Notes under the pieces: model-generated
Told to the model about the DNA's origin: nothing
Database searches by the model: none
The model's input: the letters and a program-made list of their open reading frames with translations, nothing else
From: Modestobacter caceresii
GTDB taxonomy: Bacteria; Actinomycetota; Actinomycetes; Mycobacteriales; Geodermatophilaceae
NCBI RefSeq assembly: GCF_000761485.1
Contig: NZ_JPMX01000001.1
Coordinates: forward strand, 1 to 64,000
Direction: 5' to 3'
Length of the DNA stretch: 64,000 nt
Part shown: one piece after another, positions 1 to 64,000 of the stretch
Numbering within the stretch: the stretch's first letter is position 1
How the letters are laid out: each line of letters begins with the position of its first letter
Translations under genes and position numbers: made by a program

Positions 1-1
1 C

Positions 2-379
2 GCCGCTCAGCGGGCCGCCGCCCGCGCGCCCGCGCCGGCCGCCCCCGCTCCCGCCCGGGCGCCGGCGGCCCCGGCCGCCTCGTCCGGATCGGGCTCCTTC
101 CAGGACTACGCCCTGGGCAAGCTCGGCGGTGACCAGGCGGAGTTCTCCTGCCTGGAGAGCCTCTGGGGCAAGGAGAGCGGCTGGAACCCGAACGCCCAGA
201 ACCCGACCAGCACCGCCTACGGGATCCCGCAGTTCCTGGACTCCACCTGGAAGAGCACCGGGATCGCCAAGACCTCCGACGGCTACCGGCAGATCGACGC
301 GGGGCTGATCTACATCAACAACCGCTACGGCTCGCCGTGCGCCGCGTGGTCGCACTCCAAGGCCACCGGCTGGTACTGA
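2..379 (+). CDS. C-terminal part of a secreted lytic transglycosylase-like protein
   Basis: The reading frame is open from the window edge, so the start and any signal peptide are missing. About 30 residues of Ala/Pro-rich linker are followed by a compact lysozyme-like domain with a likely catalytic Glu in LWGKESGWNPNA, then TAYGIPQFLDSTW and INNRYGSPCAAW. This matches the C-terminal transglycosylase-like domain of actinobacterial aggregation-promoting or resuscitation-type cell-wall hydrolases, which cleave peptidoglycan glycan chains outside the membrane. The protein ends ATGWY, and its last six codons including the stop are duplicated directly downstream. Assignment to the fold is firm; the exact subfamily is not. 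Confidence 0.8.
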   Translation, partial: AAQRAAARAPAPAAPAPARAPAAPAASSGSGSFQDYALGKLGGDQAEFSCLESLWGKESGWNPNAQNPTSTAYGIPQFLDSTWKSTGIAKTSDGYRQIDAGLIYINNRYGSPCAAWSHSKATGWY

Positions 380-405
380 GCCACCGGCTGGTACTGAGCC
401 ACCGG
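362..405 (+). repeat. 18-bp tandem duplication spanning a stop codon
   Basis: The 18-mer gccaccggctggtactga occurs at 362-379 and again, perfectly, at 380-397, followed by its first 8 bases at 398-405. The first copy encodes ATGWY and the stop of the transglycosylase-like gene; the second supplies a spare in-frame copy of the same peptide and stop just after it. Confidence 0.9.
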
Positions 406-410
406 TGGTG

Positions 411-452
411 CGCAGCGAGGCCCGGGTCCGGCTGGACCCGGGCCTCGCTGCG
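411..452 (+). terminator. Strong hairpin terminator of the transglycosylase gene
   Basis: Perfect 19-bp inverted repeat: left arm 411-429 (cgcagcgaggcccgggtcc), loop GGCT, right arm 434-452. It lies 32 nt after the first stop codon. There is no U-tract, as is common for actinobacterial terminators. Confidence 0.8.
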
Positions 453-548
453 TCCGGGCCGCCCCCACGGATGGCCCTCCTGTGCGCCGGCGCGGGACCA
501 TCGGGGAGGATCGAGGGGTTCGACCACCGAGACGAGGAGCGCTGACCC

Positions 549-1148
549 GTGGGCAAGCACCGCGCACCCGAGGGCGCCGCGACGGACTTCGACGCCGCCA
601 CCAGCGCCCTGGCGGACGTCACCGGCGACTACACCGTCGACGTCACGCACACCCGGATCGGCGTCCGGGCCCGGCACGCCATGGTGACCACCGTGCGGGG
701 TGCCTTCACCGACTTCTCCGGCACCGCCCACCTGGACACCGCGACGCCGTCGGCCAGCAGCGTCCAGCTGCGGATCGCGACCGCGAGCATCGACACGGGC
801 ACCCCGGACCGGGATGCGCACCTGCGCTCGGCCGACTTCCTCGACGTCGAGCAGCACCCGGAGATGGTCTTCGTCTCCACGTCGGTCGAGCAGGTCGACC
901 GGGAGGTCTACCGGGTCACCGGCGACCTCACGATCAAGGCGGTCACCCGGCCGGTCTCGATCGACTTCAGCCTCACCGGCTCGGCGCTGGACCCGTTCGG
1001 CAACATGCGGGTGGGCTTCGAGGGCGCGCTGGCGATCAAGCGCAGCGAGTGGGACCTGACCTGGAACGCGGTGCTCGACACCGGCGGCGTGCTGGTCAGC
1101 GACCGGATCCAGGTCGAGTTCGACGTCTCGGCGATCAAGGACGCCTGA
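549..1148 (+). CDS. YceI family protein
   Basis: A 199-residue protein of the YceI family, beta-barrel lipocalin-like proteins that bind polyisoprenoid or other amphiphilic lipids. Recognisable features are the opening strand GDYTVDVTHTRIGVRARHAMVTTVRGAFTDFSGT, the central segment IDTGTPDRDAHLRSADFLDVEQHPEM, and the end WNAVLDTGGVLVSDRIQVEFDVSAI. No signal peptide is visible, so unlike the E. coli protein it is probably cytoplasmic. The GTG start is preceded by GAGGAG about 8 nt upstream. It appears monocistronic. Its ligand cannot be read from the sequence. Confidence 0.9.
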   Translation: MGKHRAPEGAATDFDAATSALADVTGDYTVDVTHTRIGVRARHAMVTTVRGAFTDFSGTAHLDTATPSASSVQLRIATASIDTGTPDRDAHLRSADFLDVEQHPEMVFVSTSVEQVDREVYRVTGDLTIKAVTRPVSIDFSLTGSALDPFGNMRVGFEGALAIKRSEWDLTWNAVLDTGGVLVSDRIQVEFDVSAIKDA

Positions 1149-1186
1149 CCGGCGCACTGTGTCCCAGGCCACCCTCGGCCGCTAGG

Positions 1187-1203
1187 GTGGCACTCAGTGC
1201 CAC
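1187..1203. promoter_or_regulatory. Palindrome upstream of the MftD-like gene
   Basis: GTGGCAC-TCA-GTGCCAC is a perfect 7-3-7 inverted repeat about 90 nt before the MftD-like start. A possible -10 element, TAGGGT (1183-1188), overlaps its left edge, so a repressor bound here could block transcription. No clear -35 is seen. Confidence 0.4.
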
Positions 1204-1294
1204 GTAGGGCCCCGGTGGACCGGCCGGCTCCGCGACGGCAACCCCGGCGACGACGGCGTCGCCCGGGACGAGTCGAGCAGCAGGGGGTCCGCAG

Positions 1295-2524
1295 GTGGCG
1301 AACGCGTGGTTCGAGTCGGTGGCGGAGGCGCAGCGGCGCGCGAAGCGGCGGTTGCCCAAGGGCGTCTACGGGGCGCTGGTGGCCGGCTCCGAGCGCGGGC
1401 TGACCGCGGAGGACAACCTCGCCGCCTTCACCGAGCTCGGGTTCGCCCCGCACACCGCCGGGCTGAGCAACGAGCGGCAACTGGGCACCACGATCATGGG
1501 CCAGCAGGTGTCCATGCCGATCATGATCAGCCCGACCGGCGTGCAGGCGGTCGACCCCGAGGGCGAGGTCGCCGTGGCCCGCGCGGCCGCCTCCCGGGGC
1601 GTGGCGATGGGGTTGTCCTCCTTCGCCAGCAAGCCGATCGAGGAGGTCGTGGCCGCCAACCCACAGACCTTCTTCCAGATGTACTGGGTCGGCACCCGCG
1701 AGGAGATGCTCGGCCGGATGCAGCGGGCCAGGGACGCCGGCGCGGTCGGCATGATCGCCACCCTGGACTGGTCGTTCGCCTACGGCCGCGACTGGGGCAG
1801 CCCGTTCATCCCGGAGAAGATCGACTTCGAGGCGGCGCGCAGGTACGCCCCGCAGGTGCTGGCCCGGCCGCGGTGGCTGCTCGACTTCGCCCGCACCCGG
1901 AAGCTCCCGGACCTCACGGTGCCGAACATGGTGGCGACCCCCGGTGACCCGGCGCCCACCTTCTTCGGGGCCTACGGGCAGTGGAGCGCCTCCCCGATGC
2001 CCTCCTGGGACGACGTCGCCTGGCTGCGTTCACAGTGGGACGGGCCGTTCATGCTCAAGGGCGTCATGCGCGTGGACGACGCGAAGCGGGCCGTGGACGC
2101 CGGGGTCTCCGCGATCTCGGTGTCCAACCACGGTGGCAACAACCTCGACGGCACCCCGGCGGCGATCCGCGCGCTGCCCGCGGTCGTCCAGGCGGTGGGC
2201 GAGCAGGTCGAGGTGCTGATGGACGGCGGCATCCGGCGTGGCGGCGACGTCGCGAAGGCCCTCGCCCTGGGCGCCCGGGCGGTGATGATCGGCCGCGCCT
2301 ACCTGTGGGGCCTGGCCGCCAACGGCGAGGCCGGGGTGGGCAACGTGCTCGACCTGCTGCGCGACGGGCTCGGCTCGGCCCTCGTCGGCCTGGGCCACCG
2401 CTCGGTCGACGAGCTCAGCCCGGCCGACCTCGTCGTCCCGCCGCACTTCGAACGACACCTCGGGGAGGACGGCGCCGACGCCCCGGAGGCGCAGCGGGCG
2501 TCGGGCAAGGGCACCACCGCCTGA
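1295..2524 (+). CDS. mftD: MftD-type FMN-dependent alpha-hydroxyacid oxidase family protein
   Basis: A 409-residue flavin-dependent enzyme of the LldD/glycolate-oxidase fold. From recall it resembles MftD, the mycofactocin maturase: N-terminal ANAWFESVAEAQRRAKRRLPKGVYGAL, the segment SPTGVQAVDPEGEVAVARAAASRG, and the active-site motif ISVSNHGGNNLDGTPAAIRALP. In lactate oxidases that motif reads SNHGGRQLDG; Asn replacing the Arg is typical of MftD. MftD oxidises the Val-Tyr-derived AHDP moiety to the redox-active pre-mycofactocin. The FMN-phosphate end is DGGIRRGGDVAKALALGARAVMIGRAYLWGL. The GTG start follows GGGGG by about 8 nt. No mftA, B, C, E or F lies beside it, so it may be a separate copy or a paralogue with another substrate. 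Confidence 0.75.
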   Translation: MANAWFESVAEAQRRAKRRLPKGVYGALVAGSERGLTAEDNLAAFTELGFAPHTAGLSNERQLGTTIMGQQVSMPIMISPTGVQAVDPEGEVAVARAAASRGVAMGLSSFASKPIEEVVAANPQTFFQMYWVGTREEMLGRMQRARDAGAVGMIATLDWSFAYGRDWGSPFIPEKIDFEAARRYAPQVLARPRWLLDFARTRKLPDLTVPNMVATPGDPAPTFFGAYGQWSASPMPSWDDVAWLRSQWDGPFMLKGVMRVDDAKRAVDAGVSAISVSNHGGNNLDGTPAAIRALPAVVQAVGEQVEVLMDGGIRRGGDVAKALALGARAVMIGRAYLWGLAANGEAGVGNVLDLLRDGLGSALVGLGHRSVDELSPADLVVPPHFERHLGEDGADAPEAQRASGKGTTA

Positions 2525-2648
2525 GACCGCACGGCCTGACGGTCCGGGCGGCCGGTGCGATGACTTCCGCCGGTCGCCGCCGTCCTGCCTGCTGAGCGCA
2601 CCGTCCCCCGGACGCTGGGTGCGCGTCCCTCGGACGCAGGAGGCCGGC

Positions 2649-3788
2649 ATGACCCACCTGTCCCGGTTCGTCACCGTGTGGTCGGCGCTGCAGGCCCAGG
2701 TGGAGGGCGGCCGGCTGCCCGGCTACGCCGCCGCCGTGCGGTACAGCGGCGAGGTCGAGGTGCACACCGGCGGCTCCCTCGAGCTGGGGGGCGTCACCCG
2801 GGTGCGTCCGGACTCGCTGTTCCGGCTGGCGTCGCTGTCCAAGCCGTTCGCCGGCGTGCTGACGCTGTCGCTGGTCGAGGACGGGCTGCTGGACCTCGAC
2901 GACCCGGTCGGGCGGTGGATCCCGGAGCTGGCCGAACCGCGGGTGCTGGTCGACCGGGCCGGCGCACTCACGGACACGGTGCCCGCTGACCGCCCGATCA
3001 CCGTCCGCCACCTGCTCACCAGCACCCCCGGCTTCGGTGGGCTGTGGGACGGCTCGCCGCTAGACGAGGCCCTGTACCGGGCCGGCCTCGGACCGGGTCC
3101 GTTGCCGCCGGAGCTGACGCCGGAGGAGTACCTGGCCCGGCTGGGCGAGCTGCCGCTGGCCGCGCAGCCGGGGGCCAGCTGGCTGTACCACCTCAGCACC
3201 GAGGTGCTCTCGGTGCTGCTGAGCAGGGTCGCCGGCTGCCCGGTGCACGACCTGCTGCGCACCCGGGTCACCGGTCCGCTGGGCCTGGCCGACACCGGCT
3301 TCTGGGCGACCGACCCCGCGCGGCTCGGCCCGGCGTACCTGCCGGCCGGTGACGGGTTCGAGCTCCTCGACCCGGCCGACGGGCGGTCGTCCGTGCCACC
3401 GGCCTTCGAGGGGCTGGCGGCCGGGCTGGTCTCCAGCGCACCCGACGTGCTCACCTTCTTCGGCGCGCTCGCCGACGGGGGCGGGTCGCTGCTGAGCCCG
3501 GGATCGGTGGCCGCAATGACCACCGGAGCGCTGACCACGGCGCAGCGGGTGGAGGCCGCCGGCTTCCTTGGCGCCGGACGCTCCTGGGGCCTGCAGGTCG
3601 GCGTGCAGGTCGAGCCGGGGGAGCCATGGACGCAGCGGGGCCGGTTCGGCTGGGACGGCGGGACGGGCACGACCGCCTACGCCGATCCGGACCGGGACCT
3701 CGTCGCGGTGCTGCTCACCGCGCGCGGCATGGCCGGGCCGGGCGACGGCCTGGACCTGTTCTGGCGGGCGCTGTACCGCTGCCTCTGA
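2649..3788 (+). CDS. Beta-lactamase family (class C / esterase EstB type) serine hydrolase
   Basis: A 379-residue protein of the penicillin-binding-protein/class C beta-lactamase fold. The catalytic SxxK motif is SLSK in FRLASLSKPFAGVLTL, the Tyr motif is WLYHLSTEVLSVLL, and the C-terminal substrate-site motif is GWDGGTGTTAYADP in place of KTG. Such proteins are usually esterases or D-amino-acid peptidases, not true beta-lactamases. There is no signal peptide, so it should be cytoplasmic. The ATG at 2649 was chosen over an in-frame GTG 30 nt upstream because AGGAGG (2638-2643) sits 5 nt before it. The natural substrate cannot be inferred. Confidence 0.85.
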   Translation: MTHLSRFVTVWSALQAQVEGGRLPGYAAAVRYSGEVEVHTGGSLELGGVTRVRPDSLFRLASLSKPFAGVLTLSLVEDGLLDLDDPVGRWIPELAEPRVLVDRAGALTDTVPADRPITVRHLLTSTPGFGGLWDGSPLDEALYRAGLGPGPLPPELTPEEYLARLGELPLAAQPGASWLYHLSTEVLSVLLSRVAGCPVHDLLRTRVTGPLGLADTGFWATDPARLGPAYLPAGDGFELLDPADGRSSVPPAFEGLAAGLVSSAPDVLTFFGALADGGGSLLSPGSVAAMTTGALTTAQRVEAAGFLGAGRSWGLQVGVQVEPGEPWTQRGRFGWDGGTGTTAYADPDRDLVAVLLTARGMAGPGDGLDLFWRALYRCL

Positions 3789-3817
3789 CCCACCCCTGCG
3801 GCAGCTCGCCCGGCGGC

Positions 3818-4669
3818 TCAGCGGGGTCGGTCACCGCCGAGCGCGAGCACCGTGCGCAGCGCGGTGACCAACGCCAGCGGCTGGTCCAGCATCGGGTGGT
3901 GGCCGCTGTCGGGCAGGTCGACCACGGGCATCCCGGCCCTGGTCAGCCCGACCATCTCGGTGGCCATCTCCGGGCTCACCAGCCCGTGCTCGCAGCGCAG
4001 GAACGTCAGCGGGACGGCGACGCCGGGCAGCAGGTCGCGCAGCCGCAGCCGGGTGCCGAAGAAGTCCGGGTCGAACTTCCACGTCCAGCCGCCCTCGACG
4101 GCCTGCAGCGAGCCCGCGGCCACGTGCTCGCGGACGAAGGGGAGCAGGACGTCCTGCGGCGGCAGGGTGCGGAAGCGGGCCCGGGCCTCGTCCGGGTCGG
4201 GGTACACCCGGTGCGGCCGGCGGCGCTCCCGCAGCCGACGCTCGTCCGGCGGCCGGTCGTTGAGCGGGGAGTCCACGACGACGACCGAGCCGATGTCGCC
4301 CGGGTGCTCGACGCCCACGGTCACCGCCACCCAGCCGCCCATGCTGTGGCCCACGACGGCCGGCCGGTCGAGGCCCTCGTCGGCGGCGACGGCCACCACC
4401 TCCCGCGCCCACAGCAGCGGGTCGTAGTCCTCGCGCCGGTCGCTGTCGCCGTGGCCGGTCAGGTCGAGGGCGACCACCCGGCGGCCGGTGAGCAGCGGAG
4501 CGACGTGGTCCCACCAGCCGGAGTGGGCCGCACCGCCGTGCACCAGGACCACGCCCGGCGCCCCGGCCGGCCCCCAGACCCGGTAGTGCACCCGCGCGCC
4601 CGAGACGACGACGTCCCGGTGTTCCGGCTGCTGGGCGAGGGCCTGGGTGAACCACGTCGGCGGGGTCAT
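3818..4669 (-). CDS. Alpha/beta hydrolase
   Basis: A 283-residue alpha/beta-hydrolase. The oxyanion-hole segment is VVLVHGGAAHSGWWDHV, the nucleophile elbow is GHSMGG (Ser), the acid strand is VPLTFLRCEHGLVSP, and the catalytic His is in LPDSGHHPMLDQP near the C-terminus. A cap-like region lies between the nucleophile and the acid. These enzymes cleave esters, C-C bonds or epoxides; the substrate is unknown. It converges with the serine hydrolase gene (29-nt gap) and lies downstream of the terminator that closes the LLM/FMN-reductase operon, so it is probably transcribed on its own. Confidence 0.85.
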   Translation of the reverse strand: MTPPTWFTQALAQQPEHRDVVVSGARVHYRVWGPAGAPGVVLVHGGAAHSGWWDHVAPLLTGRRVVALDLTGHGDSDRREDYDPLLWAREVVAVAADEGLDRPAVVGHSMGGWVAVTVGVEHPGDIGSVVVVDSPLNDRPPDERRLRERRRPHRVYPDPDEARARFRTLPPQDVLLPFVREHVAAGSLQAVEGGWTWKFDPDFFGTRLRLRDLLPGVAVPLTFLRCEHGLVSPEMATEMVGLTRAGMPVVDLPDSGHHPMLDQPLALVTALRTVLALGGDRPR

Positions 4670-4706
4670 CCCCGGATCCTGCCCGACGGCGGCGGCTCGA
4701 CGAGAA

Positions 4707-4751
4707 CGGGCTGGGAGCTGCCTCCGGCGGGCGGAGGCAGCCCCCAGCCCG
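4707..4751 (-). terminator. Hairpin terminator of the LLM/FMN-reductase operon
   Basis: 20-bp inverted repeat (arms 4707-4726 and 4732-4751, 5-nt loop) with one imperfect pair that is a G-U wobble only on the minus strand. It lies 22 nt downstream of the FMN-reductase stop codon. Confidence 0.75.
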
Positions 4752-4773
4752 ATGTGGAGCTGAGGTGACGGGC

Positions 4774-5394
4774 TCAGCGGCCCTTCAGCAGCTCCTCGAA
4801 CGAGGTGGTCGGGTCGGCGAACGGGTCGGCCGGCCGGGTGGCGACCGGGCGGCCGCTCACCAGCCCGGCGAGCTCACCGGCTGCCCGCTCGACCCGGCCG
4901 GCCAGCGACCGGTCGACGCCGCCGCCGGCCCAGTCCTCCGCGGCGGCGAAGACGCCGGTGGGGACGACGACCGCCCGCAGGTAGGCGAACAGCGGGCGCA
5001 TCGCGTGCTCGACGACCAGCGAGTGCCGCGGCGTCCCGGCGGTGGCGCCGAGCAGCACGGGCTTGCCGGTCAGCGCGTCCTTGTCCAGGACGTCGAAGAA
5101 CGTCTTGAACAGGCCGCTGTAGGAGGCGGAGAACACCGGGGTGACCGCGATCAGCGCGTCGGCGCCGACGACCGTGTCGATCGCCGTCTGCAGCGACCCG
5201 TTGGCGAAGCCGCTGGTCAGGTTGTCGGCCAGGTCGCGGGCGTGCCCGCGGAGCTCCACCACCTCGACGGTGGCGTCCTCCCCGCGGGCGCGCAGTGCCT
5301 CGACCGTGGCGGCGGTGAGCCGGTCGGCCAGCAGCCGGGTCGAGCTGGGGTCGCTCAGCCCGGCGCTGACGACGGCGAGGGTGCGGGTGGTCAT
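4774..5394 (-). CDS. NAD(P)H-dependent FMN reductase (CE1759 type)
   Basis: A 206-residue flavodoxin-like reductase supplying reduced FMN. The N-terminal strand-loop LAVVSAGLSDPSSTRLLADRL is the phosphate-binding region, and ALIAVTPVFSASYSGLFKTFFDVLD is the typical flavin/dimer segment of the family. GKPVLLGATAGTPRHSLVVEHAMRPLF follows. Its start codon overlaps the stop of the upstream LLM oxidoreductase by 4 nt (ATGA), so the two are translationally coupled: this protein reduces FMN and the LLM enzyme uses it. This pair order is conserved in actinobacteria (CE1758/CE1759). Confidence 0.9.
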   Translation of the reverse strand: MTTRTLAVVSAGLSDPSSTRLLADRLTAATVEALRARGEDATVEVVELRGHARDLADNLTSGFANGSLQTAIDTVVGADALIAVTPVFSASYSGLFKTFFDVLDKDALTGKPVLLGATAGTPRHSLVVEHAMRPLFAYLRAVVVPTGVFAAAEDWAGGGVDRSLAGRVERAAGELAGLVSGRPVATRPADPFADPTTSFEELLKGR

Positions 5395-6536
5395 GCCTGC
5401 GCCGCCGTCTCCACGGTCCGGCCGGTCACGTCGTCGGCGGCGTGCACGGTGCTGTCGTGCCCGCCGCCGGCGGCGGCGACCAGGCTGGCGTGGGTGGGCG
5501 CGTCCGGCACGTGCGCCGGCTTGAGCGCGGCGAACTCGCGGCGGAGCACCGGCACGACCTCCTCGCCCAGGATGTCCAGCTGCTCGAGCACCGTCTTCAG
5601 CGGCAGCCCGGCGTGGTCGATGAGGAACAGCTGCCGCTGGTAGTCACCGACGTAGTCGCGGAAGCCGAGCGTCCGCTCGATCACCTGCTCCGGGGAGCCG
5701 ACGGTCAGTGGGGTCTGCGAGGTGAACTCCTCCAGCGACGGACCGCCGCCGTACACGGGTGCCTTGTCGAAGTAGGGGCGGAACTCGCGGACGGCGTCCT
5801 GGCTGTTCTTCCGCATGAACACCTGGCCGCCCAGCCCGACGATCGCCTGGTCGGCGCTGCCGTGGCCGTAGTGCTCGAACCGGCGGCGGTAGAACTCGAC
5901 CATCCGCTCGGTGTGCTCCGGCGGCCAGAAGATGTGGTTGTGGAAGAAGCCGTCGCCGTAGTAGGCGGCCTGCTCGGCGATCTGCGGGCTGCGGATCGAG
6001 CCGTGCCAGACGAACGGCGGGACGCCGTCCAGCGGGCGCGGCGTGGAGGTGAAGCCCTGCAGCGGGGTGCGGAACTGGCCCTCCCAGTTCACCACGTCCT
6101 CCCGCCACAGCCGGCGCAGCAGCTGGTAGTTCTCCACGGCCAGCGGGATGCCGTCCCGGATGTCCTTGCCGAACCAGGGGTAGACCGGGCCGGTGTTGCC
6201 CCGGCCCATCATCAGGTCGACCCGGCCGTCGGCGACGTGCTGCAGGGTGGCGAAGTCCTCGGCGATCTTCACCGGGTCGGTGGTGGTGATCAGCGTCGTG
6301 GACGTCGACAGGACCAGCTTCTCGGTCTTGGCCGCGATGTAGCCCAGCGTGGTGGTGGGGGAGGAGACCACGAACGGCGGGTTGTGGTGCTGGCCCTGGG
6401 CGAAGACGTCGAGCCCGACCTCCTCGGCCTTGAGCGCGATCGCGATCAGCGACTTGACCCGCTCGGCCTCGGTGGGGGCCCGGCCGGTGGTCGGGTCGGG
6501 GGTGACGTCGCCGACGGTGAAGATCCCGAACTGCAT
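5391..6536 (-). CDS. LLM class flavin-dependent oxidoreductase (CE1758 type)
   Basis: A 381-residue bacterial-luciferase-like TIM-barrel enzyme. It starts MQFGIFTVGDVTPDPTTGR, the usual N-terminus of the CE1758 subfamily; FAQGQHHNPPFVVSSPTT and RVDLMMGRGNTGPVYPWFGKD are family-typical flavin-site segments. These two-component monooxygenases oxidise a substrate with O2 and FMNH2 delivered by a partner reductase, here the next gene. The ATG was chosen because the reading frame upstream is out of character and AGGGAG lies 8 nt before it. The substrate is unknown; ketones, sulfonates and aromatics are all used within the family. Confidence 0.9.
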   Translation of the reverse strand: MQFGIFTVGDVTPDPTTGRAPTEAERVKSLIAIALKAEEVGLDVFAQGQHHNPPFVVSSPTTTLGYIAAKTEKLVLSTSTTLITTTDPVKIAEDFATLQHVADGRVDLMMGRGNTGPVYPWFGKDIRDGIPLAVENYQLLRRLWREDVVNWEGQFRTPLQGFTSTPRPLDGVPPFVWHGSIRSPQIAEQAAYYGDGFFHNHIFWPPEHTERMVEFYRRRFEHYGHGSADQAIVGLGGQVFMRKNSQDAVREFRPYFDKAPVYGGGPSLEEFTSQTPLTVGSPEQVIERTLGFRDYVGDYQRQLFLIDHAGLPLKTVLEQLDILGEEVVPVLRREFAALKPAHVPDAPTHASLVAAAGGGHDSTVHAADDVTGRTVETAAQA

Positions 6537-6636
6537 CTCGTGCTCCCTCTCGTCTGAGCCGCACTGGTTGAGAGTGCAACTACTGCTGCGGAGAACCGTA
6601 CGCCACCCCGGTGCATTCCCCGCCCCGGACGCGACG

Positions 6637-6667
6637 GCGCCCCCCGGCCGGGTGGGCCGAGGGGCGC
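6637..6667 (-). terminator. Hairpin terminator of the acyl-CoA dehydrogenase operon
   Basis: 13-bp stem (gcgccccccggcc at 6637-6649 with 6655-6667); the single imperfect pair is a G-U wobble on the minus strand. It lies 17 nt after the stop of the second acyl-CoA dehydrogenase. Confidence 0.65.
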
Positions 6668-6684
6668 TGTCGAGCGCGTGCTGG

Positions 6685-7821
6685 TTACTGCAGGGCGTCG
6701 ACCGTCTGCTGCTCGCCCACCGAGCCGGCCAGCCGGGCCAGGGCCCAGTCGCCGTCACCGAGGAGGTGGTCGATCGCGGTGAGCCGGCTGGTGTAGTGGC
6801 CCACCTTGTACTCGGCGGTGACGCCGATCCCGCCGTGCAGCTGGATCGCCTCCTTGCCGATGTGCCGCGACGCCCGGCTGGCCTGCAGCCGGGCCCGGTC
6901 GGCGGCGGCGACCACGTCACCGTCGGCGTCGACGACCAGGGTCGCCCACATGACGGTGCTGCGGGCCAGCTCCAGGGAGACGTACATGTCCGCCGCCCGG
7001 AAGGTCAGCGACTGGAACTTGTTCAGCGGCACCCCGAACTGCTTGCGGGCCTTGAGGTACTCCGCCGTCGTGGTCAGCGCCGTCTCCATCGCCCCCAGCG
7101 CCTCGTGCCCGTAGGCGACCCGCGCGCGGGCCTGCGCCTTCTCGATGGCGGCGGTCTGGTCGGCGGTGCCCGCACCCAGCGGCTGGGCCGGGGTGCCGGC
7201 GAACGCGACCTTCGCCGAGCGGGTGCCGTCGTGGTTGCGGTACCCGGTGCGGGTGAGCCCCTCGGCGTCGCCCGGCACCAGGAACAGCCGGGTCGCGCCG
7301 TCCACGAGTGCGCTGACCACCAGCAGGTCGGCGCGGGCACCGTGCGGCACCGGCTCCTTGACCCCGGTCAGCCGCCACGCGCCGCCGTCCTCGGTCGCGG
7401 TGACCGACTGGGCCGAGGCCTGCCAACGGGAGCCGATCTCGGTGTGCGCGAAGGCCGGGAGCAGCCTGCCCTCGGCCAGCGCACCGAGCACCTCGGCGCG
7501 CTGGGCGTCGGTGCCCAGGTCGGCCACCAGCCCACCGGCGAGGACGACGGCCTCCACGAACGGCTCGGGTGCCAGCACCCGGCCGATCTCCTCGGCCACG
7601 ATGGACACCTCCACCGGACCTGCGCCCATGCCGCCGTCGGCCTCCGCGAACGGCAGCCCCAGCAGGCCCATCTCGGCCAGCTGGCCCCAGGTCTTCTCGT
7701 CGAAGCCCGGGTCGGTGCCGACCACCCGCCGGCGCTGCTCGCTGTCCCCGTACGCCCGGGCCAGCAGTGCGCTCACTGCCTCCCGGAGACCGTTCTGCTC
7801 GTCGTCGTAGCTGAACTCCAT
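6685..7821 (-). CDS. Acyl-CoA dehydrogenase, small or non-catalytic-type subunit
   Basis: A 378-residue acyl-CoA dehydrogenase family protein: MEFSYDDEQNGLREAVSALL is the N-terminal helix, LGLPFAEADGGMGAG and PFVEAVVLAGGLVADLG are middle segments, and IQLHGGIGVTAEYKVGHYTSRLTAIDHLLGD is the C-terminal flavin-contact region. The beta-domain is divergent (TGVKEPVPHGARADLLVVSALV), as in the smaller partners of alpha2beta2 FadE enzymes. It starts 7 nt after the stop of the other dehydrogenase, so one mRNA and one complex are likely. It probably contributes half of each FAD site. Substrates cannot be read; steroid-side-chain, dicarboxylate and branched acyl-CoAs are typical for such pairs. Confidence 0.85.
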   Translation of the reverse strand: MEFSYDDEQNGLREAVSALLARAYGDSEQRRRVVGTDPGFDEKTWGQLAEMGLLGLPFAEADGGMGAGPVEVSIVAEEIGRVLAPEPFVEAVVLAGGLVADLGTDAQRAEVLGALAEGRLLPAFAHTEIGSRWQASAQSVTATEDGGAWRLTGVKEPVPHGARADLLVVSALVDGATRLFLVPGDAEGLTRTGYRNHDGTRSAKVAFAGTPAQPLGAGTADQTAAIEKAQARARVAYGHEALGAMETALTTTAEYLKARKQFGVPLNKFQSLTFRAADMYVSLELARSTVMWATLVVDADGDVVAAADRARLQASRASRHIGKEAIQLHGGIGVTAEYKVGHYTSRLTAIDHLLGDGDWALARLAGSVGEQQTVDALQ

Positions 7822-7828
7822 GGTCTGA

Positions 7829-9004
7829 TCACAACCCCAGGATCGAGCCGGCGATGATGGTGCGCTGCACTTCGTTCGAGCCCCCGTAGATGGAGACCTT
7901 GCGGTAGTTCAGGTAGGACGGCGTCGCCACCTGCGCCCACTCCGGCACGTCGGACTCCTCGTCGGCGAAGGAGGCCACCGACAGCGGGCCGGCGATGTCC
8001 ACCAGCAGCTCGGTGGCGGCCTGCTGCAGCTCCGAGCCGCGCAGCTTCAGCACCGAGGACGCCGGGTGCGGGCGGCCGCCGGCGGAGTTGGCCACCACCC
8101 GCAGGGCGGTGAGCTCCAGCGCGAGCAGCTCGTTCTCCAGCTCGGCGATCCGGGCGGTCATGTACGGGTCCTCCGACAGCGGGGCCCCGTTGACCGTGAT
8201 GCCGCGGGCGTGCTCCTTGGCCTCGATCAGCATCCGCTTGGTCGACCCGATGCGGGCGATGCCGACCCGCTCGTTCCCGAGCAGGAACTTGGCGTAGTCC
8301 CAGCCGTGGTTCTCCTCGCCCACCAGGTTCTCCGCCGGCACCCGGACGTCTTCGAAGAAGACCTCGTTGACCTCGAAGCCGCCGTCGAGCAGCTCGATCG
8401 GCCGCAGCGTCACCCCGGGGGTGTCCATCGGGAACAGCAGCAGCGAGATGCCCCGCTGCCGCTTCTCGGCGGTGGGGTCGGTGCGGACCAGGCAGAAGAT
8501 CCAGTCGGCGTGCTGACCCAGCGTCGTCCAGGTCTTCTGGCCGTTGACCACCCAGTCGTCGCCGTCGCGCGCCGCGGTGGTGCGCAGCGACGCCAGGTCC
8601 GAGCCGGCGTCGGGCTCGGAGAAGCCCTGGCACCACCAGATGTCGAGGTTGGCGGTGGCGGGGAGGAAACGCTCCTTCTGCTCCTGCGAGCCGAAGGTCG
8701 CGATGACCGGGCCGATCATGCTGGTGTTGAAGGCCAGCGGCTCGGGGACGCCGGCCAGCTGCATCTCCTCGCGCCAGATGTGGCGCTGCAGCGGGGTCCA
8801 GTCCCGGCCGCCCCACTCCACCGGCCAGTGCGGCACGGCGAGGCCGGCGGCGTTGAGCGCGCGCTGGGCCTCGATGAACTGCTCCTTGGTCAGCTCCCGG
8901 TGGGCAGCGACCGCGTCCCGGATCGACTGCGGCACCGAGGTGGTGAAGAAGGTGCGCATCTCGTCCCGGAAGGCCCGGTCCTCCGGCGACAGGTGCAAGC
9001 GCAT
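7829..9004 (-). CDS. Acyl-CoA dehydrogenase, catalytic-type subunit
   Basis: A 391-residue acyl-CoA dehydrogenase. Family landmarks are WPVEWGGRDWT, the flavin-binding CQGFSEPDAGSDLASLRTTA, the VNGQKTWTTLGQHADWIF strand, and the C-terminal YGGSNEVQRTIIAGSILGL. The usual C-terminal catalytic Glu (YEGT in many family members) is absent. The candidate base is Glu245 in GNERVGIAR, the helix position used by isovaleryl-CoA dehydrogenase and FadE26-like subunits. Paired with the following gene it is probably one half of a heterotetrameric enzyme that inserts an alpha-beta double bond in an acyl-CoA. Upstream, 243 nt separate it from the divergent GGDEF/EAL gene. Confidence 0.88.
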   Translation of the reverse strand: MRLHLSPEDRAFRDEMRTFFTTSVPQSIRDAVAAHRELTKEQFIEAQRALNAAGLAVPHWPVEWGGRDWTPLQRHIWREEMQLAGVPEPLAFNTSMIGPVIATFGSQEQKERFLPATANLDIWWCQGFSEPDAGSDLASLRTTAARDGDDWVVNGQKTWTTLGQHADWIFCLVRTDPTAEKRQRGISLLLFPMDTPGVTLRPIELLDGGFEVNEVFFEDVRVPAENLVGEENHGWDYAKFLLGNERVGIARIGSTKRMLIEAKEHARGITVNGAPLSEDPYMTARIAELENELLALELTALRVVANSAGGRPHPASSVLKLRGSELQQAATELLVDIAGPLSVASFADEESDVPEWAQVATPSYLNYRKVSIYGGSNEVQRTIIAGSILGL

Positions 9005-9247
9005 GGGTCCTCATTCCTGACGGCAGCCCTGCCGTCTCGACGTGGGGTGTCGAAGATCCCACATCCGCTACCGGGCAGTAACCGGGGGTCGGTCCGACGC
9101 CCGGGGTGACCCGCTGTGGTCGCGGTCGCCCTGCCCCGCCCCGAAGGAGGGAAGTCCGCCCGATCGGCTGGAGTGCCGTCTCCGGCGGGACGACGCTGTG
9201 GGCAGGGCGCACCGGTGCGCCGGGTGGACGGCGGGGGGAGGCACGGC

Positions 9248-11362
9248 ATGTCAGCACGGACACGGGCGGTCGGCGAGCCCCAGGCGTCCCCCGAGATCGT
9301 GGCCGCCGTCTTCCACGGCGTGAGCGTGAGCGACGCCGTCGCGGTGCTCGTGATCGAGCAGGTGGGCGGCGTGTTCCGGGTCGGCTGGAGCAACGAGCGG
9401 GTCGCGACCCTGCTCGGCTACGGCCCGGCGGACCTGCACGCGGTGGCCGTCGAGCAGCTGCTGCCCTCGCTCGGCGGCGGGGAGCTCAAGCTGCTCCTCC
9501 GCCGGGAGCGGACCGTGCACATGACCCTGCCGGTCCGGTGCGCCAGCGGCGCCCTGCTCGACTGCGTCGTCTCCGCGGTGCCGGTCCCGCCACCGGCCGG
9601 ACGGCGCTGGACCCTCCGGGTGGCCTCCACGGCCAACGAGACCGAGCGGGCGCTGCGGGCGACCGCCGACGCCTCCGAGCGGCGCTTCGCCACCCTCACC
9701 GAGCGCTCACCGGTGCCCACCCTGCTGTCCGAGCAGGGCATGCGGCTGGCGCACGTCAACGACGCGTTCTGCGCCCTGGTGGGCACGCAGGCCGAACAGC
9801 TGCTCGGCACCGGCTGGCTCGACGCCGTGCACCCCGACGACCTCGAGACGGTGGTCGAACAGGCCATCGCGGTGCTCGAGGGCGGCGACCGCGAGGCGCA
9901 GGCGCGGCTGGTCCGGCAGGACGGCACCGAGCGCAGCACGGTCATCCGCTTCGCGCACGTGTTCACCCCGGGAGCGGGCGCCGGCTTCATCGGCACCATC
10001 GAGGACATCACCGACCGGCTGGCCTTCGAGGCGCGCCTGGCCCACCAGGCCAACCACGACCCGCTGACCGGGCTGCCCAACCGCACGCTGCTGGCCGAGC
10101 ACGTGGCCGAGCGCTTCCGACCCGGCGCCGGCGGCCTGGCGTGCATCTTCCTGGACCTGGACAACTTCAAGGTGGTCAACGACTCGCTCGGGCACACGGT
10201 GGGCGACGCGCTGCTGGTCGAGGTGGCCCAGCGCCTGCGGTCCACGGTGCGGCCGGGCGACCTGGTCGCCCGCTTCGGGGGTGACGAGTTCGTCGTCGTC
10301 TGCCAGCAGGTGTCCGAGGACGGCGCCGTGGCGCTCGCCGAGCGGATCGGGGAGGCGCTGCACCGGCCGCTCACCCTCTCCGGGGTCGAGCTGCACCCCC
10401 GGGCCAGCGTCGGTGTCACCGTGCAGACCGCCGAGCACTCCGCCGCCGAGGAGCTGATCCGCGACTGCGACATCGCGATGTACCAGGCCAAGGCCGCCGG
10501 CAAGGGCCGGATCACCGTGCTGGACTCCGAGGCCCGGGCGCAGGCCCGGGACAAGCTGCGGCTGGTGGCCGACCTGCGTGAGGCGATCGGCCGCCGGGAG
10601 CTGACCCTGATGTACCAGCCGATCTTCAGCACCGCCGACGGCAGCGCGGTGACCGTGGAGTCGCTGGCCCGCTGGCAGCACCCGGAGCGCGGGGCGATCC
10701 CGCCGAGCACGTTCGTCCCGCTGGCCGAGGAGAGCGGCCTGGTGTCGGCGCTGGGGTCCCTGGTGCTGGACGAGACCTGCCGGCAGCTGGCCGAGTGGGA
10801 CCGCCGGCTGGGCAGCCGCGCCCCGCAGCGGGCCAACGTCAACGTCTCGGCCCTCCAGCTGGACGTCAACCTGCACGGCCACGTGCAGGCGGCCCTGCAG
10901 CGCCATGGCCTGCCGGCCAGCCGGCTCTCCATCGAGATCACCGAGTCGGCCCTGATGAAGGACCCCGCCTCGGCCCGCGCCGTCCTGCTGCAGCTGCGCG
11001 AGCTGGGCGTGCAGGTCTCCATCGACGACTTCGGCACCGGCTACTCCTCGCTGGCCTACCTGCGGCACCTGCCGGTCGACTGCCTGAAGGTCGACCGGTC
11101 CTTCGTCGCCGAGCTGGCCGACGGGCACCCCGAGATCACCACCGCGGTCATCGCCCTGGCTCGCAGCCTGGGGCTGGACACGGTGGCCGAGGGCGTGGAG
11201 ACCCGGGAGCAGGCCGACGAGCTCGCCCGGCTGGGCGCCACCTACCTGCAGGGCTTCAGCCTGGCCGCGCCGCTGTCCGGCGAGGACGCCGCGGTCTGGT
11301 TCGCCGACACGGCGACCGCCACCCCCGGAGCAGTCCGGCACCCCGACCTGGAGCTGACGTGA
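9248..11362 (+). CDS. PAS-GGDEF-EAL cyclic-di-GMP signalling protein
   Basis: A 704-residue cytoplasmic protein with no transmembrane segments. An N-terminal PAS-like region (about 15-130) and a second PAS domain (about 145-255, including VNDAFCALVGTQAEQLLGTGWLDAVHPDD) precede GGDEF (about 265-425) and EAL (about 440-690) domains. The GGDEF active site is intact (ARFGGDEFVV, 344-348), with ANHDPLTGLPNR at the domain start, so diguanylate cyclase activity is plausible. The EAL domain has VESLARW for the signature, plus NVSALQL, IEITESALMKD, IDDFGTGYSSLAYL and VAEGVET, so phosphodiesterase activity is also plausible. The ATG at 9248 follows GGGGGAG. Its stop overlaps the HDOD gene by 4 nt. Confidence 0.93.
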   Translation: MSARTRAVGEPQASPEIVAAVFHGVSVSDAVAVLVIEQVGGVFRVGWSNERVATLLGYGPADLHAVAVEQLLPSLGGGELKLLLRRERTVHMTLPVRCASGALLDCVVSAVPVPPPAGRRWTLRVASTANETERALRATADASERRFATLTERSPVPTLLSEQGMRLAHVNDAFCALVGTQAEQLLGTGWLDAVHPDDLETVVEQAIAVLEGGDREAQARLVRQDGTERSTVIRFAHVFTPGAGAGFIGTIEDITDRLAFEARLAHQANHDPLTGLPNRTLLAEHVAERFRPGAGGLACIFLDLDNFKVVNDSLGHTVGDALLVEVAQRLRSTVRPGDLVARFGGDEFVVVCQQVSEDGAVALAERIGEALHRPLTLSGVELHPRASVGVTVQTAEHSAAEELIRDCDIAMYQAKAAGKGRITVLDSEARAQARDKLRLVADLREAIGRRELTLMYQPIFSTADGSAVTVESLARWQHPERGAIPPSTFVPLAEESGLVSALGSLVLDETCRQLAEWDRRLGSRAPQRANVNVSALQLDVNLHGHVQAALQRHGLPASRLSIEITESALMKDPASARAVLLQLRELGVQVSIDDFGTGYSSLAYLRHLPVDCLKVDRSFVAELADGHPEITTAVIALARSLGLDTVAEGVETREQADELARLGATYLQGFSLAAPLSGEDAAVWFADTATATPGAVRHPDLELT

Positions 11363-12189
11363 CCCCCTCCGCCGCACCGTCCCTGACCGTCGCCCCGGTC
11401 TTCGACCTGGAGCGGGTGCTCGGCAGCATCGACCGCATGGCCGCCCAGCGGCCGGTCGCCGCCCAGGTCGTCGCCGAGACGAACTCCGACCGGGCGAGCG
11501 CCAAGGAGCTGTCCCGCCTGCTCGGCGCGGACGTCGCGCTGGCCGGCCGGGTGATGAAGCTGGCCAACTCGGCGTTCTACGGGATGCGCGGGCGGGTGAC
11601 CTCCCTGCAGTTCGCGGTCACCGTCGTCGGCTTCGGCACGGTCCGCACGATGGCCACGGTCGCCCTGACCGACCTGGACGACGAGTCGCTCCTCCCCGAG
11701 GACTTCTGGGAGGTCAGCACCACCCTGGCGCTGGCAGCCTCGACGCTGGCACCCCGGTTCGCCGAACGCCCGCAGGACGCGCTCTGTCTCGGTCTGCTGG
11801 CGCAGATGGGCGTGGCGCTGCTGCACCACAACGACCCCGACGGCTACGCCGAGCTGTGGAGCACCCACCGGTCCGCGGTCGCCCGCCGCACGGCGGAGGT
11901 GCACCGGTACGGCATCTCGGCGCTGCGGCTGACCTCCGTGGCGCTGGAGCAGTGGGGCTTCCCGGCGGGCATGCTCGTGCCGCTCAAGCAGGTGGACGAC
12001 GACGCCTCCTTCTCCGGCGCCCTGCTCCGGTCCGCCTTCGAGGTCACCGGGCGGCTCACCGACGGCGACCACGAGGAGACCCCGATCGAGCGGGTCAGCT
12101 GCGGTCAGCTGCGGGAGCGGGACGTCGCCCCGGTGCTCGCGCAGGTCCGCACCGACGCCGAGGAGCTGCGCGCGGCCCTGCTCGGCTGA
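11359..12189 (+). CDS. HDOD domain protein
   Basis: A 276-residue protein with one HDOD domain, a metal-free relative of HD phosphohydrolases used in signalling. Characteristic segments are LGADVALAGRVMKLANSAFYGMRGRVTSLQFAVTVVGFGTVRTMA, where the HD metal ligands are lacking, and LAQMGVALLHHNDPDGY. The GTG start overlaps the GGDEF/EAL stop as GTGA, with GGAG 5 nt upstream, so translation is coupled and the two probably act in one c-di-GMP pathway. The hairpin that ends transcription folds over its own stop codon. Confidence 0.9.
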   Translation: MTPSAAPSLTVAPVFDLERVLGSIDRMAAQRPVAAQVVAETNSDRASAKELSRLLGADVALAGRVMKLANSAFYGMRGRVTSLQFAVTVVGFGTVRTMATVALTDLDDESLLPEDFWEVSTTLALAASTLAPRFAERPQDALCLGLLAQMGVALLHHNDPDGYAELWSTHRSAVARRTAEVHRYGISALRLTSVALEQWGFPAGMLVPLKQVDDDASFSGALLRSAFEVTGRLTDGDHEETPIERVSCGQLRERDVAPVLAQVRTDAEELRAALLG

Positions 12190-12202
12190 GCAGGGCCGCG
12201 CG
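12169..12202 (+). terminator. Hairpin terminator overlapping the HDOD stop codon
   Basis: 15-bp perfect stem (12169-12183 with 12188-12202) and a GGCT loop; the TGA at 12187-12189 lies between loop and right arm. The loop is the same as in the terminator at 411-452. Confidence 0.75.
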
Positions 12203-12281
12203 TCAGGCCCCCTCCAGGGGCCCGCCGCGAGCTTGCGAGTGGGTGGGGAGGAGGGGGTCCTTCTCCAGGTGGCGGGGCTGC

Positions 12282-14009
12282 TCAGGTGGCGGGCTCGGGG
12301 TTGTCCGGCTGCGGGTCCGCGCCCACCGTGGGCAGGTAGCCCGGTGCCTCGCGGGCCGCGGCCTGGTCCTCGAAGTCCGCGGCGATGTCCAGCACCCGGG
12401 CGTCGTCCCAGCGGGTCCCGAAGAACGAGACACCGACCGGCAGCGAGTCCCGGGGACCGGCGAACCCGGCCGGGACGGTGACGTTCGGGTAGCCGGCCAC
12501 CGCAGCCGGACCGGAGGTGCTGTAGACGAACGCGTCGGCCTGACCGTCCAGGTACTCGTAGCGGGTCTGCCAGGCGGGGGTGTTGGTCAGCCCGACGATC
12601 GCGGCCAGGTCGTCCTCCGGGCCGGCCCCCTGGGCGAGGGCCTCGTCGATCGAGGCGCGGGCCAGCTCCCGGATCCGGTCGCGGGTCTCCCGGATCGCCG
12701 GGTCGTCGGCGGGCACGGTCGCTGCCTGGGCCTGCTCCAGGAGCTCCTGACCGAAGTACGCCAGCTCCACCGGGTCCTGCTCGTTGAACTCGATGATGCC
12801 GGCCAGGTCGGCCGGGTGGTCCCCGGGCGTGGCCGCCAGGTAGGCGTTCAGGTCGCGCTTGAACTCGGCCAGCAACGCCGGGAGCTCACCGGCGCCGATC
12901 TCCTCCTGGTAGGCCAGCTGCACCGGCACGGCGGTGGCGCCGGCGGCCTCGATCTGCTTCACCGCCGCCGCGAACACCTCCTCGGTCCGGTCGTCGACGG
13001 CTGCGGACTGTTCGGGGGTGAGCGTCCAGACCCCGATCCGGGCACCCTCCAGCGCGTCGAGGTCCAGGTCGGCGAAGTCGGTGCCCAGGTCGGCGGGGAT
13101 CTCCGCGGTGGCGGCGTCGTCGGCGTCCTGCCCGGCGAGCACCTCGAGCACGAGCGCCGCGTCGACGGCGTGCCGGGCCATCGGGCCGGCGGTGTCCTGC
13201 TCGGCGGAGATCGGCACGATGCCGGTGCGGCTGACCAGGCCGAGCGTCGGCTTGACGCCGACCACGCCGTTGGCCCCGGCCGGGCAGACGATCGAGCCGT
13301 CGGTCTCGGTGCCGATCGCCACCTGGGCCAGCGAGGCGGCCACGCCCACCGCGGAGCCGGAGGAGGAGCCGCACGGGTTGCGGTCCAGCACGTAGGGGTT
13401 GGCGGTCTGGCCGCCGACGCCGCTCCAGCCGCTGGTGGAGGCGGAGCCGCGGAGGTTCGCCCACTCGGAGAGGTTCGCCTTGCCCAGCACGATCGCGCCG
13501 GCGTCCCGGAGTCGCTGGGTGATGACGGCGTCGTCCGGGCGGCTGTCCAGCATCGCCCGGGACCCCGCCGTGGTCGGCAGCTGCTCGGTGTCCACGTTGT
13601 CCTTCAGCAGCACCGGGATGCCCTCGAGCGGCCGGCGCTCCTGGTCCCGCTGCCGCGTGCGGTCGCTGGCGGCCGCGTCGCGCAGGGCGTCGGGGTTGAT
13701 GCTGAGCACGGCGCCGAGGTCGTCGTTGACGGCGGCGATCCGCGCCAGGTAGGCCGTGGTGAGCTGGACGGCGCTCAGGTCGCCGTCGTCCATCCGGGAC
13801 TGCAGCTCGGGGATGGTCAGCGCATCCAGGTCCAGACCGCGGATCGGCAGGGTCCCGGAGCCGGCCGCATCGGCCACCCCGGTGCCGGTGCCGGACTCGC
13901 CCGGGTCTGCCGGGGCGGCAGCTGTCGCGCTGGCCGGGACCAGCAGGGCGGCGGCGAGCGCGGCAGTGACCGCGGCCCTCCGGCGCAGGGGAAGGTCGGG
14001 AACGCGCAT
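12282..14009 (-). CDS. Secreted amidase (amidase signature family)
   Basis: A 575-residue amidase-signature enzyme with an N-terminal Sec-type signal (RRRAAVTAALAAALLVPASATAAAP). The Ser-cisSer-Lys triad is visible: Lys in GIPVLLKDNVDT, the cis-Ser in CGSSSGSAVGVAASLA, and the nucleophile Ser in TETDGSIVCPA. The family hydrolyses amide bonds, for example in aryl amides, peptide amides or acyl amino acids. The closest long relatives are exported amidases of actinobacteria and bacilli, but the substrate is unknown. The ATG follows GGAGGAG by 3 nt. It is not in an operon with its neighbours; an 84-nt AG-rich spacer separates it from the HDOD gene. Confidence 0.9.
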   Translation of the reverse strand: MRVPDLPLRRRAAVTAALAAALLVPASATAAAPADPGESGTGTGVADAAGSGTLPIRGLDLDALTIPELQSRMDDGDLSAVQLTTAYLARIAAVNDDLGAVLSINPDALRDAAASDRTRQRDQERRPLEGIPVLLKDNVDTEQLPTTAGSRAMLDSRPDDAVITQRLRDAGAIVLGKANLSEWANLRGSASTSGWSGVGGQTANPYVLDRNPCGSSSGSAVGVAASLAQVAIGTETDGSIVCPAGANGVVGVKPTLGLVSRTGIVPISAEQDTAGPMARHAVDAALVLEVLAGQDADDAATAEIPADLGTDFADLDLDALEGARIGVWTLTPEQSAAVDDRTEEVFAAAVKQIEAAGATAVPVQLAYQEEIGAGELPALLAEFKRDLNAYLAATPGDHPADLAGIIEFNEQDPVELAYFGQELLEQAQAATVPADDPAIRETRDRIRELARASIDEALAQGAGPEDDLAAIVGLTNTPAWQTRYEYLDGQADAFVYSTSGPAAVAGYPNVTVPAGFAGPRDSLPVGVSFFGTRWDDARVLDIAADFEDQAAAREAPGYLPTVGADPQPDNPEPAT

Positions 14010-14146
14010 GGGCTCCTCCGAGTCCGCCGTGACTGGGTAGGTGCACGCTAGGCCGGTGGCCCGCAGCCCGCTCGGTCAACGGACAGGTGGTCGTCCGCCA
14101 CGCCGTCGGGCCACCCGGAACGGCGGCGGGAGGGCATGGTGGAGGG

Positions 14147-14998
14147 GTGTTCGACAGCGACTTCGGCCCGGACCTCATCGCCCTGCTCAGCCGGGAGGTG
14201 CTCCGTGAGCGCGCCGGCGCGCTGATCGCGGAGGCCTGCGCCTGGTCGGTCGGCCTCTCCGACCACGACCACCACCTGCGCGTCCGCGGCCGCGTGACCG
14301 CCACCGGGCTGACCCTGGGCGCCCGGGCGGTGACCGGTCAGCTGCTCAGCGGCGAGGAGGACGGCCGCCTCGAGCTCGGCGACGCCCGGCCCGGCAGCTT
14401 CCAGGACGCTCTGAACGCGGTCACCGCAGACGGCACGCTCTACGCCGAGCACTTCGACCAGGAGGTCGTCGAGCCGTTCGTGCTCGCCACCTGCGTCGCC
14501 GCGGTCGAGCGGGCCCGGGCGACCCATCCCGCCGACTGGGCCGAGCTGCTGGACGAGCTCGGGGAGAACGGCGGCGACCTGGTCGAGGTGGTGCGGGTGG
14601 GGGAGTGGGAGGCGCCGCTGCGGATCGACGCCGAGCACCTGGTGCTGGCGGCGCTGGGCGCGGTGCCGCTGGTGGAGGTGGAGGCGGAGGGTCTGCCGCT
14701 GTCCCTGGTGCGCGCGGCGGAGGCGGTCACCCGGGCGGCGGCGCCGGCCGAGGTCCCGGAGGTCGGGCCGGCGGCGGACGAGCTGGCGGGTGCGCTGTTC
14801 CTCGCCGAGGCGGCGATCGGCACCGCGGGGCTCCCGCTGCCCGTCCCGGTGTCCGCCGCCGACCGGTTGCTGGACGTGCTGCTGGCCGAGGGCCTGCTGC
14901 CGGAGGAGCTCCCCGCGCTGTTGCCGCACCTGCCGGTCGAGCCGAGCACGGCGGCCGAGGTGCGGGCCACGATCGCCGCCCTCGGGCAGGGGGCCTGA
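14147..14998 (+). CDS. Uncharacterised protein
   Basis: A 283-residue acidic, leucine- and alanine-rich protein that I do not recognise. It begins FDSDFGPDLIALLSREVLRERAGALIAEACAWSVGLSDHDHHLRVRGRV, has an Asp-His-rich turn (SDHDHH), and ends in a helical Ala/Leu-rich half containing several PAADELAGALFLAEAA-like helices. No membrane segment or signal peptide is seen. The GTG at 14147 is favoured because GGGAGG lies about 12 nt upstream; a longer in-frame version from 14087 is possible. It converges with the DUF3616 gene with a 1-nt gap. Confidence 0.6.
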   Translation: MFDSDFGPDLIALLSREVLRERAGALIAEACAWSVGLSDHDHHLRVRGRVTATGLTLGARAVTGQLLSGEEDGRLELGDARPGSFQDALNAVTADGTLYAEHFDQEVVEPFVLATCVAAVERARATHPADWAELLDELGENGGDLVEVVRVGEWEAPLRIDAEHLVLAALGAVPLVEVEAEGLPLSLVRAAEAVTRAAAPAEVPEVGPAADELAGALFLAEAAIGTAGLPLPVPVSAADRLLDVLLAEGLLPEELPALLPHLPVEPSTAAEVRATIAALGQGA

Positions 14999-14999
14999 C

Positions 15000-16100
15000 T
15001 CAGCCGGCGGTGGCCGGCGGTGGAAGCCGGACGACGTCGGCGGTCACCCCGTGCTCGTGCAGCCGCTCGGGCGCCGGGCTGTCGTAGACGACCAGCAGCT
15101 GCGGGCCGGCCGGGTCGTCGTCCAGCAGGCCGATGCCCTCGGCGTGGTCCACCCCGACGCCGAAGGGCAGGTCGAGCTCGCGGGTGAGCAGGTCGTCCCG
15201 CACCACCTGCGGGGTGTCCGCGGTCACCGCACCGTGCCAGCGGAACACGTGCACCGGCCCGTCCAGGTCCATCGTCGGGCCGGCGAGCACGAGCAGGTCC
15301 GCACCGTGCGGACAGAGGTCGCGGACCCCGAGCCCGGCGAGGTCGAGCACGTGCTTGCGGTAGCGGCGCCCGTCCGCGAACGGCTCGAGCACGAGCCGGC
15401 CGGGGTCGTCCGGGTCGACGGCGGGGCGGAGCTCGAGCACCATCGCCCAGCCGCGCAGCACCGGTCCGCGCAGGCCCAGGTACACCCGCTCGCCGGCCAC
15501 CGCGATGCCCTCGACGTCCAGGCCGTTGTCCTTGCCCGGGATGGCCAGGAAGGGAGCCAGGTGCTCGTCGTCGGCGAGCAGGTCGCGCAGGTCCGGGCCG
15601 GACGCACCGAAGACGGCGGCCCGCTGGGTCGCGCCCGCCACGGTCGTCTCCCGCGCCGGCGTGGGCAGGCCGTCGACGTCGGTGACCGGGATCCGCACCA
15701 GGACCTGACGGTTGGCCTGCCCGGTCACCCGGGCGAGCCGACGGAGCGCCTTCTCCCCGTCGTGCTTGGTCTTGATCCGCTTGCGCCGCAGGCTGTGCGA
15801 CCCGACGGCCCAGAGGAAGTCGCCGGCCCGGGCGATCCCCTCGATGTCGGCCTCCTCGTCGCCGTCCTCGCCCGGCAGGTCGACCAGGTCGGCGAGCCGG
15901 CAGCTGGTCTGGTCGGCGTAGCTCCCCGGCGCGTGCGGGTCGTCGGCGACCAGCCGTTCGATCGTCGCCGTCTCGTCACCGGCCACCCAGAGGACCGGGC
16001 CGTCACTGCGGACGGCGGAGAGGTTGGTGTGGGTGCCCGCCTCCCGGGCCCCGGTGGTGAAGGACAGCCGGACGGTGCGCTCGATGCTCACGACGGTCAC
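15000..16100 (-). CDS. DUF3616 domain protein
   Basis: A 366-residue cytoplasmic protein that looks like a beta-propeller of the DUF3616 family. Diagnostic segments are LWVAGDETATIERLV, DEEADIEGIARAGDFLWAVGSHSLRRKR, KDNGLDVEGIAVAGERVYLGLRGPVLRGWAMVLEL, and FGVGVDHAEGIGLLDDD; the repeated (D)xEGI motifs mark blades. No enzymatic function is established for the family. A GTG start is used, with a second in-frame GTG four codons later. Confidence 0.8.
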   Translation of the reverse strand: MTVVSIERTVRLSFTTGAREAGTHTNLSAVRSDGPVLWVAGDETATIERLVADDPHAPGSYADQTSCRLADLVDLPGEDGDEEADIEGIARAGDFLWAVGSHSLRRKRIKTKHDGEKALRRLARVTGQANRQVLVRIPVTDVDGLPTPARETTVAGATQRAAVFGASGPDLRDLLADDEHLAPFLAIPGKDNGLDVEGIAVAGERVYLGLRGPVLRGWAMVLELRPAVDPDDPGRLVLEPFADGRRYRKHVLDLAGLGVRDLCPHGADLLVLAGPTMDLDGPVHVFRWHGAVTADTPQVVRDDLLTRELDLPFGVGVDHAEGIGLLDDDPAGPQLLVVYDSPAPERLHEHGVTADVVRLPPPATAG

Positions 16101-16195
16101 CCTGGCACGCCCGGGACGGCGCGCGCACGGGGCTTCTCAAGCCCGCCTCGCGGGGTGACCATGGAGGGGCACGCATCCTCCTGGAGGGACCAGCC

Positions 16196-16435
16196 ATGAG
16201 CGACGCAGCCATGGACAGCTCGGCCGGCCGTGCCCGTCGGCCGCACCCCGACCCGCTCACCATGACCCCGGCGGAGAAGGTGATCGCCGAGTGGGAGGCC
16301 CGCCACGACGTCGCGGCCCGGGGCTCCCGGCCCAGTTTCGGGACGGTGCAGCACTACCTCTCCGAGACCCGGTCGCGGGAACGCTGCGACGAGGCGGCGC
16401 GGCCCCGTCCGGCCGAGCGGCGCAGCAAGCGCTGA
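16196..16435 (+). CDS. Small uncharacterised protein
   Basis: A 79-residue basic protein with a predicted helical core (LTMTPAEKVIAEWEARHDVAARG) and a charged Arg-rich tail. GGAGGG lies about 8 nt before the ATG, a strong ribosome-binding site. It does not match a domain I know. The next gene on the same strand starts 42 nt later. Confidence 0.6.
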   Translation: MSDAAMDSSAGRARRPHPDPLTMTPAEKVIAEWEARHDVAARGSRPSFGTVQHYLSETRSRERCDEAARPRPAERRSKR

Positions 16436-16477
16436 ACGGGCCGGGAACCCCCGGGCGGCGGGCGCCGTTGCCCGGCC

Positions 16478-16837
16478 ATGGACCTGGTCTGCCCGAAGTG
16501 TCAAGGGACGATGCGCACCTACGAGCGCAACGGCGTCCACGTCGACCAGTGCACCGACTGCCGCGGGATCTTCCTCGACCGCGGTGAGCTGGAGCGCCTG
16601 GTCGACGCGGAGGACGACTGGCACGCCCGCCCCGCCCCGGCCGCCGAGCCGCCCCGTCCGACGTCGTCACAGCAGCCGTTCTCCCACCCACAGGGCCAGT
16701 CGGCGGGGTCGCTGGGCGCCGTCGTCAGCGAGGTGCTCGGCCAGGTGCGCAGCAACAGCTCCGGGTACGGCTCCTCGCACGGCTCGTACGGCAAGCCGCG
16801 GAAGAAGAAGTCGTTGATCAGCGAGCTGTTCGGCTGA
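16478..16837 (+). CDS. TFIIB-type zinc-ribbon protein
   Basis: A 119-residue protein with an N-terminal zinc ribbon: MDLVCPKCQGTMRTYERNGVHVDQCTDCRGIFLDRGELERL, with Cys ligands in CPKC and CTDC. The rest is Pro/Gln/Ser/Gly-rich and probably disordered, ending in a basic stretch KPRKKKSLISELFG. This zf-TFIIB architecture is common in actinobacteria; its function is unknown, though nucleic-acid or protein binding is plausible. Confidence 0.8.
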   Translation: MDLVCPKCQGTMRTYERNGVHVDQCTDCRGIFLDRGELERLVDAEDDWHARPAPAAEPPRPTSSQQPFSHPQGQSAGSLGAVVSEVLGQVRSNSSGYGSSHGSYGKPRKKKSLISELFG

Positions 16838-16855
16838 GCACCGGCGACCGGCGGT

Positions 16856-17275
16856 TCAGCCGGTCGCCGCGGCTGTCCGGCGGGCCCGCAGCTCCCGGTG
16901 GTGCGGGTTCGCCATGATGCCGAGCACGTTGCCGAAGGGGTCGACGACGGATGCGGTGGCGAACCCCTCGCCGTCCCCGTGCTCCCGCACGGGCTCGTGC
17001 ACCCTCGCGCCCAGCTCCACCAGCCGGTCGAGGGCGGCCGGCAGGTCGTCGACGTCCCAGAAGACGACGGCGCCGGCCGGGGCCGGGGTGAGGCCGCCGG
17101 GCCGGTACCGGGCGTCGATCAGGCCGAGCTCGTCCTCGCTCTCCCCGACCCGGTACTCCAGGTAGCCGCCGGCCACCCGGTAGTAGGGCTCGATGCCCAG
17201 CAGCTCGGTGTACCAGCGCTCGGCCGCGGCCAGGTCGTCGGCGTAGAAGGAGACGGTGGCCAGCTCTCGCAGCAT
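16856..17275 (-). CDS. VOC (glyoxalase-like) family protein
   Basis: A 139-residue vicinal-oxygen-chelate fold protein: FYADDLAAAERWYTELLGIEPYY is the first beta-alpha-beta-beta-beta unit, VVFWDVDDLPAALDRLVELGARVHEPVREHGDGEGFATASVVDPFGNVLGI the second. The C-terminal DPFGNVLGIM is canonical. The substrate is unknown; relatives include lyases, dioxygenases and resistance proteins. It is transcribed divergently from a WYL regulator, with a palindrome between them, so control by that regulator is likely. GAGAGGA precedes the ATG. Confidence 0.85.
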   Translation of the reverse strand: MLRELATVSFYADDLAAAERWYTELLGIEPYYRVAGGYLEYRVGESEDELGLIDARYRPGGLTPAPAGAVVFWDVDDLPAALDRLVELGARVHEPVREHGDGEGFATASVVDPFGNVLGIMANPHHRELRARRTAAATG

Positions 17276-17341
17276 CGCGGGGTCCTCTCGTCGGGCGGCG
17301 GGCGCCGCCGGTGATGGGTACGAAGACCACGATCCGCGCCG

Positions 17342-17364
17342 AAGTGCTCACCTCCTGAGCACTT
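17342..17364. promoter_or_regulatory. Palindromic operator between VOC and WYL-regulator genes
   Basis: AAGTGCTCA-CCTCC-TGAGCACTT: a perfect 9-bp inverted repeat with a 5-nt spacer, centred 32 nt before the regulator ATG and about 78 nt before the divergent VOC start. Symmetry and placement suit a dimeric HTH regulator controlling both promoters. Confidence 0.65.
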
Positions 17365-17384
17365 TGCGCGGCATCCTCGCCGGC

Positions 17385-18332
17385 ATGCGCGCGGACCGGT
17401 TGGTGGCGGGGCTGCTGGTGCTGCAGGCCCGCGGCCGGGTGACCGCCGCCCAGCTCGCCGCCGAGCTGGAGGTCTCGGTGGCCACCGCCCGCCGCGACCT
17501 GGAGGCGCTCTCCGTGGCGGGTGTCCCGGTCTACCCCCAGCCCGGCCGGGGCGGTGGCTGGTCGCTGGTCGGCGGTGCCCGCACCGACCTCACCGGGCTG
17601 ACCGAGGCCGAGGCGGCGGCGCTGTTCCTGCTGCTCGGGCCGGCGGCGCGGGGTGGTCCGGCAGCCCGGACCGCACTGCGCAAGCTGGTGCGCGCCCTGC
17701 CCGGACCGTTCCGGGAGGGCGCCCGGGCGGCGGCCGAGGCCGTCGTCGTCGACGACGACGCTCGGTGGGGCGGCACCGGCCGCCCCCGGCCGCCGGTGGT
17801 GGGGCTGCTGCAGCAGGCCGTCGTCCGCCGCCGTCGGGTCCGGCTGGCGTACCCCGACCGGGAGGGGGCGGCGACCGTGCGGCTGGTCGACCCGTGGGGG
17901 CTCGTCGACAAGGACGGCGTCTGGTATCTGCTCGCCGGCACGTCGCGGGGTCGCCGCACGTTCCGGGCCGACCGGGTGGTCTCCGCGGAGGTGACCGACG
18001 AGCCCGCGCAGCGACCAGAGGACCTGGAGCTCGACGCGGTCTGGGACGAGGTCGTCACCGAGCTGGAGGGACGCCGCTCGGCGGTCGTGGCGGCCGTGCT
18101 CGTCCCGGCCGCACTGGTGCCCGTGCTGCAGTCCCTGTTCGGACGGCACTGCACGGTCGGGGGAGCCCAGGCCGACGGCCGGGTGGCGCTGCGGGTGGCC
18201 GCGCACACCGTGCGGTCGGTCGCCGAGCAGCTGGCCGGGCTCGGCGGGGCGGTCGAGGTGCTCGAGCCGGCCGAGGTGCGGACCGAGCTGGCCCGGATCG
18301 GCGCGGAACTGGTCGCGCGCCACAGCCGCTGA
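17385..18332 (+). CDS. HTH-WYL domain transcriptional regulator
   Basis: A 315-residue YafY-type regulator. Residues 1-55 form a DeoR/HTH_11 winged helix (GRVTAAQLAAELEVSVATARRDLEALSVAGVPV), and the WYL ligand domain follows (VRLVDPWGLVDKDGVWYLLAGTSRGRRTFRADRVVSAEV), with the eponymous WYL present. A C-terminal WCX-like region ends the protein. The ATG at 17385 was chosen because translation from upstream would run through the palindromic operator and add an unrelated Arg-rich leader. WYL domains sense small ligands or nucleic acids. The likely targets are its own gene and the divergent VOC gene. Confidence 0.88.
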   Translation: MRADRLVAGLLVLQARGRVTAAQLAAELEVSVATARRDLEALSVAGVPVYPQPGRGGGWSLVGGARTDLTGLTEAEAAALFLLLGPAARGGPAARTALRKLVRALPGPFREGARAAAEAVVVDDDARWGGTGRPRPPVVGLLQQAVVRRRRVRLAYPDREGAATVRLVDPWGLVDKDGVWYLLAGTSRGRRTFRADRVVSAEVTDEPAQRPEDLELDAVWDEVVTELEGRRSAVVAAVLVPAALVPVLQSLFGRHCTVGGAQADGRVALRVAAHTVRSVAEQLAGLGGAVEVLEPAEVRTELARIGAELVARHSR

Positions 18333-18398
18333 CCGGTTCGCGGTCTCCCCGGCGGGCATGCACGCTCGGGGACGACCGACGACGAGAGGTGCAGCGGG

Positions 18399-19460
18399 AT
18401 GACGGAACAGGGCAGCGTGCTGGTGACCGGCGCGGGTGGGGTCATCGGCGCGGCCGCCGCCGCGGAGTACGCCGGGCAGCCGGGCTGGCGGGTCCGCGGG
18501 CTCAGCCGCCGCCCTCCACGCGATGCGGGGTGGGAGCACCTGGCCGTCGACCTGCGCGACGCCGAGGGCGCCCGGGCCGGGCTGGCCGGGGCAGGCGACG
18601 TCTCGCACCTGGTGTTCGGTGCGTACGCCGAGCGGCCGACCGCGCGTGAGCTCTCCGAGGTCAACGTCGGCATGCTGCGCCACACCCTCGACGGGCTGGC
18701 CGCGGCCGGGGCGCCGCTGGAGCACGTGACGCTGTACCAGGGCGGCAAGGCCTACGGCGCGCACATGGGCTTCTTCAACACCCCGGCCAAGGAGACCGAC
18801 CCGCGGATCGTCCAGCCGAACTTCTACTACGACCAGGAGGACCTGCTCCGCGAGGTCGCGGCGGAGCGGGGCTTCCGGCTGACCGTCCTCCGTCCGGAGG
18901 GCGTCATCGGCTACGCCGTCGGCAACCCGATGAACCTGCTGATGGTGATCGCGGTGTACGCCGCGATCAGCAGGGAGCTGGGCCAGCCGCTGCGCTTCCC
19001 CGGGAGCCTGGCCGCATACGACGCGCTCTACCAGGTGACCGACGCCGAGCTGCTGGCCCGCGCCACGGTCTGGGCCGGCCGCGAGCAGGTGGCCGACGGT
19101 GAGGTCTACAACGTCACCAACGGCGACCAGGTGCGCTGGCGGCACCTGTTCCCGGCGTTCGCCCGGGCCTTCGGCATGGAACACGCCGAGCCGCAGCCGG
19201 TGCCGTTGGCCGAGGCGATGGCCGACCGGCGCGACGTGTGGGAGCGGCTGGTCGCCCGGCACGACCTCGTCCCGACGCCGTACGACGACCTGGTGGGCTG
19301 GGAGTTCGGGGAGTTCATCTTCACCTCCGGCTTCGACAACGTCAGCTCCACGATCAAGCTGCGCCAGGCCGGGTTCGCCGACTGCCTGGACACCGAGCAG
19401 CGCTTCGTCGAGCTGTTCGAGCAGCTGGCGGAGCGGAGGGTCGTCCCGCGGCTGCGCTGA
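18399..19460 (+). CDS. PRISE-like SDR reductase
   Basis: A 353-residue extended short-chain dehydrogenase. The Rossmann motif is VLVTGAGGVIGAAAA, and NFYYDQEDLLREVAAERGF is the signature of progesterone-5-beta-reductase/iridoid-synthase-like (PRISE) enzymes, where NFYY carries the catalytic Tyr; TLYQGGKAYGAHMGFF is also family-typical. Plant relatives reduce activated enones with NADPH; bacterial members are little studied. It is 66 nt after the WYL regulator and 113 nt before an alcohol dehydrogenase on the same strand. Confidence 0.8.
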   Translation: MTEQGSVLVTGAGGVIGAAAAAEYAGQPGWRVRGLSRRPPRDAGWEHLAVDLRDAEGARAGLAGAGDVSHLVFGAYAERPTARELSEVNVGMLRHTLDGLAAAGAPLEHVTLYQGGKAYGAHMGFFNTPAKETDPRIVQPNFYYDQEDLLREVAAERGFRLTVLRPEGVIGYAVGNPMNLLMVIAVYAAISRELGQPLRFPGSLAAYDALYQVTDAELLARATVWAGREQVADGEVYNVTNGDQVRWRHLFPAFARAFGMEHAEPQPVPLAEAMADRRDVWERLVARHDLVPTPYDDLVGWEFGEFIFTSGFDNVSSTIKLRQAGFADCLDTEQRFVELFEQLAERRVVPRLR

Positions 19461-19573
19461 GCCGACGCGGGGCGGGCAGACTGCGGGGACGCGCGGGCAG
19501 GGTCGCCCGCGGCGGGACGGTCCGCGGGCGCACCGGCGCGGCCGTCGTCGGCCGGTCCGGTGCAGGAGCGCAG

Positions 19574-20680
19574 ATGAAGGTCACCGCCGCCGTCGTCGAG
19601 GAGCAGCACGGGCCGTTCATCGTCCGGGACGTCGAACTGGACGAGCCCGGCCCGGGTGAGGTGCTGGTCCGGGTCGCCGCGACCGGCTTCTGCCACACCG
19701 ACGGCATCGCCCGCGACGGCGACATGCCCTTCCCGCTGCCCGGCGTGCTCGGCCACGAGGGCGCCGGCACCGTCGCCGCCGTGGGCGAGGGCGTCACCGG
19801 CCTCAGCGAGGGCCAGCCGGTGGTCATCGGCTGGCCGTGGTGCGGGCAGTGCCGCAACTGCCTGGACGGCGAACCGCGCTACTGCCTGCGCCTGGGCGAG
19901 CTGGTCATCGGCGGGCACCGGCTCGACGGGCCGTCCGCGCTGCGCACCACCGAGGGCAGCCCGCTGGCCAGCCACTTCTTCGGCCAGTCCTCCTTCGCCA
20001 CCCACTCGCTCACCACCGCCAACGCCCTGGTGCCGATCCCGGCCGGGCTGCCGGTCGAGCTGATGGGCCCGCTGGCCTGCGGACTGGCCACCGGCGCCGG
20101 GGCGGTGTTCAACACCGCCCGCCCCCAGCCCGGTGCCTCGCTGGTCGTCTACGGCGCCGGCACGGTCGGGCTCGCCGCGGTCATGGCCGCCCGCAACACC
20201 CCGGCGACGACGATCATCGCCGTCGACCGACACGAGTCCCGGCTCCGGCTGGCCACCGAGCTGGGCGCCACCCACGTCGTCGATGCCTCGGACACCGATG
20301 CGGTGCAGGCGGTCACCGAGATCTGCGGTGGCCCGGCTGATTTCGCCTTGGAGTGCACCGGGGTGGTCCCGGTCATCCGTCAGGCCGTCGACTCCGTCGG
20401 CATGCGCGGCACCTGCCTGCTGATCGGCGGCGCGCCGGCCGGGGCGGAGTTCAGCGTCGACCACATCAGCACGCTGTGGGGGAAGTCGATCGTCGGCACG
20501 CTGGGCGGCAGCGACCGCAGCCCGCGGCTGATCGGTGCGCTGATGGACCTCTACGCCGCCGGACGATTCCCGTTCGACCGGCTGGTCGAGTACTTCCCGC
20601 TGGAGCGGATCAGCGACGCGATGGAGGCCTCCTACAGCGGCGCCGTCGTCAAGCCGGTGATCACCATGCCGCAGGGCTGA
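19574..20680 (+). CDS. Zinc-dependent aryl-alcohol-type dehydrogenase
   Basis: A 368-residue medium-chain alcohol dehydrogenase. Catalytic zinc ligands are Cys in GFCHTDG, His-Glu in LGHEGAG and a later Cys in the MGPLACGL segment; the structural zinc site is the four Cys in CGQCRNCLDGEPRYC. The cofactor loop is VYGAGTVGLAAVMAA followed by Asp in IAVDRHE, indicating NAD over NADP. The sequence resembles the benzyl-alcohol/geraniol dehydrogenase group (XylB/GeoA type), which oxidises allylic or aryl alcohols to aldehydes. AGGAG sits 5 nt before the ATG. Confidence 0.85.
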   Translation: MKVTAAVVEEQHGPFIVRDVELDEPGPGEVLVRVAATGFCHTDGIARDGDMPFPLPGVLGHEGAGTVAAVGEGVTGLSEGQPVVIGWPWCGQCRNCLDGEPRYCLRLGELVIGGHRLDGPSALRTTEGSPLASHFFGQSSFATHSLTTANALVPIPAGLPVELMGPLACGLATGAGAVFNTARPQPGASLVVYGAGTVGLAAVMAARNTPATTIIAVDRHESRLRLATELGATHVVDASDTDAVQAVTEICGGPADFALECTGVVPVIRQAVDSVGMRGTCLLIGGAPAGAEFSVDHISTLWGKSIVGTLGGSDRSPRLIGALMDLYAAGRFPFDRLVEYFPLERISDAMEASYSGAVVKPVITMPQG

Positions 20681-20687
20681 GGAACGC

Positions 20688-20744
20688 CGAGATCGGGCCG
20701 GTGGCGGTCACGTGCCCAGGGAGACCGCCATCAGCCCGATCTCG
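20688..20744 (+). terminator. Nested inverted repeat after the alcohol dehydrogenase gene
   Basis: Two stacked perfect stems separated by a 4x4 internal loop: outer cgagatcgggc (20688-20698) with 20734-20744, inner ggcggtc (20703-20709) with 20723-20729, and a 13-nt apical loop. It starts 8 nt after the stop codon, so a terminator is most likely, but the two-stem form is unusual. Confidence 0.6.
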
Positions 20745-20833
20745 ACGTCGTCCGCTGTCGAGCGCGCCGCGCCACCGGTGGACACCGGCCGGGCGGGCGG
20801 GGTTCGCTCGGGCGCTCTGGGTAGGGGAACCGC

Positions 20834-21184
20834 ATGCCTGACTACGACGTGAACGAGGCCGGGGTCGCGCACGCCCGGGAGCTGATCGACGCCGGGGAGT
20901 ACGACGACCAGACCGAGTGGTCCGACGCCGCACCGTCGACCGCCGAGGAGAACGAGGAGCGGGACGACGAGGGCCAGGAGGGCTACGCGCAGTGGCACCT
21001 GGCGGTCGACCCGGACAAGGGCGAGGGGACCAAGGGCCGCTACCGGTTCCCCTACGGCGACTTCACCAAGGTCAACCGCGCGGCGCTGATCCACGCCAAG
21101 CAGCGGGCCAGCCAGAACGACCACCCGGAGATCGAGGAGGCCGCCGACGACCTGCTGCAGCGCCTGGACGCCAAGCGTTCGTGA
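20834..21184 (+). CDS. Conserved small acidic protein
   Basis: A 116-residue, highly charged protein: an acidic N-terminal half (AHARELIDAGEYDDQTEWSDAAPSTAEENEERDDEG) is followed by GYAQWHLAVDPDKGEGTKGRYRFPYGDFTKVNRAALIHAKQRA, where the GRYRFPYGDF motif looks conserved and structured. I recall similar uncharacterised actinobacterial proteins but no function. AGGGGA precedes the ATG. It has its own upstream region after the nested hairpin. Confidence 0.65.
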   Translation: MPDYDVNEAGVAHARELIDAGEYDDQTEWSDAAPSTAEENEERDDEGQEGYAQWHLAVDPDKGEGTKGRYRFPYGDFTKVNRAALIHAKQRASQNDHPEIEEAADDLLQRLDAKRS

Positions 21185-21202
21185 CCCAGCGCGGCCGAGG
21201 CG

Positions 21203-22720
21203 TCAGCCGGGCAGCATGCTGCCGGTCTCCAGGTAGCGGGTGTGCCAGCTGAGCGCCTCGGCGAGCAGGTGCGGGGTGTGCCGGCCGTGCGCGCCGCGCT
21301 CCGCGCGCGCGTAGTAGTCGGTGAGCAGTGGCCGGTACTCCGGAGCAGCGCAGTTGTCGATGACCAGCCGTGCCCGCTTGCGCGGCGGCAGGCCCCGGAG
21401 GTCGGCCAGCCCGTGCTCGGTGACGATCACCGACACATCGTGCTCGGTGTGGTCGACGTGGGACACCATCGGCACGATCGAGGAGATCGCGCCGCCCTTC
21501 GCCGTCGACGGGGTGAGGAAGAAGGAGACGTAGGCGTTGCGGGCGAAGTCGCCCGAGCCGCCGATCCCGTTCTGGATGCGGCTGCCCATCAGGTGCGTGG
21601 AGTTCACGTTGCCGTACAGGTCGGCCTCGATCATCCCGTTCATCGCCAGCACCCCCAGCCGGCGGACGATCTCCGGGTGGTTGCTGATCTCCTGCGGCCG
21701 CAGCACGATCCGGTCCCGGAACTCGGCCACGTGCGCGTTGAAGTCCGCGATCGCGGTCGGGCTCAGGGAGAACGCCGTCGCCGACGTCGAGGCGAGCGTG
21801 CCCGAGCGCAGCAGGTCGAGCATGCCGTCCTGGATCACCTCGGTGTAGGCGGTCAGCTGCTCGAAGCGCGACTCCTGCAGACCGGACAGGACGGCGTTGG
21901 CCACGTTCCCGACGCCGGACTGCAGCGGCAGCAGCTCGGCCGGCAGCCGGCCCACCGAGACCTGGTGCTCCAGGTACTCGATCAGGTGCCCGGCGATGGC
22001 CCGGGCGGTGTCGTCCGGCTCGCTGAACGGGGTGTTCCGGTCCGGGGCGGAGGTCTCGACGACGGCGACGACCTTGTCCGGGTCGACCCTCAGGTGCGGC
22101 ACCCCGATCCGGTCGCCGGGCCGGGTCAGCTGCACCGGCCGCCGGTTCGGCGGCAGCGCCGTCCCGTAGTAGACGTCGTGCATGCCGTCCAGCCCGGCCG
22201 GCTGCCAGCTGTTGACCTCCAGCACCACGCGCTCGGCGAGGTCCAGCCAGGTCTTGTTGTTCCCGACCGAGGAGGAGGGGATCAGCTGCCCGTCCTCGGT
22301 GATCCCGCTGACCTCGACGACGGCGACGTCCAGCGGGCCGAGGAAGCCCTCCCACGCCAGCTGGGCGACGTGGGAGAGGTGGACGTCGACGTAGTCGATC
22401 TCGCCGGCGTTGATCTTCTGCCGGGCGATCGGGTCGGACTGGTACGGCAGCCGCAGGCCGATGCCGTCGGCGGCGGCGAGCGCGCCGTCCAGCTCGGGGG
22501 CGGTGGAGGCCCCGGTCCACAGGTCGACCTGGAACGGCTCGCCGGCGGCATGCGCCGCGGTGATCCGCTGGGCCAGCAGCTCCGGCACGGCCTTGGGGTG
22601 CCCGGCGCCGGTGAACCCGCTCATGCCGAGCGTGTCCCCGGGCCGGATCAGCGCAGCGGCCTGATCGGCCGGCACCACCTTGCGGGCCAGTGCTGCGTTG
22701 CGGATGCGACCGGTGTCCAT
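21203..22720 (-). CDS. Acetyl-CoA hydrolase/transferase, succinate CoA-transferase type
   Basis: A 505-residue class I CoA transferase. It begins with a GDTLGMSGFTGAGHPKAVPELLA N-terminal segment, has PSSSVGNNKTWLDLAERVVLEVN, and the putative catalytic Glu in QLTAYTEVIQDGMLDLL, matching the succinyl-CoA:acetate CoA-transferase group (AarC/Cat1/ScpC). GGSGDFARNAYVSFFLTPSTAKGGAISSIVPM and VIVTEHGLADLRGLPPRKRA complete the C-terminal half. It likely moves CoA between succinyl-CoA, acetate or propionate. It converges with the small acidic protein gene, and GGAGG is close to its ATG. Confidence 0.9.
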   Translation of the reverse strand: MDTGRIRNAALARKVVPADQAAALIRPGDTLGMSGFTGAGHPKAVPELLAQRITAAHAAGEPFQVDLWTGASTAPELDGALAAADGIGLRLPYQSDPIARQKINAGEIDYVDVHLSHVAQLAWEGFLGPLDVAVVEVSGITEDGQLIPSSSVGNNKTWLDLAERVVLEVNSWQPAGLDGMHDVYYGTALPPNRRPVQLTRPGDRIGVPHLRVDPDKVVAVVETSAPDRNTPFSEPDDTARAIAGHLIEYLEHQVSVGRLPAELLPLQSGVGNVANAVLSGLQESRFEQLTAYTEVIQDGMLDLLRSGTLASTSATAFSLSPTAIADFNAHVAEFRDRIVLRPQEISNHPEIVRRLGVLAMNGMIEADLYGNVNSTHLMGSRIQNGIGGSGDFARNAYVSFFLTPSTAKGGAISSIVPMVSHVDHTEHDVSVIVTEHGLADLRGLPPRKRARLVIDNCAAPEYRPLLTDYYARAERGAHGRHTPHLLAEALSWHTRYLETGSMLPG

Positions 22721-22860
22721 CGTCCTCCGACCTCGACGTCGTGGGCCCGTCCGGCCCGCGGGCCCGACGCTACGGGCGTGACCATGGTCCTGCCCGGGGA
22801 GGCCGGAAGGCCCGGCTGCGGGCCCGGGCGTACCCGGACCCGCAACCGTGCCTGCCGAGC

Positions 22861-24654
22861 TCAGACCGTCCGGGGGGAGTCCGAACGCGGCCCCAGCTCG
22901 GCCGTCGGGCCGCTGACCTTGCGGGAGCCCTTCACCGTGGCGAACGACGTCTCGTAGCCGACCGTCGCCTGCGGGTCCAGCCGCGGGTCGACGGCCAGGC
23001 CCTTGTCACCGTTGCTGCGGATGAACCAGAAGTCCGCCTGCACCCGCTCCGGGGTCACGTCCAGCACGACGAAGCCGTGGCCGATGCCCTCCAGGTAGCG
23101 GACCCAGGGGTTGGCGCCCTGGAAGGCGGCGGTGGTGGCGGTCGCGGCGGCCGCGGAGCCGACGGCCTCCTTGAAGCCGTTGCTGGTCACCGACGGGCAG
23201 ACGAACTCCACGCCCACCGAGTTGCCGTCGCCGGGGTAGGCGGCCAGGTCGACGGGGAGGTCGTTGGCCCAGGAGGAGTGGATGTCGCCGGTGAGCACGA
23301 CCGGGTCCGGGCCGGCGGCGGCCATCGCGTCGAGCACCGCCCGCTGGTCGGCCTGGTAGCCGTCCCACTGGTCGGTGTTGAACACCGAGCCGGGCACGGT
23401 GCCGGGCCGGGGGACGGCGAACACCCGGGCGAACACCGTCTGGTTGCCCACCAGGTGCCAGGCGGTGCGCCCGGTGCGGATGCCCTTCGTCAGCCAGTCC
23501 AGCTGCGGCGGCTCGGGCAGGTGCCGCCGCGGGTCGGTCAGGGCCGGGTTGAGCGCGCCGTCGACGGTGCCCGGCACCTGCTCGCTGCGGTTCTGCCGGG
23601 TGTCGATCACCGACAGCTCGGCCAGGTCGCCGAAGCCGAAGCGGCGGAAGAACTGCCGGCCCTTGCTGGCGTGCGGCTGCCACATCGCGGGCTCGCGGAT
23701 CGGCATCCACTCCAGGTAGGCCTGGAACGCCTTGGCCCGGCGGAACAGGAAGTCGCCCTCGGGCTTGATGCCGTCGGGCTTGCCCGGCTCGGTGTAGGGG
23801 GTGGCCGGGTCGTCGTCCCGCTCGTGGTTCTCCGCCCCGAAGTCGTAGGCGTCGTTGGTGATCTCGTGGTCGTCGAAGATGACGATCCACGGGTGCTGCT
23901 GGTGCGCCCGCTGCAGGTCCGGGTCGGTCTTGTAGAGCGCGTGCCGGATCCGATAGTCCTCCAGCGTGACCATCTCGTGGACCGGCTCGTGGTCCCGGAT
24001 GCCGATCAGCGCGTTGGGCCCGTACCGGTCACCGGACCCGGCGACCCCGGCCACCCGCGGGGAGTTGCCGTACTCGTACAGGTAGTCGCCGAGGTGCAGC
24101 ACGAAGTCCAGGTCGTCCCGGGCGGCGATCCCGCGGTAGGCGGTGAAGTACCCGCCGGTCCAGTTGCTGCAGGAGACGAACGCCATGCGCAGCGCGTGGG
24201 TCCGGCCGGGCTCGTCCGGGGCGGTCTGGGTGCGGCCCACCGGGGAGGTCTCACCGGCGCAGGTGAACCGGTAGAAGTAGCGGGTGTAGGGGGTCAGCCG
24301 GTTCACCACGACCTTGACGGTGTGGTCGCGGCTGACGTCGGCGACGACGTTCCCGCTGCGCACGATGCGGGTGAACGCCTCGTCGGCGGCGACCTCCCAG
24401 CGGACCGGGACGGCCGGCCCGCGGCGGCTGCCGGGCAGGGACTCGGGGGTGGGCGTCACCCGGGTCCACAGCAGCAGCTCGGTGGCCGTGGGGTCGCCGC
24501 TGGCGACGCCGAAGCCGAACACGCCGGAACGAGCGGTCTCGGCCACGGCCGCACGGGCGGCCTCGCTGGTGAGCCCACCGAAGGTCAGGGCGGCGGCCGT
24601 GACGGCCCCGCCCTTCAGCGCGGTGCGGCGGGACAGAGGTGCATCAAGCGGCAT
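22861..24654 (-). CDS. phoD: PhoD family alkaline phosphatase, Tat-exported
   Basis: A 597-residue phosphatase/phosphodiesterase. The N-terminus carries a twin-arginine signal (LSRRTALKGGAVTAAALTFGG). The PhoD_N beta-domain (FGFGVASGDPTATELLLWTRVTP) precedes the metallophosphoesterase: FVSCSNWTGGYFTAYRGIA, DLDFVLHLGDYLYEYG, VIFDDHEITNDAYDFG and VVLTGDIHSSWANDL supply the Fe/Ca ligands. The family releases phosphate from mono- and diesters outside the cell. The ATG at 24654 is chosen because it gives a proper Tat signal; no good Shine-Dalgarno is seen. It is divergent from the aldehyde dehydrogenase gene. Confidence 0.9.
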   Translation of the reverse strand: MPLDAPLSRRTALKGGAVTAAALTFGGLTSEAARAAVAETARSGVFGFGVASGDPTATELLLWTRVTPTPESLPGSRRGPAVPVRWEVAADEAFTRIVRSGNVVADVSRDHTVKVVVNRLTPYTRYFYRFTCAGETSPVGRTQTAPDEPGRTHALRMAFVSCSNWTGGYFTAYRGIAARDDLDFVLHLGDYLYEYGNSPRVAGVAGSGDRYGPNALIGIRDHEPVHEMVTLEDYRIRHALYKTDPDLQRAHQQHPWIVIFDDHEITNDAYDFGAENHERDDDPATPYTEPGKPDGIKPEGDFLFRRAKAFQAYLEWMPIREPAMWQPHASKGRQFFRRFGFGDLAELSVIDTRQNRSEQVPGTVDGALNPALTDPRRHLPEPPQLDWLTKGIRTGRTAWHLVGNQTVFARVFAVPRPGTVPGSVFNTDQWDGYQADQRAVLDAMAAAGPDPVVLTGDIHSSWANDLPVDLAAYPGDGNSVGVEFVCPSVTSNGFKEAVGSAAAATATTAAFQGANPWVRYLEGIGHGFVVLDVTPERVQADFWFIRSNGDKGLAVDPRLDPQATVGYETSFATVKGSRKVSGPTAELGPRSDSPRTV

Positions 24655-24851
24655 GGGGGCACTGTGGTTGCACCGGGCGACCAGTCGGCGGTGCCCACGT
24701 GAACTCCCGGCGTCCCACGTCCAGCCGTTTCCCCTCCGGGAGCGCCGGGCAGGTGCACGGTGCAGGCGAGCCGTGCCGGACCGCCCGAGCGCCCACCGGG
24801 AGCGCCGCCGTCCGGCACCGACCCGCGACACGGACGACGACGGGAGCCCCC

Positions 24852-26276
24852 ATGGCCATCGCCACCATCAACCCCACCACCGGCGAGACGCTGAAGACCT
24901 ACGAGCCGCTCTCCGACGAGGCGCTGGAGGACAAGATCGGTCGCGCGGCCGCGGCGTACCGCAGCTACCGGCGCACCCCGGTCGAGGACCGGGTGCGCTG
25001 GCTGCGGGCGGCGGCCGACGTGCTGGACGCCGACACCGACGCGGTCGCCGAGCTGATGACCACCGAGATGGGCAAGACGCTGTCCTCGGCGAAGGCCGAG
25101 GTGGGCAAGTGCGCCAAGGCGCTGCGGTACTACGCCGAGCACGGGCCGGCGATGCTCGAGCCCCAGCGGCTGGACGCCGACGCCGTGGGTGCCCAGCAGG
25201 CCTACGTCACCCACCAGCCACTGGGCGTGGTGCTGGCGGTCATGCCCTGGAACTTCCCGCTCTGGCAGGCGATGCGGTTCGCCGCCCCGGCGCTGATGGC
25301 CGGCAACGTCGGCCTGCTCAAGCACGCCAGCAACGTGCCGCAGACCGCGCTGTACCTGGAGGAGCTCTTCCGCAAGGCGGGGTTCCCCGACGACGTCTTC
25401 CAGACCCTGCTGATCGGGTCCTCGACGATCGAGCGGGTCATCCGGGACGACCGGGTGGTCGCCGCGACGCTCACCGGGAGCGCGCCGGCCGGCCAGTCGG
25501 TCGCCTCGATCGCCGGGGACGCGCTCAAGCCCACGGTGCTGGAGCTGGGTGGCTCCGACCCGTTCATCGTGATGCCCTCGGCGGACCTGGACGCCGCGGC
25601 CGGGGTCGCGGTCACCTCCCGCAACCAGAACAACGGGCAGAGCTGCATCTCGGCGAAGCGGTTCTTCGTGCACCGCGACGTCGCCGAGGAGTTCACCCGG
25701 CTGTTCGCCGAGAAGATCGGCGCGCTGGCCGTCGGCGACCCGATGGACGAGGGCACCGACGTCGGGCCGCTGGCCACCGAGTCCGGCCTGGCCGACGTCG
25801 AGGCCTACGTCGAGGACGCCCGGGCCAAGGGCGCCGCGGTGGTGGTCGGCGGGCAGCGGGTGGACCGGCCGGGCTGGTTCTACGAGCCCACCCTGCTCAG
25901 CGGCATCACCCCGGAGATGGACCTCTACGCCGAGGAGGTCTTCGGGCCGGTCGCGGCGCTGTGGACCGTCGACTCCCTCGACGAGGCGATCGAGATCGCC
26001 AACAGCCACCCCTACGGGCTCGGCTCGAACCTGTGGAGCGAGGACGACGACGAGCGGGCGCAGTTCGTCCGGGACATCGAGTCGGGGATGGCCTTCGTCA
26101 ACGGGATGACCACCAGCTACCCGGAGCTGCCCTTCGGCGGGGTGAAGCAGAGCGGTTACGGCCGGGAGCTCACCGCGCTGGGCATGCGCGAGTTCATGAA
26201 CGCCAAGACCGTCTGGGTCGGTGCGCCGAGCAGCGAGCAGCGCGCCGGCGACAGCGCGGGCTCGGCGAACGAGTGA
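24852..26276 (+). CDS. Succinic-semialdehyde-dehydrogenase-type aldehyde dehydrogenase
   Basis: A 474-residue ALDH. Residues of the fold include VMPWNFPLWQAMRFAAPALMAGN, the catalytic Glu in LELGGSDPFIV and the nucleophile Cys in NQNNGQSCISAKRFFV; the C-terminus has FGGVKQSGYGRELTALGMREF. The HASNVPQ segment after GLLK and the overall sequence resemble GabD1/Sad-type enzymes that oxidise succinic semialdehyde to succinate with NADP. GGGAG precedes the ATG. No GABA transaminase is adjacent, so the in vivo aldehyde is uncertain. Confidence 0.85.
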   Translation: MAIATINPTTGETLKTYEPLSDEALEDKIGRAAAAYRSYRRTPVEDRVRWLRAAADVLDADTDAVAELMTTEMGKTLSSAKAEVGKCAKALRYYAEHGPAMLEPQRLDADAVGAQQAYVTHQPLGVVLAVMPWNFPLWQAMRFAAPALMAGNVGLLKHASNVPQTALYLEELFRKAGFPDDVFQTLLIGSSTIERVIRDDRVVAATLTGSAPAGQSVASIAGDALKPTVLELGGSDPFIVMPSADLDAAAGVAVTSRNQNNGQSCISAKRFFVHRDVAEEFTRLFAEKIGALAVGDPMDEGTDVGPLATESGLADVEAYVEDARAKGAAVVVGGQRVDRPGWFYEPTLLSGITPEMDLYAEEVFGPVAALWTVDSLDEAIEIANSHPYGLGSNLWSEDDDERAQFVRDIESGMAFVNGMTTSYPELPFGGVKQSGYGRELTALGMREFMNAKTVWVGAPSSEQRAGDSAGSANE

Positions 26277-26285
26277 CCCGGGGGA

Positions 26286-26313
26286 GGGGCAGGGCCGGTC
26301 GAGTCCCTGCCCC
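26286..26313 (+). terminator. Hairpin between convergent genes
   Basis: ggggcaggg (26286-26294) pairs with ccctgcccc (26305-26313), 10-nt loop, 9 nt after the aldehyde dehydrogenase stop and 6 nt before the stop of the convergent ferredoxin-like gene. It can serve both directions. Confidence 0.6.
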
Positions 26314-26319
26314 GCCCCA

Positions 26320-26721
26320 TCAGGCCGGCCGCAGTGGCGGGCCGACGCCGGCCACCGCGGCCCGCAGGCACTCGGGCAGGTCGGTGGCCGTGCCCGCGAC
26401 CCCGGGCCCACCTGCGTTGACCCAGGCGACCAGGCCGGCGGTCCGCTCGGGGGTCTGCACCTCCGACACCCAGAGCGCCGGGCCCGGCCGGCCGGTCCCC
26501 GGAGAGCGGTGGGCCAGCCCGGCCAGGGCCGCGCGGTCGCAGCGGCCCAGGCAGTCCGCGGTCACCAGTACCGCGCCGGTGGTGTGCCGCACGGCCTCGG
26601 CCAGCTGGTCGACGCCGTCGGCCGTACCGGCGAGCCGGCGCAGCGCCGCGCACCGGTGGCCGACGCACAGCGCCACCAGCGGCCCGCCCGCGTCCCCGCC
26701 CGGCACCGGGCGGCGGCTCAC
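26320..26721 (-). CDS. Thioredoxin-like [2Fe-2S] ferredoxin-type small protein
   Basis: A 133-residue protein whose core, [18 protein letters not shown] then [17 protein letters not shown], has paired cysteines spaced as in thioredoxin-fold [2Fe-2S] ferredoxins. The C-terminal part contains [33 protein letters not shown]. The GTG start overlaps the L32 stop, making it the last gene of the MRF-L31-L32 operon. A protein of this type is, from memory, a recurrent companion of zinc-free ribosomal protein clusters in actinobacteria. Role unknown: Cys-metal chemistry during zinc limitation is a guess. Confidence 0.7.
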
Positions 26722-26879
26722 GGCAGCAGGCCCCGCTCGGCGGCCGTGCGCAGCTTCTGCGGCACCAGCCGGGCGACGCCGTCCACGGTGACCGGCACCA
26801 GCGGGACCGGGGTCGCCTTCCACTGCGACCGGCGGGACCGGGTGTTGGACCGAGACGTCCTCCGCTTCGGGACGGCCAT
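26718..26879 (-). CDS. rpmF: Ribosomal protein L32, zinc-free paralogue
   Basis: A 53-residue protein starting [21 protein letters not shown], the classic L32 N-terminus, but with no cysteine at all; zinc-binding L32 carries a Cys4 ribbon. It is therefore a C-minus form that can replace the zinc-containing subunit in the 50S when zinc is scarce. It sits 3 nt after L31 and its stop overlaps the start of the ferredoxin-like gene, so it belongs to the MRF operon. Confidence 0.9.
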
Positions 26880-26882
26880 CGG

Positions 26883-27149
26883 TCAGCCTCGCTTCCGTGC
26901 CGGCCGGGCGATGGCGCCGTACCGCTGGTTGAACCGCTCGACCCGGCCGGCGGTGTCCAGCACCCGCTGGTTGCCGGTCCAGAACGGGTGCGAGGCCGCG
27001 CTGATCTCGACGTTGACCACCGGCAGCGTCTCGCCGTCCAGGTCGATGGTCGCCTCGGTGCGGATCGTGGAGCGGGTGCGGTAGGTCGCGCCGCTGGAGG
27101 TGTCGCGGAACACCACGGTGCGGTACTCGGGGTGGATGCCGGCTCTCAT
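26883..27149 (-). CDS. rpmE2: Ribosomal protein L31 type B (zinc-free)
   Basis: An 88-residue type B L31: [29 protein letters not shown], then [31 protein letters not shown]. The Cys residues of type A L31 are missing. Its ATG overlaps the MRF stop by 4 nt (ATGA), with AGAGGA 9 nt upstream. It is expected to replace zinc-binding L31 during zinc starvation, freeing Zn(II). Confidence 0.95.
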
Positions 27150-28438
27150 CGGGAGTGGTCCTCTCGGTCGGTGGTGCTGGTGTGCAGGTCTGGTTCGTCC
27201 GCAGGGCCGGATGCCTCGCAGGGGTCGGCGTGCCAGGTGCCGAACGGATCGGGCAGGGCGCCCCAGGTGTCCTCGCCGGCGGCCAGTTCGTCGTCGATCA
27301 GCAGGGCGGCTGACAGCGCCGCGGTGATCAGCGCGGCCGGCTGCCGGTGGGTGAGCACGACGATCTCGACGTCGCGGTCGCCGTGGAGGGCGTCCCAGCG
27401 CAGCGCGGCGGCGGCGCTGCGCTCCGGGTCGACCTGGCTCCACAGCTCGGCGTCGGCGCCCAGGGTGGCCAGCCACGGACCGGCGTCACCGATCCGCAGG
27501 CCGCCACCGGCGGACTCCAACCAGATCGCCCGGTCGGGCTGGCTGGCCAGCCACAGCCGGCCGCGGCTGCAGACCACGCCGGTCAGCAGCACGTCGATCG
27601 CGTCGTGCAGTCGCTCGGGGGAGAAGGGCCGGGTGGCGGAGAAGCGCACCAGCTCCACGTCGGCGACGGCGTCCAGCGGGGGCTGGCCGGCGAGCAGGGC
27701 GTCGTGCGGGGTGGGCATCCGGCCGCGCTTGGCGGTCGCCGGCAGGGCGGTCAGCAGCTCGTCGGGGTGGGCGCGGCCCAGCTGGGCCCGCGGTCCGCCG
27801 GGCACCAGCCGGTCGAGCACGGCGGTGAGCCGGACCGCAGCCCAGCCGTCGTCCGGCTCACCGGCGAGCAGCACCGCGTCGGCGGCGGTGACCTGGCCGA
27901 CGGCGACCTGGGCCAGCGTCCGCTCGTCGTCGACGGTCGCTGCGAGGCCGTGGTCGTCCATCGTCTCCTCGCCGGTGGCGGCGTCGAGCCAGCGGGCGGC
28001 GTCGACGGCCACGAGCACGCCGGCCACCTCCACCCAGTCGCCGGCGGTCTCCGCCGCCTGGTCGTCCGCGGTGTCCTCGTCCAGGACGACCTCCTCGAAC
28101 GCCCAGCAGAGGTGCTCGGGCTCGAGCGCGGGGTCCAGCTGCAGCACGATCCGGCTGACGTCGTCCCGGCGGGCCAGGGTGCGCAGCAGGGGCAGCAGGT
28201 CGAGCCGGAGCGTGCAGGACAGGCAGCCGTGGGCGAGCTCGATCGCGGCGGTGGACTCGACGACCCCGGTGGCCCGCTGCTCGCGCAGGGTGCGGACGAC
28301 GACGCCCTGCCCGAGGCCCCGGACGTCGTGGTGCACCACGACGGTGCCCGGCCGGTCCAGCAGGGGGGTGGCGGCCTGCGCGGTCAGGGCCCGGTCCAGG
28401 CCGGTGACGAGCACCAGTGGGGTGCGGCGGGAGGTCAT
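27146..28438 (-). CDS. mrf: COG0523-family protein resembling the ribosome-hibernation-factor-recruiting protein MRF
   Basis: A 430-residue CobW/COG0523-like protein. The N-terminal Walker A position is degenerate: [20 protein letters not shown] lacks the GxxxxGK[ST] lysine. The usual CxCC metal motif is [16 protein letters not shown] (Cys72, Cys75). The C-terminal CobW_C domain is present ([30 protein letters not shown]). Mycobacterial Mrf, encoded beside C-minus ribosomal genes, recruits the hibernation factor to zinc-free ribosomes and shares these traits. The ATG lies 6 nt after a -10-like TAGAGT (28450-28445), suggesting a leaderless mRNA. First gene of the mrf-L31-L32-ferredoxin operon, divergent from L28. 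Confidence 0.8.
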
Positions 28439-28458
28439 GCCGCCACTCTAACTGCAAA

Positions 28459-28473
28459 CGAGAACCGTGTTCA
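28459..28473. promoter_or_regulatory. Zur box in the divergent C-minus ribosomal promoter
   Basis: CGAGAACCGTGTTCA matches the 7-1-7 actinobacterial Zur pattern TGANAA(T/C)N(A/G)TTNTCA with few mismatches and resembles the three other boxes in this window. It is flanked by two -10-like TAGAGT elements, 28445-28450 reading left and 28476-28481 reading right, so one bound repressor would silence both operons. Confidence 0.7.
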
Positions 28474-28522
28474 TCTAGAGTCCGTCCTGCTCCCGCCCAC
28501 CGACTCCTGGAGGCGCACCACC

Positions 28523-28792
28523 ATGGCCACCTACTGCGAGGTGACCGGACGCACGCCGAGCTTCGGCAGGTCCGTGAGCCACTCGCACCGCCGCACCAAC
28601 CGCCGCTTCGACCCGAACCTGCAGTCCAAGCGCTTCTTCCTGGCCAGCGAGAACCGGTGGATCCGGCTCACCGTCTCGACGAAGGGCATCAAGACCGTCG
28701 ACGTCCAGGGCATCGAGGCCGTCGTGGCCCGGATCCGGGCCACCGACCCCGAGGCGCGCCGTCGGCTCGGTGCCGGGCGGAGGAACGGCTGA
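28523..28792 (+). CDS. rpmB: Ribosomal protein L28, zinc-free paralogue
   Basis: An 89-residue L28: [40 protein letters not shown]. Zinc-binding L28 has CxxC near the N-terminus; here it reads CEVT, so only one Cys remains and the site is lost. CTGGAGG precedes the ATG by about 9 nt. First gene of the rightward C-minus operon; its stop overlaps the L33 start (TGATG). Confidence 0.95.
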
Positions 28793-28959
28793 TGGCCCGC
28801 GGCAACGACGTCCGCCCGATCATCAAGCTCAAGTCGACCGCCGGTACCGGCTACACGTACGTCACCCGGAAGAACCGCCGCAACGACCCCGACCGGCTCG
28901 TGCTCAAGAAGTACGACCCGAGGATCCGCAGGCACGTCGACTTCCGCGAGGAGCGCTGA
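28792..28959 (+). CDS. rpmG: Ribosomal protein L33, zinc-free paralogue
   Basis: A 55-residue L33 ([43 protein letters not shown]) without any of the four zinc-ligand cysteines. It overlaps L28 by 1 nt and is followed 1 nt later by S14. Confidence 0.95.
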
Positions 28960-28960
28960 G

Positions 28961-29263
28961 ATGGCCAAGAAGTCCATGATCGCCAAGGACCAGCAGCGCC
29001 GCGCGGTCGTCGCCCGGCACGCCGAGCGCCGGGCCCAGCTCAAGGAGACCGCCCGCACCGCCGCCACCTCGGATGAGCGAGCCGCGGCGCAGGCAGCGCT
29101 GCAGCGGCTCCCGCGGGACGCCAGCCCGACCCGGCTGTGCAACCGCGACGTCGCCGACGGCCGACCGCGCGGCCACCTGCGCAGGTTCGGCCTGTCCCGG
29201 ATCCGCTTCCGGGAGATGGCGCACGCCGGCGAGCTGCCGGGCATCCGGAAGAGCTCCTGGTGA
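28961..29263 (+). CDS. rpsN: Ribosomal protein S14, long zinc-free form
   Basis: A 100-residue S14 of the long C-minus type: [82 protein letters not shown]. The short zinc form of about 61 residues carries CxxC...CxxC; this one does not. Its TGA overlaps the S18 GTG. Confidence 0.95.
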
Positions 29264-29484
29264 GCCCGGCGCCCCGGGGCGACCGGCCCCGCAAGAAGCG
29301 CAAGCTGGACGGTCCGGTCGACTGGAAGGACGTCACCCAGCTGCGCACGTTCATCTCCGACCGCGGCAAGATCCGCGCCCGCCGGGTCACCGGCCTGACC
29401 CCGGAGCAGCACCGGCAGGTGGCGCGGGCGATCAAGAACGCCCGCGAGATGGCCCTGCTGCCGTACCCGTCGACGGGCCGCTGA
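29260..29484 (+). CDS. rpsR: Ribosomal protein S18, zinc-free paralogue
   Basis: A 74-residue S18 ([59 protein letters not shown]) lacking cysteines. The GTG start overlaps the S14 stop (GTGA). Fourth ribosomal gene of the rightward zinc-responsive operon. Confidence 0.95.
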
Positions 29485-29552
29485 CCGCCGTCCTGGGCGG
29501 CGGTGTGCCACGTCCGGCTCCGTCGAGGAGCCTCCCGACAAGAGGAGACCCC

Positions 29553-29687
29553 GTGTCCGACTGCTGTTCCCCGAGCGGCTGCAGCACCACCCCCGCCGCC
29601 GGTCAGGCCGCCGTGCCGGCCGCCGGCCAGATCGACCGGCGCAACCGCGCGGAGCGCCGACGCGACGCACGGGCAGCCGAGCGCTGA
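29553..29687 (+). CDS. 44-residue Cys-rich peptide at the end of the zinc-free ribosomal operon
   Basis: The predicted peptide begins SDCCSPSGCSTTPAAG, with three Cys in the first ten residues (CCx4C), then an Ala/Gly/Pro linker and a strongly basic helix IDRRNRAERRRDARAAER. AGAGGAG lies 6 nt before the GTG, better than most sites here, and the reading frame ends cleanly. It lies 68 nt after S18 on the same strand and before the shared terminator. I know no family for it. The Cys cluster could bind a metal and the basic tail could bind RNA; both are inference. Confidence 0.65.
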   Translation: MSDCCSPSGCSTTPAAGQAAVPAAGQIDRRNRAERRRDARAAER

Positions 29688-29792
29688 CCGCGCTCGACAG
29701 GACGTCCGTCTGGTCGGCCCGCCCACGGCTGCCCTCCGGCGCCCGCGCAGGCCGCGGCCATCGCCGGGTGCTGCTCGCCGTCCGCTGAGCTC

Positions 29793-29821
29793 CCGGCGGC
29801 GCCCGGACCGGGCGCCGCCGG
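29793..29821. terminator. Bidirectional terminator between the ribosomal and znu operons
   Basis: Perfect inverted repeat ccggcggcgcccgg-a-ccgggcgccgccgg, forming about a 12-bp stem with a 5-nt loop. It abuts the znuB stop and closes the rightward operon, which ended at 29687. The 105 nt before it hold nothing recognisable. Confidence 0.7.
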
Positions 29822-30700
29822 TCAGCGGGGGAGCGCGGCCTCGTCCGGCCTGCGCGCCGGGTGGACGGGCACGGGGACGGCGCCCGGCTCCGGCGGGGGG
29901 CTGCCTCGACGCAGCAGGCGGGCGATGCTGAGCACGGCGTAGGCGGCGACCGCCATCAGCACGATGGTCCCGCCCGAGGGGGTGTCGGCGTACCAGGAGA
30001 CCGCGGTGCCGCTGACCGACACGGTGACCCCGATCAGCGCCGCGATGACCAGGCTGCTCCGGAAGCTGCGGGCCACCAGCTGCGCGCAGCCGGCGGGCAG
30101 CACCATCAGCCCGCTGATCAGCAGCAGGCCGAGCACGCGCATCGACAGCGTCACGGTGACCGCGGTGACCACGGCCAGCAGCAGGTTCAGCTGCAGCACG
30201 GGCAGCCCGCTGGCCCGGGCGTGCTCCTCGTCCAGCGCGACGGTGAACAGCGACCGGCCCAACCCGATCGTCACCGCGAGCACGACCACGGCCATCCCGG
30301 CGAACAGCACCAGGTCGCCCCGCGTCGTCGTGGTGAGCGCACCGAACAGGTAGCTGTCCAGGGTGATCGGGGTGCCGGCCGGCGCCCGGGTGACGACGAC
30401 GACGCCACCGGCGAGCCCGCCGTAGAACATGATCGCCAGCGCGACGTCGGCGCTGGCCGACCGGCGGGCGCGCAGCACCTCCACCGCCACTGCGCCGGCC
30501 ACCGTGGCCAGCAGCGCGGTGAGCACCGGCGCGGACCTGGTGACCAGGCCGACCGCCACCCCCAGCAGCGCCACGTGGCCCAGGCCGTCGCCGATCAGCG
30601 ACAGCCGGCGCTGCACCAGGTAGACGCCCACGGTGGGCGCGGTGAGGCCGACGAGCACGGCGGCCGCGAGGGCCAGCCGCATGAACTCGTAGCTCAGCAC
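29822..30700 (-). CDS. znuB: Zinc ABC transporter permease ZnuB
   Basis: A 292-residue ABC-3 type permease with about eight hydrophobic segments: FMRLALAAAVLVGLTAPTVGVYLVQRRLSLIGDGLGHVALLGVAVG is the conserved N-terminal region, and RVLGLLLISGLMVLPAGCAQLVARSFRSSLVIAALIG the conserved coupling region. It forms the membrane channel of the ZnuABC importer. The GTG start lies within the end of znuC (7-nt overlap). The last 30 residues are Pro/Ala/Arg-rich. Confidence 0.93.
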   Translation of the reverse strand: MLSYEFMRLALAAAVLVGLTAPTVGVYLVQRRLSLIGDGLGHVALLGVAVGLVTRSAPVLTALLATVAGAVAVEVLRARRSASADVALAIMFYGGLAGGVVVVTRAPAGTPITLDSYLFGALTTTTRGDLVLFAGMAVVVLAVTIGLGRSLFTVALDEEHARASGLPVLQLNLLLAVVTAVTVTLSMRVLGLLLISGLMVLPAGCAQLVARSFRSSLVIAALIGVTVSVSGTAVSWYADTPSGGTIVLMAVAAYAVLSIARLLRRGSPPPEPGAVPVPVHPARRPDEAALPR

Positions 30701-31404
30701 GGGGCGCCCATGCCCGGCAGCGTCACCGTCCTGGTCACCACCTCGGCCAGCGGGCCCAGCTCGTGCACGACCACCACCACGGCCGCGCCGGTCTCCGCCA
30801 GACCCGCGAGCGTGGCAGCGAGCACCCGCTGGCTGGCCGCGTCCACGCCGGCCGTCGGCTCGTCCAGCAGCAGCAGCTCCGGGTCGCCGGCCAGCGCGCG
30901 GGCCAGCAGCGCGCGGCGCTGCTGACCGCCGGACAGCTCCGTGAGCAGCCGACGGTCGAACCCGGCCAGCCCGACACCCTCCAGCGCGCAGTCGACGGCG
31001 CACCGGTCGACCTCGCCGAACCGCTGCCAGGCCCGCAGCCGGCTCAGCCGGCCGGAGGAGACCAGCTCGCGCACGGTCACCGGGACGCCGCCGGCCACGG
31101 TGTGCCGCTGCGGCACGTAGCCGACCCGGTGCCAGTCGCGGAACCGCGCCCGCGGCACGTCGAACAGCCGTACCTCGCCGGCCTGCACGTCGCACAGGCC
31201 CAGCACCCCCCGGACCAGCGTCGACTTGCCGGCCCCGTTGGGCCCGCGGACCGCGACCACCTCCCCGGGGCGGACGGTCAGGTCGACGCCGGTCAGGACG
31301 GCGTCCCGGCCGTGACCGAAACCGCCGCCGCGCACCGTCAGCGCGCTGTCGCAGGCAGTCGAGGCCGCGGTGGGCGCCTGCCGGGGTCGGGTGCTCAGGA
31401 GCAC
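30694..31404 (-). CDS. znuC: Zinc ABC transporter ATPase ZnuC
   Basis: A 236-residue ABC ATPase. Walker A is GPNGAGKST, the Q-loop is VGYVPQRH, the signature is TELSGGQQRRALLARAL, and Walker B is LLLLDEPTAGVD. The GTG start overlaps the end of znuA by 10 nt; the order A-C-B is typical for actinobacteria. Regulated from the Zur box upstream of znuA. Confidence 0.93.
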   Translation of the reverse strand: MLLSTRPRQAPTAASTACDSALTVRGGGFGHGRDAVLTGVDLTVRPGEVVAVRGPNGAGKSTLVRGVLGLCDVQAGEVRLFDVPRARFRDWHRVGYVPQRHTVAGGVPVTVRELVSSGRLSRLRAWQRFGEVDRCAVDCALEGVGLAGFDRRLLTELSGGQQRRALLARALAGDPELLLLDEPTAGVDAASQRVLAATLAGLAETGAAVVVVVHELGPLAEVVTRTVTLPGMGAPC

Positions 31405-32408
31405 TGCTGACCCGCCTGCAGGCCGGCCAGGTTGGCCCGCATGAGCTCCAGGTAGTCCCCGCCCGCCGACTGGTCGGTGAGCCCTTCGATCGGGTCCAGC
31501 TGCCGGGTCTCCGCGCCGGTCTCCCGCGCCACGGTCTCGGCGACGGCGGGGCTGACCAGGGTCTCGAAGTAGATGGTGCGCACGTCGTGCTCGCGGACGA
31601 ACCCGGTCGCCTCGGTCAGCGCCTCGGTGGCCGGCTCCTCGTCCGGCGCCAGCCCGCTGATGCCGAACTGCTCGAGGTCGTAGGCGTCGGCGAGGTAGCC
31701 GAAGGCGGTGTGGCTGGTGACCAGCTCCCGGCTGGCGCAGTCGGCCAGGCCGGCCCGGAACTCCCCGTCCAGCTCCTCCAGCTCGCCACGCAGGACCGCG
31801 GCGTTGGCGGCGTACTGCTCGGCGTTGGCCTCGTCCACGGTGGCCAGGTGCTCGGCCAGCGCCTCGCCGACGGCGGCCATCCGCATCGGGTCGTGCCAGA
31901 AGTGCGGGTCGGTCACCTCCTCGTCGGCGTGCTCCTCGTCGCCGTGTTCCTCCCCGCCGTGTTCCTTCTCGGCGTCCTCTTCGTCCTCGGCGTGCCCGTG
32001 GTCGTGGGCCTCGAAGGTGAGCGACAGGTCGGCCGGCTCGCCGGCGTCGAAGGCATGCTCGGCGGCCTGCTGCTCGACGGCGGCGTCCACGGCGGGCTGC
32101 AGGGTCGGCAGGAAGACGACCACGTCGGCCTCGGCCGTGGCGGCGACGTCGCGCGGGGTGAGCTCGTACTCGTGCGGCTCGGCGCCGTCCGGGGTGAGGG
32201 AGGTGACGTCGGCCAGGTCCCCGGCCACCTGCTCGCTCAGCCAGGCGAGCGGGTAGAAGGCCGCCACCACCGCCAGCTGGTCGCCGTCGGCACCGGCTGC
32301 ACCGGCGTCGGCCGTGCCGGAGCAGCCGGCCAGCGCGACCGCCCCGGCGCAGGCGAGGGAGAGGGCGGGCAACGGGCGGGCGGGGCGTCGACGGGACGGG
32401 AGTTGCAT
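31395..32408 (-). CDS. znuA: Zinc ABC transporter substrate-binding lipoprotein ZnuA
   Basis: A 337-residue cluster A-I metal-binding protein. The N-terminus is a lipoprotein signal with lipobox LAGC. Metal ligands include His in DGAEPHEYELTPRD, the DPHFWHDP segment and the distal TSHTAFGYLADAY; a His/Glu/Asp-rich loop (HDHGHAEDEE to GDEEHADEE) typical of zinc ZnuA lies between. It captures Zn(II) outside the membrane and passes it to ZnuB. The ATG at 32408 is preferred: it puts the lipobox at the usual distance and lies 20 nt below a Zur box. There is no good Shine-Dalgarno. Confidence 0.93.
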   Translation of the reverse strand: MQLPSRRRPARPLPALSLACAGAVALAGCSGTADAGAAGADGDQLAVVAAFYPLAWLSEQVAGDLADVTSLTPDGAEPHEYELTPRDVAATAEADVVVFLPTLQPAVDAAVEQQAAEHAFDAGEPADLSLTFEAHDHGHAEDEEDAEKEHGGEEHGDEEHADEEVTDPHFWHDPMRMAAVGEALAEHLATVDEANAEQYAANAAVLRGELEELDGEFRAGLADCASRELVTSHTAFGYLADAYDLEQFGISGLAPDEEPATEALTEATGFVREHDVRTIYFETLVSPAVAETVARETGAETRQLDPIEGLTDQSAGGDYLELMRANLAGLQAGQQCS

Positions 32409-32428
32409 GGTCCCGATGGTCCAGCTAA

Positions 32429-32443
32429 TGAGAATCGTTGTCA
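32429..32443. promoter_or_regulatory. Zur box upstream of znuA
   Basis: TGAGAATCGTTGTCA, very close to an ideal 7-1-7 Zur site. On the minus strand it overlaps a perfect -35 hexamer TTGACA (32445-32440); a weak -10, GACCAT, follows 18 nt later and ends 7 nt before the znuA ATG. Confidence 0.8.
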
Positions 32444-32475
32444 AACCTGCGGCGACCTGTGAGGCGGCAGCGTGC

Positions 32476-34257
32476 TCAGCCCACGCCGGCGGGCTGTTCC
32501 GGCGACGGGGCCGCCGCCCGGACCGGGAGCCCGGCCGGGGCCGCCGGCCGGCGCGGCCGGCGGCTCAACCCGGAGAGCGACACCGCCAGCACGGAGGCGG
32601 CGACCAGCGCACCGGTCGGGGCCAGCACCGCCCAGGGCGCCCGCTCGACGTAGGGCATCCCCTCGGCCAGCAGCAGCCCCCACTCCGGCGTCGGTGACGT
32701 GGCGCCGAGGCCGAGGAAGCCCAGCGCGGCCAGCGCCAGCGCGATGCCCGGCAGCCGCAGCACGGCGTTGCGGGCGGCCGCCGGCAGGACGGCGGGCACT
32801 ACGTACCGCCAGGTGACCGTGGCCGGTCCCACCCCGAGCACCGGGAGCACGGTGACGTGCCGCTGGCGCCGCACCTCATCCGACGCGGCGGCCACGTACG
32901 CGGCGATCGGCGCCCAGGCGACCAGCGAGACGGCCAGCGCGGCGCCGGCCTGCGAGGTGCCCAGCGCCGCGGCGACGAGCACGCCGACGATCACCGGCGG
33001 CGCGGCGTTGGCCACCTCCACCGGCCCGACCGAGGCCCGTGGCGCCAGACCCACCAGGACGCCGACCACCAGCGTCGCCAGCACGACCAGCGTGGCCGTG
33101 CCGACGGTCTGCACCGCGCCGTGCGCCACCCGGGCCAGCAGGTCGCGCCCGCTGGCGTCGGCACCGAAGGGGAGCGCGGCGCTGGGTGCGGCCAGTCGGG
33201 GGTGCGCGGAGGTGAAGGGGTCGCGGCCGAGCCCGGCGGCCGCCACGAGGGCCAGCAGCCCGGCGGCGCCGGCCGGGAGCAGCCAGTCCCGGCGCCGGGA
33301 GGGGGTGGCCCGGGCCGGCACCGGCACGCTGCCGCTGCGCATCGCCCGGCCCAGCAGCAGCGCCCGGGTCAGCGCGGCCAGCCCGCCGAACACCGCGGAG
33401 ACACCGAGCAGCAGCAGCATCCCGGCCTGCAGGGTCGGCAGGTCCTGGGCCTCCGCAGCGCCGAGCACCGCCCGGCCGAGCCCGGGGACGGCGAACACCT
33501 GCTCGACGGCGACGGCGCCGCCGGTGAGGCCGACGAGCACCAGCGCCACCTGCGTGGTCAGCGCGGGCAGGGTGCGGCGCACCAGGGCGCGGCTCAGCTG
33601 CCCGGCCGACGCGCCGGCGACCTGCCAGGTGGACACCCAGTGCTCGGTGGCGGTCACGGTCAGCCCGTCGGCGACCAGCCGGCCGATCAGCCCGCCCGCG
33701 GGCAGGCCCATCGCCAGCGCCGGCAGCACCACCGAGGACGGGCCGGTCCAGCCGTAGGGCTGGAACCAGCCCAGCCACACCGCGCCGACCAGCAGCAGCA
33801 CCGAGGCCAGCAGGAACTCCGGCAGCGCGGTGAGCGCCGCGCCGACCGCCCCGCCGGTGCGCCCCCGCCCGCCCCGGCGCAGCGGCGGCCAGCACAGCAG
33901 CGCCGCCGTTCCCAGGGCGACCAGCAGGGCTGCGCCCATCAGCGTCACCGAGACGCCGAGGGCCTCGACCAGCCCGGGGCCCACCGGTCCGCCGGAGATC
34001 CAGGAGGTGCCCAGGTCGCCGCGGGCCAGCCCGGACAGCCAGTGCCCGAGCAGCCCGAGCGGGCCGGCGTCCAGGCCGAGCTCGGCCCGGATCGCGGCGA
34101 GCGCCTCCGGGGTGGCCTCCTGCTCGGCCGAACGTGCCCGCAGGATCGACAGCTCCGGGCTGCGGCCCGACAGCCAGGGCAGCACCCCGACCAGCGCCAC
34201 CACGCCGAGGACGGTGACCGCCCGGGAGGCGGCGGTCACCCATCCCCGCCGTGGCAC
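32476..34257 (-). CDS. Fused DppB-DppC type permease of a nickel/peptide-class ABC importer (left arm)
   Basis: A 593-residue protein made of two binding-protein-dependent permease domains that are normally separate. Residues about 1-310 are DppB/NikB-like (GHWLSGLARGDLGTSWISG, ALVRRTLPALTTQVALVLVGL, FAVPGLGRAVLGAAEAQDLPTLQ) and about 330-560 are DppC/NikC-like (FGADASGRDLLARVAHG, YVVPAVLPAAARNAVLRLPGIALALAALGFLGLGATSPTPEWGLLL), joined by a short basic linker. It starts with GTG, 3 nt after the binding-protein gene, and is the last gene of the leftward operon. Its closest relative in the window is the fused permease at 42795-44567. Confidence 0.88.
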   Translation of the reverse strand: MPRRGWVTAASRAVTVLGVVALVGVLPWLSGRSPELSILRARSAEQEATPEALAAIRAELGLDAGPLGLLGHWLSGLARGDLGTSWISGGPVGPGLVEALGVSVTLMGAALLVALGTAALLCWPPLRRGGRGRTGGAVGAALTALPEFLLASVLLLVGAVWLGWFQPYGWTGPSSVVLPALAMGLPAGGLIGRLVADGLTVTATEHWVSTWQVAGASAGQLSRALVRRTLPALTTQVALVLVGLTGGAVAVEQVFAVPGLGRAVLGAAEAQDLPTLQAGMLLLLGVSAVFGGLAALTRALLLGRAMRSGSVPVPARATPSRRRDWLLPAGAAGLLALVAAAGLGRDPFTSAHPRLAAPSAALPFGADASGRDLLARVAHGAVQTVGTATLVVLATLVVGVLVGLAPRASVGPVEVANAAPPVIVGVLVAAALGTSQAGAALAVSLVAWAPIAAYVAAASDEVRRQRHVTVLPVLGVGPATVTWRYVVPAVLPAAARNAVLRLPGIALALAALGFLGLGATSPTPEWGLLLAEGMPYVERAPWAVLAPTGALVAASVLAVSLSGLSRRPRRPAAPAGLPVRAAAPSPEQPAGVG

Positions 34258-34260
34258 GGC

Positions 34261-35769
34261 TCAGTCCTCGCCGACGGTGGTGTCGGCGTTGATCAGCGCC
34301 CGCTCGCGCGGGTCGCGCACGGCACCGGAGACGCCGGACGCCTCGCCCTGGATGACCCGCTCGTGCAGCATCGGCACCGCGGCACCGGTGTCCAGGATCG
34401 CCCGCTCGGCGTCGATGACCGCCTGCTGGCGCTCCGGGCCGGGAGCGGCGGCCGCGGCCTCCTCCAGGGCGGCGTCCACCGCCGGGTCGCACAGCTGGGA
34501 GATGTTGAAGGAGCCCTCGCAGGCGAAGTCGCTGTACATGTAGGCGACCGGGTCACCGGAGTCCAGCACCGTGGCGCGGGACAGGATGAACGCGTCGAAG
34601 GCCCCGGCCAGGGCGTCGGCCTCGATGAAGGCGTACTCCCGCACGTCCTGCTCGACGGTGAAGCCCACCGCCTCCAGCTGCTGCTCCAGCAGCACGGCCA
34701 CCTCGGGCAGCTCCGCCCGGTCGGTGAAGGTGCCCAGGGTGATCGTCGTGCCGGCCGGCACGGCGGGCGCCGACGGGTCCGCCTGGTCCGCGCGCAGGTC
34801 GGCGGCCCAGGGGATCGCCGGGCCCAGCAGTCCCTCGGCGATGTCGGCGCGGCCCTCGTAGACGGTCTCCACGATGGTGGCCCGCTCGACTGCGGCCCGG
34901 GCGGCCGCGCGCACCGCGGGGTCGGCGAACGGCCCGGAGGCGGTGTTCAGGTACAGGGTGTTGGTGCGCGGCATCGGCACCTCGTGCACCAGCTCCTCGT
35001 CGACCAGCCCGGCCTGGGAGACCGGCACCGCCTCCACGACGTCGGCGGTGCCGGTGCGGAGCGCCGCGGCCCGGGCAGTGCCGTCGGGCACGAAGGCGAC
35101 GTCGATGCCGGCGGCGGCCGCGGGGTCGCCCCAGTAGCCGTCGAAGCGGTCGAGGGTGGCGCCGGAGGTGCCGTCCACGGCGACCAGCTCGAACGGGCCG
35201 GTGCCGGTGCCGACCGGGTCGACCCGGCCGTCCGCCCCGTACGCGGCCGCGGCGAGCACCGCCAGCTGTGGGCTGGACATCCGCTGCGGCACCAGTGGGT
35301 CGAGCTCGCCGGTGGTGACCACGACGTCGGAACCGTCGGCGGTCGCGGTCAGCTCGACGCCGTCCAGGATGCGCGGCCGCGGCGAGGCCTCGTTCGCGGC
35401 GGTCAGCGCGGCGGCGGCCTGCTCGGCGGTCAGCTCCGTGCCGTCGTGGAACTCGACCCCCTCGCGGACGGTGAAGCGCCAGGTGAGGTCGTCGGTCTGG
35501 GTCCACTCGGTGGCCAGCGCCGGCTGGGCGTCTCCGTCGGCGTCCAGCACCACCAGGGTCTCGGCGGTGCTCCAGCGGGAGAGCTTGAAGGCGTCGTCGG
35601 TCAGCGGGTTCAGGCCCGAGCGCGGCGGCTGCAGCATCGCCAGCGAGATCCGGCCCTCGTCGGCCGGGTCGCTGCTGCCGCCGTCGGCGGAGCTGCTGAA
35701 GCAGCCGGTGGTCAGCAGGGCGACGGTGGCGCCGAGCACGAGCAGGCGGGGGGTGCGGGAGGAGGACAT
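34261..35769 (-). CDS. Nickel/peptide-class (SBP_bac_5) substrate-binding lipoprotein (left arm)
   Basis: A 502-residue lipoprotein (lipobox LTTGC). Family segments include LTWRFTVREGVEFHDGTELTAEQAA, VDPVGTGTGPFELVAVDG and ADIAEGLLGPA. Near the C-terminus is CEGSFNISQLCDPAVDAALEEA, with two Cys that are shared by the right-arm paralogue and might form a disulfide. Such proteins bind oligopeptides, opines, or metal-chelator complexes. It sits between the ATPases and the permease in a gene order of ATPase-ATPase-SBP-permease. Confidence 0.88.
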   Translation of the reverse strand: MSSSRTPRLLVLGATVALLTTGCFSSSADGGSSDPADEGRISLAMLQPPRSGLNPLTDDAFKLSRWSTAETLVVLDADGDAQPALATEWTQTDDLTWRFTVREGVEFHDGTELTAEQAAAALTAANEASPRPRILDGVELTATADGSDVVVTTGELDPLVPQRMSSPQLAVLAAAAYGADGRVDPVGTGTGPFELVAVDGTSGATLDRFDGYWGDPAAAAGIDVAFVPDGTARAAALRTGTADVVEAVPVSQAGLVDEELVHEVPMPRTNTLYLNTASGPFADPAVRAAARAAVERATIVETVYEGRADIAEGLLGPAIPWAADLRADQADPSAPAVPAGTTITLGTFTDRAELPEVAVLLEQQLEAVGFTVEQDVREYAFIEADALAGAFDAFILSRATVLDSGDPVAYMYSDFACEGSFNISQLCDPAVDAALEEAAAAAPGPERQQAVIDAERAILDTGAAVPMLHERVIQGEASGVSGAVRDPRERALINADTTVGED

Positions 35770-35803
35770 CGTTCCGTTCTCTGATGGGCGGTGCAGGGCT
35801 GGG

Positions 35804-36604
35804 TCAGGCGGGGAGGGCTGGGACGGCGGCGAGCAGCTCCCGGGTGCGGGGGTGCGCGGGGCGGGTGAGGAGGTCGGCGGTCGGCCCCTCCTCGACGACG
35901 AGCCCGTCGGCGAGCACGACGGTGCGGTCGCAGAGCCGGGCGACGACGGCCAGGTCGTGGGAGACCAGCACCAGCCCCAGGCCCTGGCGGGCGGAGAGGT
36001 CGGCCAGCACCTCGACCACCTGGTCGCGCACCGGCAGGTCCAGGCCGCTGACCGGTTCGTCGGCCAGCAGCAGTGCCGGCTCCGGGGCGAGTGCCCGCGC
36101 CAGCGCCACCCGCTGGGCCTGGCCGCCGGAGAGCTCCCCGGGCCGGCGCCCGGCCAGGTCGGGGTCCAGGCCCACCCGGGTCAGCGCCGTCGTCACGGCT
36201 GCGGCGTGGTCGCCGGGCACCTGCAGGTGCCGCAGCGGCACGGTGACCAGCTCACGGACGGTCGCCCGGGGGTCGAGCGACCCGGCCGGGTCCTGCGGCA
36301 CGTACTGGACCAGCCGGCGGTACCAGCGCAGCGACGCCGTCGACCCCGGGCGGACGGGGCGACCGGCGAAGGTGACCGTGCCGCGGCCGGGGCTCTCCAG
36401 TCCGAGCAGGCAGCGCAGCAGCGTCGACTTGCCCGAGCCGGAGGTGCCGACCAGCCCGACCCGCTCCCCGGGCGCGACCTGCAGGTCGACCCCCCGCAGC
36501 GCGGCGATGACGTCGCGCGGGCCCCACGGCCGCCGCCGGGGCAGCTGGTGGCCGCGCACAATGCCCGTGGCGGTCAGCACCGGGCTCTCGACCGGGCGGC
36601 TCAC
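35804..36604 (-). CDS. DppF-type ABC ATPase (left arm)
   Basis: A 266-residue ABC ATPase: Walker A GTSGSGKST, Q-loop VQYVPQDPAGSLDPR, signature GELSGGQAQRVALARAL, Walker B LLLADEPVSGLD, with the C-terminal oligopeptide-transporter extension. The GTG start overlaps the stop of the first ATPase (GTGA). The two ATPases energise the fused permease as a heterodimer. Confidence 0.9.
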   Translation of the reverse strand: MSRPVESPVLTATGIVRGHQLPRRRPWGPRDVIAALRGVDLQVAPGERVGLVGTSGSGKSTLLRCLLGLESPGRGTVTFAGRPVRPGSTASLRWYRRLVQYVPQDPAGSLDPRATVRELVTVPLRHLQVPGDHAAAVTTALTRVGLDPDLAGRRPGELSGGQAQRVALARALAPEPALLLADEPVSGLDLPVRDQVVEVLADLSARQGLGLVLVSHDLAVVARLCDRTVVLADGLVVEEGPTADLLTRPAHPRTRELLAAVPALPA

Positions 36605-37419
36605 GAGGCGGCACCCATCCGGGCCGGGAGCGCGCCGGCTCGGGCGGCGTCCACGAGCGCGGCGCTCTGCTCGTGCTGCGGCGCGGTCAGCAGCCGGGTG
36701 ATCGGGGCGTCCTCGACGACGGCGCCTTCGTGCAGCACCACCGCGCGGTCGCACAGCGAGGCGGCCACCGCGAGGTCGTGGGTGATGAACAGCAACGCGG
36801 CGTCCCGGCTGGCCTCGCGCAGCACCGCGACGACCTGGGCCTGGGTGACCAGGTCCAGGGCGGTCGTCGGCTCGTCGGCGACCAGCAGCCCGGCCCGGGA
36901 GGCGAGGGCCATGGCGATGCAGACGCGCTGCCGCTGGCCACCGGACAGCTCGCCGGGGGAGCTCCGCAGCACCCGCTCGGTGTCGTCCAGGCCGACCGCC
37001 GACAGCAGCTGCGCGCGCTGGCGCGCCAGTTCGGCGCCGCGCAGCCCGCGGTGGTTGCGCAGCGGCAGGGCCAACTGCGCGCCGACCGGCACCAGCGGGT
37101 TGAGTGCGGCGGCCGGGTCCTGACCCACCGCGGCCACCCGGGCGGCCGTGGACCGGCGGGCCGGCGGCAACCGGGTGACGTCGACACCGGCCACCCGCAC
37201 GCTGCCCCGGACCTCGGCGCCGACCGGGAGGGTGCCCAGGACCGCTGCGGCGGTGAGCGACTTGCCCGATCCCGACGCGCCGATCAGCGCCACCCGCTCG
37301 GTCGCCGCGATCTCGAGCCGGACGCCACGCACCAGCGCGCGGCCGCCGAGGGAGACCGTGAGGTCGTCGACGACGAGGGCCGCACCCTGACCTCCCAGCT
37401 CCGCCGTATTGATAATCAT
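36601..37419 (-). CDS. DppD-type ABC ATPase (left arm), start inside a Zur box
   Basis: A 272-residue ABC ATPase: Walker A GASGSGKS, Q-loop VGQDPAAALNPL, signature GELSGGQRQRVCIAMALAS, Walker B LLVADEPTTALD. First gene of the leftward operon. Its ATG (37419-37417) lies inside the Zur-type box at 37410-37424; no Shine-Dalgarno precedes it, and a TACATT hexamer ends 8 nt upstream, consistent with a leaderless transcript. The first residues MIIN are thus encoded by operator DNA. No better in-frame start exists before the ABC domain. Confidence 0.85.
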   Translation of the reverse strand: MIINTAELGGQGAALVVDDLTVSLGGRALVRGVRLEIAATERVALIGASGSGKSLTAAAVLGTLPVGAEVRGSVRVAGVDVTRLPPARRSTAARVAAVGQDPAAALNPLVPVGAQLALPLRNHRGLRGAELARQRAQLLSAVGLDDTERVLRSSPGELSGGQRQRVCIAMALASRAGLLVADEPTTALDLVTQAQVVAVLREASRDAALLFITHDLAVAASLCDRAVVLHEGAVVEDAPITRLLTAPQHEQSAALVDAARAGALPARMGAAS

Positions 37420-37424
37420 TGTCG
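37410..37424. promoter_or_regulatory. Zur box in the divergent metallophore-type ABC promoter
   Basis: TGATAATCATTGTCG; half-sites TGATAAT and CGACAAT fit (T/C)GANAA(T/C). It is an AT-rich island in very GC-rich DNA and lies in the only promoter region between the two mirror-image operons. A TTGATA at 37409-37414 could be a rightward -35. Confidence 0.75.
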
Positions 37425-37583
37425 GCAATGTACCCGGCGGTGTTGGGTGCTCGTCGGCTGCCCGCCGCGGGCCGGTCGTCTTGCTGCAAACGGATTGCAA
37501 TACGGTGCTCGGCGCGAGGCCCACTCGCAGCCCGGTCGGGCGACTCCCCGCCGCCGGTACGACGCAGCCCCTGGAGGAACCTC

Positions 37584-38396
37584 TTGGCCGCACGCACGCC
37601 CTCCGGCCGCCGAGTGGGCGCCGTCCGCCCCGAGCTGTCCGACCTGCTCGGCAGCACCGGGGTGCTCCCGCAGTCGGCGAGCACCCCCGAGGAGGCCCGG
37701 GAGCTGCTGGCCCGGGACGGCGCGGTCGTCGTCGCCGAGCCGACCCCCGGCCCCGAGGCGCTGCCGGTCGTGGCGGCCCAGGTCTACGGCGACCGGCTGC
37801 GTCAGCTGTTCGCCGTCCGCCCGCTGCGCCAGCAGTCCGGCGAGCTGCTCGGCCTGCACAGCGACGGGGCGTACGTCGTCGTCGACGTGCACGGCCGCAC
37901 GGTCGCGCTGCGCGACCCGGACGAGGACGGGCTGCTTCAGCGCTGCGTCCGGCCCGCGCCCGAGGGCGGGGACTCCTTCCTGGTCGACGGGTACGCCCTC
38001 GTCGACGCGCTGGCCACCGGGTGCCCGGAGCTGCACGCCTTCCTGACCGGCACCGACGTCGACTACTTCGGCGGATGGGCCTCCGCGCCGCACGAGGTGC
38101 CCCGCACCCCGCTGGTCCGCCGGCTGGTCGAGCACACCCGGGCCGGCCGCCGGGTCGTGCGGGCCAGCGAGACCGCCGTCTCGGTGCCGCGCGAGCCGCG
38201 TGCCGCCGAGCACGACGCGCAGCTTGACCTGTGGGCCGACGTGCTGGCCACGGCCGTCGACGTCGTACCGCACTTCCGGCTGGAGGCCGGCGAGGTGCTG
38301 GTCGTCGACAACTACCGCTGCCTGCACGGCCGCGACCCGTTCACCGGCCAGCGCGACGTCGACGTGCTGACCGTGCTGACCGCGGACGCCTGGTGA
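37584..38396 (+). CDS. TauD/clavaminate-synthase-like Fe(II)/2-oxoglutarate dioxygenase
   Basis: A 270-residue non-haem iron oxygenase. The facial triad is LHSDG (His92, Asp94) and the distal His248 in NYRCLHGRDPF; Arg257 is a candidate 2-oxoglutarate ligand. Members hydroxylate, desaturate or cleave small amino-acid-like or sulfonate substrates; ScoE, which makes isonitriles in metal-binding lipopeptides, has the same fold. The TTG start is proposed because TGGAGG lies 6 nt upstream; a GTG ten codons later is the alternative. First gene of the rightward arm, directly opposite the Zur box, followed after 13 nt by ABC ATPases. A role in modifying the imported or exported metal carrier is inference. 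Confidence 0.8.
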   Translation: MAARTPSGRRVGAVRPELSDLLGSTGVLPQSASTPEEARELLARDGAVVVAEPTPGPEALPVVAAQVYGDRLRQLFAVRPLRQQSGELLGLHSDGAYVVVDVHGRTVALRDPDEDGLLQRCVRPAPEGGDSFLVDGYALVDALATGCPELHAFLTGTDVDYFGGWASAPHEVPRTPLVRRLVEHTRAGRRVVRASETAVSVPREPRAAEHDAQLDLWADVLATAVDVVPHFRLEAGEVLVVDNYRCLHGRDPFTGQRDVDVLTVLTADAW

Positions 38397-38409
38397 CCCC
38401 GGACGCCGG

Positions 38410-39207
38410 ATGACCGTCGACACCCCTCTGCTGCAGGTCCGCGACCTCACCGTCGGCTTCGGCGGGCGTCCCGTCGTGGCCGGGGTCTCCTTCGACCTCG
38501 CCGCCGGCGAGCGGGTCGCCCTCGTCGGCGCCTCCGGCTCGGGCAAGACGCTGACCACCCTGGCGCTGCTCGGGCTGCTGCCGGCGGACGCCGTCGTCAC
38601 CGGCAGCGTCCGGGTCGACGGCACCGAGGTGGTGGGTGCGGCCGAACGGGAGCTCCGGCCGCTGCGTGGCCCGGTCACCGCCCTGGTGCCGCAGGACCCG
38701 GGCACGTCGCTCAACCCGCAGGTCCGGGTGGGCCGGCAGGTCGCCGCACCGCTGCGCCGGGCCGGGGTGAGACGCAGCGCGGCTGCCTCGCGGGCGGCCG
38801 TGCTGCTGGCCGAGATGCGGCTGCCGGCCGGCAGCGGACGGCGCTTCCCCGTCCAGCTCTCGGGCGGGCAGCGGCAGCGGGCCGCACTCGCCCTGGCGTT
38901 GGCCGCCGGTCCGCGGCTGCTGGTCGCCGACGAGCCGACCTCGGCGCTGGACGCGACCGCGCAGCACGGCGTGCTCGCCGTGCTCGGCCGGGCCACCCGC
39001 GAACGTGGCGCCGGGCTGCTGCTGGTCACCCACGACCTGGCTGCCGCGGCCACCACCTGCGACCGGGTGCTGGTCCTGGCCGAGGGGCACCTGCTCGCCG
39101 ACGGGCCGCTGCGCGAGGTGCTGGCCGGGCACGCCCACCCCGCGGTGCGCGCGCTCGTCGAGGCCACCGCTGCGCTGAGCCCGCCGGTCCTGGTGGGCGC
39201 CCGGTGA
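38410..39207 (+). CDS. DppD-type ABC ATPase (right arm)
   Basis: A 265-residue ABC ATPase: Walker A GASGSGKT, Q-loop VPQDPGTSLNPQ, signature VQLSGGQRQRAALALALA, Walker B LLVADEPTSALD. It is the counterpart of the ATPase at 36601-37419 and is followed, with a 4-nt overlap, by the DppF-type ATPase. Confidence 0.9.
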   Translation: MTVDTPLLQVRDLTVGFGGRPVVAGVSFDLAAGERVALVGASGSGKTLTTLALLGLLPADAVVTGSVRVDGTEVVGAAERELRPLRGPVTALVPQDPGTSLNPQVRVGRQVAAPLRRAGVRRSAAASRAAVLLAEMRLPAGSGRRFPVQLSGGQRQRAALALALAAGPRLLVADEPTSALDATAQHGVLAVLGRATRERGAGLLLVTHDLAAAATTCDRVLVLAEGHLLADGPLREVLAGHAHPAVRALVEATAALSPPVLVGAR

Positions 39208-39971
39208 GCGCCGAGCTGCTGCTGGCCGCCCGCGGGCTGACCCGCCGGTACCGCGGCAGCGCCGGGCCGGCGCTCGACGGGGTGGACCTCGGCCTGACCG
39301 CAGGTCAGCGGTTGGCGGTGGTGGGGGAGTCCGGCGCCGGCAAGTCCACGCTGACCCGGCTGCTGCTGGGGCTGGAGCGGCCCGACGCCGGGGAGGTCAC
39401 CTACCGCGGCCGGCCGGTGCAGCCGGGCCGGCCGAGCGCGCTGCACTGGTTCCGCCGCGCCGTGCAGGTGGTGCCCCAGGACCCGGGGCGCTCGCTCAAC
39501 CCGCGGATGCGCGCCGGCCAGGCCGTCGCCGAACCGCTGCGCTGCCTGCAGGTGCCGGGTGACCACCGGGCCCGCGTCGCCGAGCTGTTGCTCGCCGTCG
39601 GGCTGGACCCGGACGCCGCCGGCCGGCTGCCGCACGAGTTCTCCGGCGGCCAGCGGCAGCGGATCGCGCTGGCCCGGGCGCTAGCGCCGCGCCCGCAGGT
39701 GCTGATCGCCGACGAGCCGGTCAGCGCGCTGGACGCCGCCGTCCGGCTGCAGGTGGTGGAGCTGCTGCGGGCGGTCAGCGATGCCGAGGGCGTCGCGCTG
39801 CTGGTGGTGTCGCACGACTTGGGCGTCGTCACCGCGCTCTGCTCCGACGTCGTGGTGCTGGCCGGCGGCCGGGTCGTGGAGTCCGGGCCGGTGACCCGCG
39901 TGCTGACCGATCCGGCCAGCCGCGAGGCGCACGCGCTGGTGGCCGCCGTCCCGCGGCTGGTGCTGACATGA
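39204..39971 (+). CDS. DppF-type ABC ATPase (right arm)
   Basis: A 255-residue ABC ATPase: Walker A GESGAGKST, Q-loop VVPQDPGRSLNPRM, signature HEFSGGQRQRIALARALAP, Walker B VLIADEPVSALD. The GTG start overlaps the preceding gene (GTGA) and the stop overlaps the MFS gene (ATGA). Confidence 0.9.
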   Translation: MSAELLLAARGLTRRYRGSAGPALDGVDLGLTAGQRLAVVGESGAGKSTLTRLLLGLERPDAGEVTYRGRPVQPGRPSALHWFRRAVQVVPQDPGRSLNPRMRAGQAVAEPLRCLQVPGDHRARVAELLLAVGLDPDAAGRLPHEFSGGQRQRIALARALAPRPQVLIADEPVSALDAAVRLQVVELLRAVSDAEGVALLVVSHDLGVVTALCSDVVVLAGGRVVESGPVTRVLTDPASREAHALVAAVPRLVLT

Positions 39972-41296
39972 CCGGCGCCGGCCGGACCGGGCGGATCAGC
40001 TGGGAGCCGTTCGTGCTGTTCCGGCGGCTGCCGGCCGTGCCCCGGCTGCTGCTGCTGTCCCAGCTGGCGTTCAACATCGGCTTCTACCTGGTGGTGCCGT
40101 TCCTGGCGGTGCACCTCACCGAGGACCTGGCGCTGGCCGGTGGGCTGGTCGGCCTGGTGCTCGGCGTGCGCACCTTCAGCCAGCAGGGGCTGTTCTTCCT
40201 CGGTGGCGGGCTGGCCGACCGTTTCGGCGTCAAACCCGTCGTGGTCATCGGCTGCCTGATCCGGATCGCCGGGTTCGGGGTGCTCGCCGTCGCCACCTCG
40301 CTGCCCGCCGTGCTCGCCGGCACGGTGCTGGTCGGCTTCGCGGCGGCGCTGTTCTCCCCGGCGGTTGAGTCCGCACTGGCCGACCAGGGGCACCGGCTGG
40401 AGGCCGCCGGGGTGGTCACCCGGGCCGAGGTCTTCGGCCTGGACGCCATCGCGAGCAAGCTCGGCTCGGTCACCGGGCCGGCGCTGGGTGCCGTCCTGCT
40501 CACCGTGCCCTTCAGCGTCACCTGCTGGATCTCCGCCGGCGTCTTCGGCGTGGTGCTCGCCGCCCACCTGCGCTGGCTGCCACGTGACCTGCGCACCGAG
40601 GGCAGCGGGCAGGAGAGCGTGCTCGCCGGGTGGGGGCACGTGCTGCGCAACCGCACCTTCCTGGCCTTCACCGCCTGCTACTGCACCTACCTGCTCAGCT
40701 ACAACCAGCTCTACCTGGCCCTCCCCGTCGAGCTCTCCCGGGCGACCGGCGGCCAGGGCGCGCTGGGCTGGCTGTTCGTGCTGGCCGCGGTGTCGGTGCT
40801 GCTGTTCCAGCTGTGGGTCACCGCACGCGCCCGGCGGGCCGGGGTGCAGCGGGCGCTGCCGTTCGGCTTCGCGCTGATGAGCGCGTCGTTCCTGCTGGTC
40901 GCGGTCTGCGCCCCGTTCGCCCCGCCCGCCGGGATCTGGGCGCTGGCGCCGGCGGTCGGCATGGTGCTGCTGCTCTACACCGGCCAGATGGTCGCCGTGC
41001 CCCTCGCCCGGGACCTGGTGCCCCGGCTGGCCGGGGAGCGGCGGCTGGGTGCCCACTTCGGCTTCCTCGCCTCCGCCGGCGGCGCCGCGGTGCTGGTCGG
41101 CAGCACCGGGGTGGGCGCCCTGCTCGACCTCGCCGACCGGCCACAACCGGCCGCCGCCGTCCCGTGGCTGGTGCTCGCCGCCCTGCCCGCGGCCTCGGCC
41201 GTCGGCCTGGCGCTGCTCACCCGGCGGATCGCCCGCACCCCGGCGGCGGGGGCGCCGGCCCCCGCCGTCCCCGCCGAGGAACCGGTGCACCCGTGA
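39968..41296 (+). CDS. MFS transporter within the zinc-responsive operon
   Basis: A 442-residue major-facilitator protein with about twelve hydrophobic segments. The loop 2-3 motif A is GGGLADRFGVKPVVVIG, and the N-terminal half resembles MdtH-type drug/proton antiporters. It overlaps the upstream ATPase by 4 nt and precedes the binding protein by 23 nt, so it is embedded between the subunits of an importer. In staphylopine-type systems an MFS pump (CntE) exports the free metallophore that the NikABCDE-like importer brings back; this placement suggests the same division of labour here. The C-terminal 20 residues are Ala/Pro-rich. Confidence 0.85.
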   Translation: MTGAGRTGRISWEPFVLFRRLPAVPRLLLLSQLAFNIGFYLVVPFLAVHLTEDLALAGGLVGLVLGVRTFSQQGLFFLGGGLADRFGVKPVVVIGCLIRIAGFGVLAVATSLPAVLAGTVLVGFAAALFSPAVESALADQGHRLEAAGVVTRAEVFGLDAIASKLGSVTGPALGAVLLTVPFSVTCWISAGVFGVVLAAHLRWLPRDLRTEGSGQESVLAGWGHVLRNRTFLAFTACYCTYLLSYNQLYLALPVELSRATGGQGALGWLFVLAAVSVLLFQLWVTARARRAGVQRALPFGFALMSASFLLVAVCAPFAPPAGIWALAPAVGMVLLLYTGQMVAVPLARDLVPRLAGERRLGAHFGFLASAGGAAVLVGSTGVGALLDLADRPQPAAAVPWLVLAALPAASAVGLALLTRRIARTPAAGAPAPAVPAEEPVHP

Positions 41297-41319
41297 CCGG
41301 CCGACCGAGAAGAGGGACC

Positions 41320-42798
41320 ATGCCCCGCCCCGCAGGTGCACTGCTCGCGCTGCCCCTCCTGCTCGCCGGGTGCTTCGCCCCCTCGGGCGAGCAGGCCGCC
41401 GACGGCGGGCAGCGGCTGGCGCTGGCGCTCGCCTTCCCCCCGGTCGCCGCGCTCTCCCCGTTCTCCGACGACGCGGCGCTGCTCACCCGGATGGGCGTGG
41501 GGGAGACGCTGGTGGGGCTGGACGAGGCCGGCCAGCCCGTCCCGCTGCTGGCCGAGAGCTGGAGCCGGGTCGACGACCGCACCGTCACCCTCGACCTGCG
41601 GGGGGACGTGCAGTTCCACGACGGGACGCCGCTGGACGCCGAGGCGGTCGTCGGCGCCCTGACGGCAGCGGCCGCCGCAGCGCCGGCCCCCCGGTCGATC
41701 GACGGCCTGGGGCTCACCGCCCGTGCGGTGGACGAGGACACGGTCGAGGTCCGGGTGGCCGAGCCCGATCCGCTGCTGGTGCACCGGCTGGCGGCCCCCG
41801 GGCTGGTGGTCCTCGCCACCTCGGCCTACGCCGACCCGGCGGCGCCGGACCCGGTGGGCGCCGGCACCGGGCCGTTCGAGCTGACCGAGCTGCGCGGTGC
41901 GTCGGGTGCGACCCTCACCGCGGACGCCGACCACTGGGCGGGCGCGCCGGAGCTGGCCGGCGTGGACGTCACCTTCCCCGCCGACGCGGCCGCGCGCACT
42001 GCCGGGCTGCGAGCCGGTGAACTGGACGTGGCGGTCAACCTGCCCATCGCCCAGCTGTCGACGCTGACCGACACCGAGGTGCTCTCCGTGCCGTTGCCGC
42101 GGCTGGTCTCCCTCTCCCTGGACACCGCGGACGGGCCGTTCGCCGACCCGGGCCTGCGCGCGGCCGCAGTCGCGGCGATCGACCCGCAGCCGGTGGTCGA
42201 GGCGGTCTACGAGGGCCGGGCCGACGTCGCCGAGGGGCTGTTCGACGACGACACCGCCGGAGGCCTGGACCGGCCGGCGGTCACGCTGCCCCCGGCCGCC
42301 GACCCGGCCGGGACGAGCATCCGGCTGGCCACGTACTCCGACCGGCCCGAGCTGCCCGAGGCGGCCGCGGTGCTCGCCGAACAGCTGCGGCAGGCCGGGT
42401 TCACGGTGGAGGTCGTGGTGGCCGAGTACGCCACCCTGGAGACCGACCTGCTGGCCGGCACCTACGACGCGGTGCTCGCCAGCCGGCTCTACCTGGGCGA
42501 CACCGGCGACCCGGTCGGCTACCTGGCCGCCGACCTGACCTGCGAGGGCAGCTACAACCTGGCCCGGCTCTGCGACCCGGCGATGGACGCCGTCGTCGCC
42601 GAGGCAGCGACCCTGGCCGACCCCGAGGAGCGCCGGGCGGCGGCGCTGCGGATCGAGGCCCAGGTGCTCTCGACCGGCGCCGTGGTGCCGGTGCTGCACG
42701 AGCGAACCCACACCGGGTACGCCCCGACGGTCAGCGGTCTGGCCGTCGACCGGTTCGACCGGCTGCTGCTCGGCACCGGGACGACGGTCGAGGAGTGA
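41320..42798 (+). CDS. Nickel/peptide-class substrate-binding lipoprotein (right arm)
   Basis: A 492-residue lipoprotein (signal LLALPLLLAGC). It is a clear paralogue of the left-arm binding protein: DPVGAGTGPFELTEL, VVEAVYEGRADVAEGL and CEGSYNLARLCDPAMDAVV align with the corresponding segments, including the Cys pair. The binding pockets differ between the two, so they may take different ligands. AGAGGG precedes the ATG. The stop overlaps the permease GTG by 4 nt. Confidence 0.88.
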   Translation: MPRPAGALLALPLLLAGCFAPSGEQAADGGQRLALALAFPPVAALSPFSDDAALLTRMGVGETLVGLDEAGQPVPLLAESWSRVDDRTVTLDLRGDVQFHDGTPLDAEAVVGALTAAAAAAPAPRSIDGLGLTARAVDEDTVEVRVAEPDPLLVHRLAAPGLVVLATSAYADPAAPDPVGAGTGPFELTELRGASGATLTADADHWAGAPELAGVDVTFPADAAARTAGLRAGELDVAVNLPIAQLSTLTDTEVLSVPLPRLVSLSLDTADGPFADPGLRAAAVAAIDPQPVVEAVYEGRADVAEGLFDDDTAGGLDRPAVTLPPAADPAGTSIRLATYSDRPELPEAAAVLAEQLRQAGFTVEVVVAEYATLETDLLAGTYDAVLASRLYLGDTGDPVGYLAADLTCEGSYNLARLCDPAMDAVVAEAATLADPEERRAAALRIEAQVLSTGAVVPVLHERTHTGYAPTVSGLAVDRFDRLLLGTGTTVEE

Positions 42799-44567
42799 CC
42801 GCCGCCGGCCGGGTGCGGCAGGTGGCTCCGGCCCGGCCGCGGCACACTCCCGGACGGCTCCGGTCGGGCCTGCTCCGCCCCGCGCTGACCGGGCTGGGCG
42901 CGGTCGCCGGCACCGGGCTGCTGGTCGGGGCGCTGCCCTGGCTGTCCGGGGACGACCCTGCTCGCACCGTGCTGAGGGCCCGGGAGGTGGAGCGCGAGCC
43001 GGACCCGGCCGCGCTCGACGCGCTGCGCGAGCAGCTGGACCTCCCCGCCGACCCGGTCCGCGGCACGGTGGCCTGGCTCGGACGCGCGGTCACCGGCGAC
43101 CTCGGCACCTCCTGGGTCAGCGGACAGCCGGTCGCCGAGGTCGTCCCGCCGGCGCTGGCCGTCTCCGCGACCCTCTCCGGGACGGCGGCAGCGGTGGCCG
43201 TCGTGCTCGCCGTGCTGTTCGCGTGGCCCGCCGTCCGCCGGGCCGCCGACGGCCGCGCCGACGGCGGCGGCGCCGCCGGGGTGCTGGCTGCCGCACTCGC
43301 CGCGCTGCCGGAGTTCGTGCTGGCCGTCCTCGGGGTCGCGGTGGTGGCCGTGGGCTGGGGGCTGCTGCCCACGTCGGGGTTCACCGGCCCGGAGCACCTC
43401 GTGCTGCCCGTCCTGGCCCTCGCCCTGCCGGCCGGGGGACTGCTCGGCCGGGTGCTGGCCGGCGCCGTCCGGGAGGCCGCGGGGGAGGCGTGGGTGCGCA
43501 CCTGGCGGGCCGCCGGCGTCTCCCGGGCAGCGGTGCAGGGCGCGGTCGCCCGGCGGGCGCTGACCGTCGTCGTCCCGCAGGTCCTGCTGCTCCTCGTCGG
43601 CCTGCTCGGGGCCGGGGCCGTGATCGAGGCGGTGTTCGACGTGCCCGGGCTCGGCCGGGTCGCGCTGGCCGCTGCGCTGGCCCAGGACCTGCCGGTCGTG
43701 CAGGCCGCCGTCGCGTTGCTGGTGCTGCTCGGTCTGGCCGCCGGCGGGGCCGGGGTGCTGCTGCACCGTGCGCTGCTCGGGCCGGCGGGCACCGACGGCG
43801 GGCTGTCGCCGGAGCTGCCGCCCCCGGCGCCCGGCGCCGGTCGGTGGGCGGCCGGGCTGCTCGCCGTGCTGTTGCTGGTGGTCCTCGTCGGCGTGTTGCG
43901 CGACCCCGCCGCCCAGGACCTCGGCGACCGGCTGGCCGCACCGTCGTGGGCCCACCCGCTGGGCGCGGACGCGCTGGGCCGCGACGTGCTCGCCCGGTTC
44001 GCCGCCGGCGCCCTGCCCTCGGTGGGGCTGGCCCTGCTGATCAGCGCGGTGGTCCTGGTGGTGGGGGTCGCTGCCGGACTGGTCGGCCGGGAGCGGGCGG
44101 GGCTGGCCGACGTGCTCAACGCGCTGCCGGCGGTGGTGGTGGGCATCGCGGTGGCCGCCGTCGCCGGGCCCAGCCTGGCCGGCGCGGCCGTGGCGGTGAG
44201 CCTGGTCGCCTGGATCCCGCTGGCGGTGCACACCCGGACCCTGGCCGCCGAGGTGCGCGCCTCGGGGTTCCACCTCGCGGCCCGCACCAGCGGGGCCGGT
44301 CGCTGGCACCTGGTGCGGCACCACCTGCTCCCGGTGGTCCTGCCGCCGGTCGGCCGGCACGCGCTGCTGCGGGTGCCGCACACCGCGCTGGCGCTGGCGG
44401 GGCTGTCCTTCCTCGGCCTCGGGGCCGGCGCCGAGTCACCGGAGTGGGGCCGCAGCCTCGCCGACGGGGTGGTCTACCTGGAGCGGGCGCCCTGGCTGGT
44501 GGCGGTGCCCGCAGCAGGGCTGGTGCTGCTCGGGGTCGTCGCCGGGCTGGTCCGCACCGGCCGCTGA
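42795..44567 (+). CDS. Fused DppB-DppC type permease (right arm)
   Basis: A 590-residue two-domain permease with the same architecture as the left-arm protein. The N-terminal domain has GALPWLSGDDPARTVLRARE, AVTGDLGTSWVSGQPV and FDVPGLGRVALAAALAQDLPVVQ; the C-terminal domain has LGADALGRDVLARFAAGALPS and LALAGLSFLGLGAGAESPEWGRSLADGVVYLERAPW. The two fused permeases share motifs throughout, so the fusion predates their duplication. The GTG start overlaps the binding-protein stop. Its last 94 nt overlap the antisense end of the metal-exporting ATPase gene. Confidence 0.88.
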   Translation: MTAAGRVRQVAPARPRHTPGRLRSGLLRPALTGLGAVAGTGLLVGALPWLSGDDPARTVLRAREVEREPDPAALDALREQLDLPADPVRGTVAWLGRAVTGDLGTSWVSGQPVAEVVPPALAVSATLSGTAAAVAVVLAVLFAWPAVRRAADGRADGGGAAGVLAAALAALPEFVLAVLGVAVVAVGWGLLPTSGFTGPEHLVLPVLALALPAGGLLGRVLAGAVREAAGEAWVRTWRAAGVSRAAVQGAVARRALTVVVPQVLLLLVGLLGAGAVIEAVFDVPGLGRVALAAALAQDLPVVQAAVALLVLLGLAAGGAGVLLHRALLGPAGTDGGLSPELPPPAPGAGRWAAGLLAVLLLVVLVGVLRDPAAQDLGDRLAAPSWAHPLGADALGRDVLARFAAGALPSVGLALLISAVVLVVGVAAGLVGRERAGLADVLNALPAVVVGIAVAAVAGPSLAGAAVAVSLVAWIPLAVHTRTLAAEVRASGFHLAARTSGAGRWHLVRHHLLPVVLPPVGRHALLRVPHTALALAGLSFLGLGAGAESPEWGRSLADGVVYLERAPWLVAVPAAGLVLLGVVAGLVRTGR

Positions 44568-46519
44568 GCCGGCGGACCGCCCTCGGCCTCGCGGGCGGCG
44601 GCCCGCCAGGCCGAGGAGCGCAGCAGCCGCAGCCCGTTCAGCGCGACCAGCACGGTCGACCCCTCGTGCCCGGCCACGCCCAGCGCCAGCGGCAGCGTGC
44701 CGATCAGGTCCCACGCCACCAGGACGACGATCACCGTGCCGGCGACCACCAGGTTCTGCACGACCAGCCGGCGGGCGCGGCGGGCCAGCGCGAGCACCGT
44801 GGGCAGCGCGGACAGGTCGTCCCGGACGACGATGGCGTCGGCGCTCCGCAGTGCCAGGGCCGACCCGATGCCGCCCATCGCCACGCCCACGTCGGCGGTG
44901 GCCAGCGCCGGGGCGTCGTTCACCCCGTCGCCGACCAGCGTGACCCGGTGCCCGGCCCGCTGCAGCTCGCCGACCGCGGCGGCCTTGTCCTCCGGCAGCA
45001 GCCCGGCCCGCACGTCGCCGAGCCCGGCCTGGGCGGCCAGCGCGCGGGCGGCTCCGGCGTTGTCCCCGGTGAGCAGCACCGGCTCGGTGCCGGTCTGCCG
45101 GCGCAGCGCGGCGACGGCACCGGCGGCCTCCGGGCGCAGCCGGTCGGCGAGGGCCAGCACCCCGGCCGCGTTGCCGTCCACGGTGACGACGACGGCGGTG
45201 CGACCGGCGGACTGCTCCTCGGCCACCAGCTCGGCGACCGCGAGCTGTCCCGACGTCGGCGCGGCGACGGTGACCGCGCGACCCCCGACCGTGGCGGCGA
45301 CCCCCGACCCGACCGCGGCCCGGAAGCCGGTGGCCGGGGCCGGGGAGAGCCCGGCGACGCGGGCGGCGGTGACGACCGCGCGTCCGATCGGGTGCTCGCT
45401 GGGCCCCTCGGCCGCGGCGGCCAGGGCGAGCAGCTCGTCGCCGGTCGTCCCCGGCAGCGGGCGGACGGCGACCACCGCGGGCGTGCCGTCGGTGAGGGTT
45501 CCCGTCTTGTCCAGCGCCACCACCGTGGTGGCGCCCAGCTGCTCGAGCACGACGGCGGAGCGGATCAGCACCCCGTGCCGGCTGGCGTTGGCGATCGCCG
45601 ACAGCAGCGGCGGCATGGTGGACAGCACCACCGCGCACGGCGAGGCGACGATCATGAAGGTCATCGCCCGCAGCAGCGCCTCCTGCAGCGACTCCCCGAA
45701 CAGCTGGGGGACGCCGAACACGGCCAGCGTGCTGACCACGACGCCCATCGAGTACCGCTGTTCCACCTTCTCGATGAACAGCTGCGTGCGGGCCTTGGTG
45801 GCGCTGGCCTCCTCGACCAAGGTCGCGATCCGGGCGATCACCGCCTCGGCCGCCGGCCGGTCGACCCGGACGGTCAGCACGCCGGTGCCGTTCGACGTCC
45901 CGGCCCAGACCTCGTCGCCGGGCGCCTTGTCCACCGGCAACGGTTCGCCGGTGATGGACGCCTGGTCGACGTCCGAGCCGCCGTCCAGGACGGTCCCGTC
46001 GGCCGGCACCCGCTCGCCCGGCCGGACCACCACCACGTCGCCGACGGTCAGGTCGGCCGCGGGTACCGCGCGTTCCCGCCCGCCGGCCAGCACGGTGGCC
46101 TGCTCGGGGGCGAGGTCGGTGAGCCCGCGGACGGCGTCGGCGGTGCGGCGGGTGGCCACCGTCTCCAGCGCGCCGGAGGTGGCGAAGATGACGATGAGCA
46201 GCGCGCCGTCGAAGACCTGGCCCAGCGCGAGCGCACCGATCGCGGCCAGCACCATGAGCAGGTCGACGTCCAGGGTGCGTTCGCGCAGCGCGGTGATCCC
46301 GGCCCAGGCCGGCTCCCAGCCACCGGTGGCGTAGCAGCAGAGGTAGAGCGCCCAGGCCAGCGGCTGCGGCCCGTCCAGCAGCTGCACCAGGCCCCCGGCG
46401 AGGAAGAACGCCAGCGCGGCGGCGGCCCAGCGCACCTCCGGTACCGCTCCCCAGCCGGGCAGCCGCGGTCGCCGAGCAGGAGCGGGGACGGCCTGCTGCG
46501 GGGCCTGCGTCAGGGTCAC
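44474..46519 (-). CDS. P1B-4 type metal-exporting P-type ATPase
   Basis: A 681-residue P-type ATPase with about six membrane segments and no N-terminal metal-binding domain. The intramembrane metal motif is SPC (293-295, MIVASPCAVVLSTMPPLL) and the last helix has HEGST, both marks of subgroup P1B-4 (CoaT, CtpD, CtpJ). The phosphorylated Asp is in DKTGTLTDG (337), TGEP is TGEP (190-193), and GDGVNDAP is intact. P1B-4 pumps export Co, Zn or Fe(II). It is divergent from an ArsR sensor across a palindrome, so metal-induced efflux is likely. The 30-residue Ser/Thr/Pro-rich tail lies over the antisense end of the uptake operon. Confidence 0.88.
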   Translation of the reverse strand: MTLTQAPQQAVPAPARRPRLPGWGAVPEVRWAAAALAFFLAGGLVQLLDGPQPLAWALYLCCYATGGWEPAWAGITALRERTLDVDLLMVLAAIGALALGQVFDGALLIVIFATSGALETVATRRTADAVRGLTDLAPEQATVLAGGRERAVPAADLTVGDVVVVRPGERVPADGTVLDGGSDVDQASITGEPLPVDKAPGDEVWAGTSNGTGVLTVRVDRPAAEAVIARIATLVEEASATKARTQLFIEKVEQRYSMGVVVSTLAVFGVPQLFGESLQEALLRAMTFMIVASPCAVVLSTMPPLLSAIANASRHGVLIRSAVVLEQLGATTVVALDKTGTLTDGTPAVVAVRPLPGTTGDELLALAAAAEGPSEHPIGRAVVTAARVAGLSPAPATGFRAAVGSGVAATVGGRAVTVAAPTSGQLAVAELVAEEQSAGRTAVVVTVDGNAAGVLALADRLRPEAAGAVAALRRQTGTEPVLLTGDNAGAARALAAQAGLGDVRAGLLPEDKAAAVGELQRAGHRVTLVGDGVNDAPALATADVGVAMGGIGSALALRSADAIVVRDDLSALPTVLALARRARRLVVQNLVVAGTVIVVLVAWDLIGTLPLALGVAGHEGSTVLVALNGLRLLRSSAWRAAAREAEGGPPAQRPVRTSPATTPSSTSPAAGTATSQGARSR

Positions 46520-46531
46520 CGCGTCACCTTA

Positions 46532-46549
46532 TCTGCGCAGATGCGCAGA
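46532..46549. promoter_or_regulatory. ArsR-type operator between efflux ATPase and sensor
   Basis: TCTGCGCA-GA-TGCGCAGA, a perfect 8-2-8 inverted repeat, 13 nt before the ATPase GTG and 33 nt before the arsR ATG. Its place between the two start codons fits repression of both genes by the sensor. Confidence 0.7.
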
Positions 46550-46582
46550 CACGCAAGTCGACGTCCGGCCTAAGGTGCAGGC

Positions 46583-46927
46583 ATGGCACACACCGGCATC
46601 GACGGCTTCTCCATGCCGTCCGGCGACGCGGTGCGGCGGGCCGCGGAGGCGCTGCGCATGCTGGGTGACCCGACCCGGCTCAACGTGCTCTGGGCGCTGA
46701 TGCAGGGCGAGACGTCGGTCGCCTGCCTGGCCGAGCTCGCCGGCACCTCACCCACCGCGGTCAGCCAGCACCTGTCCAAGCTGCGGCTGGCCGGCCTGGT
46801 CACCAACCGGCGCGAGGGCACCTTCGTCTACTACCAGTTGGCCGACCCGCACGTGGGTGCGCTGCTGCGCCAGGCGCTCTCCCACGCCGGGCACCCGGTC
46901 GACGACCGGGTGTCCGAGCCCCGCTGA
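46583..46927 (+). CDS. ArsR/SmtB family metal sensor with an alpha-5 metal site
   Basis: A 114-residue winged-helix repressor. The HTH is LAELAGTSPTAVSQHLSKLRLAGLV. In the last helix ADPHVGALLRQALSHAGH gives exactly DxHx10HxxH, the alpha-5 site of CzrA, SmtB and NmtR that binds Zn, Co or Ni and releases DNA. The expected outcome is induction of the P1B-4 ATPase when metal is in excess, the counterpart of Zur repression of uptake. The ATG follows AAGG and GCAGG. Confidence 0.9.
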   Translation: MAHTGIDGFSMPSGDAVRRAAEALRMLGDPTRLNVLWALMQGETSVACLAELAGTSPTAVSQHLSKLRLAGLVTNRREGTFVYYQLADPHVGALLRQALSHAGHPVDDRVSEPR

Positions 46928-46982
46928 CCTGACCGCGGTCAGCCGGCGGCGGGCTGCCCGTCGCCGTCCGGCCGGCTGCCGC

Positions 46983-47189
46983 GGTGCCGGAGCAGCCGCG
47001 CGGTGGTCCTGGTCGTCGCTCCGGGTGGCCGTGCCGGGCGGGCCCGCGGAGTTCGAGCCCGACGAGTGGGTGGAGGTGGTCGGCACCCACGTCCCGCCGC
47101 AGGTCGACCCGGCGGTCGGGTACCCGGAGCCGACGATCGACGCGGCGTCGGTGGTGGCGGTGGAGGCCCCGGTCGAGCCCTACGAGTGA
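46983..47189 (+). pseudogene. Remnant of a TIGR03943/DUF1980 family protein
   Basis: The frame ending at 47189 encodes LRVAVPGGPAEFEPDEWVEVVGTHVPP, continues with QVDPAVGYPEPTIDAASV and ends in a VEAPVEPYE tail, which matches from recall the C-terminal end of TIGR03943 (YcgQ-like) proteins, including WVEVxGT and the PxPxxPYE tail. Only about 55 residues remain; the membrane part, the CC motif and a start codon are gone, and the preceding 55 nt look frame-shifted. Intact members are usually paired with a YraQ-type permease and are often Zur-controlled, so a deletion between arsR and zur is likely. Confidence 0.6.
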
Positions 47190-47209
47190 GCCGGTGGCGG
47201 GACCCGCAG

Positions 47210-47239
47210 TCGACAACAGTTCTCACATGCTCCTATCCT
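47210..47239 (+). promoter_or_regulatory. zur promoter with an overlapping Zur box
   Basis: The Zur-type box CGACAACAGTTCTCA (47211-47225; half-sites CGACAAC and TGAGAAC) overlaps a -35-like TCGACA (47210-47215). A -10-like TATCCT (47234-47239) follows with an 18-nt spacer, 62 nt before the zur ATG. This suggests autorepression. Confidence 0.65.
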
Positions 47240-47301
47240 CATGCGAAGAACGCCGGGCTCCATCCGCAGGGCGCGGGCCGCCTCGACGAGGAGACGACCA
47301 G

Positions 47302-47712
47302 ATGATCCGCAACACCCGCCAGCGCACCGCCGTCAACGCCGTCTTCGACGAGCTCGAGGGCTTCCACAGCGCGCAGGAGGTGCACGCCCGGATGCGGGCG
47401 GCGGGGGACACGATCGGGCTGTCGACGGTGTACCGGGCCGTGCAGGCGCTGGTCGACGACGGTGAGCTCGACTCCATCCGCACCGACGCCGGTGAGGCGA
47501 TCTACCGGCGGTGCAGCACCCGGCACCACCACCACCTCGTCTGCCGCGTCTGCGGCCGCACCGAGGAGGTCGAGGGGCCCACGGTCGAGCGCTGGGCCGA
47601 CCGCGTCGCCGCCGAGCACGGCTTCGTCGACGTCACGCACACGCTGGAGATCTTCGGCACCTGTGCGGCCTGCCACAGCGCCGGGGCGCCCTCGGCCGAC
47701 CAGCCGGGCTGA
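47302..47712 (+). CDS. zur: Fur family zinc uptake regulator Zur
   Basis: A 136-residue Fur-family repressor: RNTRQRTAVNAVFDELEGFHSAQEVHARM is the winged-helix start, IGLSTVYRAVQALVDDGELDSIRTDAGEAIYRRC the recognition region, and STRHHHHLVCRVCGRTEEVEGP plus FGTCAACHSAG give the regulatory His cluster and the two CxxC structural zinc motifs. Actinobacterial Zur proteins have this His4/CxxC form. GAGGAG precedes the ATG. It probably represses, with Zn(II), the four box-bearing promoters in this window. Confidence 0.9.
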   Translation: MIRNTRQRTAVNAVFDELEGFHSAQEVHARMRAAGDTIGLSTVYRAVQALVDDGELDSIRTDAGEAIYRRCSTRHHHHLVCRVCGRTEEVEGPTVERWADRVAAEHGFVDVTHTLEIFGTCAACHSAGAPSADQPG

Positions 47713-47739
47713 ACCGCCCGGCCGGTCGACGGGGAGGGG

Positions 47740-48777
47740 TCACATCGCACCCTCCCGGGCGGCCTGCCACAGGTCGATGCCGGCGTCGACGGCGTGCTGG
47801 TCGATCGCGGCCAGCTCCTCGGCGGAGAACTCCAGGTTCTCCAAGGCGGCGACGTTCTGCTCCAGCTGCCGCACGCTGCTCGCCCCGATCAGCACCGAGG
47901 TGACCCGGGGGTCGCGCAGCGCCCAGGCCAGCGCCAGCTGCGGCAGGCTCTGGCCGCGGGCCTGGGCGAGCTCGTTGAGCGCGCGCACGTGGGTGACGTA
48001 CTCGGGGGTGATCATCCCGGGGTCCAGCGACTTGGACTGGCCGGCCCGCGAGCCCTCCGGCACGCCGTCGAGGTACTTGTCGGTGAGCATCCCCTGGGCC
48101 AGCGGGGAGAAGGCGATGCAACCGGCGCCCACGTCGGCGAGGGTGTCCAGCAGCCCCTCGGTCTCGATCCAGCGGTTGAGCATCGAGTACGAGGGCTGGT
48201 GGATCAGTAGCGGCGTCCCCAGGTCGGCCAGGATCTCCGCCGCCTGCGCCGTCATCTCCGGCGAGTAGGAGGAGATGCCGGCGTAGAGCGCCTTGCCCGA
48301 CTGGACGGCCGTGTGCAGCGCGCCCATGGTTTCCACCAGCGGCGTCGTCGGGTCGGGTCGGTGGCTGTAGAAGACGTCGACGTACTCGACGCCCATTCGT
48401 TGCAGTGACTGGTCCAAGCTGGACAGCACGTACTTGCGCGAGCCGCCGCCCTGCCCGTAGGGGCCGGGCCACATGTCGTAGCCGGCCTTGGTGGAGAGGA
48501 CCAGCTCGTCGCGGTACGGGCGGAAGTCGTCGGCCAGGTGCCGGCCGAAGTTGGTCTCCGCGCTGCCGTAGGGCGGTCCGTAGTTGTTGGCCAGGTCGAA
48601 GTGGGTGATCCCCAGGTCGAAGGCGCGCCGCAGGATGTCCCGCTGCCGGTCGAAGGGGACATCGTCCCCGAAGTTGTGCCAGAGGCCGAGGCTCACCGCC
48701 GGCAGGTCCAGGCCGCTGGTGCCGGTGCGCCGGTAGGTCATCGAGTCGTAGCGGGTGCTCTCCGCGGAGTAGGCCAT
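47740..48777 (-). CDS. Aldo-keto reductase, YghZ (L-glyceraldehyde-3-phosphate reductase) type
   Basis: A 345-residue NADPH-dependent reductase. The catalytic tetrad is recognisable: Asp in HFDLANNYGPP, its Tyr, Lys in LVLSTKAGYDMWPGPYGQGGG and His in FYSHRPDP. The long KAGYDMWPGPYG segment is typical of the YghZ/Kv-beta-like AKR14 group, which detoxifies methylglyoxal and L-glyceraldehyde 3-phosphate. The ATG at 48777 was taken as it gives the usual short N-terminus. The gene converges with zur (27-nt gap). Confidence 0.9.
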   Translation of the reverse strand: MAYSAESTRYDSMTYRRTGTSGLDLPAVSLGLWHNFGDDVPFDRQRDILRRAFDLGITHFDLANNYGPPYGSAETNFGRHLADDFRPYRDELVLSTKAGYDMWPGPYGQGGGSRKYVLSSLDQSLQRMGVEYVDVFYSHRPDPTTPLVETMGALHTAVQSGKALYAGISSYSPEMTAQAAEILADLGTPLLIHQPSYSMLNRWIETEGLLDTLADVGAGCIAFSPLAQGMLTDKYLDGVPEGSRAGQSKSLDPGMITPEYVTHVRALNELAQARGQSLPQLALAWALRDPRVTSVLIGASSVRQLEQNVAALENLEFSAEELAAIDQHAVDAGIDLWQAAREGAM

Positions 48778-48805
48778 GGGCTGATCGTGCCCGGCGGGCA
48801 GCGGG

Positions 48806-49702
48806 TCAGCGACGACGGGGGCGACGGCCGCGGCGCCCACCACCGGTCGCCGGCCCGGCCGAGGTGGCCCAGTGCGCGGGGCGGGTCAGGTACCCGGGCA
48901 GCGACGTGCCCGCGTCGCCGGTGGCGGCGGTGAGCTGCGGCTGGGTCAGGAAGAGGGCGCCGGTGAGGTCGGCGCCCCGCAGGTCGGCGGCGCGCAGGTC
49001 GGCCCCCAGCAGGTCGGCGCGGCGCAGGTCCGCACCCCGCAGGTCCGCCCCGATCAGGTAGGCGCCGCGCAGGCTCGCCCCGTGCAGGTCCGCGCCGCGC
49101 AGTGCGGCGCCCATCAGGTCGGCGCCGCGGCGGTCCCGGGCCCGGTCGGGCACGTCGGCCCGGGCGGCGTCGCTGACCCGGCCGAGCAGCTCGCCGACCT
49201 CGCGTCGCAGGGTCGCGGCGTCCAGGCCGGCCAGTTCGTCAGCGGCCGCCCGGGTGAGCTCCTCGGTGCGGGCGTGCGCGGTTGCGACCTCGGTGGCCAG
49301 TGACCCGGCCGGCAGCAGGGTCCGCGCCTCGGTGAGGTGCCACAGCAGCTCGGTCAGCTGCCGCATCACCGGGAAGACGGCGGACACGGCCGCTGCTGTC
49401 GCTGCATCGGTGCGCCAGTCCCGGCCCGGGAAGGTGTCCTCGGTGACCCGCTGGCCGGCGCCGAAGCAGTCGAAGACGACGCAGCCGGGGAACCCGCGGT
49501 CACGCAGCTGGTCGTGCACGCCGCAGCGGGCGTCGGGCTGCAGGTTCGGACACGGAGTGCCGGCCGGCTTGTCGATCGCGAAGTCCGCCGAGGCGGCGAA
49601 GGCCGGCACCACGCAGCACAGCCCGCTACAGCGACTGCAGTCAGCGGTCAGGTCCCGCCGCGCCTCCGCCAGCAGGGGGAGGGTGGTGCGCGGGTCGGAC
49701 AC
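48806..49702 (-). CDS. Cys-cluster (YkgJ-like) plus pentapeptide-repeat protein
   Basis: A 298-residue two-part protein. Residues about 20-105 hold many Cys: [29 protein letters not shown] and [15 protein letters not shown], as in zinc/iron-chelating YkgJ-type domains. Residues about 190-255 form pentapeptide repeats of the A(D/A)L(R/L)G type ([21 protein letters not shown] and onward), predicted to fold as a right-handed beta-helix. The ends are Pro/Gly/Arg-rich. Its function is unknown; a metal cluster on a repeat scaffold is what can be seen. GTG start. Confidence 0.8.
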
Positions 49703-49736
49703 AGGGGCCTCCTCGCAGCGGGTGTGGTCGTGCAGG

Positions 49737-49925
49737 TCAGCCGAGGCGGCAGACGCAGCCGCGGTCCAGGGCGGCAGCGGCGGTGGCCCGGCAGAACCGC
49801 GCGCCGATCGGGTCGTGGGCGTCCATCGGGTGGGCGCAGGCGGGGCAGCCGAGCTCGTCGCCGGCGCGGTCGGCGGGGGCCGGGAGGGCGGAGGTGGACG
49901 AGGGGGCGTACGTGGATGCGGTCAT
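49737..49925 (-). CDS. Small RGCVC-motif protein
   Basis: A 62-residue protein with four Cys and three His: [37 protein letters not shown]. The [14 protein letters not shown]...RGCVC pattern is that of small actinobacterial RGCVC family proteins, possibly zinc-binding. It lies 34 nt upstream of the pentapeptide-repeat gene on the same strand. No strong Shine-Dalgarno. Confidence 0.65.
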
Positions 49926-50156
49926 GGCGAGGGCCTGACTCCGCCGACGGCGCGGCGAGGCTGCCCCGGGAGGGGATCGCCGTCCCGGACGGTTGTCCAG
50001 GACCGGCGAGGTGACCGTGACCCCGACGCTACGCCGCGCTCGGTCCTGCCGCGTCGGACTCTCCGAGGGCACCCCGGCGGAACTGCGCCTCGCCGGCGCC
50101 GGAGAGGCGTAGCGTCCGGCCCCTGGAGCCGACCGGTTCCCGATGAGGGAGTGGTC

Positions 50157-50276
50157 ATGGTCGACAAGAACGCGTCCAAGAAGTCCGGCTCGAGCATCAA
50201 GGAGAAGCGGGCGGCCAAGAAGGCGTCCGCGGAGACCAGCTCCGGCATGGAGAAGCTCACGCACGGCAAGAACTGA
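50157..50276 (+). CDS. 39-residue lysine-rich small protein
   Basis: The product begins VDKNASKKSGSSIKEKRAAKK and ends SSGMEKLTHGKN; it is strongly basic and probably unfolded or helical on binding. AGGGAG lies 5 nt before the ATG and a hairpin terminator follows, so it is a complete monocistronic gene. I recall near-identical small proteins in many actinobacteria without a known role; nucleic-acid binding is plausible. Confidence 0.7.
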   Translation: MVDKNASKKSGSSIKEKRAAKKASAETSSGMEKLTHGKN

Positions 50277-50283
50277 CCCCGCG

Positions 50284-50309
50284 CCCGGTTCCCCAGCGGG
50301 GGGACCGGG
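50284..50309 (+). terminator. Terminator of the lysine-rich small protein gene
   Basis: 11-bp stem (cccggttcccc at 50284-50294 with 50299-50309) with one G-U pair on the plus strand and a 4-nt loop, 8 nt after the stop. Confidence 0.6.
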
Positions 50310-50321
50310 TGGTCAGCTGGG

Positions 50322-50798
50322 TCAGGCCGACTGCCGGGTGACCAGCTCGCGCAGCGCGGCGACGACCATCGCGTGGTCCTCCACCTGCGGCAGCCCGGAG
50401 ACCACCACCACGCCCACCGGGCCCACGTCGCGCACCAGCAGCGGGAAGCCCCCGCCGTGGGCCACGTACTGCTGCGGGTCCAGCCCGAACTGCTCCTCGA
50501 ACGTCGTCCCGGCCTCGCGGGAGCGCTGGCCGACGTAGAGCGAGCTGTGCCCGAACCGGTGCACGGTGGCGGCCTTGCGGGCGATCCAGGCGTCGTTGTC
50601 CGGGGTCGCGCCGGTCATCGCCGCGTGGAAGAGCTGGTGGGAGTGCCGCGAGATCTCGATCGCCACCGGCAGCCGGCCGTCCTGGGCTCGGGCCACCAGC
50701 GCGGCGCCCAGTGCCCACGCGTCGTCGTTGGTGAAGCTGCGCAACTGCAGCTCCTCCTCCTGCGCGGCGAGCTCGGCCAGGGGTGGGAAGTCGCTCAT
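50322..50798 (-). CDS. UPF0303 / haem-degrading-domain (HbpS-like) protein
   Basis: A 158-residue protein of the UPF0303 group (EISRHSHQLFHAAMTGATPDNDAWIARKAATVHRFGHSSLYVG, YVAHGGGFPLLVRDVGPVGVVVVSGLPQVEDHAMVVAALREL). The fold is shared with the haem-binding protein HbpS and GlcG. It starts 2 nt after the pyridoxal kinase stop, so the two are cotranscribed. Ligand and activity are unknown. Confidence 0.85.
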   Translation of the reverse strand: MSDFPPLAELAAQEEELQLRSFTNDDAWALGAALVARAQDGRLPVAIEISRHSHQLFHAAMTGATPDNDAWIARKAATVHRFGHSSLYVGQRSREAGTTFEEQFGLDPQQYVAHGGGFPLLVRDVGPVGVVVVSGLPQVEDHAMVVAALRELVTRQSA

Positions 50799-50800
50799 GG

Positions 50801-51652
50801 TCAGACCTCGGTGACGTCGAAGGTGCGGGTGGGGGTGACGTACTCGTCCTGGGCGGCGACCAGCAGGATCTCCCGGGAGCCGGCCTCCGCGGTCATCCGC
50901 AGCAGGCCGAACACCGACGCGGCAGCCCGGGCCAGCGCCTCGCCGGCCGAGCGGGTGTCCAGCCAGTGCGCCAGGAAGAGCGCCGCGATCGCGTCGCCGG
51001 CGCCGTTGACCGACAGGTCCAGGCGCGGGGTGCGCACCCTGAAGTGCCGGCCGCCCTCCGACGCCAGCAGGTCGACGGCGTCGTCCGGGGTGTCCTCGGC
51101 GACCAGCGAGGTGGTCAGCACCACGCGCGGGCCGAGGGCCTGGACGGCGGAGACGGCGTCCTTCACCGACGCCAACGACCGGGTCTCGGACTGGGAGAGC
51201 AGGTCCAGCTCGTAGTGGTTCGGGGTGACGATGTCGGCGGCCGGGACAGCGACTTCCCGCATGAACTCGGGGATGCCGGGCCGGACGAACACCCCGCGCC
51301 CGACGTCGCCGATCACCGGGTCACAGCACCAGACGGCCGCCGGGTTGGCCGCCCGCACCTTGGCCACCGAGCCGAGCACGGCGTGCCCGATGTCGGCCGA
51401 CCCCAGGTAACCCGAGAGGACGGCGTCGCAGCTGCCGAGCACGCCGCGGTCCTCGATGCCCTGCACGACCTCGTCGACGGCCTGGCCGTCGAACACCCGG
51501 CCGGTCCACGCGCCGTAGCCGGTGTGGTTGGAGAACTGGACGGTGTGCACCGGCCAGACCTCGACGCCCAGCCGCTGCAGCGGGAACACCGCCGAGGCGT
51601 TGCCGGCGTGCCCGTAGGCGACGTGGGACTGGATCGACAGGACGTTCACCAT
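50801..51652 (-). CDS. pdxY: Pyridoxal kinase
   Basis: A 283-residue ribokinase-fold kinase: [26 protein letters not shown] binds the B6 vitamer, [16 protein letters not shown] is the lid region, [19 protein letters not shown] and [14 protein letters not shown] are family motifs, and the catalytic Asp is in [18 protein letters not shown]. It phosphorylates pyridoxal with ATP for PLP salvage. The upstream ABM-like gene ends 35 nt before its start. Confidence 0.93.
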
Positions 51653-51687
51653 GCGCCAGAAGATCGCACACCGGCCGCCCGGGCGGG

Positions 51688-52017
51688 TCAGCCGCGGGGC
51701 TGGACCTCGCCCATCGGGCCCCAGCCGGCCAGGTCGGGGGAGTCGACGTACATGATCGACGGCGTCGCCGACACCCAGTCGGGCATCTCCGAGATCGCCT
51801 TCCGGAAGTGGTCGGAGGCGGTGTGCACCGCTCCGGCCTCGGCGTCGCGGAAGCCCTCCACGAGCACCCAGGTGTGCGGCTCGTCGACGCTGCGGGACCA
51901 CTCGAAGAAGACGTTGCCGGGTTCCGCGCGGACCGCCTCGGTGAACTCCCGGACCAGCTCGGGCCAGCGCTCGTCGAACTCCGGACGGACCGGCCACTTC
52001 ACCACGATGAGGATCAC
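51688..52017 (-). CDS. Antibiotic biosynthesis monooxygenase (ABM/YgiN-like) domain protein
   Basis: A 109-residue dimeric alpha-beta barrel: ILIVVKWPVRPEFDERWPELVREFTEAVRAEPGNVFFEWSRSVDEPHTWVLVEGFRDAEAGAVHTASDHFRKAI. His in HTASDHF is the usual conserved residue. These small proteins act as cofactor-free quinol or polyketide monooxygenases. GTG start; its upstream region faces the xylanase promoter. Confidence 0.85.
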   Translation of the reverse strand: MILIVVKWPVRPEFDERWPELVREFTEAVRAEPGNVFFEWSRSVDEPHTWVLVEGFRDAEAGAVHTASDHFRKAISEMPDWVSATPSIMYVDSPDLAGWGPMGEVQPRG

Positions 52018-52106
52018 CGGCTCAGCGTAGGTCGCCCTCGCCCGCCGCATCGACCGGCGGCGTCCCACGCGATGGGACGCCGTTGACCGTTGCTGATGTG
52101 GTGGGG

Positions 52107-52147
52107 TTCACTCTCTCGGACCAGTACCGGTAATTATCGAAACTGGT
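52107..52147 (+). promoter_or_regulatory. Putative xylanase promoter with an inverted repeat
   Basis: -35-like TTCACT (52107-52112), 18-nt spacer, and -10-like TAATTA (52131-52136) in an AT-rich patch. ACCAGT (52120-52125) and ACTGGT (52142-52147) form an inverted repeat that brackets the -10, a possible carbohydrate-repressor site. Confidence 0.4.
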
Positions 52148-52198
52148 CAGGTCACGCAGCAGCGCTGCTCGCGCACCGACCCGAGGAGAACGGGACAC

Positions 52199-54943
52199 AT
52201 GGGACGACGACGTCTGGGAGCCGGGGCAGCGATGCTCGGCATGGTCGCCACGGCGGGGGTGGTCGCGGCGCCCGCAGCCGGGGCCGCGCCGACGACCGTG
52301 CACACGGCCGACTTCGAGCAGGACACCGGCGGCTGGTACGGCCGCGGCGGTGCGCAGGTCGCCCCGAGCACCGTCGCCGCCCGCAGCGGCGCGCAGAGCC
52401 TGGCGGTCACCGGCCGCACGCAGGCCTGGGAGGGGCCGGGGCTGGACGCCAGCGCCCTGCTGCCGGCGGGCACCTGGGAGGTCGAGGCCTGGGTGCGGCT
52501 CGCCGACACCACGGCCGAGCCGGAGACCGACCTCGTGACGATGAGCGCGGCGCGCACGCCCACCGGGGGCACGACGACCTACGACACCGTGGCCTGGCAG
52601 GTCGCCGTCTCCGACAGCGCCTGGACCAAGGTCAGCGGCACCTACGAGTTCGGCACCAGCAACAGCGGCCTCGAGCTCTACCTGGAGAGCCCCGACGCGA
52701 CCCAGGCCTTCTTCGTCGACGACGTGACGATCACCGGCGAGGCCGCCGGGCCGGTCGAGCCGGGCACCCGGGCCGACCTGGCCACCGACTTCGAGGACGG
52801 GCTCGGCGGCTGGGTCCCCCGCGGCGCGGCGCAGCTGGCCGCCACGACCACCGACGCCCACGGCGGCAGCACCAGCCTGCTGACCACCGGCCGGACGCAG
52901 GGTTGGCACGGCCCGGCCGTCGACGTCACCGCCGGCCTGGCGCTGGGGGAGACCGTCCAGGTCTCGGTGTGGGCGAAGCTCGCCCCGGGTCAGGCACCGG
53001 CCTCCCTCAACGTCTCGATCCAGCGCGACCGGGGGACGACGACCAACTACGACAACGTCGCCGGCGCCAGCGCGGTCGTCACCGCCGACGAGTGGACCGA
53101 ACTGCGTGGCACCTACACCCTCGGCGCGGCCGTCGACCGGGCCCAGCTCTACGTCGAGGGCGACGCCGGGGTCAGCTTCCTGATCGACGACTTCGCCCTG
53201 GCCGGCTTCGCCGAGACGCCGATCCAGGACGTCCCCGGGCTCGCCGACGTGCTCGGCGAGGACGGCTTCGAGCACGTCGGCGTGGCGGTCGACCAGCGGG
53301 AGACCGTGGGTCGGCCCGCCCAGCTGGTGCAGCGGCACTTCGACGCGATCACCCCGGAGAACGACGGCAAGCCGGCCGAGATCCAGCCGGTCGAGGGCAC
53401 CTTCACCTTCGGTGACCTGGACGCGCTGCTCGACTTCGCCGACGCCACCGGCACCGACGTCTACGGGCACGTGCTGGTCTGGCACAGCCAGACCCCGGAC
53501 TGGTTCTTCCGCGACGGCGACCGCCCGCTGACCGACAGCCCGGCCGACCAGGCCCTGCTGCGCGCCCGGATGGAGGCGCACATCAAGGCGATCGCCGACC
53601 ACGTCGACGCCCGGTACCCGGACGGCGACAGCCCGATCTGGGCCATGGACGTCGTCAACGAGGTCATCGCCGACGGCGACACCGCCAACCCGCACGACAT
53701 GCGGGACAGCCGCTGGTTCCAGGTCCTCGGTGAGGGCTTCGTCGACGAGGCGTTCCGGCTGGCCGACCGGTACTTCCCGGACACCGCGCTGTTCATCAAC
53801 GACTACAACACCGAGATGCCGACCAAGCGGGTCGACTACCTGGACCTGGTCTCCGCCCTGGTCGAGCGCGGTGTGCCGATCGACGGGGTGGGCCACCAGG
53901 CGCACGTCGACTTCGCCCGCCCGGTCGAGTGGCTGGACGACTCGCTGACCGCCGTGGAGGAGCTCAGCGCCCGCACCGGGACGCCGCTGCTGCAGGCGAT
54001 CACCGAGCTGGACGTCAGCGACTCCAAGGAGAACAACGGCGCTGACGTCAGCAACGGCACCGTGCCGCAGCACTCGCCGGCGATGGCCGACCAGGACGCC
54101 GCCGAGACCGAGCTCGGGTACTACTACCGGGACCTGTTCGACATGCTGCGGGGCCACTCGGAGTCCATCGAGTCGGTCACCTTCTGGGGGATCAGCAACG
54201 GCCGCAGCTGGCTGCGCACCTGGCCGGCGGCCCGGCCGTGGGAGTCGCCGCTGCCCTTCGACGACGACCTGCAGGTCATGCCCGCCTACTGGGGCATCGT
54301 CGACCCGACGCAGCTCGCGCCGCGTCCGGCCGACCAGCTCCCGCCCCGGATCGCCGGCACCGACGACGTGGCCGCCGACTCCACCAGCCCCGCCGGCGCC
54401 CGGGTGCAGTACCCGCTGCCGGAGGCCGGGGACACCCGGGACGGCGCCGTGACGGTCAGCTGCACTCCGCCGTCCGGGGCGCTCTTCCCGATCGGCGCGA
54501 CCGAGGTGAGCTGCACGGCCACCGACCGTGCGGGCAACACGTCGAACCCGAGCACCTTCGACGTGGTCGTGACCCCGCCGACGACGGAGACCGAGCTGTA
54601 CCAGCAGATCAACAACGGGCCGGTCGTGCGGGCGAACGCCAAGCAGACCGTCCAGCTGGTCGTGCAGTTCGGCAACCGGGGCGCAGGCGTGCTGCTGGGC
54701 AGCTCGTTCGAGTACTCCTGCACCCAGACGGCAGGCCCGGCGCTGGCGCTGGACCTGGCGCCCGGGTCGGCCCGGCAGGTCGGCAACCGGGACTACCCGG
54801 CCGGCCAGAACGGCACCTTCACCCTGCGGGCTCGCCCCACGCAGGTCGGGCAGGCGACCTTCGACTGCACGATGTCGATGACCGACAGCCGGGGGGCCCC
54901 GGTGAGCAGCACGACGACGGTCACGATCGACGTCCGACGTTGA
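52199..54943 (+). CDS. Secreted GH10 endo-1,4-beta-xylanase with two CBM22-like modules
   Basis: A 914-residue exported enzyme. A Sec signal peptide (to about residue 31, ending AAGAA) is followed by two CBM22-like modules, about 35-185 (ADFEQDTGGWYGRGGAQVAPS) and about 195-340 (TDFEDGLGGWVPRGAAQL), which bind xylan. The GH10 barrel (about 350-705) has VLVWHSQTPDWFF, the acid/base Glu488 in DVVNEVIADG, and the nucleophile Glu603 in ITELDVSD. An HYR-like domain (about 720-790, with TDRAGNTSNPSTFDV) and a C-terminal Ig-like domain with paired Cys end the protein. It cuts xylan internally. GAGGAG lies upstream of the ATG. Confidence 0.95.
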   Translation: MGRRRLGAGAAMLGMVATAGVVAAPAAGAAPTTVHTADFEQDTGGWYGRGGAQVAPSTVAARSGAQSLAVTGRTQAWEGPGLDASALLPAGTWEVEAWVRLADTTAEPETDLVTMSAARTPTGGTTTYDTVAWQVAVSDSAWTKVSGTYEFGTSNSGLELYLESPDATQAFFVDDVTITGEAAGPVEPGTRADLATDFEDGLGGWVPRGAAQLAATTTDAHGGSTSLLTTGRTQGWHGPAVDVTAGLALGETVQVSVWAKLAPGQAPASLNVSIQRDRGTTTNYDNVAGASAVVTADEWTELRGTYTLGAAVDRAQLYVEGDAGVSFLIDDFALAGFAETPIQDVPGLADVLGEDGFEHVGVAVDQRETVGRPAQLVQRHFDAITPENDGKPAEIQPVEGTFTFGDLDALLDFADATGTDVYGHVLVWHSQTPDWFFRDGDRPLTDSPADQALLRARMEAHIKAIADHVDARYPDGDSPIWAMDVVNEVIADGDTANPHDMRDSRWFQVLGEGFVDEAFRLADRYFPDTALFINDYNTEMPTKRVDYLDLVSALVERGVPIDGVGHQAHVDFARPVEWLDDSLTAVEELSARTGTPLLQAITELDVSDSKENNGADVSNGTVPQHSPAMADQDAAETELGYYYRDLFDMLRGHSESIESVTFWGISNGRSWLRTWPAARPWESPLPFDDDLQVMPAYWGIVDPTQLAPRPADQLPPRIAGTDDVAADSTSPAGARVQYPLPEAGDTRDGAVTVSCTPPSGALFPIGATEVSCTATDRAGNTSNPSTFDVVVTPPTTETELYQQINNGPVVRANAKQTVQLVVQFGNRGAGVLLGSSFEYSCTQTAGPALALDLAPGSARQVGNRDYPAGQNGTFTLRARPTQVGQATFDCTMSMTDSRGAPVSSTTTVTIDVRR

Positions 54944-54960
54944 CCACCGGCTGACCGCAC

Positions 54961-55004
54961 GCGCAGAGCCCCCGCTCACCATCCGGTGAGCGGGGGCTCT
55001 GTGC
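54961..55004. terminator. Strong terminator shared by xylanase and sugar kinase genes
   Basis: 20-bp stem (54961-54980 with 54985-55004, ATCC loop) with a single G-U pair. It lies 17 nt after the xylanase stop and 9 nt before the stop of the convergent kinase. Confidence 0.85.
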
Positions 55005-55013
55005 GTCCCGGGC

Positions 55014-55976
55014 TCAGCGGCGTGCGGCCGCCAGCTCGGCGAGGGTCGGCGGGTCGGCCCCGGGGCGGGTGCAGGCGAGGGCGGCGACCAGCGCCGCGTC
55101 GTCCAGCAGGGCGGTCAGCTCGGGCTCGGGCAGGTCGCGCAGCTGGGCGGAGGTGAGCACGCCGGTGCGGGCCAACCCGGCGAACAGCCCGGCCGCCAGG
55201 CTGTCGCCGGCGCCCACGGTGTCGACCACGGTCACCGACGGGGGCTGCACCCGCAGCACCGCGCCGCCGGGGCGGGCCGCCCGCAGCGCCTCACCGCCGT
55301 CGGTGACGACCACCAGGGCAGGGCCTTCGGCGGCCCACCGGGCGGCGGCCTCGTCCAGGTCCGCGCCGGGCTCCAGCCACGCCAGGTCCTCGGCGCTCAC
55401 CTTCACCACGTCGGCGACGCGGCGCAGCTCGGTCACCTGGGTGCGCACCGCCTCGTCGTCGTCGATGAGGGTGGGGCGCACGTTCGGGTCGAAGCTGACC
55501 AGCGCGGTGCCCTCGGCGCGCACCCGGCGCACCAGGTCGGCGATGGCCAGCGAGCCCGGCCGGGTCCAGCTGGAGATGGACCCGATGTGCACGATCCGGG
55601 TGTCGGCGGGCCAGGCCGCCGTCAGCTCCGCGGCCGTCCACTGCCAGTCGGCGGCACCCACGGTGTGGAAGGAGTAGCTCGCCGACCCCTGCTCGGCCAG
55701 CTCGACCACGGCGAGGCTGACCGGTTCGGGGGCGGTGAGCATCGCGTCGGTGGCCACGCCGTTGCCGGCCGCGTGCTCGCGAAGCAGCGCACCGAACGGG
55801 CCGGGGCCGACCCGGGACATCAGGTGCGTCGTCGCGCCGAGCCGGGCGGCCGCCACCGCGACGTTGAGCGCATTGCCGCCGGGGAAGGCGGTGTACTGCG
55901 GCGGTGCGCCCGGAGTCGGGTCCCCGGAGGGGATCAGGTCGATGACGAGCTCGCCGCAGACGGTGATCACCGCCAC
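55014..55976 (-). CDS. PfkB family sugar kinase, fructokinase-like
   Basis: A 320-residue ribokinase-fold kinase. ITVCGELVIDLIP and YTAFPGGNALNVAVAAARLGA are the N-terminal substrate motifs; VVDTVGAGDSLAAGLFAGLA holds the anion hole and catalytic Asp. The sequence suits fructokinases that make fructose 6-phosphate, though other ketoses are possible. GTG start, with a second GTG two codons later. The next gene upstream on this strand is the Gfo/Idh/MocA oxidoreductase (105-nt gap). Confidence 0.88.
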   Translation of the reverse strand: MAVITVCGELVIDLIPSGDPTPGAPPQYTAFPGGNALNVAVAAARLGATTHLMSRVGPGPFGALLREHAAGNGVATDAMLTAPEPVSLAVVELAEQGSASYSFHTVGAADWQWTAAELTAAWPADTRIVHIGSISSWTRPGSLAIADLVRRVRAEGTALVSFDPNVRPTLIDDDEAVRTQVTELRRVADVVKVSAEDLAWLEPGADLDEAAARWAAEGPALVVVTDGGEALRAARPGGAVLRVQPPSVTVVDTVGAGDSLAAGLFAGLARTGVLTSAQLRDLPEPELTALLDDAALVAALACTRPGADPPTLAELAAARR

Positions 55977-56081
55977 ACCGTAGCGGCGGCCCCGGACCGG
56001 TCTCCGGGCGTCCTCGCCTGATCGGGTGTGTGCGGAGCTCGAACCGCCGGCCGTCGTCGACGTGGCCTCGGTCGTGCCGGC

Positions 56082-57164
56082 TCAGCGGTCGTTCGGGTAG
56101 ACCACCCCGAGCTGCTCGCGGGCCCCGTCGAGCAGCCGCATGGTGGCCAGCGAGTGCTCCAGCGGCATCACCGGGCTCTCGGTCAGGCCCTGCTGGAGAC
56201 AGCGGGTGACCTCCCGCAGCTCGTGCACGTAGCCCGAGCCGATCAGCGGGAACTCCTCGGTGCGGACGGCGGCGTCGCCGACCTGCACGTCCAGCCGGGT
56301 GGGCCGGTAGACCGAGTCCGCGCCGTCGGTGCGGATCCAGCCGTCGCTGCCGCAGATCAGTGCGGTGTGCGGTGAGCGGGCCAGCAGGGACGTCGTCAGC
56401 TGGGCCTGGGCGCCGGAGTCCCAGCCGAGGGTGAGGGCGTTCTGCGCGTCGACCCCCTCGGGGGTGCGCGCGCCGGTGGCCCGCACCGAGTCGGGCAGCC
56501 CGAGGGTGCCCCAGGCCCACAGCAGCGGGTAGACGGCGAGGTCGAGCAGTGCGCCGCCGCCGTCGGCCAGGGCCCAGATCCGGGCCGTGAGGTCCAGCGG
56601 CGCGGGGAAGCCCACCTCCGCGGCGACCCAGTGCACCGTGCCGATCTCGCCGGACGCGGCGATCTGCAGCGCGCGCTGGTACGCCGGCAGGAACCGGGTC
56701 CAGACCGCCTCCATCAGGAACAGCCCCCGCTCCCGGGCCAGGTCGACGAGCTCCTGGGCCTCCCGGGCGTTGATCGTGACCGGTTTCTCGCAGAGCACCG
56801 ACTTGCCGGCGGTGAGCGCCGCGCGGACCACGGCGGCGTGCTGGGCGTGCGGGGTGGCGACGTAGACCACCTCGACGGCCGGGTCGGCCAGCAGGGCGTC
56901 CAGCCCCGACCGCGCCTCGTCGTCGGCGTACCAGGAGGCGAAGCCGAGCTGCTCGGCGAAGGCCCGGGCCCGCTCGGCGTGCCGGGAGCTGACCGCCTGC
57001 AGGACGGCGTCGGGGAGCAGCGCCAGGTCGGCGGTGACGGTGGCGGCGATCGCGCCCGTGGCCACCACGCCCCACCCGACCGGCCGCCCGGTCGGGGCCA
57101 GCGGGTCGGCGCCGAGGAGCTCCGGCCGGGCGATGAACGGCGAGGTGGGAGGCGCGAGGGTCAT
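56082..57164 (-). CDS. Gfo/Idh/MocA family NAD(P)-dependent oxidoreductase
   Basis: A 360-residue dehydrogenase. The Rossmann motif is WGVVATGAIAATVTADL, and the catalytic segment is AGKSVLCEKPVTINAREAQELVD with the conserved EKP. The C-terminal domain contains LDLAVYPLLWAWGTLG, whose D..YP positions are family-typical. It resembles trans-1,2-dihydrobenzene-1,2-diol/xylose dehydrogenase-like members; the sugar or cyclic substrate is unknown. It starts 9 nt after the stop of the FAD monooxygenase gene, so they are cotranscribed. Confidence 0.87.
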   Translation of the reverse strand: MTLAPPTSPFIARPELLGADPLAPTGRPVGWGVVATGAIAATVTADLALLPDAVLQAVSSRHAERARAFAEQLGFASWYADDEARSGLDALLADPAVEVVYVATPHAQHAAVVRAALTAGKSVLCEKPVTINAREAQELVDLARERGLFLMEAVWTRFLPAYQRALQIAASGEIGTVHWVAAEVGFPAPLDLTARIWALADGGGALLDLAVYPLLWAWGTLGLPDSVRATGARTPEGVDAQNALTLGWDSGAQAQLTTSLLARSPHTALICGSDGWIRTDGADSVYRPTRLDVQVGDAAVRTEEFPLIGSGYVHELREVTRCLQQGLTESPVMPLEHSLATMRLLDGAREQLGVVYPNDR

Positions 57165-57173
57165 GCGGTCACG

Positions 57174-58805
57174 CTAGGGGAGGAGCAGATCGGCCATCTC
57201 CCCGGCGCCCACGACCCGGGCGAGCAGCGCCTCGGCGTCCACCGGCTGCGCGCCGCGCCAGGCGACGTGCTGGTCCGGGCGCACCAGCAGCAGGTCGGCT
57301 CCGTAGCGCTCCCGCAGCCCGGGAACGTGCTCGAGGTCCACCACGCGGAACGGCACGTTGCGCCGCGCGGCGGCGGCGGCCAGCCCCTCGGTGGCCGCCG
57401 CGCGGTCCAGCCGCAGCAGGGTGAACTCCGCGCCGAGCAGGTCGTACAGCGAACGCCCGTCCGGCAGCCAGGTGTGCGGCAGCCGTGCGCCCGGGTGGGC
57501 CGACGGCCGGAAGGTGACCAGCTCCGGCTCGGGCACGGGCAGGCCGTCGGGGACGACGACCGGCGAACCGGGGTAGTCGTAGCCGAGCACCAGCCCGAGG
57601 CTGTGGAACTCCGGGTCCTTGACCTGCAGCGCCCGGGCGACCGCGGCGCGCAGGGCGACGCCGTCGGCGGACTCGTCGTCCAGGTCGCCGGTGGCGAAGG
57701 ACGGCGCGAGGAAGGCCTCCTGCGCCCCGGCCGCGGCGATGGTCCGCTCGGCCACCGGCCGCCGCTCGGCCTGGTAGCTGTCCAGCAGGCACTCCGGTGC
57801 CCAGCCGCGCAGCACCGCGGCGAGCTTCCAGCCCAGGTTCACCGCATCGCCCACGCAGGTGTTGAAGCCGTGCCCGCCCCACGGGGGGTTCAGGTGGGCG
57901 GCGTCCCCGACCAGGAACACCCGCTCGCCCCGGTAGCGGTCGACCAGCAGCATCCGGGCCGACCAGGGGTCGGTGGCCAGCACCTCCACGTCGACCTCCG
58001 CGCCGACCAGCGCCTGCACCAGCCGGACCGGGTCCACCTGCTCGGTCTCCGCGTCGACGCCCTGGACGATCGCCCACCAGGTGCCGTCGAGGTCCAGCCG
58101 GCCCATCAGGCCACCGCGCTCCGCGCCGATCACCCAGTAGTGGACGCCGACCGCGCACAGCTCCCGCTGCTCCAGCTGCGGGGAGCGGAAGGCGATGCTC
58201 ACGTTCGGCAGGGTCCCCGAGGAGCCGGCGTACCGGGCACCGATCGCCCGCCGGGTGACCCCGCTGCTGCCGTCGCAGCCCAGCAACCAGTCGGCGGTGA
58301 CCTGGTGCCGCTCGCCGTCCGCGCGCTGCAGGACGGCCGAGGCCCCGGTGGGGCCGTCGGTGACCTCGACGACGCGCCAGCCGATGAGGACGGTGACCGA
58401 CGGCAGCTCGCCGACGGCGTCGCGCAGCAGCTGCTCGACCAGCGGCTGCGGGGCCTGCTGGCCCGGCTCGGCGAACTCGTCCCGGCGCTCCGTGGTGAGC
58501 CCGAACGCCTCGGGGAACCGGGTGATCTCGTGCCCGAACAGGCCGGTGCAGAAGACGACGTCCTGCGCGTGGTCCACCGGCAGCGGGGCCAGCGCGCGCA
58601 GCCGGTCGGCCAGGCCCCAGCGGCGCAGGTGTTCCATCGTGCGCACGCTGGTGGTCTTGGCGCGCGGGCGGAGCGGGTCGAGGGTGGTGCGCGGTTCGAC
58701 GACGAGCACCTCGATGCCGCGCCGGCCGAGCTCCAGCGCGGCAGCCAGGCCACTGGGCCCCCCGCCGGCGATCAACACCGGGACGCGGGCTGGCACGGCG
58801 GTCAT
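57174..58805 (-). CDS. FAD-dependent aromatic hydroxylase (PHBH/MhpA type)
   Basis: A 543-residue class A flavoprotein monooxygenase: VLIAGGGPSGLAAALELGRRG is the GxGxxG dinucleotide site, DWLLGCDGSSGVTRRAIG is the DG motif, and GERVFLVGDAAHLNPPWGGHGFNTCVGDAVNLGWKLAAVL is the GD motif. A thioredoxin-like C-terminal domain follows (LEHVPGLRERYGADLLLVRPDQHVAWRG), as in phenol- and MhpA-like hydroxylases. It uses NAD(P)H and O2 to hydroxylate an aromatic ring. AGGAG precedes the ATG. Confidence 0.9.
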   Translation of the reverse strand: MTAVPARVPVLIAGGGPSGLAAALELGRRGIEVLVVEPRTTLDPLRPRAKTTSVRTMEHLRRWGLADRLRALAPLPVDHAQDVVFCTGLFGHEITRFPEAFGLTTERRDEFAEPGQQAPQPLVEQLLRDAVGELPSVTVLIGWRVVEVTDGPTGASAVLQRADGERHQVTADWLLGCDGSSGVTRRAIGARYAGSSGTLPNVSIAFRSPQLEQRELCAVGVHYWVIGAERGGLMGRLDLDGTWWAIVQGVDAETEQVDPVRLVQALVGAEVDVEVLATDPWSARMLLVDRYRGERVFLVGDAAHLNPPWGGHGFNTCVGDAVNLGWKLAAVLRGWAPECLLDSYQAERRPVAERTIAAAGAQEAFLAPSFATGDLDDESADGVALRAAVARALQVKDPEFHSLGLVLGYDYPGSPVVVPDGLPVPEPELVTFRPSAHPGARLPHTWLPDGRSLYDLLGAEFTLLRLDRAAATEGLAAAAARRNVPFRVVDLEHVPGLRERYGADLLLVRPDQHVAWRGAQPVDAEALLARVVGAGEMADLLLP

Positions 58806-58953
58806 GGGGATCTCCTGTCGTGGGCTGCGGTGCCCGGAGGCTGAGCGGTGCAGGCGGGTACGGCGTCCGGCCAGGTCAGCGGCGCGGGACGCACGTCCAG
58901 CATCGTGGCGGCCGTCACGTCGCCGTAGCCCGATGTCATTGAGCGGCAGAGCG

Positions 58954-58967
58954 AGACGGAACCGTCT
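58954..58967. promoter_or_regulatory. Small perfect palindrome between cluster genes
   Basis: AGACGG-AA-CCGTCT, 6-2-6, directly beside the DUF3500 stop codon and about 150 nt before the FAD monooxygenase start. It could be an operator or a weak terminator stem; nothing else is recognisable in the 162-nt gap 58806-58967. Confidence 0.35.
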
Positions 58968-60215
58968 TCAGGACCCGTGCGCGGCCTGCCACTGCCGGAT
59001 CCAGGCCCGGCCGTAGTCGTTGCCGTGCGGGGTGCGCAGCACGGTGTGCACGTGGAAGGGCTGCGGGGTGGAGTAGTCCAGGAAGACGCCGCAGTGGTGG
59101 TCCAGCTCGGCGATCAGCACCGGGGACTGCACCCGGTAGTAGAAGACGTCGCCGGGCTCGGAGCCCCCGATCCAGCTGAACCAGGTCTCGTCCAGGTGCG
59201 CGGTCACCTCCCGCATCCGGGCGCGGCGGGGGCCCTCGGGCAGCAGGTCGACGAAGTGCTCGACGACCGCCAGGACCAGGCGCTGCGCGTCGGGTGGCAT
59301 CTCCGTGACCGGGATGCCCTCGACCGGGATCACCCGGTTGTCCTGGAAGGCGCCGGCGAGGTGCCGCTCGTCGCCGGGGTGCACCCGGCCTGGCGGCATG
59401 GCCGGGTCGACCATCTGCGCGTAGACGGTCGCCGCCTGCCGTTGCGCCGGCGGCAGGGCGGCCATCACCGCCAGCCCCGCGGCGATCCGCTCGGTGAAGG
59501 ACTCGGTGCCGGCGTGCGGGCCCGCGTCGATCTCGTTGGGCTCGGCGCCGAGGAACACCGGGGACAGCTGCATCCGGCCCTCGACGACGAGGCAGTTGAC
59601 GGCGCAGTGGTGACCGAACAGCTGCCAGCCCCACGGCGCCCGCAGGTCGGGGGTGCCGTAGACGGCGATGTTGTAGCTGAACTCGTCGAGCACGTTCGCC
59701 AGGCCGACGACCTCGCCGAGGAAGCCGTTGATCAGCATCATCGCGTGGGCCAGCTCGAAGCCCTCGGGGGACAGTGACGCGCGGACCAGCGCCAGCGCCT
59801 TCTCCCGCACCTCCGGCGGCTGGAACTCCAGCCGCAGGCCGGTGTCGAACTGCATAAACTCCGGGTTGGCCCAGGTCTGCCACTCCGGCGCGTCCACCGG
59901 GAAGGCGACCCGGTCCCGGCCGCCGTCGTCCAGGGCGGCGAGCAGGTCCTCGGCCGCCGCCACCATGGCCGCGACCGGCGCCTCTTCGCCCGGCTCGGCC
60001 GGGGTGAGCGGGTACAGCCCCTCGCGGAGGGTGCCGTCGGAGGTGACCCCGCGGAACTCCTGCAGGTACAGCGGCGTCCAGCCCTCGACCAGCCCGCCGG
60101 TGAAGGTGCCCGGGGTCCGGGCGTGCTCCCGGTAGGCGTAGGGGTCCAGGCCGCGGACCTCGGTCAGCCGGGGGTGGTCGTGCGGGAACAGGTACTGCCG
60201 GAACTCACCGGCCAC
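58968..60215 (-). CDS. DUF3500 family protein
   Basis: A 415-residue protein of the DUF3500 family: GWTPLYLQEFRGVTSDGT, WQTWANPEFMQFDTGLRLEFQ, FGHHCAVNCLVVEGRMQLSPVFLGAEPNEIDAG, and ELDHHCGVFLDYSTPQPFHVHTVLRTPHGNDYG. The clustered His residues suggest a metal site, but no activity is established. The GTG start lies inside the end of the FAH gene (11-nt overlap), placing it in the esterase-FAH-DUF3500 operon. Confidence 0.82.
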   Translation of the reverse strand: MAGEFRQYLFPHDHPRLTEVRGLDPYAYREHARTPGTFTGGLVEGWTPLYLQEFRGVTSDGTLREGLYPLTPAEPGEEAPVAAMVAAAEDLLAALDDGGRDRVAFPVDAPEWQTWANPEFMQFDTGLRLEFQPPEVREKALALVRASLSPEGFELAHAMMLINGFLGEVVGLANVLDEFSYNIAVYGTPDLRAPWGWQLFGHHCAVNCLVVEGRMQLSPVFLGAEPNEIDAGPHAGTESFTERIAAGLAVMAALPPAQRQAATVYAQMVDPAMPPGRVHPGDERHLAGAFQDNRVIPVEGIPVTEMPPDAQRLVLAVVEHFVDLLPEGPRRARMREVTAHLDETWFSWIGGSEPGDVFYYRVQSPVLIAELDHHCGVFLDYSTPQPFHVHTVLRTPHGNDYGRAWIRQWQAAHGS

Positions 60216-61056
60216 GGCCCACCTCGTTGCCCACGACCGTGTTGGTCAGCACGCCGAGCTTCTCGATCTCGACCTCGACGACGTCCCCGGGCTCCAGCAG
60301 CCACGGTGGCGTGCGGGCGTAGCCGACACCGGACGGGGTGCCGGTGGCGAGCAGGTCGCCGGGCCGCAGGGTGAACGTCCGGGAGATCAGGGAGAGGGTG
60401 TCGCCGACGGTGTAGACCATCTCGTCGGTGCGCCCGTCCTGGACGGTCTCGCCGTTGACCCGGGTCTGCACCCGCAGCCCGTCGCGCAGGTCGCCGACCT
60501 CGGCAGCCGGCACCAGTGGGCCCAGCGGGCCGGAGCGGTCGCCGTTCTTGCCGAGGATCCACTGGCTGGTGAGCTTCTGCGCCCGCCGGGAAGTCAGGTC
60601 GTTGAACGTCGAGTAGCCGACGACGGCGGCCAGCGCCTCGTCCGGGGTGGCGTCGACCAGCGTGCTGCCGACGTAGGCCACCACCTCGCCCTCCCAGTCC
60701 AGCCCGTCCTCGTCGGCCGGGACCGGCACCTGCGCGCCGTCCACCGTGAGCGACTGGGTCCAGCGGGCGAACAGCGTCGGGTACGCCGGGACCTCCTGGT
60801 CGCGGAAGCTGCCCTCCGCGACGTGCTTCAGGTAGTTCAAACCGATGCAGATCACCCGGGCGCCGGGCAGCACCGGCGGCACGAACTCGGCGTCGGTGGC
60901 GACCAGCGTCTCCCCGCGGGGCTCGCGGGACAGGTGCCCGGCGGCGTCGGCCCAGAACTCCTCCACCGACGTGACCACGGTGACCGAGGTGTCGTCGTCG
61001 GACAGAGCGGCCACCTGCACCCCGCCGCCGTCCCGGTGGATGCCGACGATCCTCAT
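60205..61056 (-). CDS. Fumarylacetoacetate hydrolase family protein
   Basis: A 283-residue FAH-fold enzyme: VICIGLNYLKHVAEG, LDWEGEVVAYVG with metal-binding Glu residues, YSTFNDLTSRRAQ, KNGDRSGPLGPLV, LLATGTPSGVGYARTPPWLLEPGDVVEVEIEKLGVLTN. These act on beta-diketone or 2-oxo acids late in aromatic catabolism. AAGGAG is 8 nt before the ATG, which overlaps the esterase stop. Confidence 0.92.
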   Translation of the reverse strand: MRIVGIHRDGGGVQVAALSDDDTSVTVVTSVEEFWADAAGHLSREPRGETLVATDAEFVPPVLPGARVICIGLNYLKHVAEGSFRDQEVPAYPTLFARWTQSLTVDGAQVPVPADEDGLDWEGEVVAYVGSTLVDATPDEALAAVVGYSTFNDLTSRRAQKLTSQWILGKNGDRSGPLGPLVPAAEVGDLRDGLRVQTRVNGETVQDGRTDEMVYTVGDTLSLISRTFTLRPGDLLATGTPSGVGYARTPPWLLEPGDVVEVEIEKLGVLTNTVVGNEVGRGR

Positions 61057-61976
61057 GCCCGGTCTCCTTCGTCGATCAGGTGGCGCCGCAGGAAGGTGAT
61101 CGTGCGGTCGAGTGCGTCGGTGGCGGTGTCGGGCGTCCCCAGCCACATGTGGTCGGCGCCGTCGTAGGTGTGCAGCTCAACGTCCGTCCCCGCGGCGGTC
61201 AGGGCGTCGTGCAGCCGCTGGCTCTGCGCGGTCGCGACGAACCGGTCGGCCCGGCCGTGCAGCAGCAGGACCGGCGGCGCAGCGGGGGAGACGTGCGTGA
61301 TCGGGCTGGCCTGCGCGGCCAGGTCGGCGGCCGCGGACACCGGGGCGCCGATCAGCTGCGCCTCGCGGCTGGCCGGGTCCGCCGGGTCGTTGCCGATGTC
61401 GGTCGCCACCGCCGCTACGTCGCTCGGGGCGTACCAGGCGGCCACGGCGGAGACCGCGGACGACGGACCGGTGACACCGACCTCGCCCTCGAGAGCGGGG
61501 TCGGTCACCAGCCCGAGCAGCTCGGCCAGGTGGCCGCCGGCCGACTCGCCCCACGACGCGATCCGGTCGGCGTCCACCCCCAGCTCGGCGGCGCGGGAGC
61601 GCAGCCAGCGGACGGCGGCCTTCGCGTCGTGCAGCTGCGCCGGCCACACCGCCTCGCCGGAGAGCCGGTAGTCGAGGCTGGCCACCGCGATGCCGGCGGC
61701 GGCCACCTGCTCGAACGGCGTGGGGGCGGCGTCCCGGTACATCGGGCCGGCGGTGTGCCGGCTGCCCAGCCGCCACCCGCCGCCGTGCAGGAAGAGCGCG
61801 ACCGGATGTGGTCCGTCCCCGGCCGGCAGGTACAGGTCCAGCTCCAGCGGCCGGGCGCCGGGCAGCGCCGCGTACGGCACGCCGGAGAGCACCCGGACAC
61901 CGGAGGCGCCGGTGCGAGCGGGCGGCAGCGGCGCCTCGTGGGCGGGCGGGGGGAGCGGGAGGGTGGGCGCGGGCAC
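61053..61976 (-). CDS. Alpha/beta hydrolase, esterase/lipase type
   Basis: A 307-residue hormone-sensitive-lipase/BD-FAE-like esterase. The oxyanion motif is ALFLHGGGWRLGS, the nucleophile elbow is GESAGG, and the distal acid/His region is LLHGRADRFVATAQSQRLHDAL with GADHMWLG. The GTG at 61976 is chosen over an ATG 39 nt upstream because AGGAG sits 5 nt before it. First gene of the esterase-FAH-DUF3500 operon; it may free acyl or phenolic esters. Confidence 0.87.
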   Translation of the reverse strand: MPAPTLPLPPPAHEAPLPPARTGASGVRVLSGVPYAALPGARPLELDLYLPAGDGPHPVALFLHGGGWRLGSRHTAGPMYRDAAPTPFEQVAAAGIAVASLDYRLSGEAVWPAQLHDAKAAVRWLRSRAAELGVDADRIASWGESAGGHLAELLGLVTDPALEGEVGVTGPSSAVSAVAAWYAPSDVAAVATDIGNDPADPASREAQLIGAPVSAAADLAAQASPITHVSPAAPPVLLLHGRADRFVATAQSQRLHDALTAAGTDVELHTYDGADHMWLGTPDTATDALDRTITFLRRHLIDEGDRA

Positions 61977-62057
61977 GGGTCTCCTCAGGGCACACCTCCG
62001 GCGCCGGGAGTGCATCCACTCTCGGCGCCGGAGGGGACGGCGGTGGGTGAGCGCAGG

Positions 62058-62618
62058 TCAGGCGGTGGGCTCAGGCCACTCGAAGTCGGGCTTGAACTGC
62101 ATGTTGTGCTGCTGCGCGGCCGCCTGCATGCGCGGGAAGTCCGGGATGAACGGCGGCTGGTCCGGGCTGGTGGAGTCGGTCGGGGCGCCCATGTGCTGGA
62201 AGAACCGCTCGAAGCCGCCGGAGAGCGTTCCCATCATCCGGGCGTGCTCGACGACCTGGTAGGCGTGCGCGAACCCGGCCGGCACGTAACCGAAGTCGCC
62301 GGGGGTGAGCAGCTGGGACTGCTTGGCGCCGTCGCCGTCCTCGAAGAAGAGCCGGACCTTGCCCTCGAGCACGTAGAAGGTCTCGTGGGTCTCGTTGTGC
62401 GAGTGGGTCGGGATGACGTCGCCGGCCGGGGAGTCGGCGGTGATGATCCCGAACTGGCCCTGCGTCTCGTCGCCGGACAGCAGCACGGTGAACACGTCGC
62501 CGAAGAGCTTGGCGTGCTCGCCCTCGCCCCTGCGGAGCACGTAGGGCTGCGGCTTGCCGGGCAACAGGCCCTGCCACTGCGGGCCCTTGGCGGGGTCGAT
62601 CAGGTACTCGAAGCTCAT
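62058..62618 (-). CDS. Quercetin 2,3-dioxygenase-like cupin
   Basis: A 186-residue single-domain cupin. The metal site is THSHNETHETFYVLEGKVRLFFEDGD (His-x-His, Glu) with the last His in AGFAHAYQVVEH. QPYVLRRGEGEHAKLFGDVFTVLLSGDETQGQF is the entry segment of quercetinase-like cupins (compare QdoI). Such enzymes open the flavonol ring with release of CO; bacterial relatives also act elsewhere. GGGAGC precedes the ATG. It lies 82 nt upstream of the esterase operon on the same strand. Confidence 0.82.
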   Translation of the reverse strand: MSFEYLIDPAKGPQWQGLLPGKPQPYVLRRGEGEHAKLFGDVFTVLLSGDETQGQFGIITADSPAGDVIPTHSHNETHETFYVLEGKVRLFFEDGDGAKQSQLLTPGDFGYVPAGFAHAYQVVEHARMMGTLSGGFERFFQHMGAPTDSTSPDQPPFIPDFPRMQAAAQQHNMQFKPDFEWPEPTA

Positions 62619-62715
62619 GGGTGCTCCCGGTTCAGGTCGGCGTTGACTGGTCGAGCATCGGTGACCGTCGTCACCACGTCCCCGGCTGTGCCATTGGCCG
62701 GCACGGGGATCGGGG

Positions 62716-63888
<1,173 letters not shown>

Positions 63889-64000
63889 GCGGTGGGCCTC
63901 CAGCGGTGTCGGGAGGCCGTGCCACACGGGCAGGCGCGGCGCTCCTCGTTGATCGACGTCCCGCGAGCATGCGTGACGCCGCTCACCGTGCTCAGCACCG

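Follow-up and report, generated by a model that had tools for sequence, protein, structure and literature searches.

C- ribosomes, in which zinc-bearing (C+) ribosomal proteins are exchanged, are regarded as a means of freeing zinc held in ribosomal proteins (review PMC6103462), and the portion of that review at hand does not address the capture and movement of the zinc so freed. In Mycobacterium smegmatis, the Zur-controlled C- operon corresponds to MSMEG_6065-6068, with the MRF gene MSMEG_6069 and rpmE2 (6070) (PMC7174638). Here we describe a C- ribosomal operon of Modestobacter caceresii to which a small cysteine-bearing peptide gene has been added. The window, by which we mean the whole stretch analysed, comprises 64,000 nucleotides (positions 1 to 64,000 of contig NZ_JPMX01000001.1), and the features around the peptide gene are as follows:

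26718..26879, minus strand: ribosomal protein L32 without cysteine
26883..27149, minus strand: type B (zinc-free) ribosomal protein L31, no cysteine
27146..28438, minus strand: MRF, a ribosome-hibernation-factor-recruiting GTPase of the CobW family (NF047431, E 3.3e-154)
28459..28473, minus strand: Zur-box-like dyad TGAACACGGTTCTCG between MRF and L28, two mismatches to the composed motif
28523..28792, plus strand: C- ribosomal protein L28, one cysteine
28792..28959, plus strand: C- ribosomal protein L33 (PF00471), no cysteine; its ATG overlaps the L28 stop (TGATG)
28961..29263, plus strand: C- ribosomal protein S14, one cysteine, without CxxC
29260..29484, plus strand: C- ribosomal protein S18 (PF01084), no cysteine; its start overlaps the S14 stop
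29541..29547, plus strand: Shine-Dalgarno-like AGAGGAG, with a 5-nt spacer to the GTG of the peptide gene
29553..29687, plus strand: gene of a 44-residue peptide with a cysteine head and a basic tail (reading frame, orthologues, a tail with synonymous changes only, predicted helix 26-43)
29793..29821, no strand assigned: strong terminator-like hairpin without a T run, between the operon and the convergent znuB

The gene order is L28-L33-S14-S18-peptide, with MRF, type B L31 and the cysteine-free L32 divergent upstream. Zinc motifs are absent from the ribosomal proteins of the operon, as the preliminary description of this DNA had claimed: L33, S18, L31B and L32 carry no cysteine, L28 and S14 one each. 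Cysteine-bearing paralogues of S18 (CQFC), S14 (two CxxC) and L28 (CTSC) are encoded elsewhere in the same genome. The coexistence of these forms with operon paralogues devoid of zinc motifs identifies it as a zinc-independent (C-) ribosomal operon.

The peptide gene begins 68 nt behind the end of the S18 gene and comprises 44 codons, from a GTG at 29553 to a TGA at 29685-29687. Its translation is (M)SDCCSPSGCSTTPAAGQAAVPAAGQIDRRNRAERRRDARAAER. The observation from which this work started, a 44-residue Cys/Arg peptide frame within a zinc-free ribosomal operon, was upheld by the reading frame itself, by six orthologues and by the operon paralogues without zinc motifs. Two details needed correction. 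The AGAGGAG does precede the GTG, but the spacer measures 5 nt (29541-29547 to 29553) and not the 6 nt first given. Similarly, the gene follows S18, but the terminator said to close the operon is weaker than claimed, since the strong hairpin at 29793-29821 lacks a T run. Folding of 29690-29830 gave a z of -2.15, with 2 of 200 shuffles folding equally well, and a consensus scan of 28400-29900 returned no plus-strand terminator with a T run. For the interval between S18 and the peptide gene, folding in five genomes gave no support for a conserved RNA structure (z -1.05, 0.60, -3.31, -0.56 and 0.51). The third of these values belongs to G010 (locus L163, 5209-5287), where a near-perfect GC-rich hairpin occupies this interval; it is not kept in the other four.

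The GC content of the peptide frame by codon position is 0.75, 0.75 and 0.89, versus a GC3 of 0.96-0.99 in its neighbours, and is in this respect less gene-like than that of the neighbouring genes.

The surroundings of the operon are those of zinc homeostasis. An island at 26718-47712 groups the C- ribosomal genes, MRF, ZnuA and adjoining ABC genes (znuABC), among them an ABC ATPase, and a nickel/peptide-type ABC transporter; regulators of the FUR (PF01475) and ArsR families and a heavy-metal P-type ATPase are encoded in it as well. Zur-like sites were searched with a motif composed for this analysis, TGANAACGRTTNTCA, which shares its core with the Zur site of M. smegmatis rpmB as given in PMC7174638. 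A perfect match to the motif stands before znuA (32429-32443), and sites with two mismatches lie at 28459-28473 (MRF/L28), 37410-37424 and 47211-47225, to be read against the 1-5 hits at up to 3 mismatches found in each mononucleotide shuffle of the window. Corresponding sites at the operons of other carriers of the peptide gene and of one related genome without it (G009) showed one mismatch in G015 and three in G001 and G009. G010 has a two-mismatch site at about the right distance, not placed exactly, and no match at up to 3 mismatches was found in G017 and G018. From the similarity of the sites and from their context, Zur control of the peptide operon is likely. Induction of the peptide by zinc starvation is likewise likely, given the zinc-homeostasis surroundings, and its co-expression with the C- operon is very probable.

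Three further observations were made in the island. Its nickel/peptide-type ABC transporter consists of a solute-binding protein and a fused permease matching nik/opp/cnt models below cut-offs. The site at 37410-37424 lies beside divergent reading frames for an ABC transporter and a TauD-family oxygenase, and the segment 37419-41296, in which the TauD-family oxygenase (37419-38396), an MFS transporter and an ABC ATPase adjoin the metal-type ABC transporter, is possibly a metallophore-related cluster. The site at 47211-47225 is followed after about 90 nt by the FUR-domain region (about 47300-47712), an arrangement compatible with autoregulation.

Orthologues of the peptide were recovered in six genomes of the genus including that of the window (G000, G001, G010, G015, G017 and G018; profile search, E 9e-15 or better), and a second profile search found it in 6 of 112 family genomes. 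In every carrier, the gene sits inside the C- ribosomal operon. Its start codon is GTG in three carriers and ATG in three, preceded by GAGGAG in five of the six; G018 has GGTGAGGGC there. Both ends of the peptide are constant, MSDCCS...C at the N-terminus and DRRNRAERRRDAR at the C-terminus. The alignment shows M1, S2, D3, C4, C5, S6, C10, D28-R40 and R44 to be invariant in all six carriers, and the contiguous Cys codons C4-C5 are present in each of them. Residues 7-9 of the head and the linker differ among carriers, the linker also in length.

Codon comparisons over the 15 genome pairs gave the clearest picture of this pattern. In the 13-codon tail, all 67 of 67 differences are synonymous and fall in the third position, while the linker shows 23 synonymous versus 158 non-synonymous differences (whole peptide: 109 and 207). 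Such a codon pattern is what selection on the two ends of a protein, with an unconstrained middle part, leaves behind. A reading frame kept in six genomes, together with a tail in which only synonymous differences occur, indicates more than a chance ORF. Judged by its sequence and that of its orthologues, 29553-29687 is a genuine protein-coding gene, almost certainly real and translated. The N-terminal cysteine cluster claimed in the preliminary description is seen in C4, C5 and C10 of all six carriers, and conservation of the frame in close relatives, on which the description had staked its claim beforehand, was found in five genomes besides that of the window.

Structure prediction agreed with the basic C-terminal helix proposed earlier. 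AlphaFold2, run on the six-sequence alignment, returned a single predicted helix at residues 26-43, with a pLDDT of about 92 for residues 31-40, although a helix is to be expected from any Arg/Ala/Glu-rich stretch. Head and linker were of low confidence (mean pLDDT about 53; overall mean 67.9, pTM 0.33). Residues 28-44 have a net charge of +4. No family in Pfam or NCBIfam matched the peptide at E up to 10, and a PDB sequence search, ribosomal peptides included, gave nothing better than E 0.47 (a beta-lactamase). The peptide appears to be without homology to any ribosomal protein in Pfam, NCBIfam or the PDB, so that it does not qualify as a C- paralogue.

Within the genus, C- S14 was detected in 7 of 23 genomes (E 1.2e-46 or better), namely the six carriers and G009. 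Among the remaining genomes, 11 had only weak S14 matches and 5 had none, all five less than 90% complete. Six of the 7 genus genomes with C- S14 have the peptide, and none of the 16 others does. At E <= 0.01, the genus search itself returned 11 of 23 genomes: the six true carriers, each at E <= 9e-15, and five weak matches, none better than 0.0026.

The preliminary description had proposed a search downstream of rpsR in relatives, and this held for most carriers: the gene follows S18 in five of the six and stands at the head of the operon in the sixth, G015 (locus L160, 5332-5451). There it occupies the slot of C- L28, 68 nt behind the Zur-like site, and its stop overlaps the L33 start (TGATG) by the same junction as that of the L28 stop with L33 in the window. 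C- L28 was not found in the G015 genome at E <= 1e-5. G015 appears to have lost C- L28, and the peptide gene to have moved within the operon, staying with it despite the new position. G009 retains L28-L33-S14-S18 and the same znu flank, with the peptide missing; the peptide is evidently dispensable in this genome, and loss seems the simplest reading. A tree of C- S14+S18(+L33) covering 10 of 12 rows (two lacking S14) had low supports (0.19-0.85), and G009 was not clearly outside the carriers. G009 also has about 80 extra bases between the S14 stop and the S18 ATG (locus L137, 1801-1885), where the window has an overlapping stop and start.

C- operons also occur beyond the genus, and no convincing relative of the peptide was recovered from those examined. 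Of 54 family genomes, 13 had a C- type S18 match (E 4.3e-23 or better). Ten of these 13 lie outside the genus, and the peptide was absent from all ten of their loci. In the class sample, 142 of 394 genomes have C- S14, and the peptide search gave 4 of 394 at E <= 0.001, the genome of the window included. Of the other three matches (E 1.9e-4 to 9.2e-4), G361 and G280 were inspected and G071 lies within an 888-residue frame; all three look like chance. The order sample gave 4 matches in 200 genomes, two of them G000 and G010, with no convincing new relative; G095, on inspection, was without the Cys head. The match in G597 lies inside a 935-residue frame. Outside the genus, the class and order searches score only 18 to 64 candidates in each genome, so that weak relatives may escape them.

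In a profile scan of 48 C- loci, the peptide was recovered from 8, all belonging to the six known genomes, and the match ranked after these had an E of 0.071; a plasmid search gave no match. Scanning of genome contigs yielded one relative among 102 pattern stretches, in Modestobacter sp. VKM Ac-2985, in a scan that did not return the other known carriers. Matches to a degenerate DNA pattern for CCx4C were present in 45 of 59 genomes and were uninformative. Small Cys-rich reading frames were scanned twice. The first scan gave no further relative in the 33 of 46 C- loci that could be anchored (13 unanchored, the S14 pattern being unmatched). The second covered 40 class loci hand-chosen from the 142 C- S14 genomes and likewise gave none in the 38 anchored (L188 and L199 unanchored); it accepts only frames with a Shine-Dalgarno site and overlooked one of five known positives other than the window (L162), so that it is not exhaustive. 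None of its other small frames with at least 3 Cys resembled the peptide by eye. One of the 38 loci, in G185 (L176, 4587-4835), holds an unrelated C- cluster with an 82-residue His/Cys-rich, repeat-bearing frame behind L31B, without a match in Pfam or NCBIfam. This case suggests that metal-binding peptides can join C- operons independently.

The earlier interpretation stands as far as a protein-coding gene tied to a zinc-free ribosomal operon is concerned. Its Cys motif is apparently not a general feature of such operons, as one of the seven genus members with the operon is without the peptide and no relative was seen in the examined C- operons outside the genus.

We tentatively propose, as the best supported of several readings though less likely than not, that the product is a ribosome- or rRNA-docked thiolate peptide which retains zinc while C- ribosomes are taking over. 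Zur derepression would switch on transcription of L28-L33-S14-S18-peptide, and translation of the peptide would start from a Shine-Dalgarno site of its own. This product would be bipartite, with a flexible head carrying three invariant cysteines (CCx4C) and an invariant Asp before them, a basic C-terminal helix, and an Ala/Pro linker of immaterial sequence joining the two. The helix would dock on rRNA or the ribosome, and the head would hold a metal ion, most likely zinc, freed as C+ ribosomal proteins are exchanged. Zinc would in this way stay close to the ribosome or be passed on, the MRF/CobW GTPase encoded nearby being one candidate recipient.

Two invariant ends and a free linker suggest two binding functions. 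The tail resembles an RNA-binding basic helix, and the head offers three thiols and an Asp. Metal binding by the head is somewhat favoured, and for binding of the tail to rRNA or the ribosome we consider the case evenly balanced. Against the head as a metal holder, three cysteines are one fewer than in the usual Cys4 zinc site. The peptide may in this way link metal handling to zinc-free ribosomes. A stronger form would make it a ribosome-tethered zinc scavenger, made only during the C+ to C- replacement, which sits on the ribosome by its helix, takes zinc from the shed C+ proteins and passes it to MRF or to zinc enzymes, the ribosome acting as a controlled zinc store; we regard this as speculative and quite unlikely.

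The small size, the basic helix and the operon partners, which are ribosomal proteins with MRF divergent, would also suit the main rival reading, a peptide that serves C- ribosomes alone, either in hibernation or as an accessory. Its helix would bind rRNA like small actinobacterial ribosomal peptides, and the Cys head would be a redox or protein-contact element without a metal site. The tail is indeed the sole long stretch free of any change. However, rRNA binding alone does not explain three invariant cysteines in a zinc operon; moreover, the PDB search, which included ribosomal peptides, stopped at E 0.47, and G009 does without the peptide. Such a role is conceivable but on the unlikely side. 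Alternatively, the peptide could act free in the cytosol, as a chaperone or a sensor of zinc or of some other thiophilic metal, its tail contacting MRF or another protein instead of the ribosome. MRF, encoded divergently, is a member of the CobW metallochaperone superfamily, and the znuABC, metal ATPase, ArsR and FUR genes of the window would fit such a function. Yet many C- operons have MRF and lack such a peptide (in M. smegmatis, as far as the gene table of PMC7174638 goes, and in the C- loci examined here), and the strongly basic tail is better suited to nucleic acid; we hold this reading to be unlikely.

Tandem Cys codons raise the question of a cysteine- or zinc-responsive leader, in which translation and not the product controls neighbouring genes. 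Such attenuators, the polycysteine short ORFs, exist in M. smegmatis (PMC9031893, reporting Canestrari et al. 2020), and in G015 the peptide frame comes first in the operon, its stop overlapping the start of L33. In the five other genomes, however, it is the last, with no operon gene after it, so that it does not lie upstream as a leader would. Selection on the amino acids of the Cys-free tail (67:0) is not expected of a leader, and the peptide has a Shine-Dalgarno site whereas the described polycysteine ORFs are leaderless. A leader is thus very improbable. Finally, a non-coding chance ORF in GC-rich intergenic DNA, to which the high GC, short length, less typical codon-position GC and want of a family match could point, can be dismissed: the ends are identical in all six orthologues, start signals are retained, one copy has been rearranged, and the third-position-only change in the tail contradicts it.

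On the proposal of a ribosome-docked zinc holder, a peptide that travels with the C- operon and keeps its three cysteines and basic helix across several species would be a direct candidate for catching the freed zinc. The locus also offers a case of a young orphan gene joining a ribosome-remodelling operon, and being relocated and lost within one genus (loss being the simplest reading). No description of the peptide was found among the literature matches listed, in the text that these provide, and among these matches it is apparently undescribed.

Among known small proteins, bacterial metallothioneins (SmtA, MymT) are small, rich in cysteines and found in a metal-regulated setting. The peptide is like them in being small and Cys-bearing and in its metal-regulated setting, but has only 3 Cys in 44 residues, far from many, and a basic helix. 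The small actinobacterial ribosomal peptides bS22 and bL37 are very short and basic. The peptide shares both properties and differs by its Cys head and by the absence of a sequence match in the PDB search. With the CobW/COG0523 zinc metallochaperones (ZigA, MRF), it shares the regulatory neighbourhood, and a zinc-handling role is conceivable; unlike them, it is a 44-residue peptide without a GTPase domain and without a Pfam or NCBIfam match. Like the mycobacterial polycysteine leaderless short ORFs (Canestrari et al. 2020, via the part of PMC9031893 that reports them), it is a short frame with contiguous Cys codons, but it is last in the operon in five of six genomes, has a Shine-Dalgarno site and carries a conserved Cys-free tail. 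The M. smegmatis C- operon has the same order L28-L33-S14-S18 and the divergent MRF and L31B, and its Zur site before rpmB resembles the Zur-like dyad of the window (PMC7174638). The gene table of that paper shows no Cys peptide there; the peptide is an extra component, seen in this analysis in a single genus. The operon type is therefore already known, and what is new is the orphan small-protein gene added to a C- ribosome operon.
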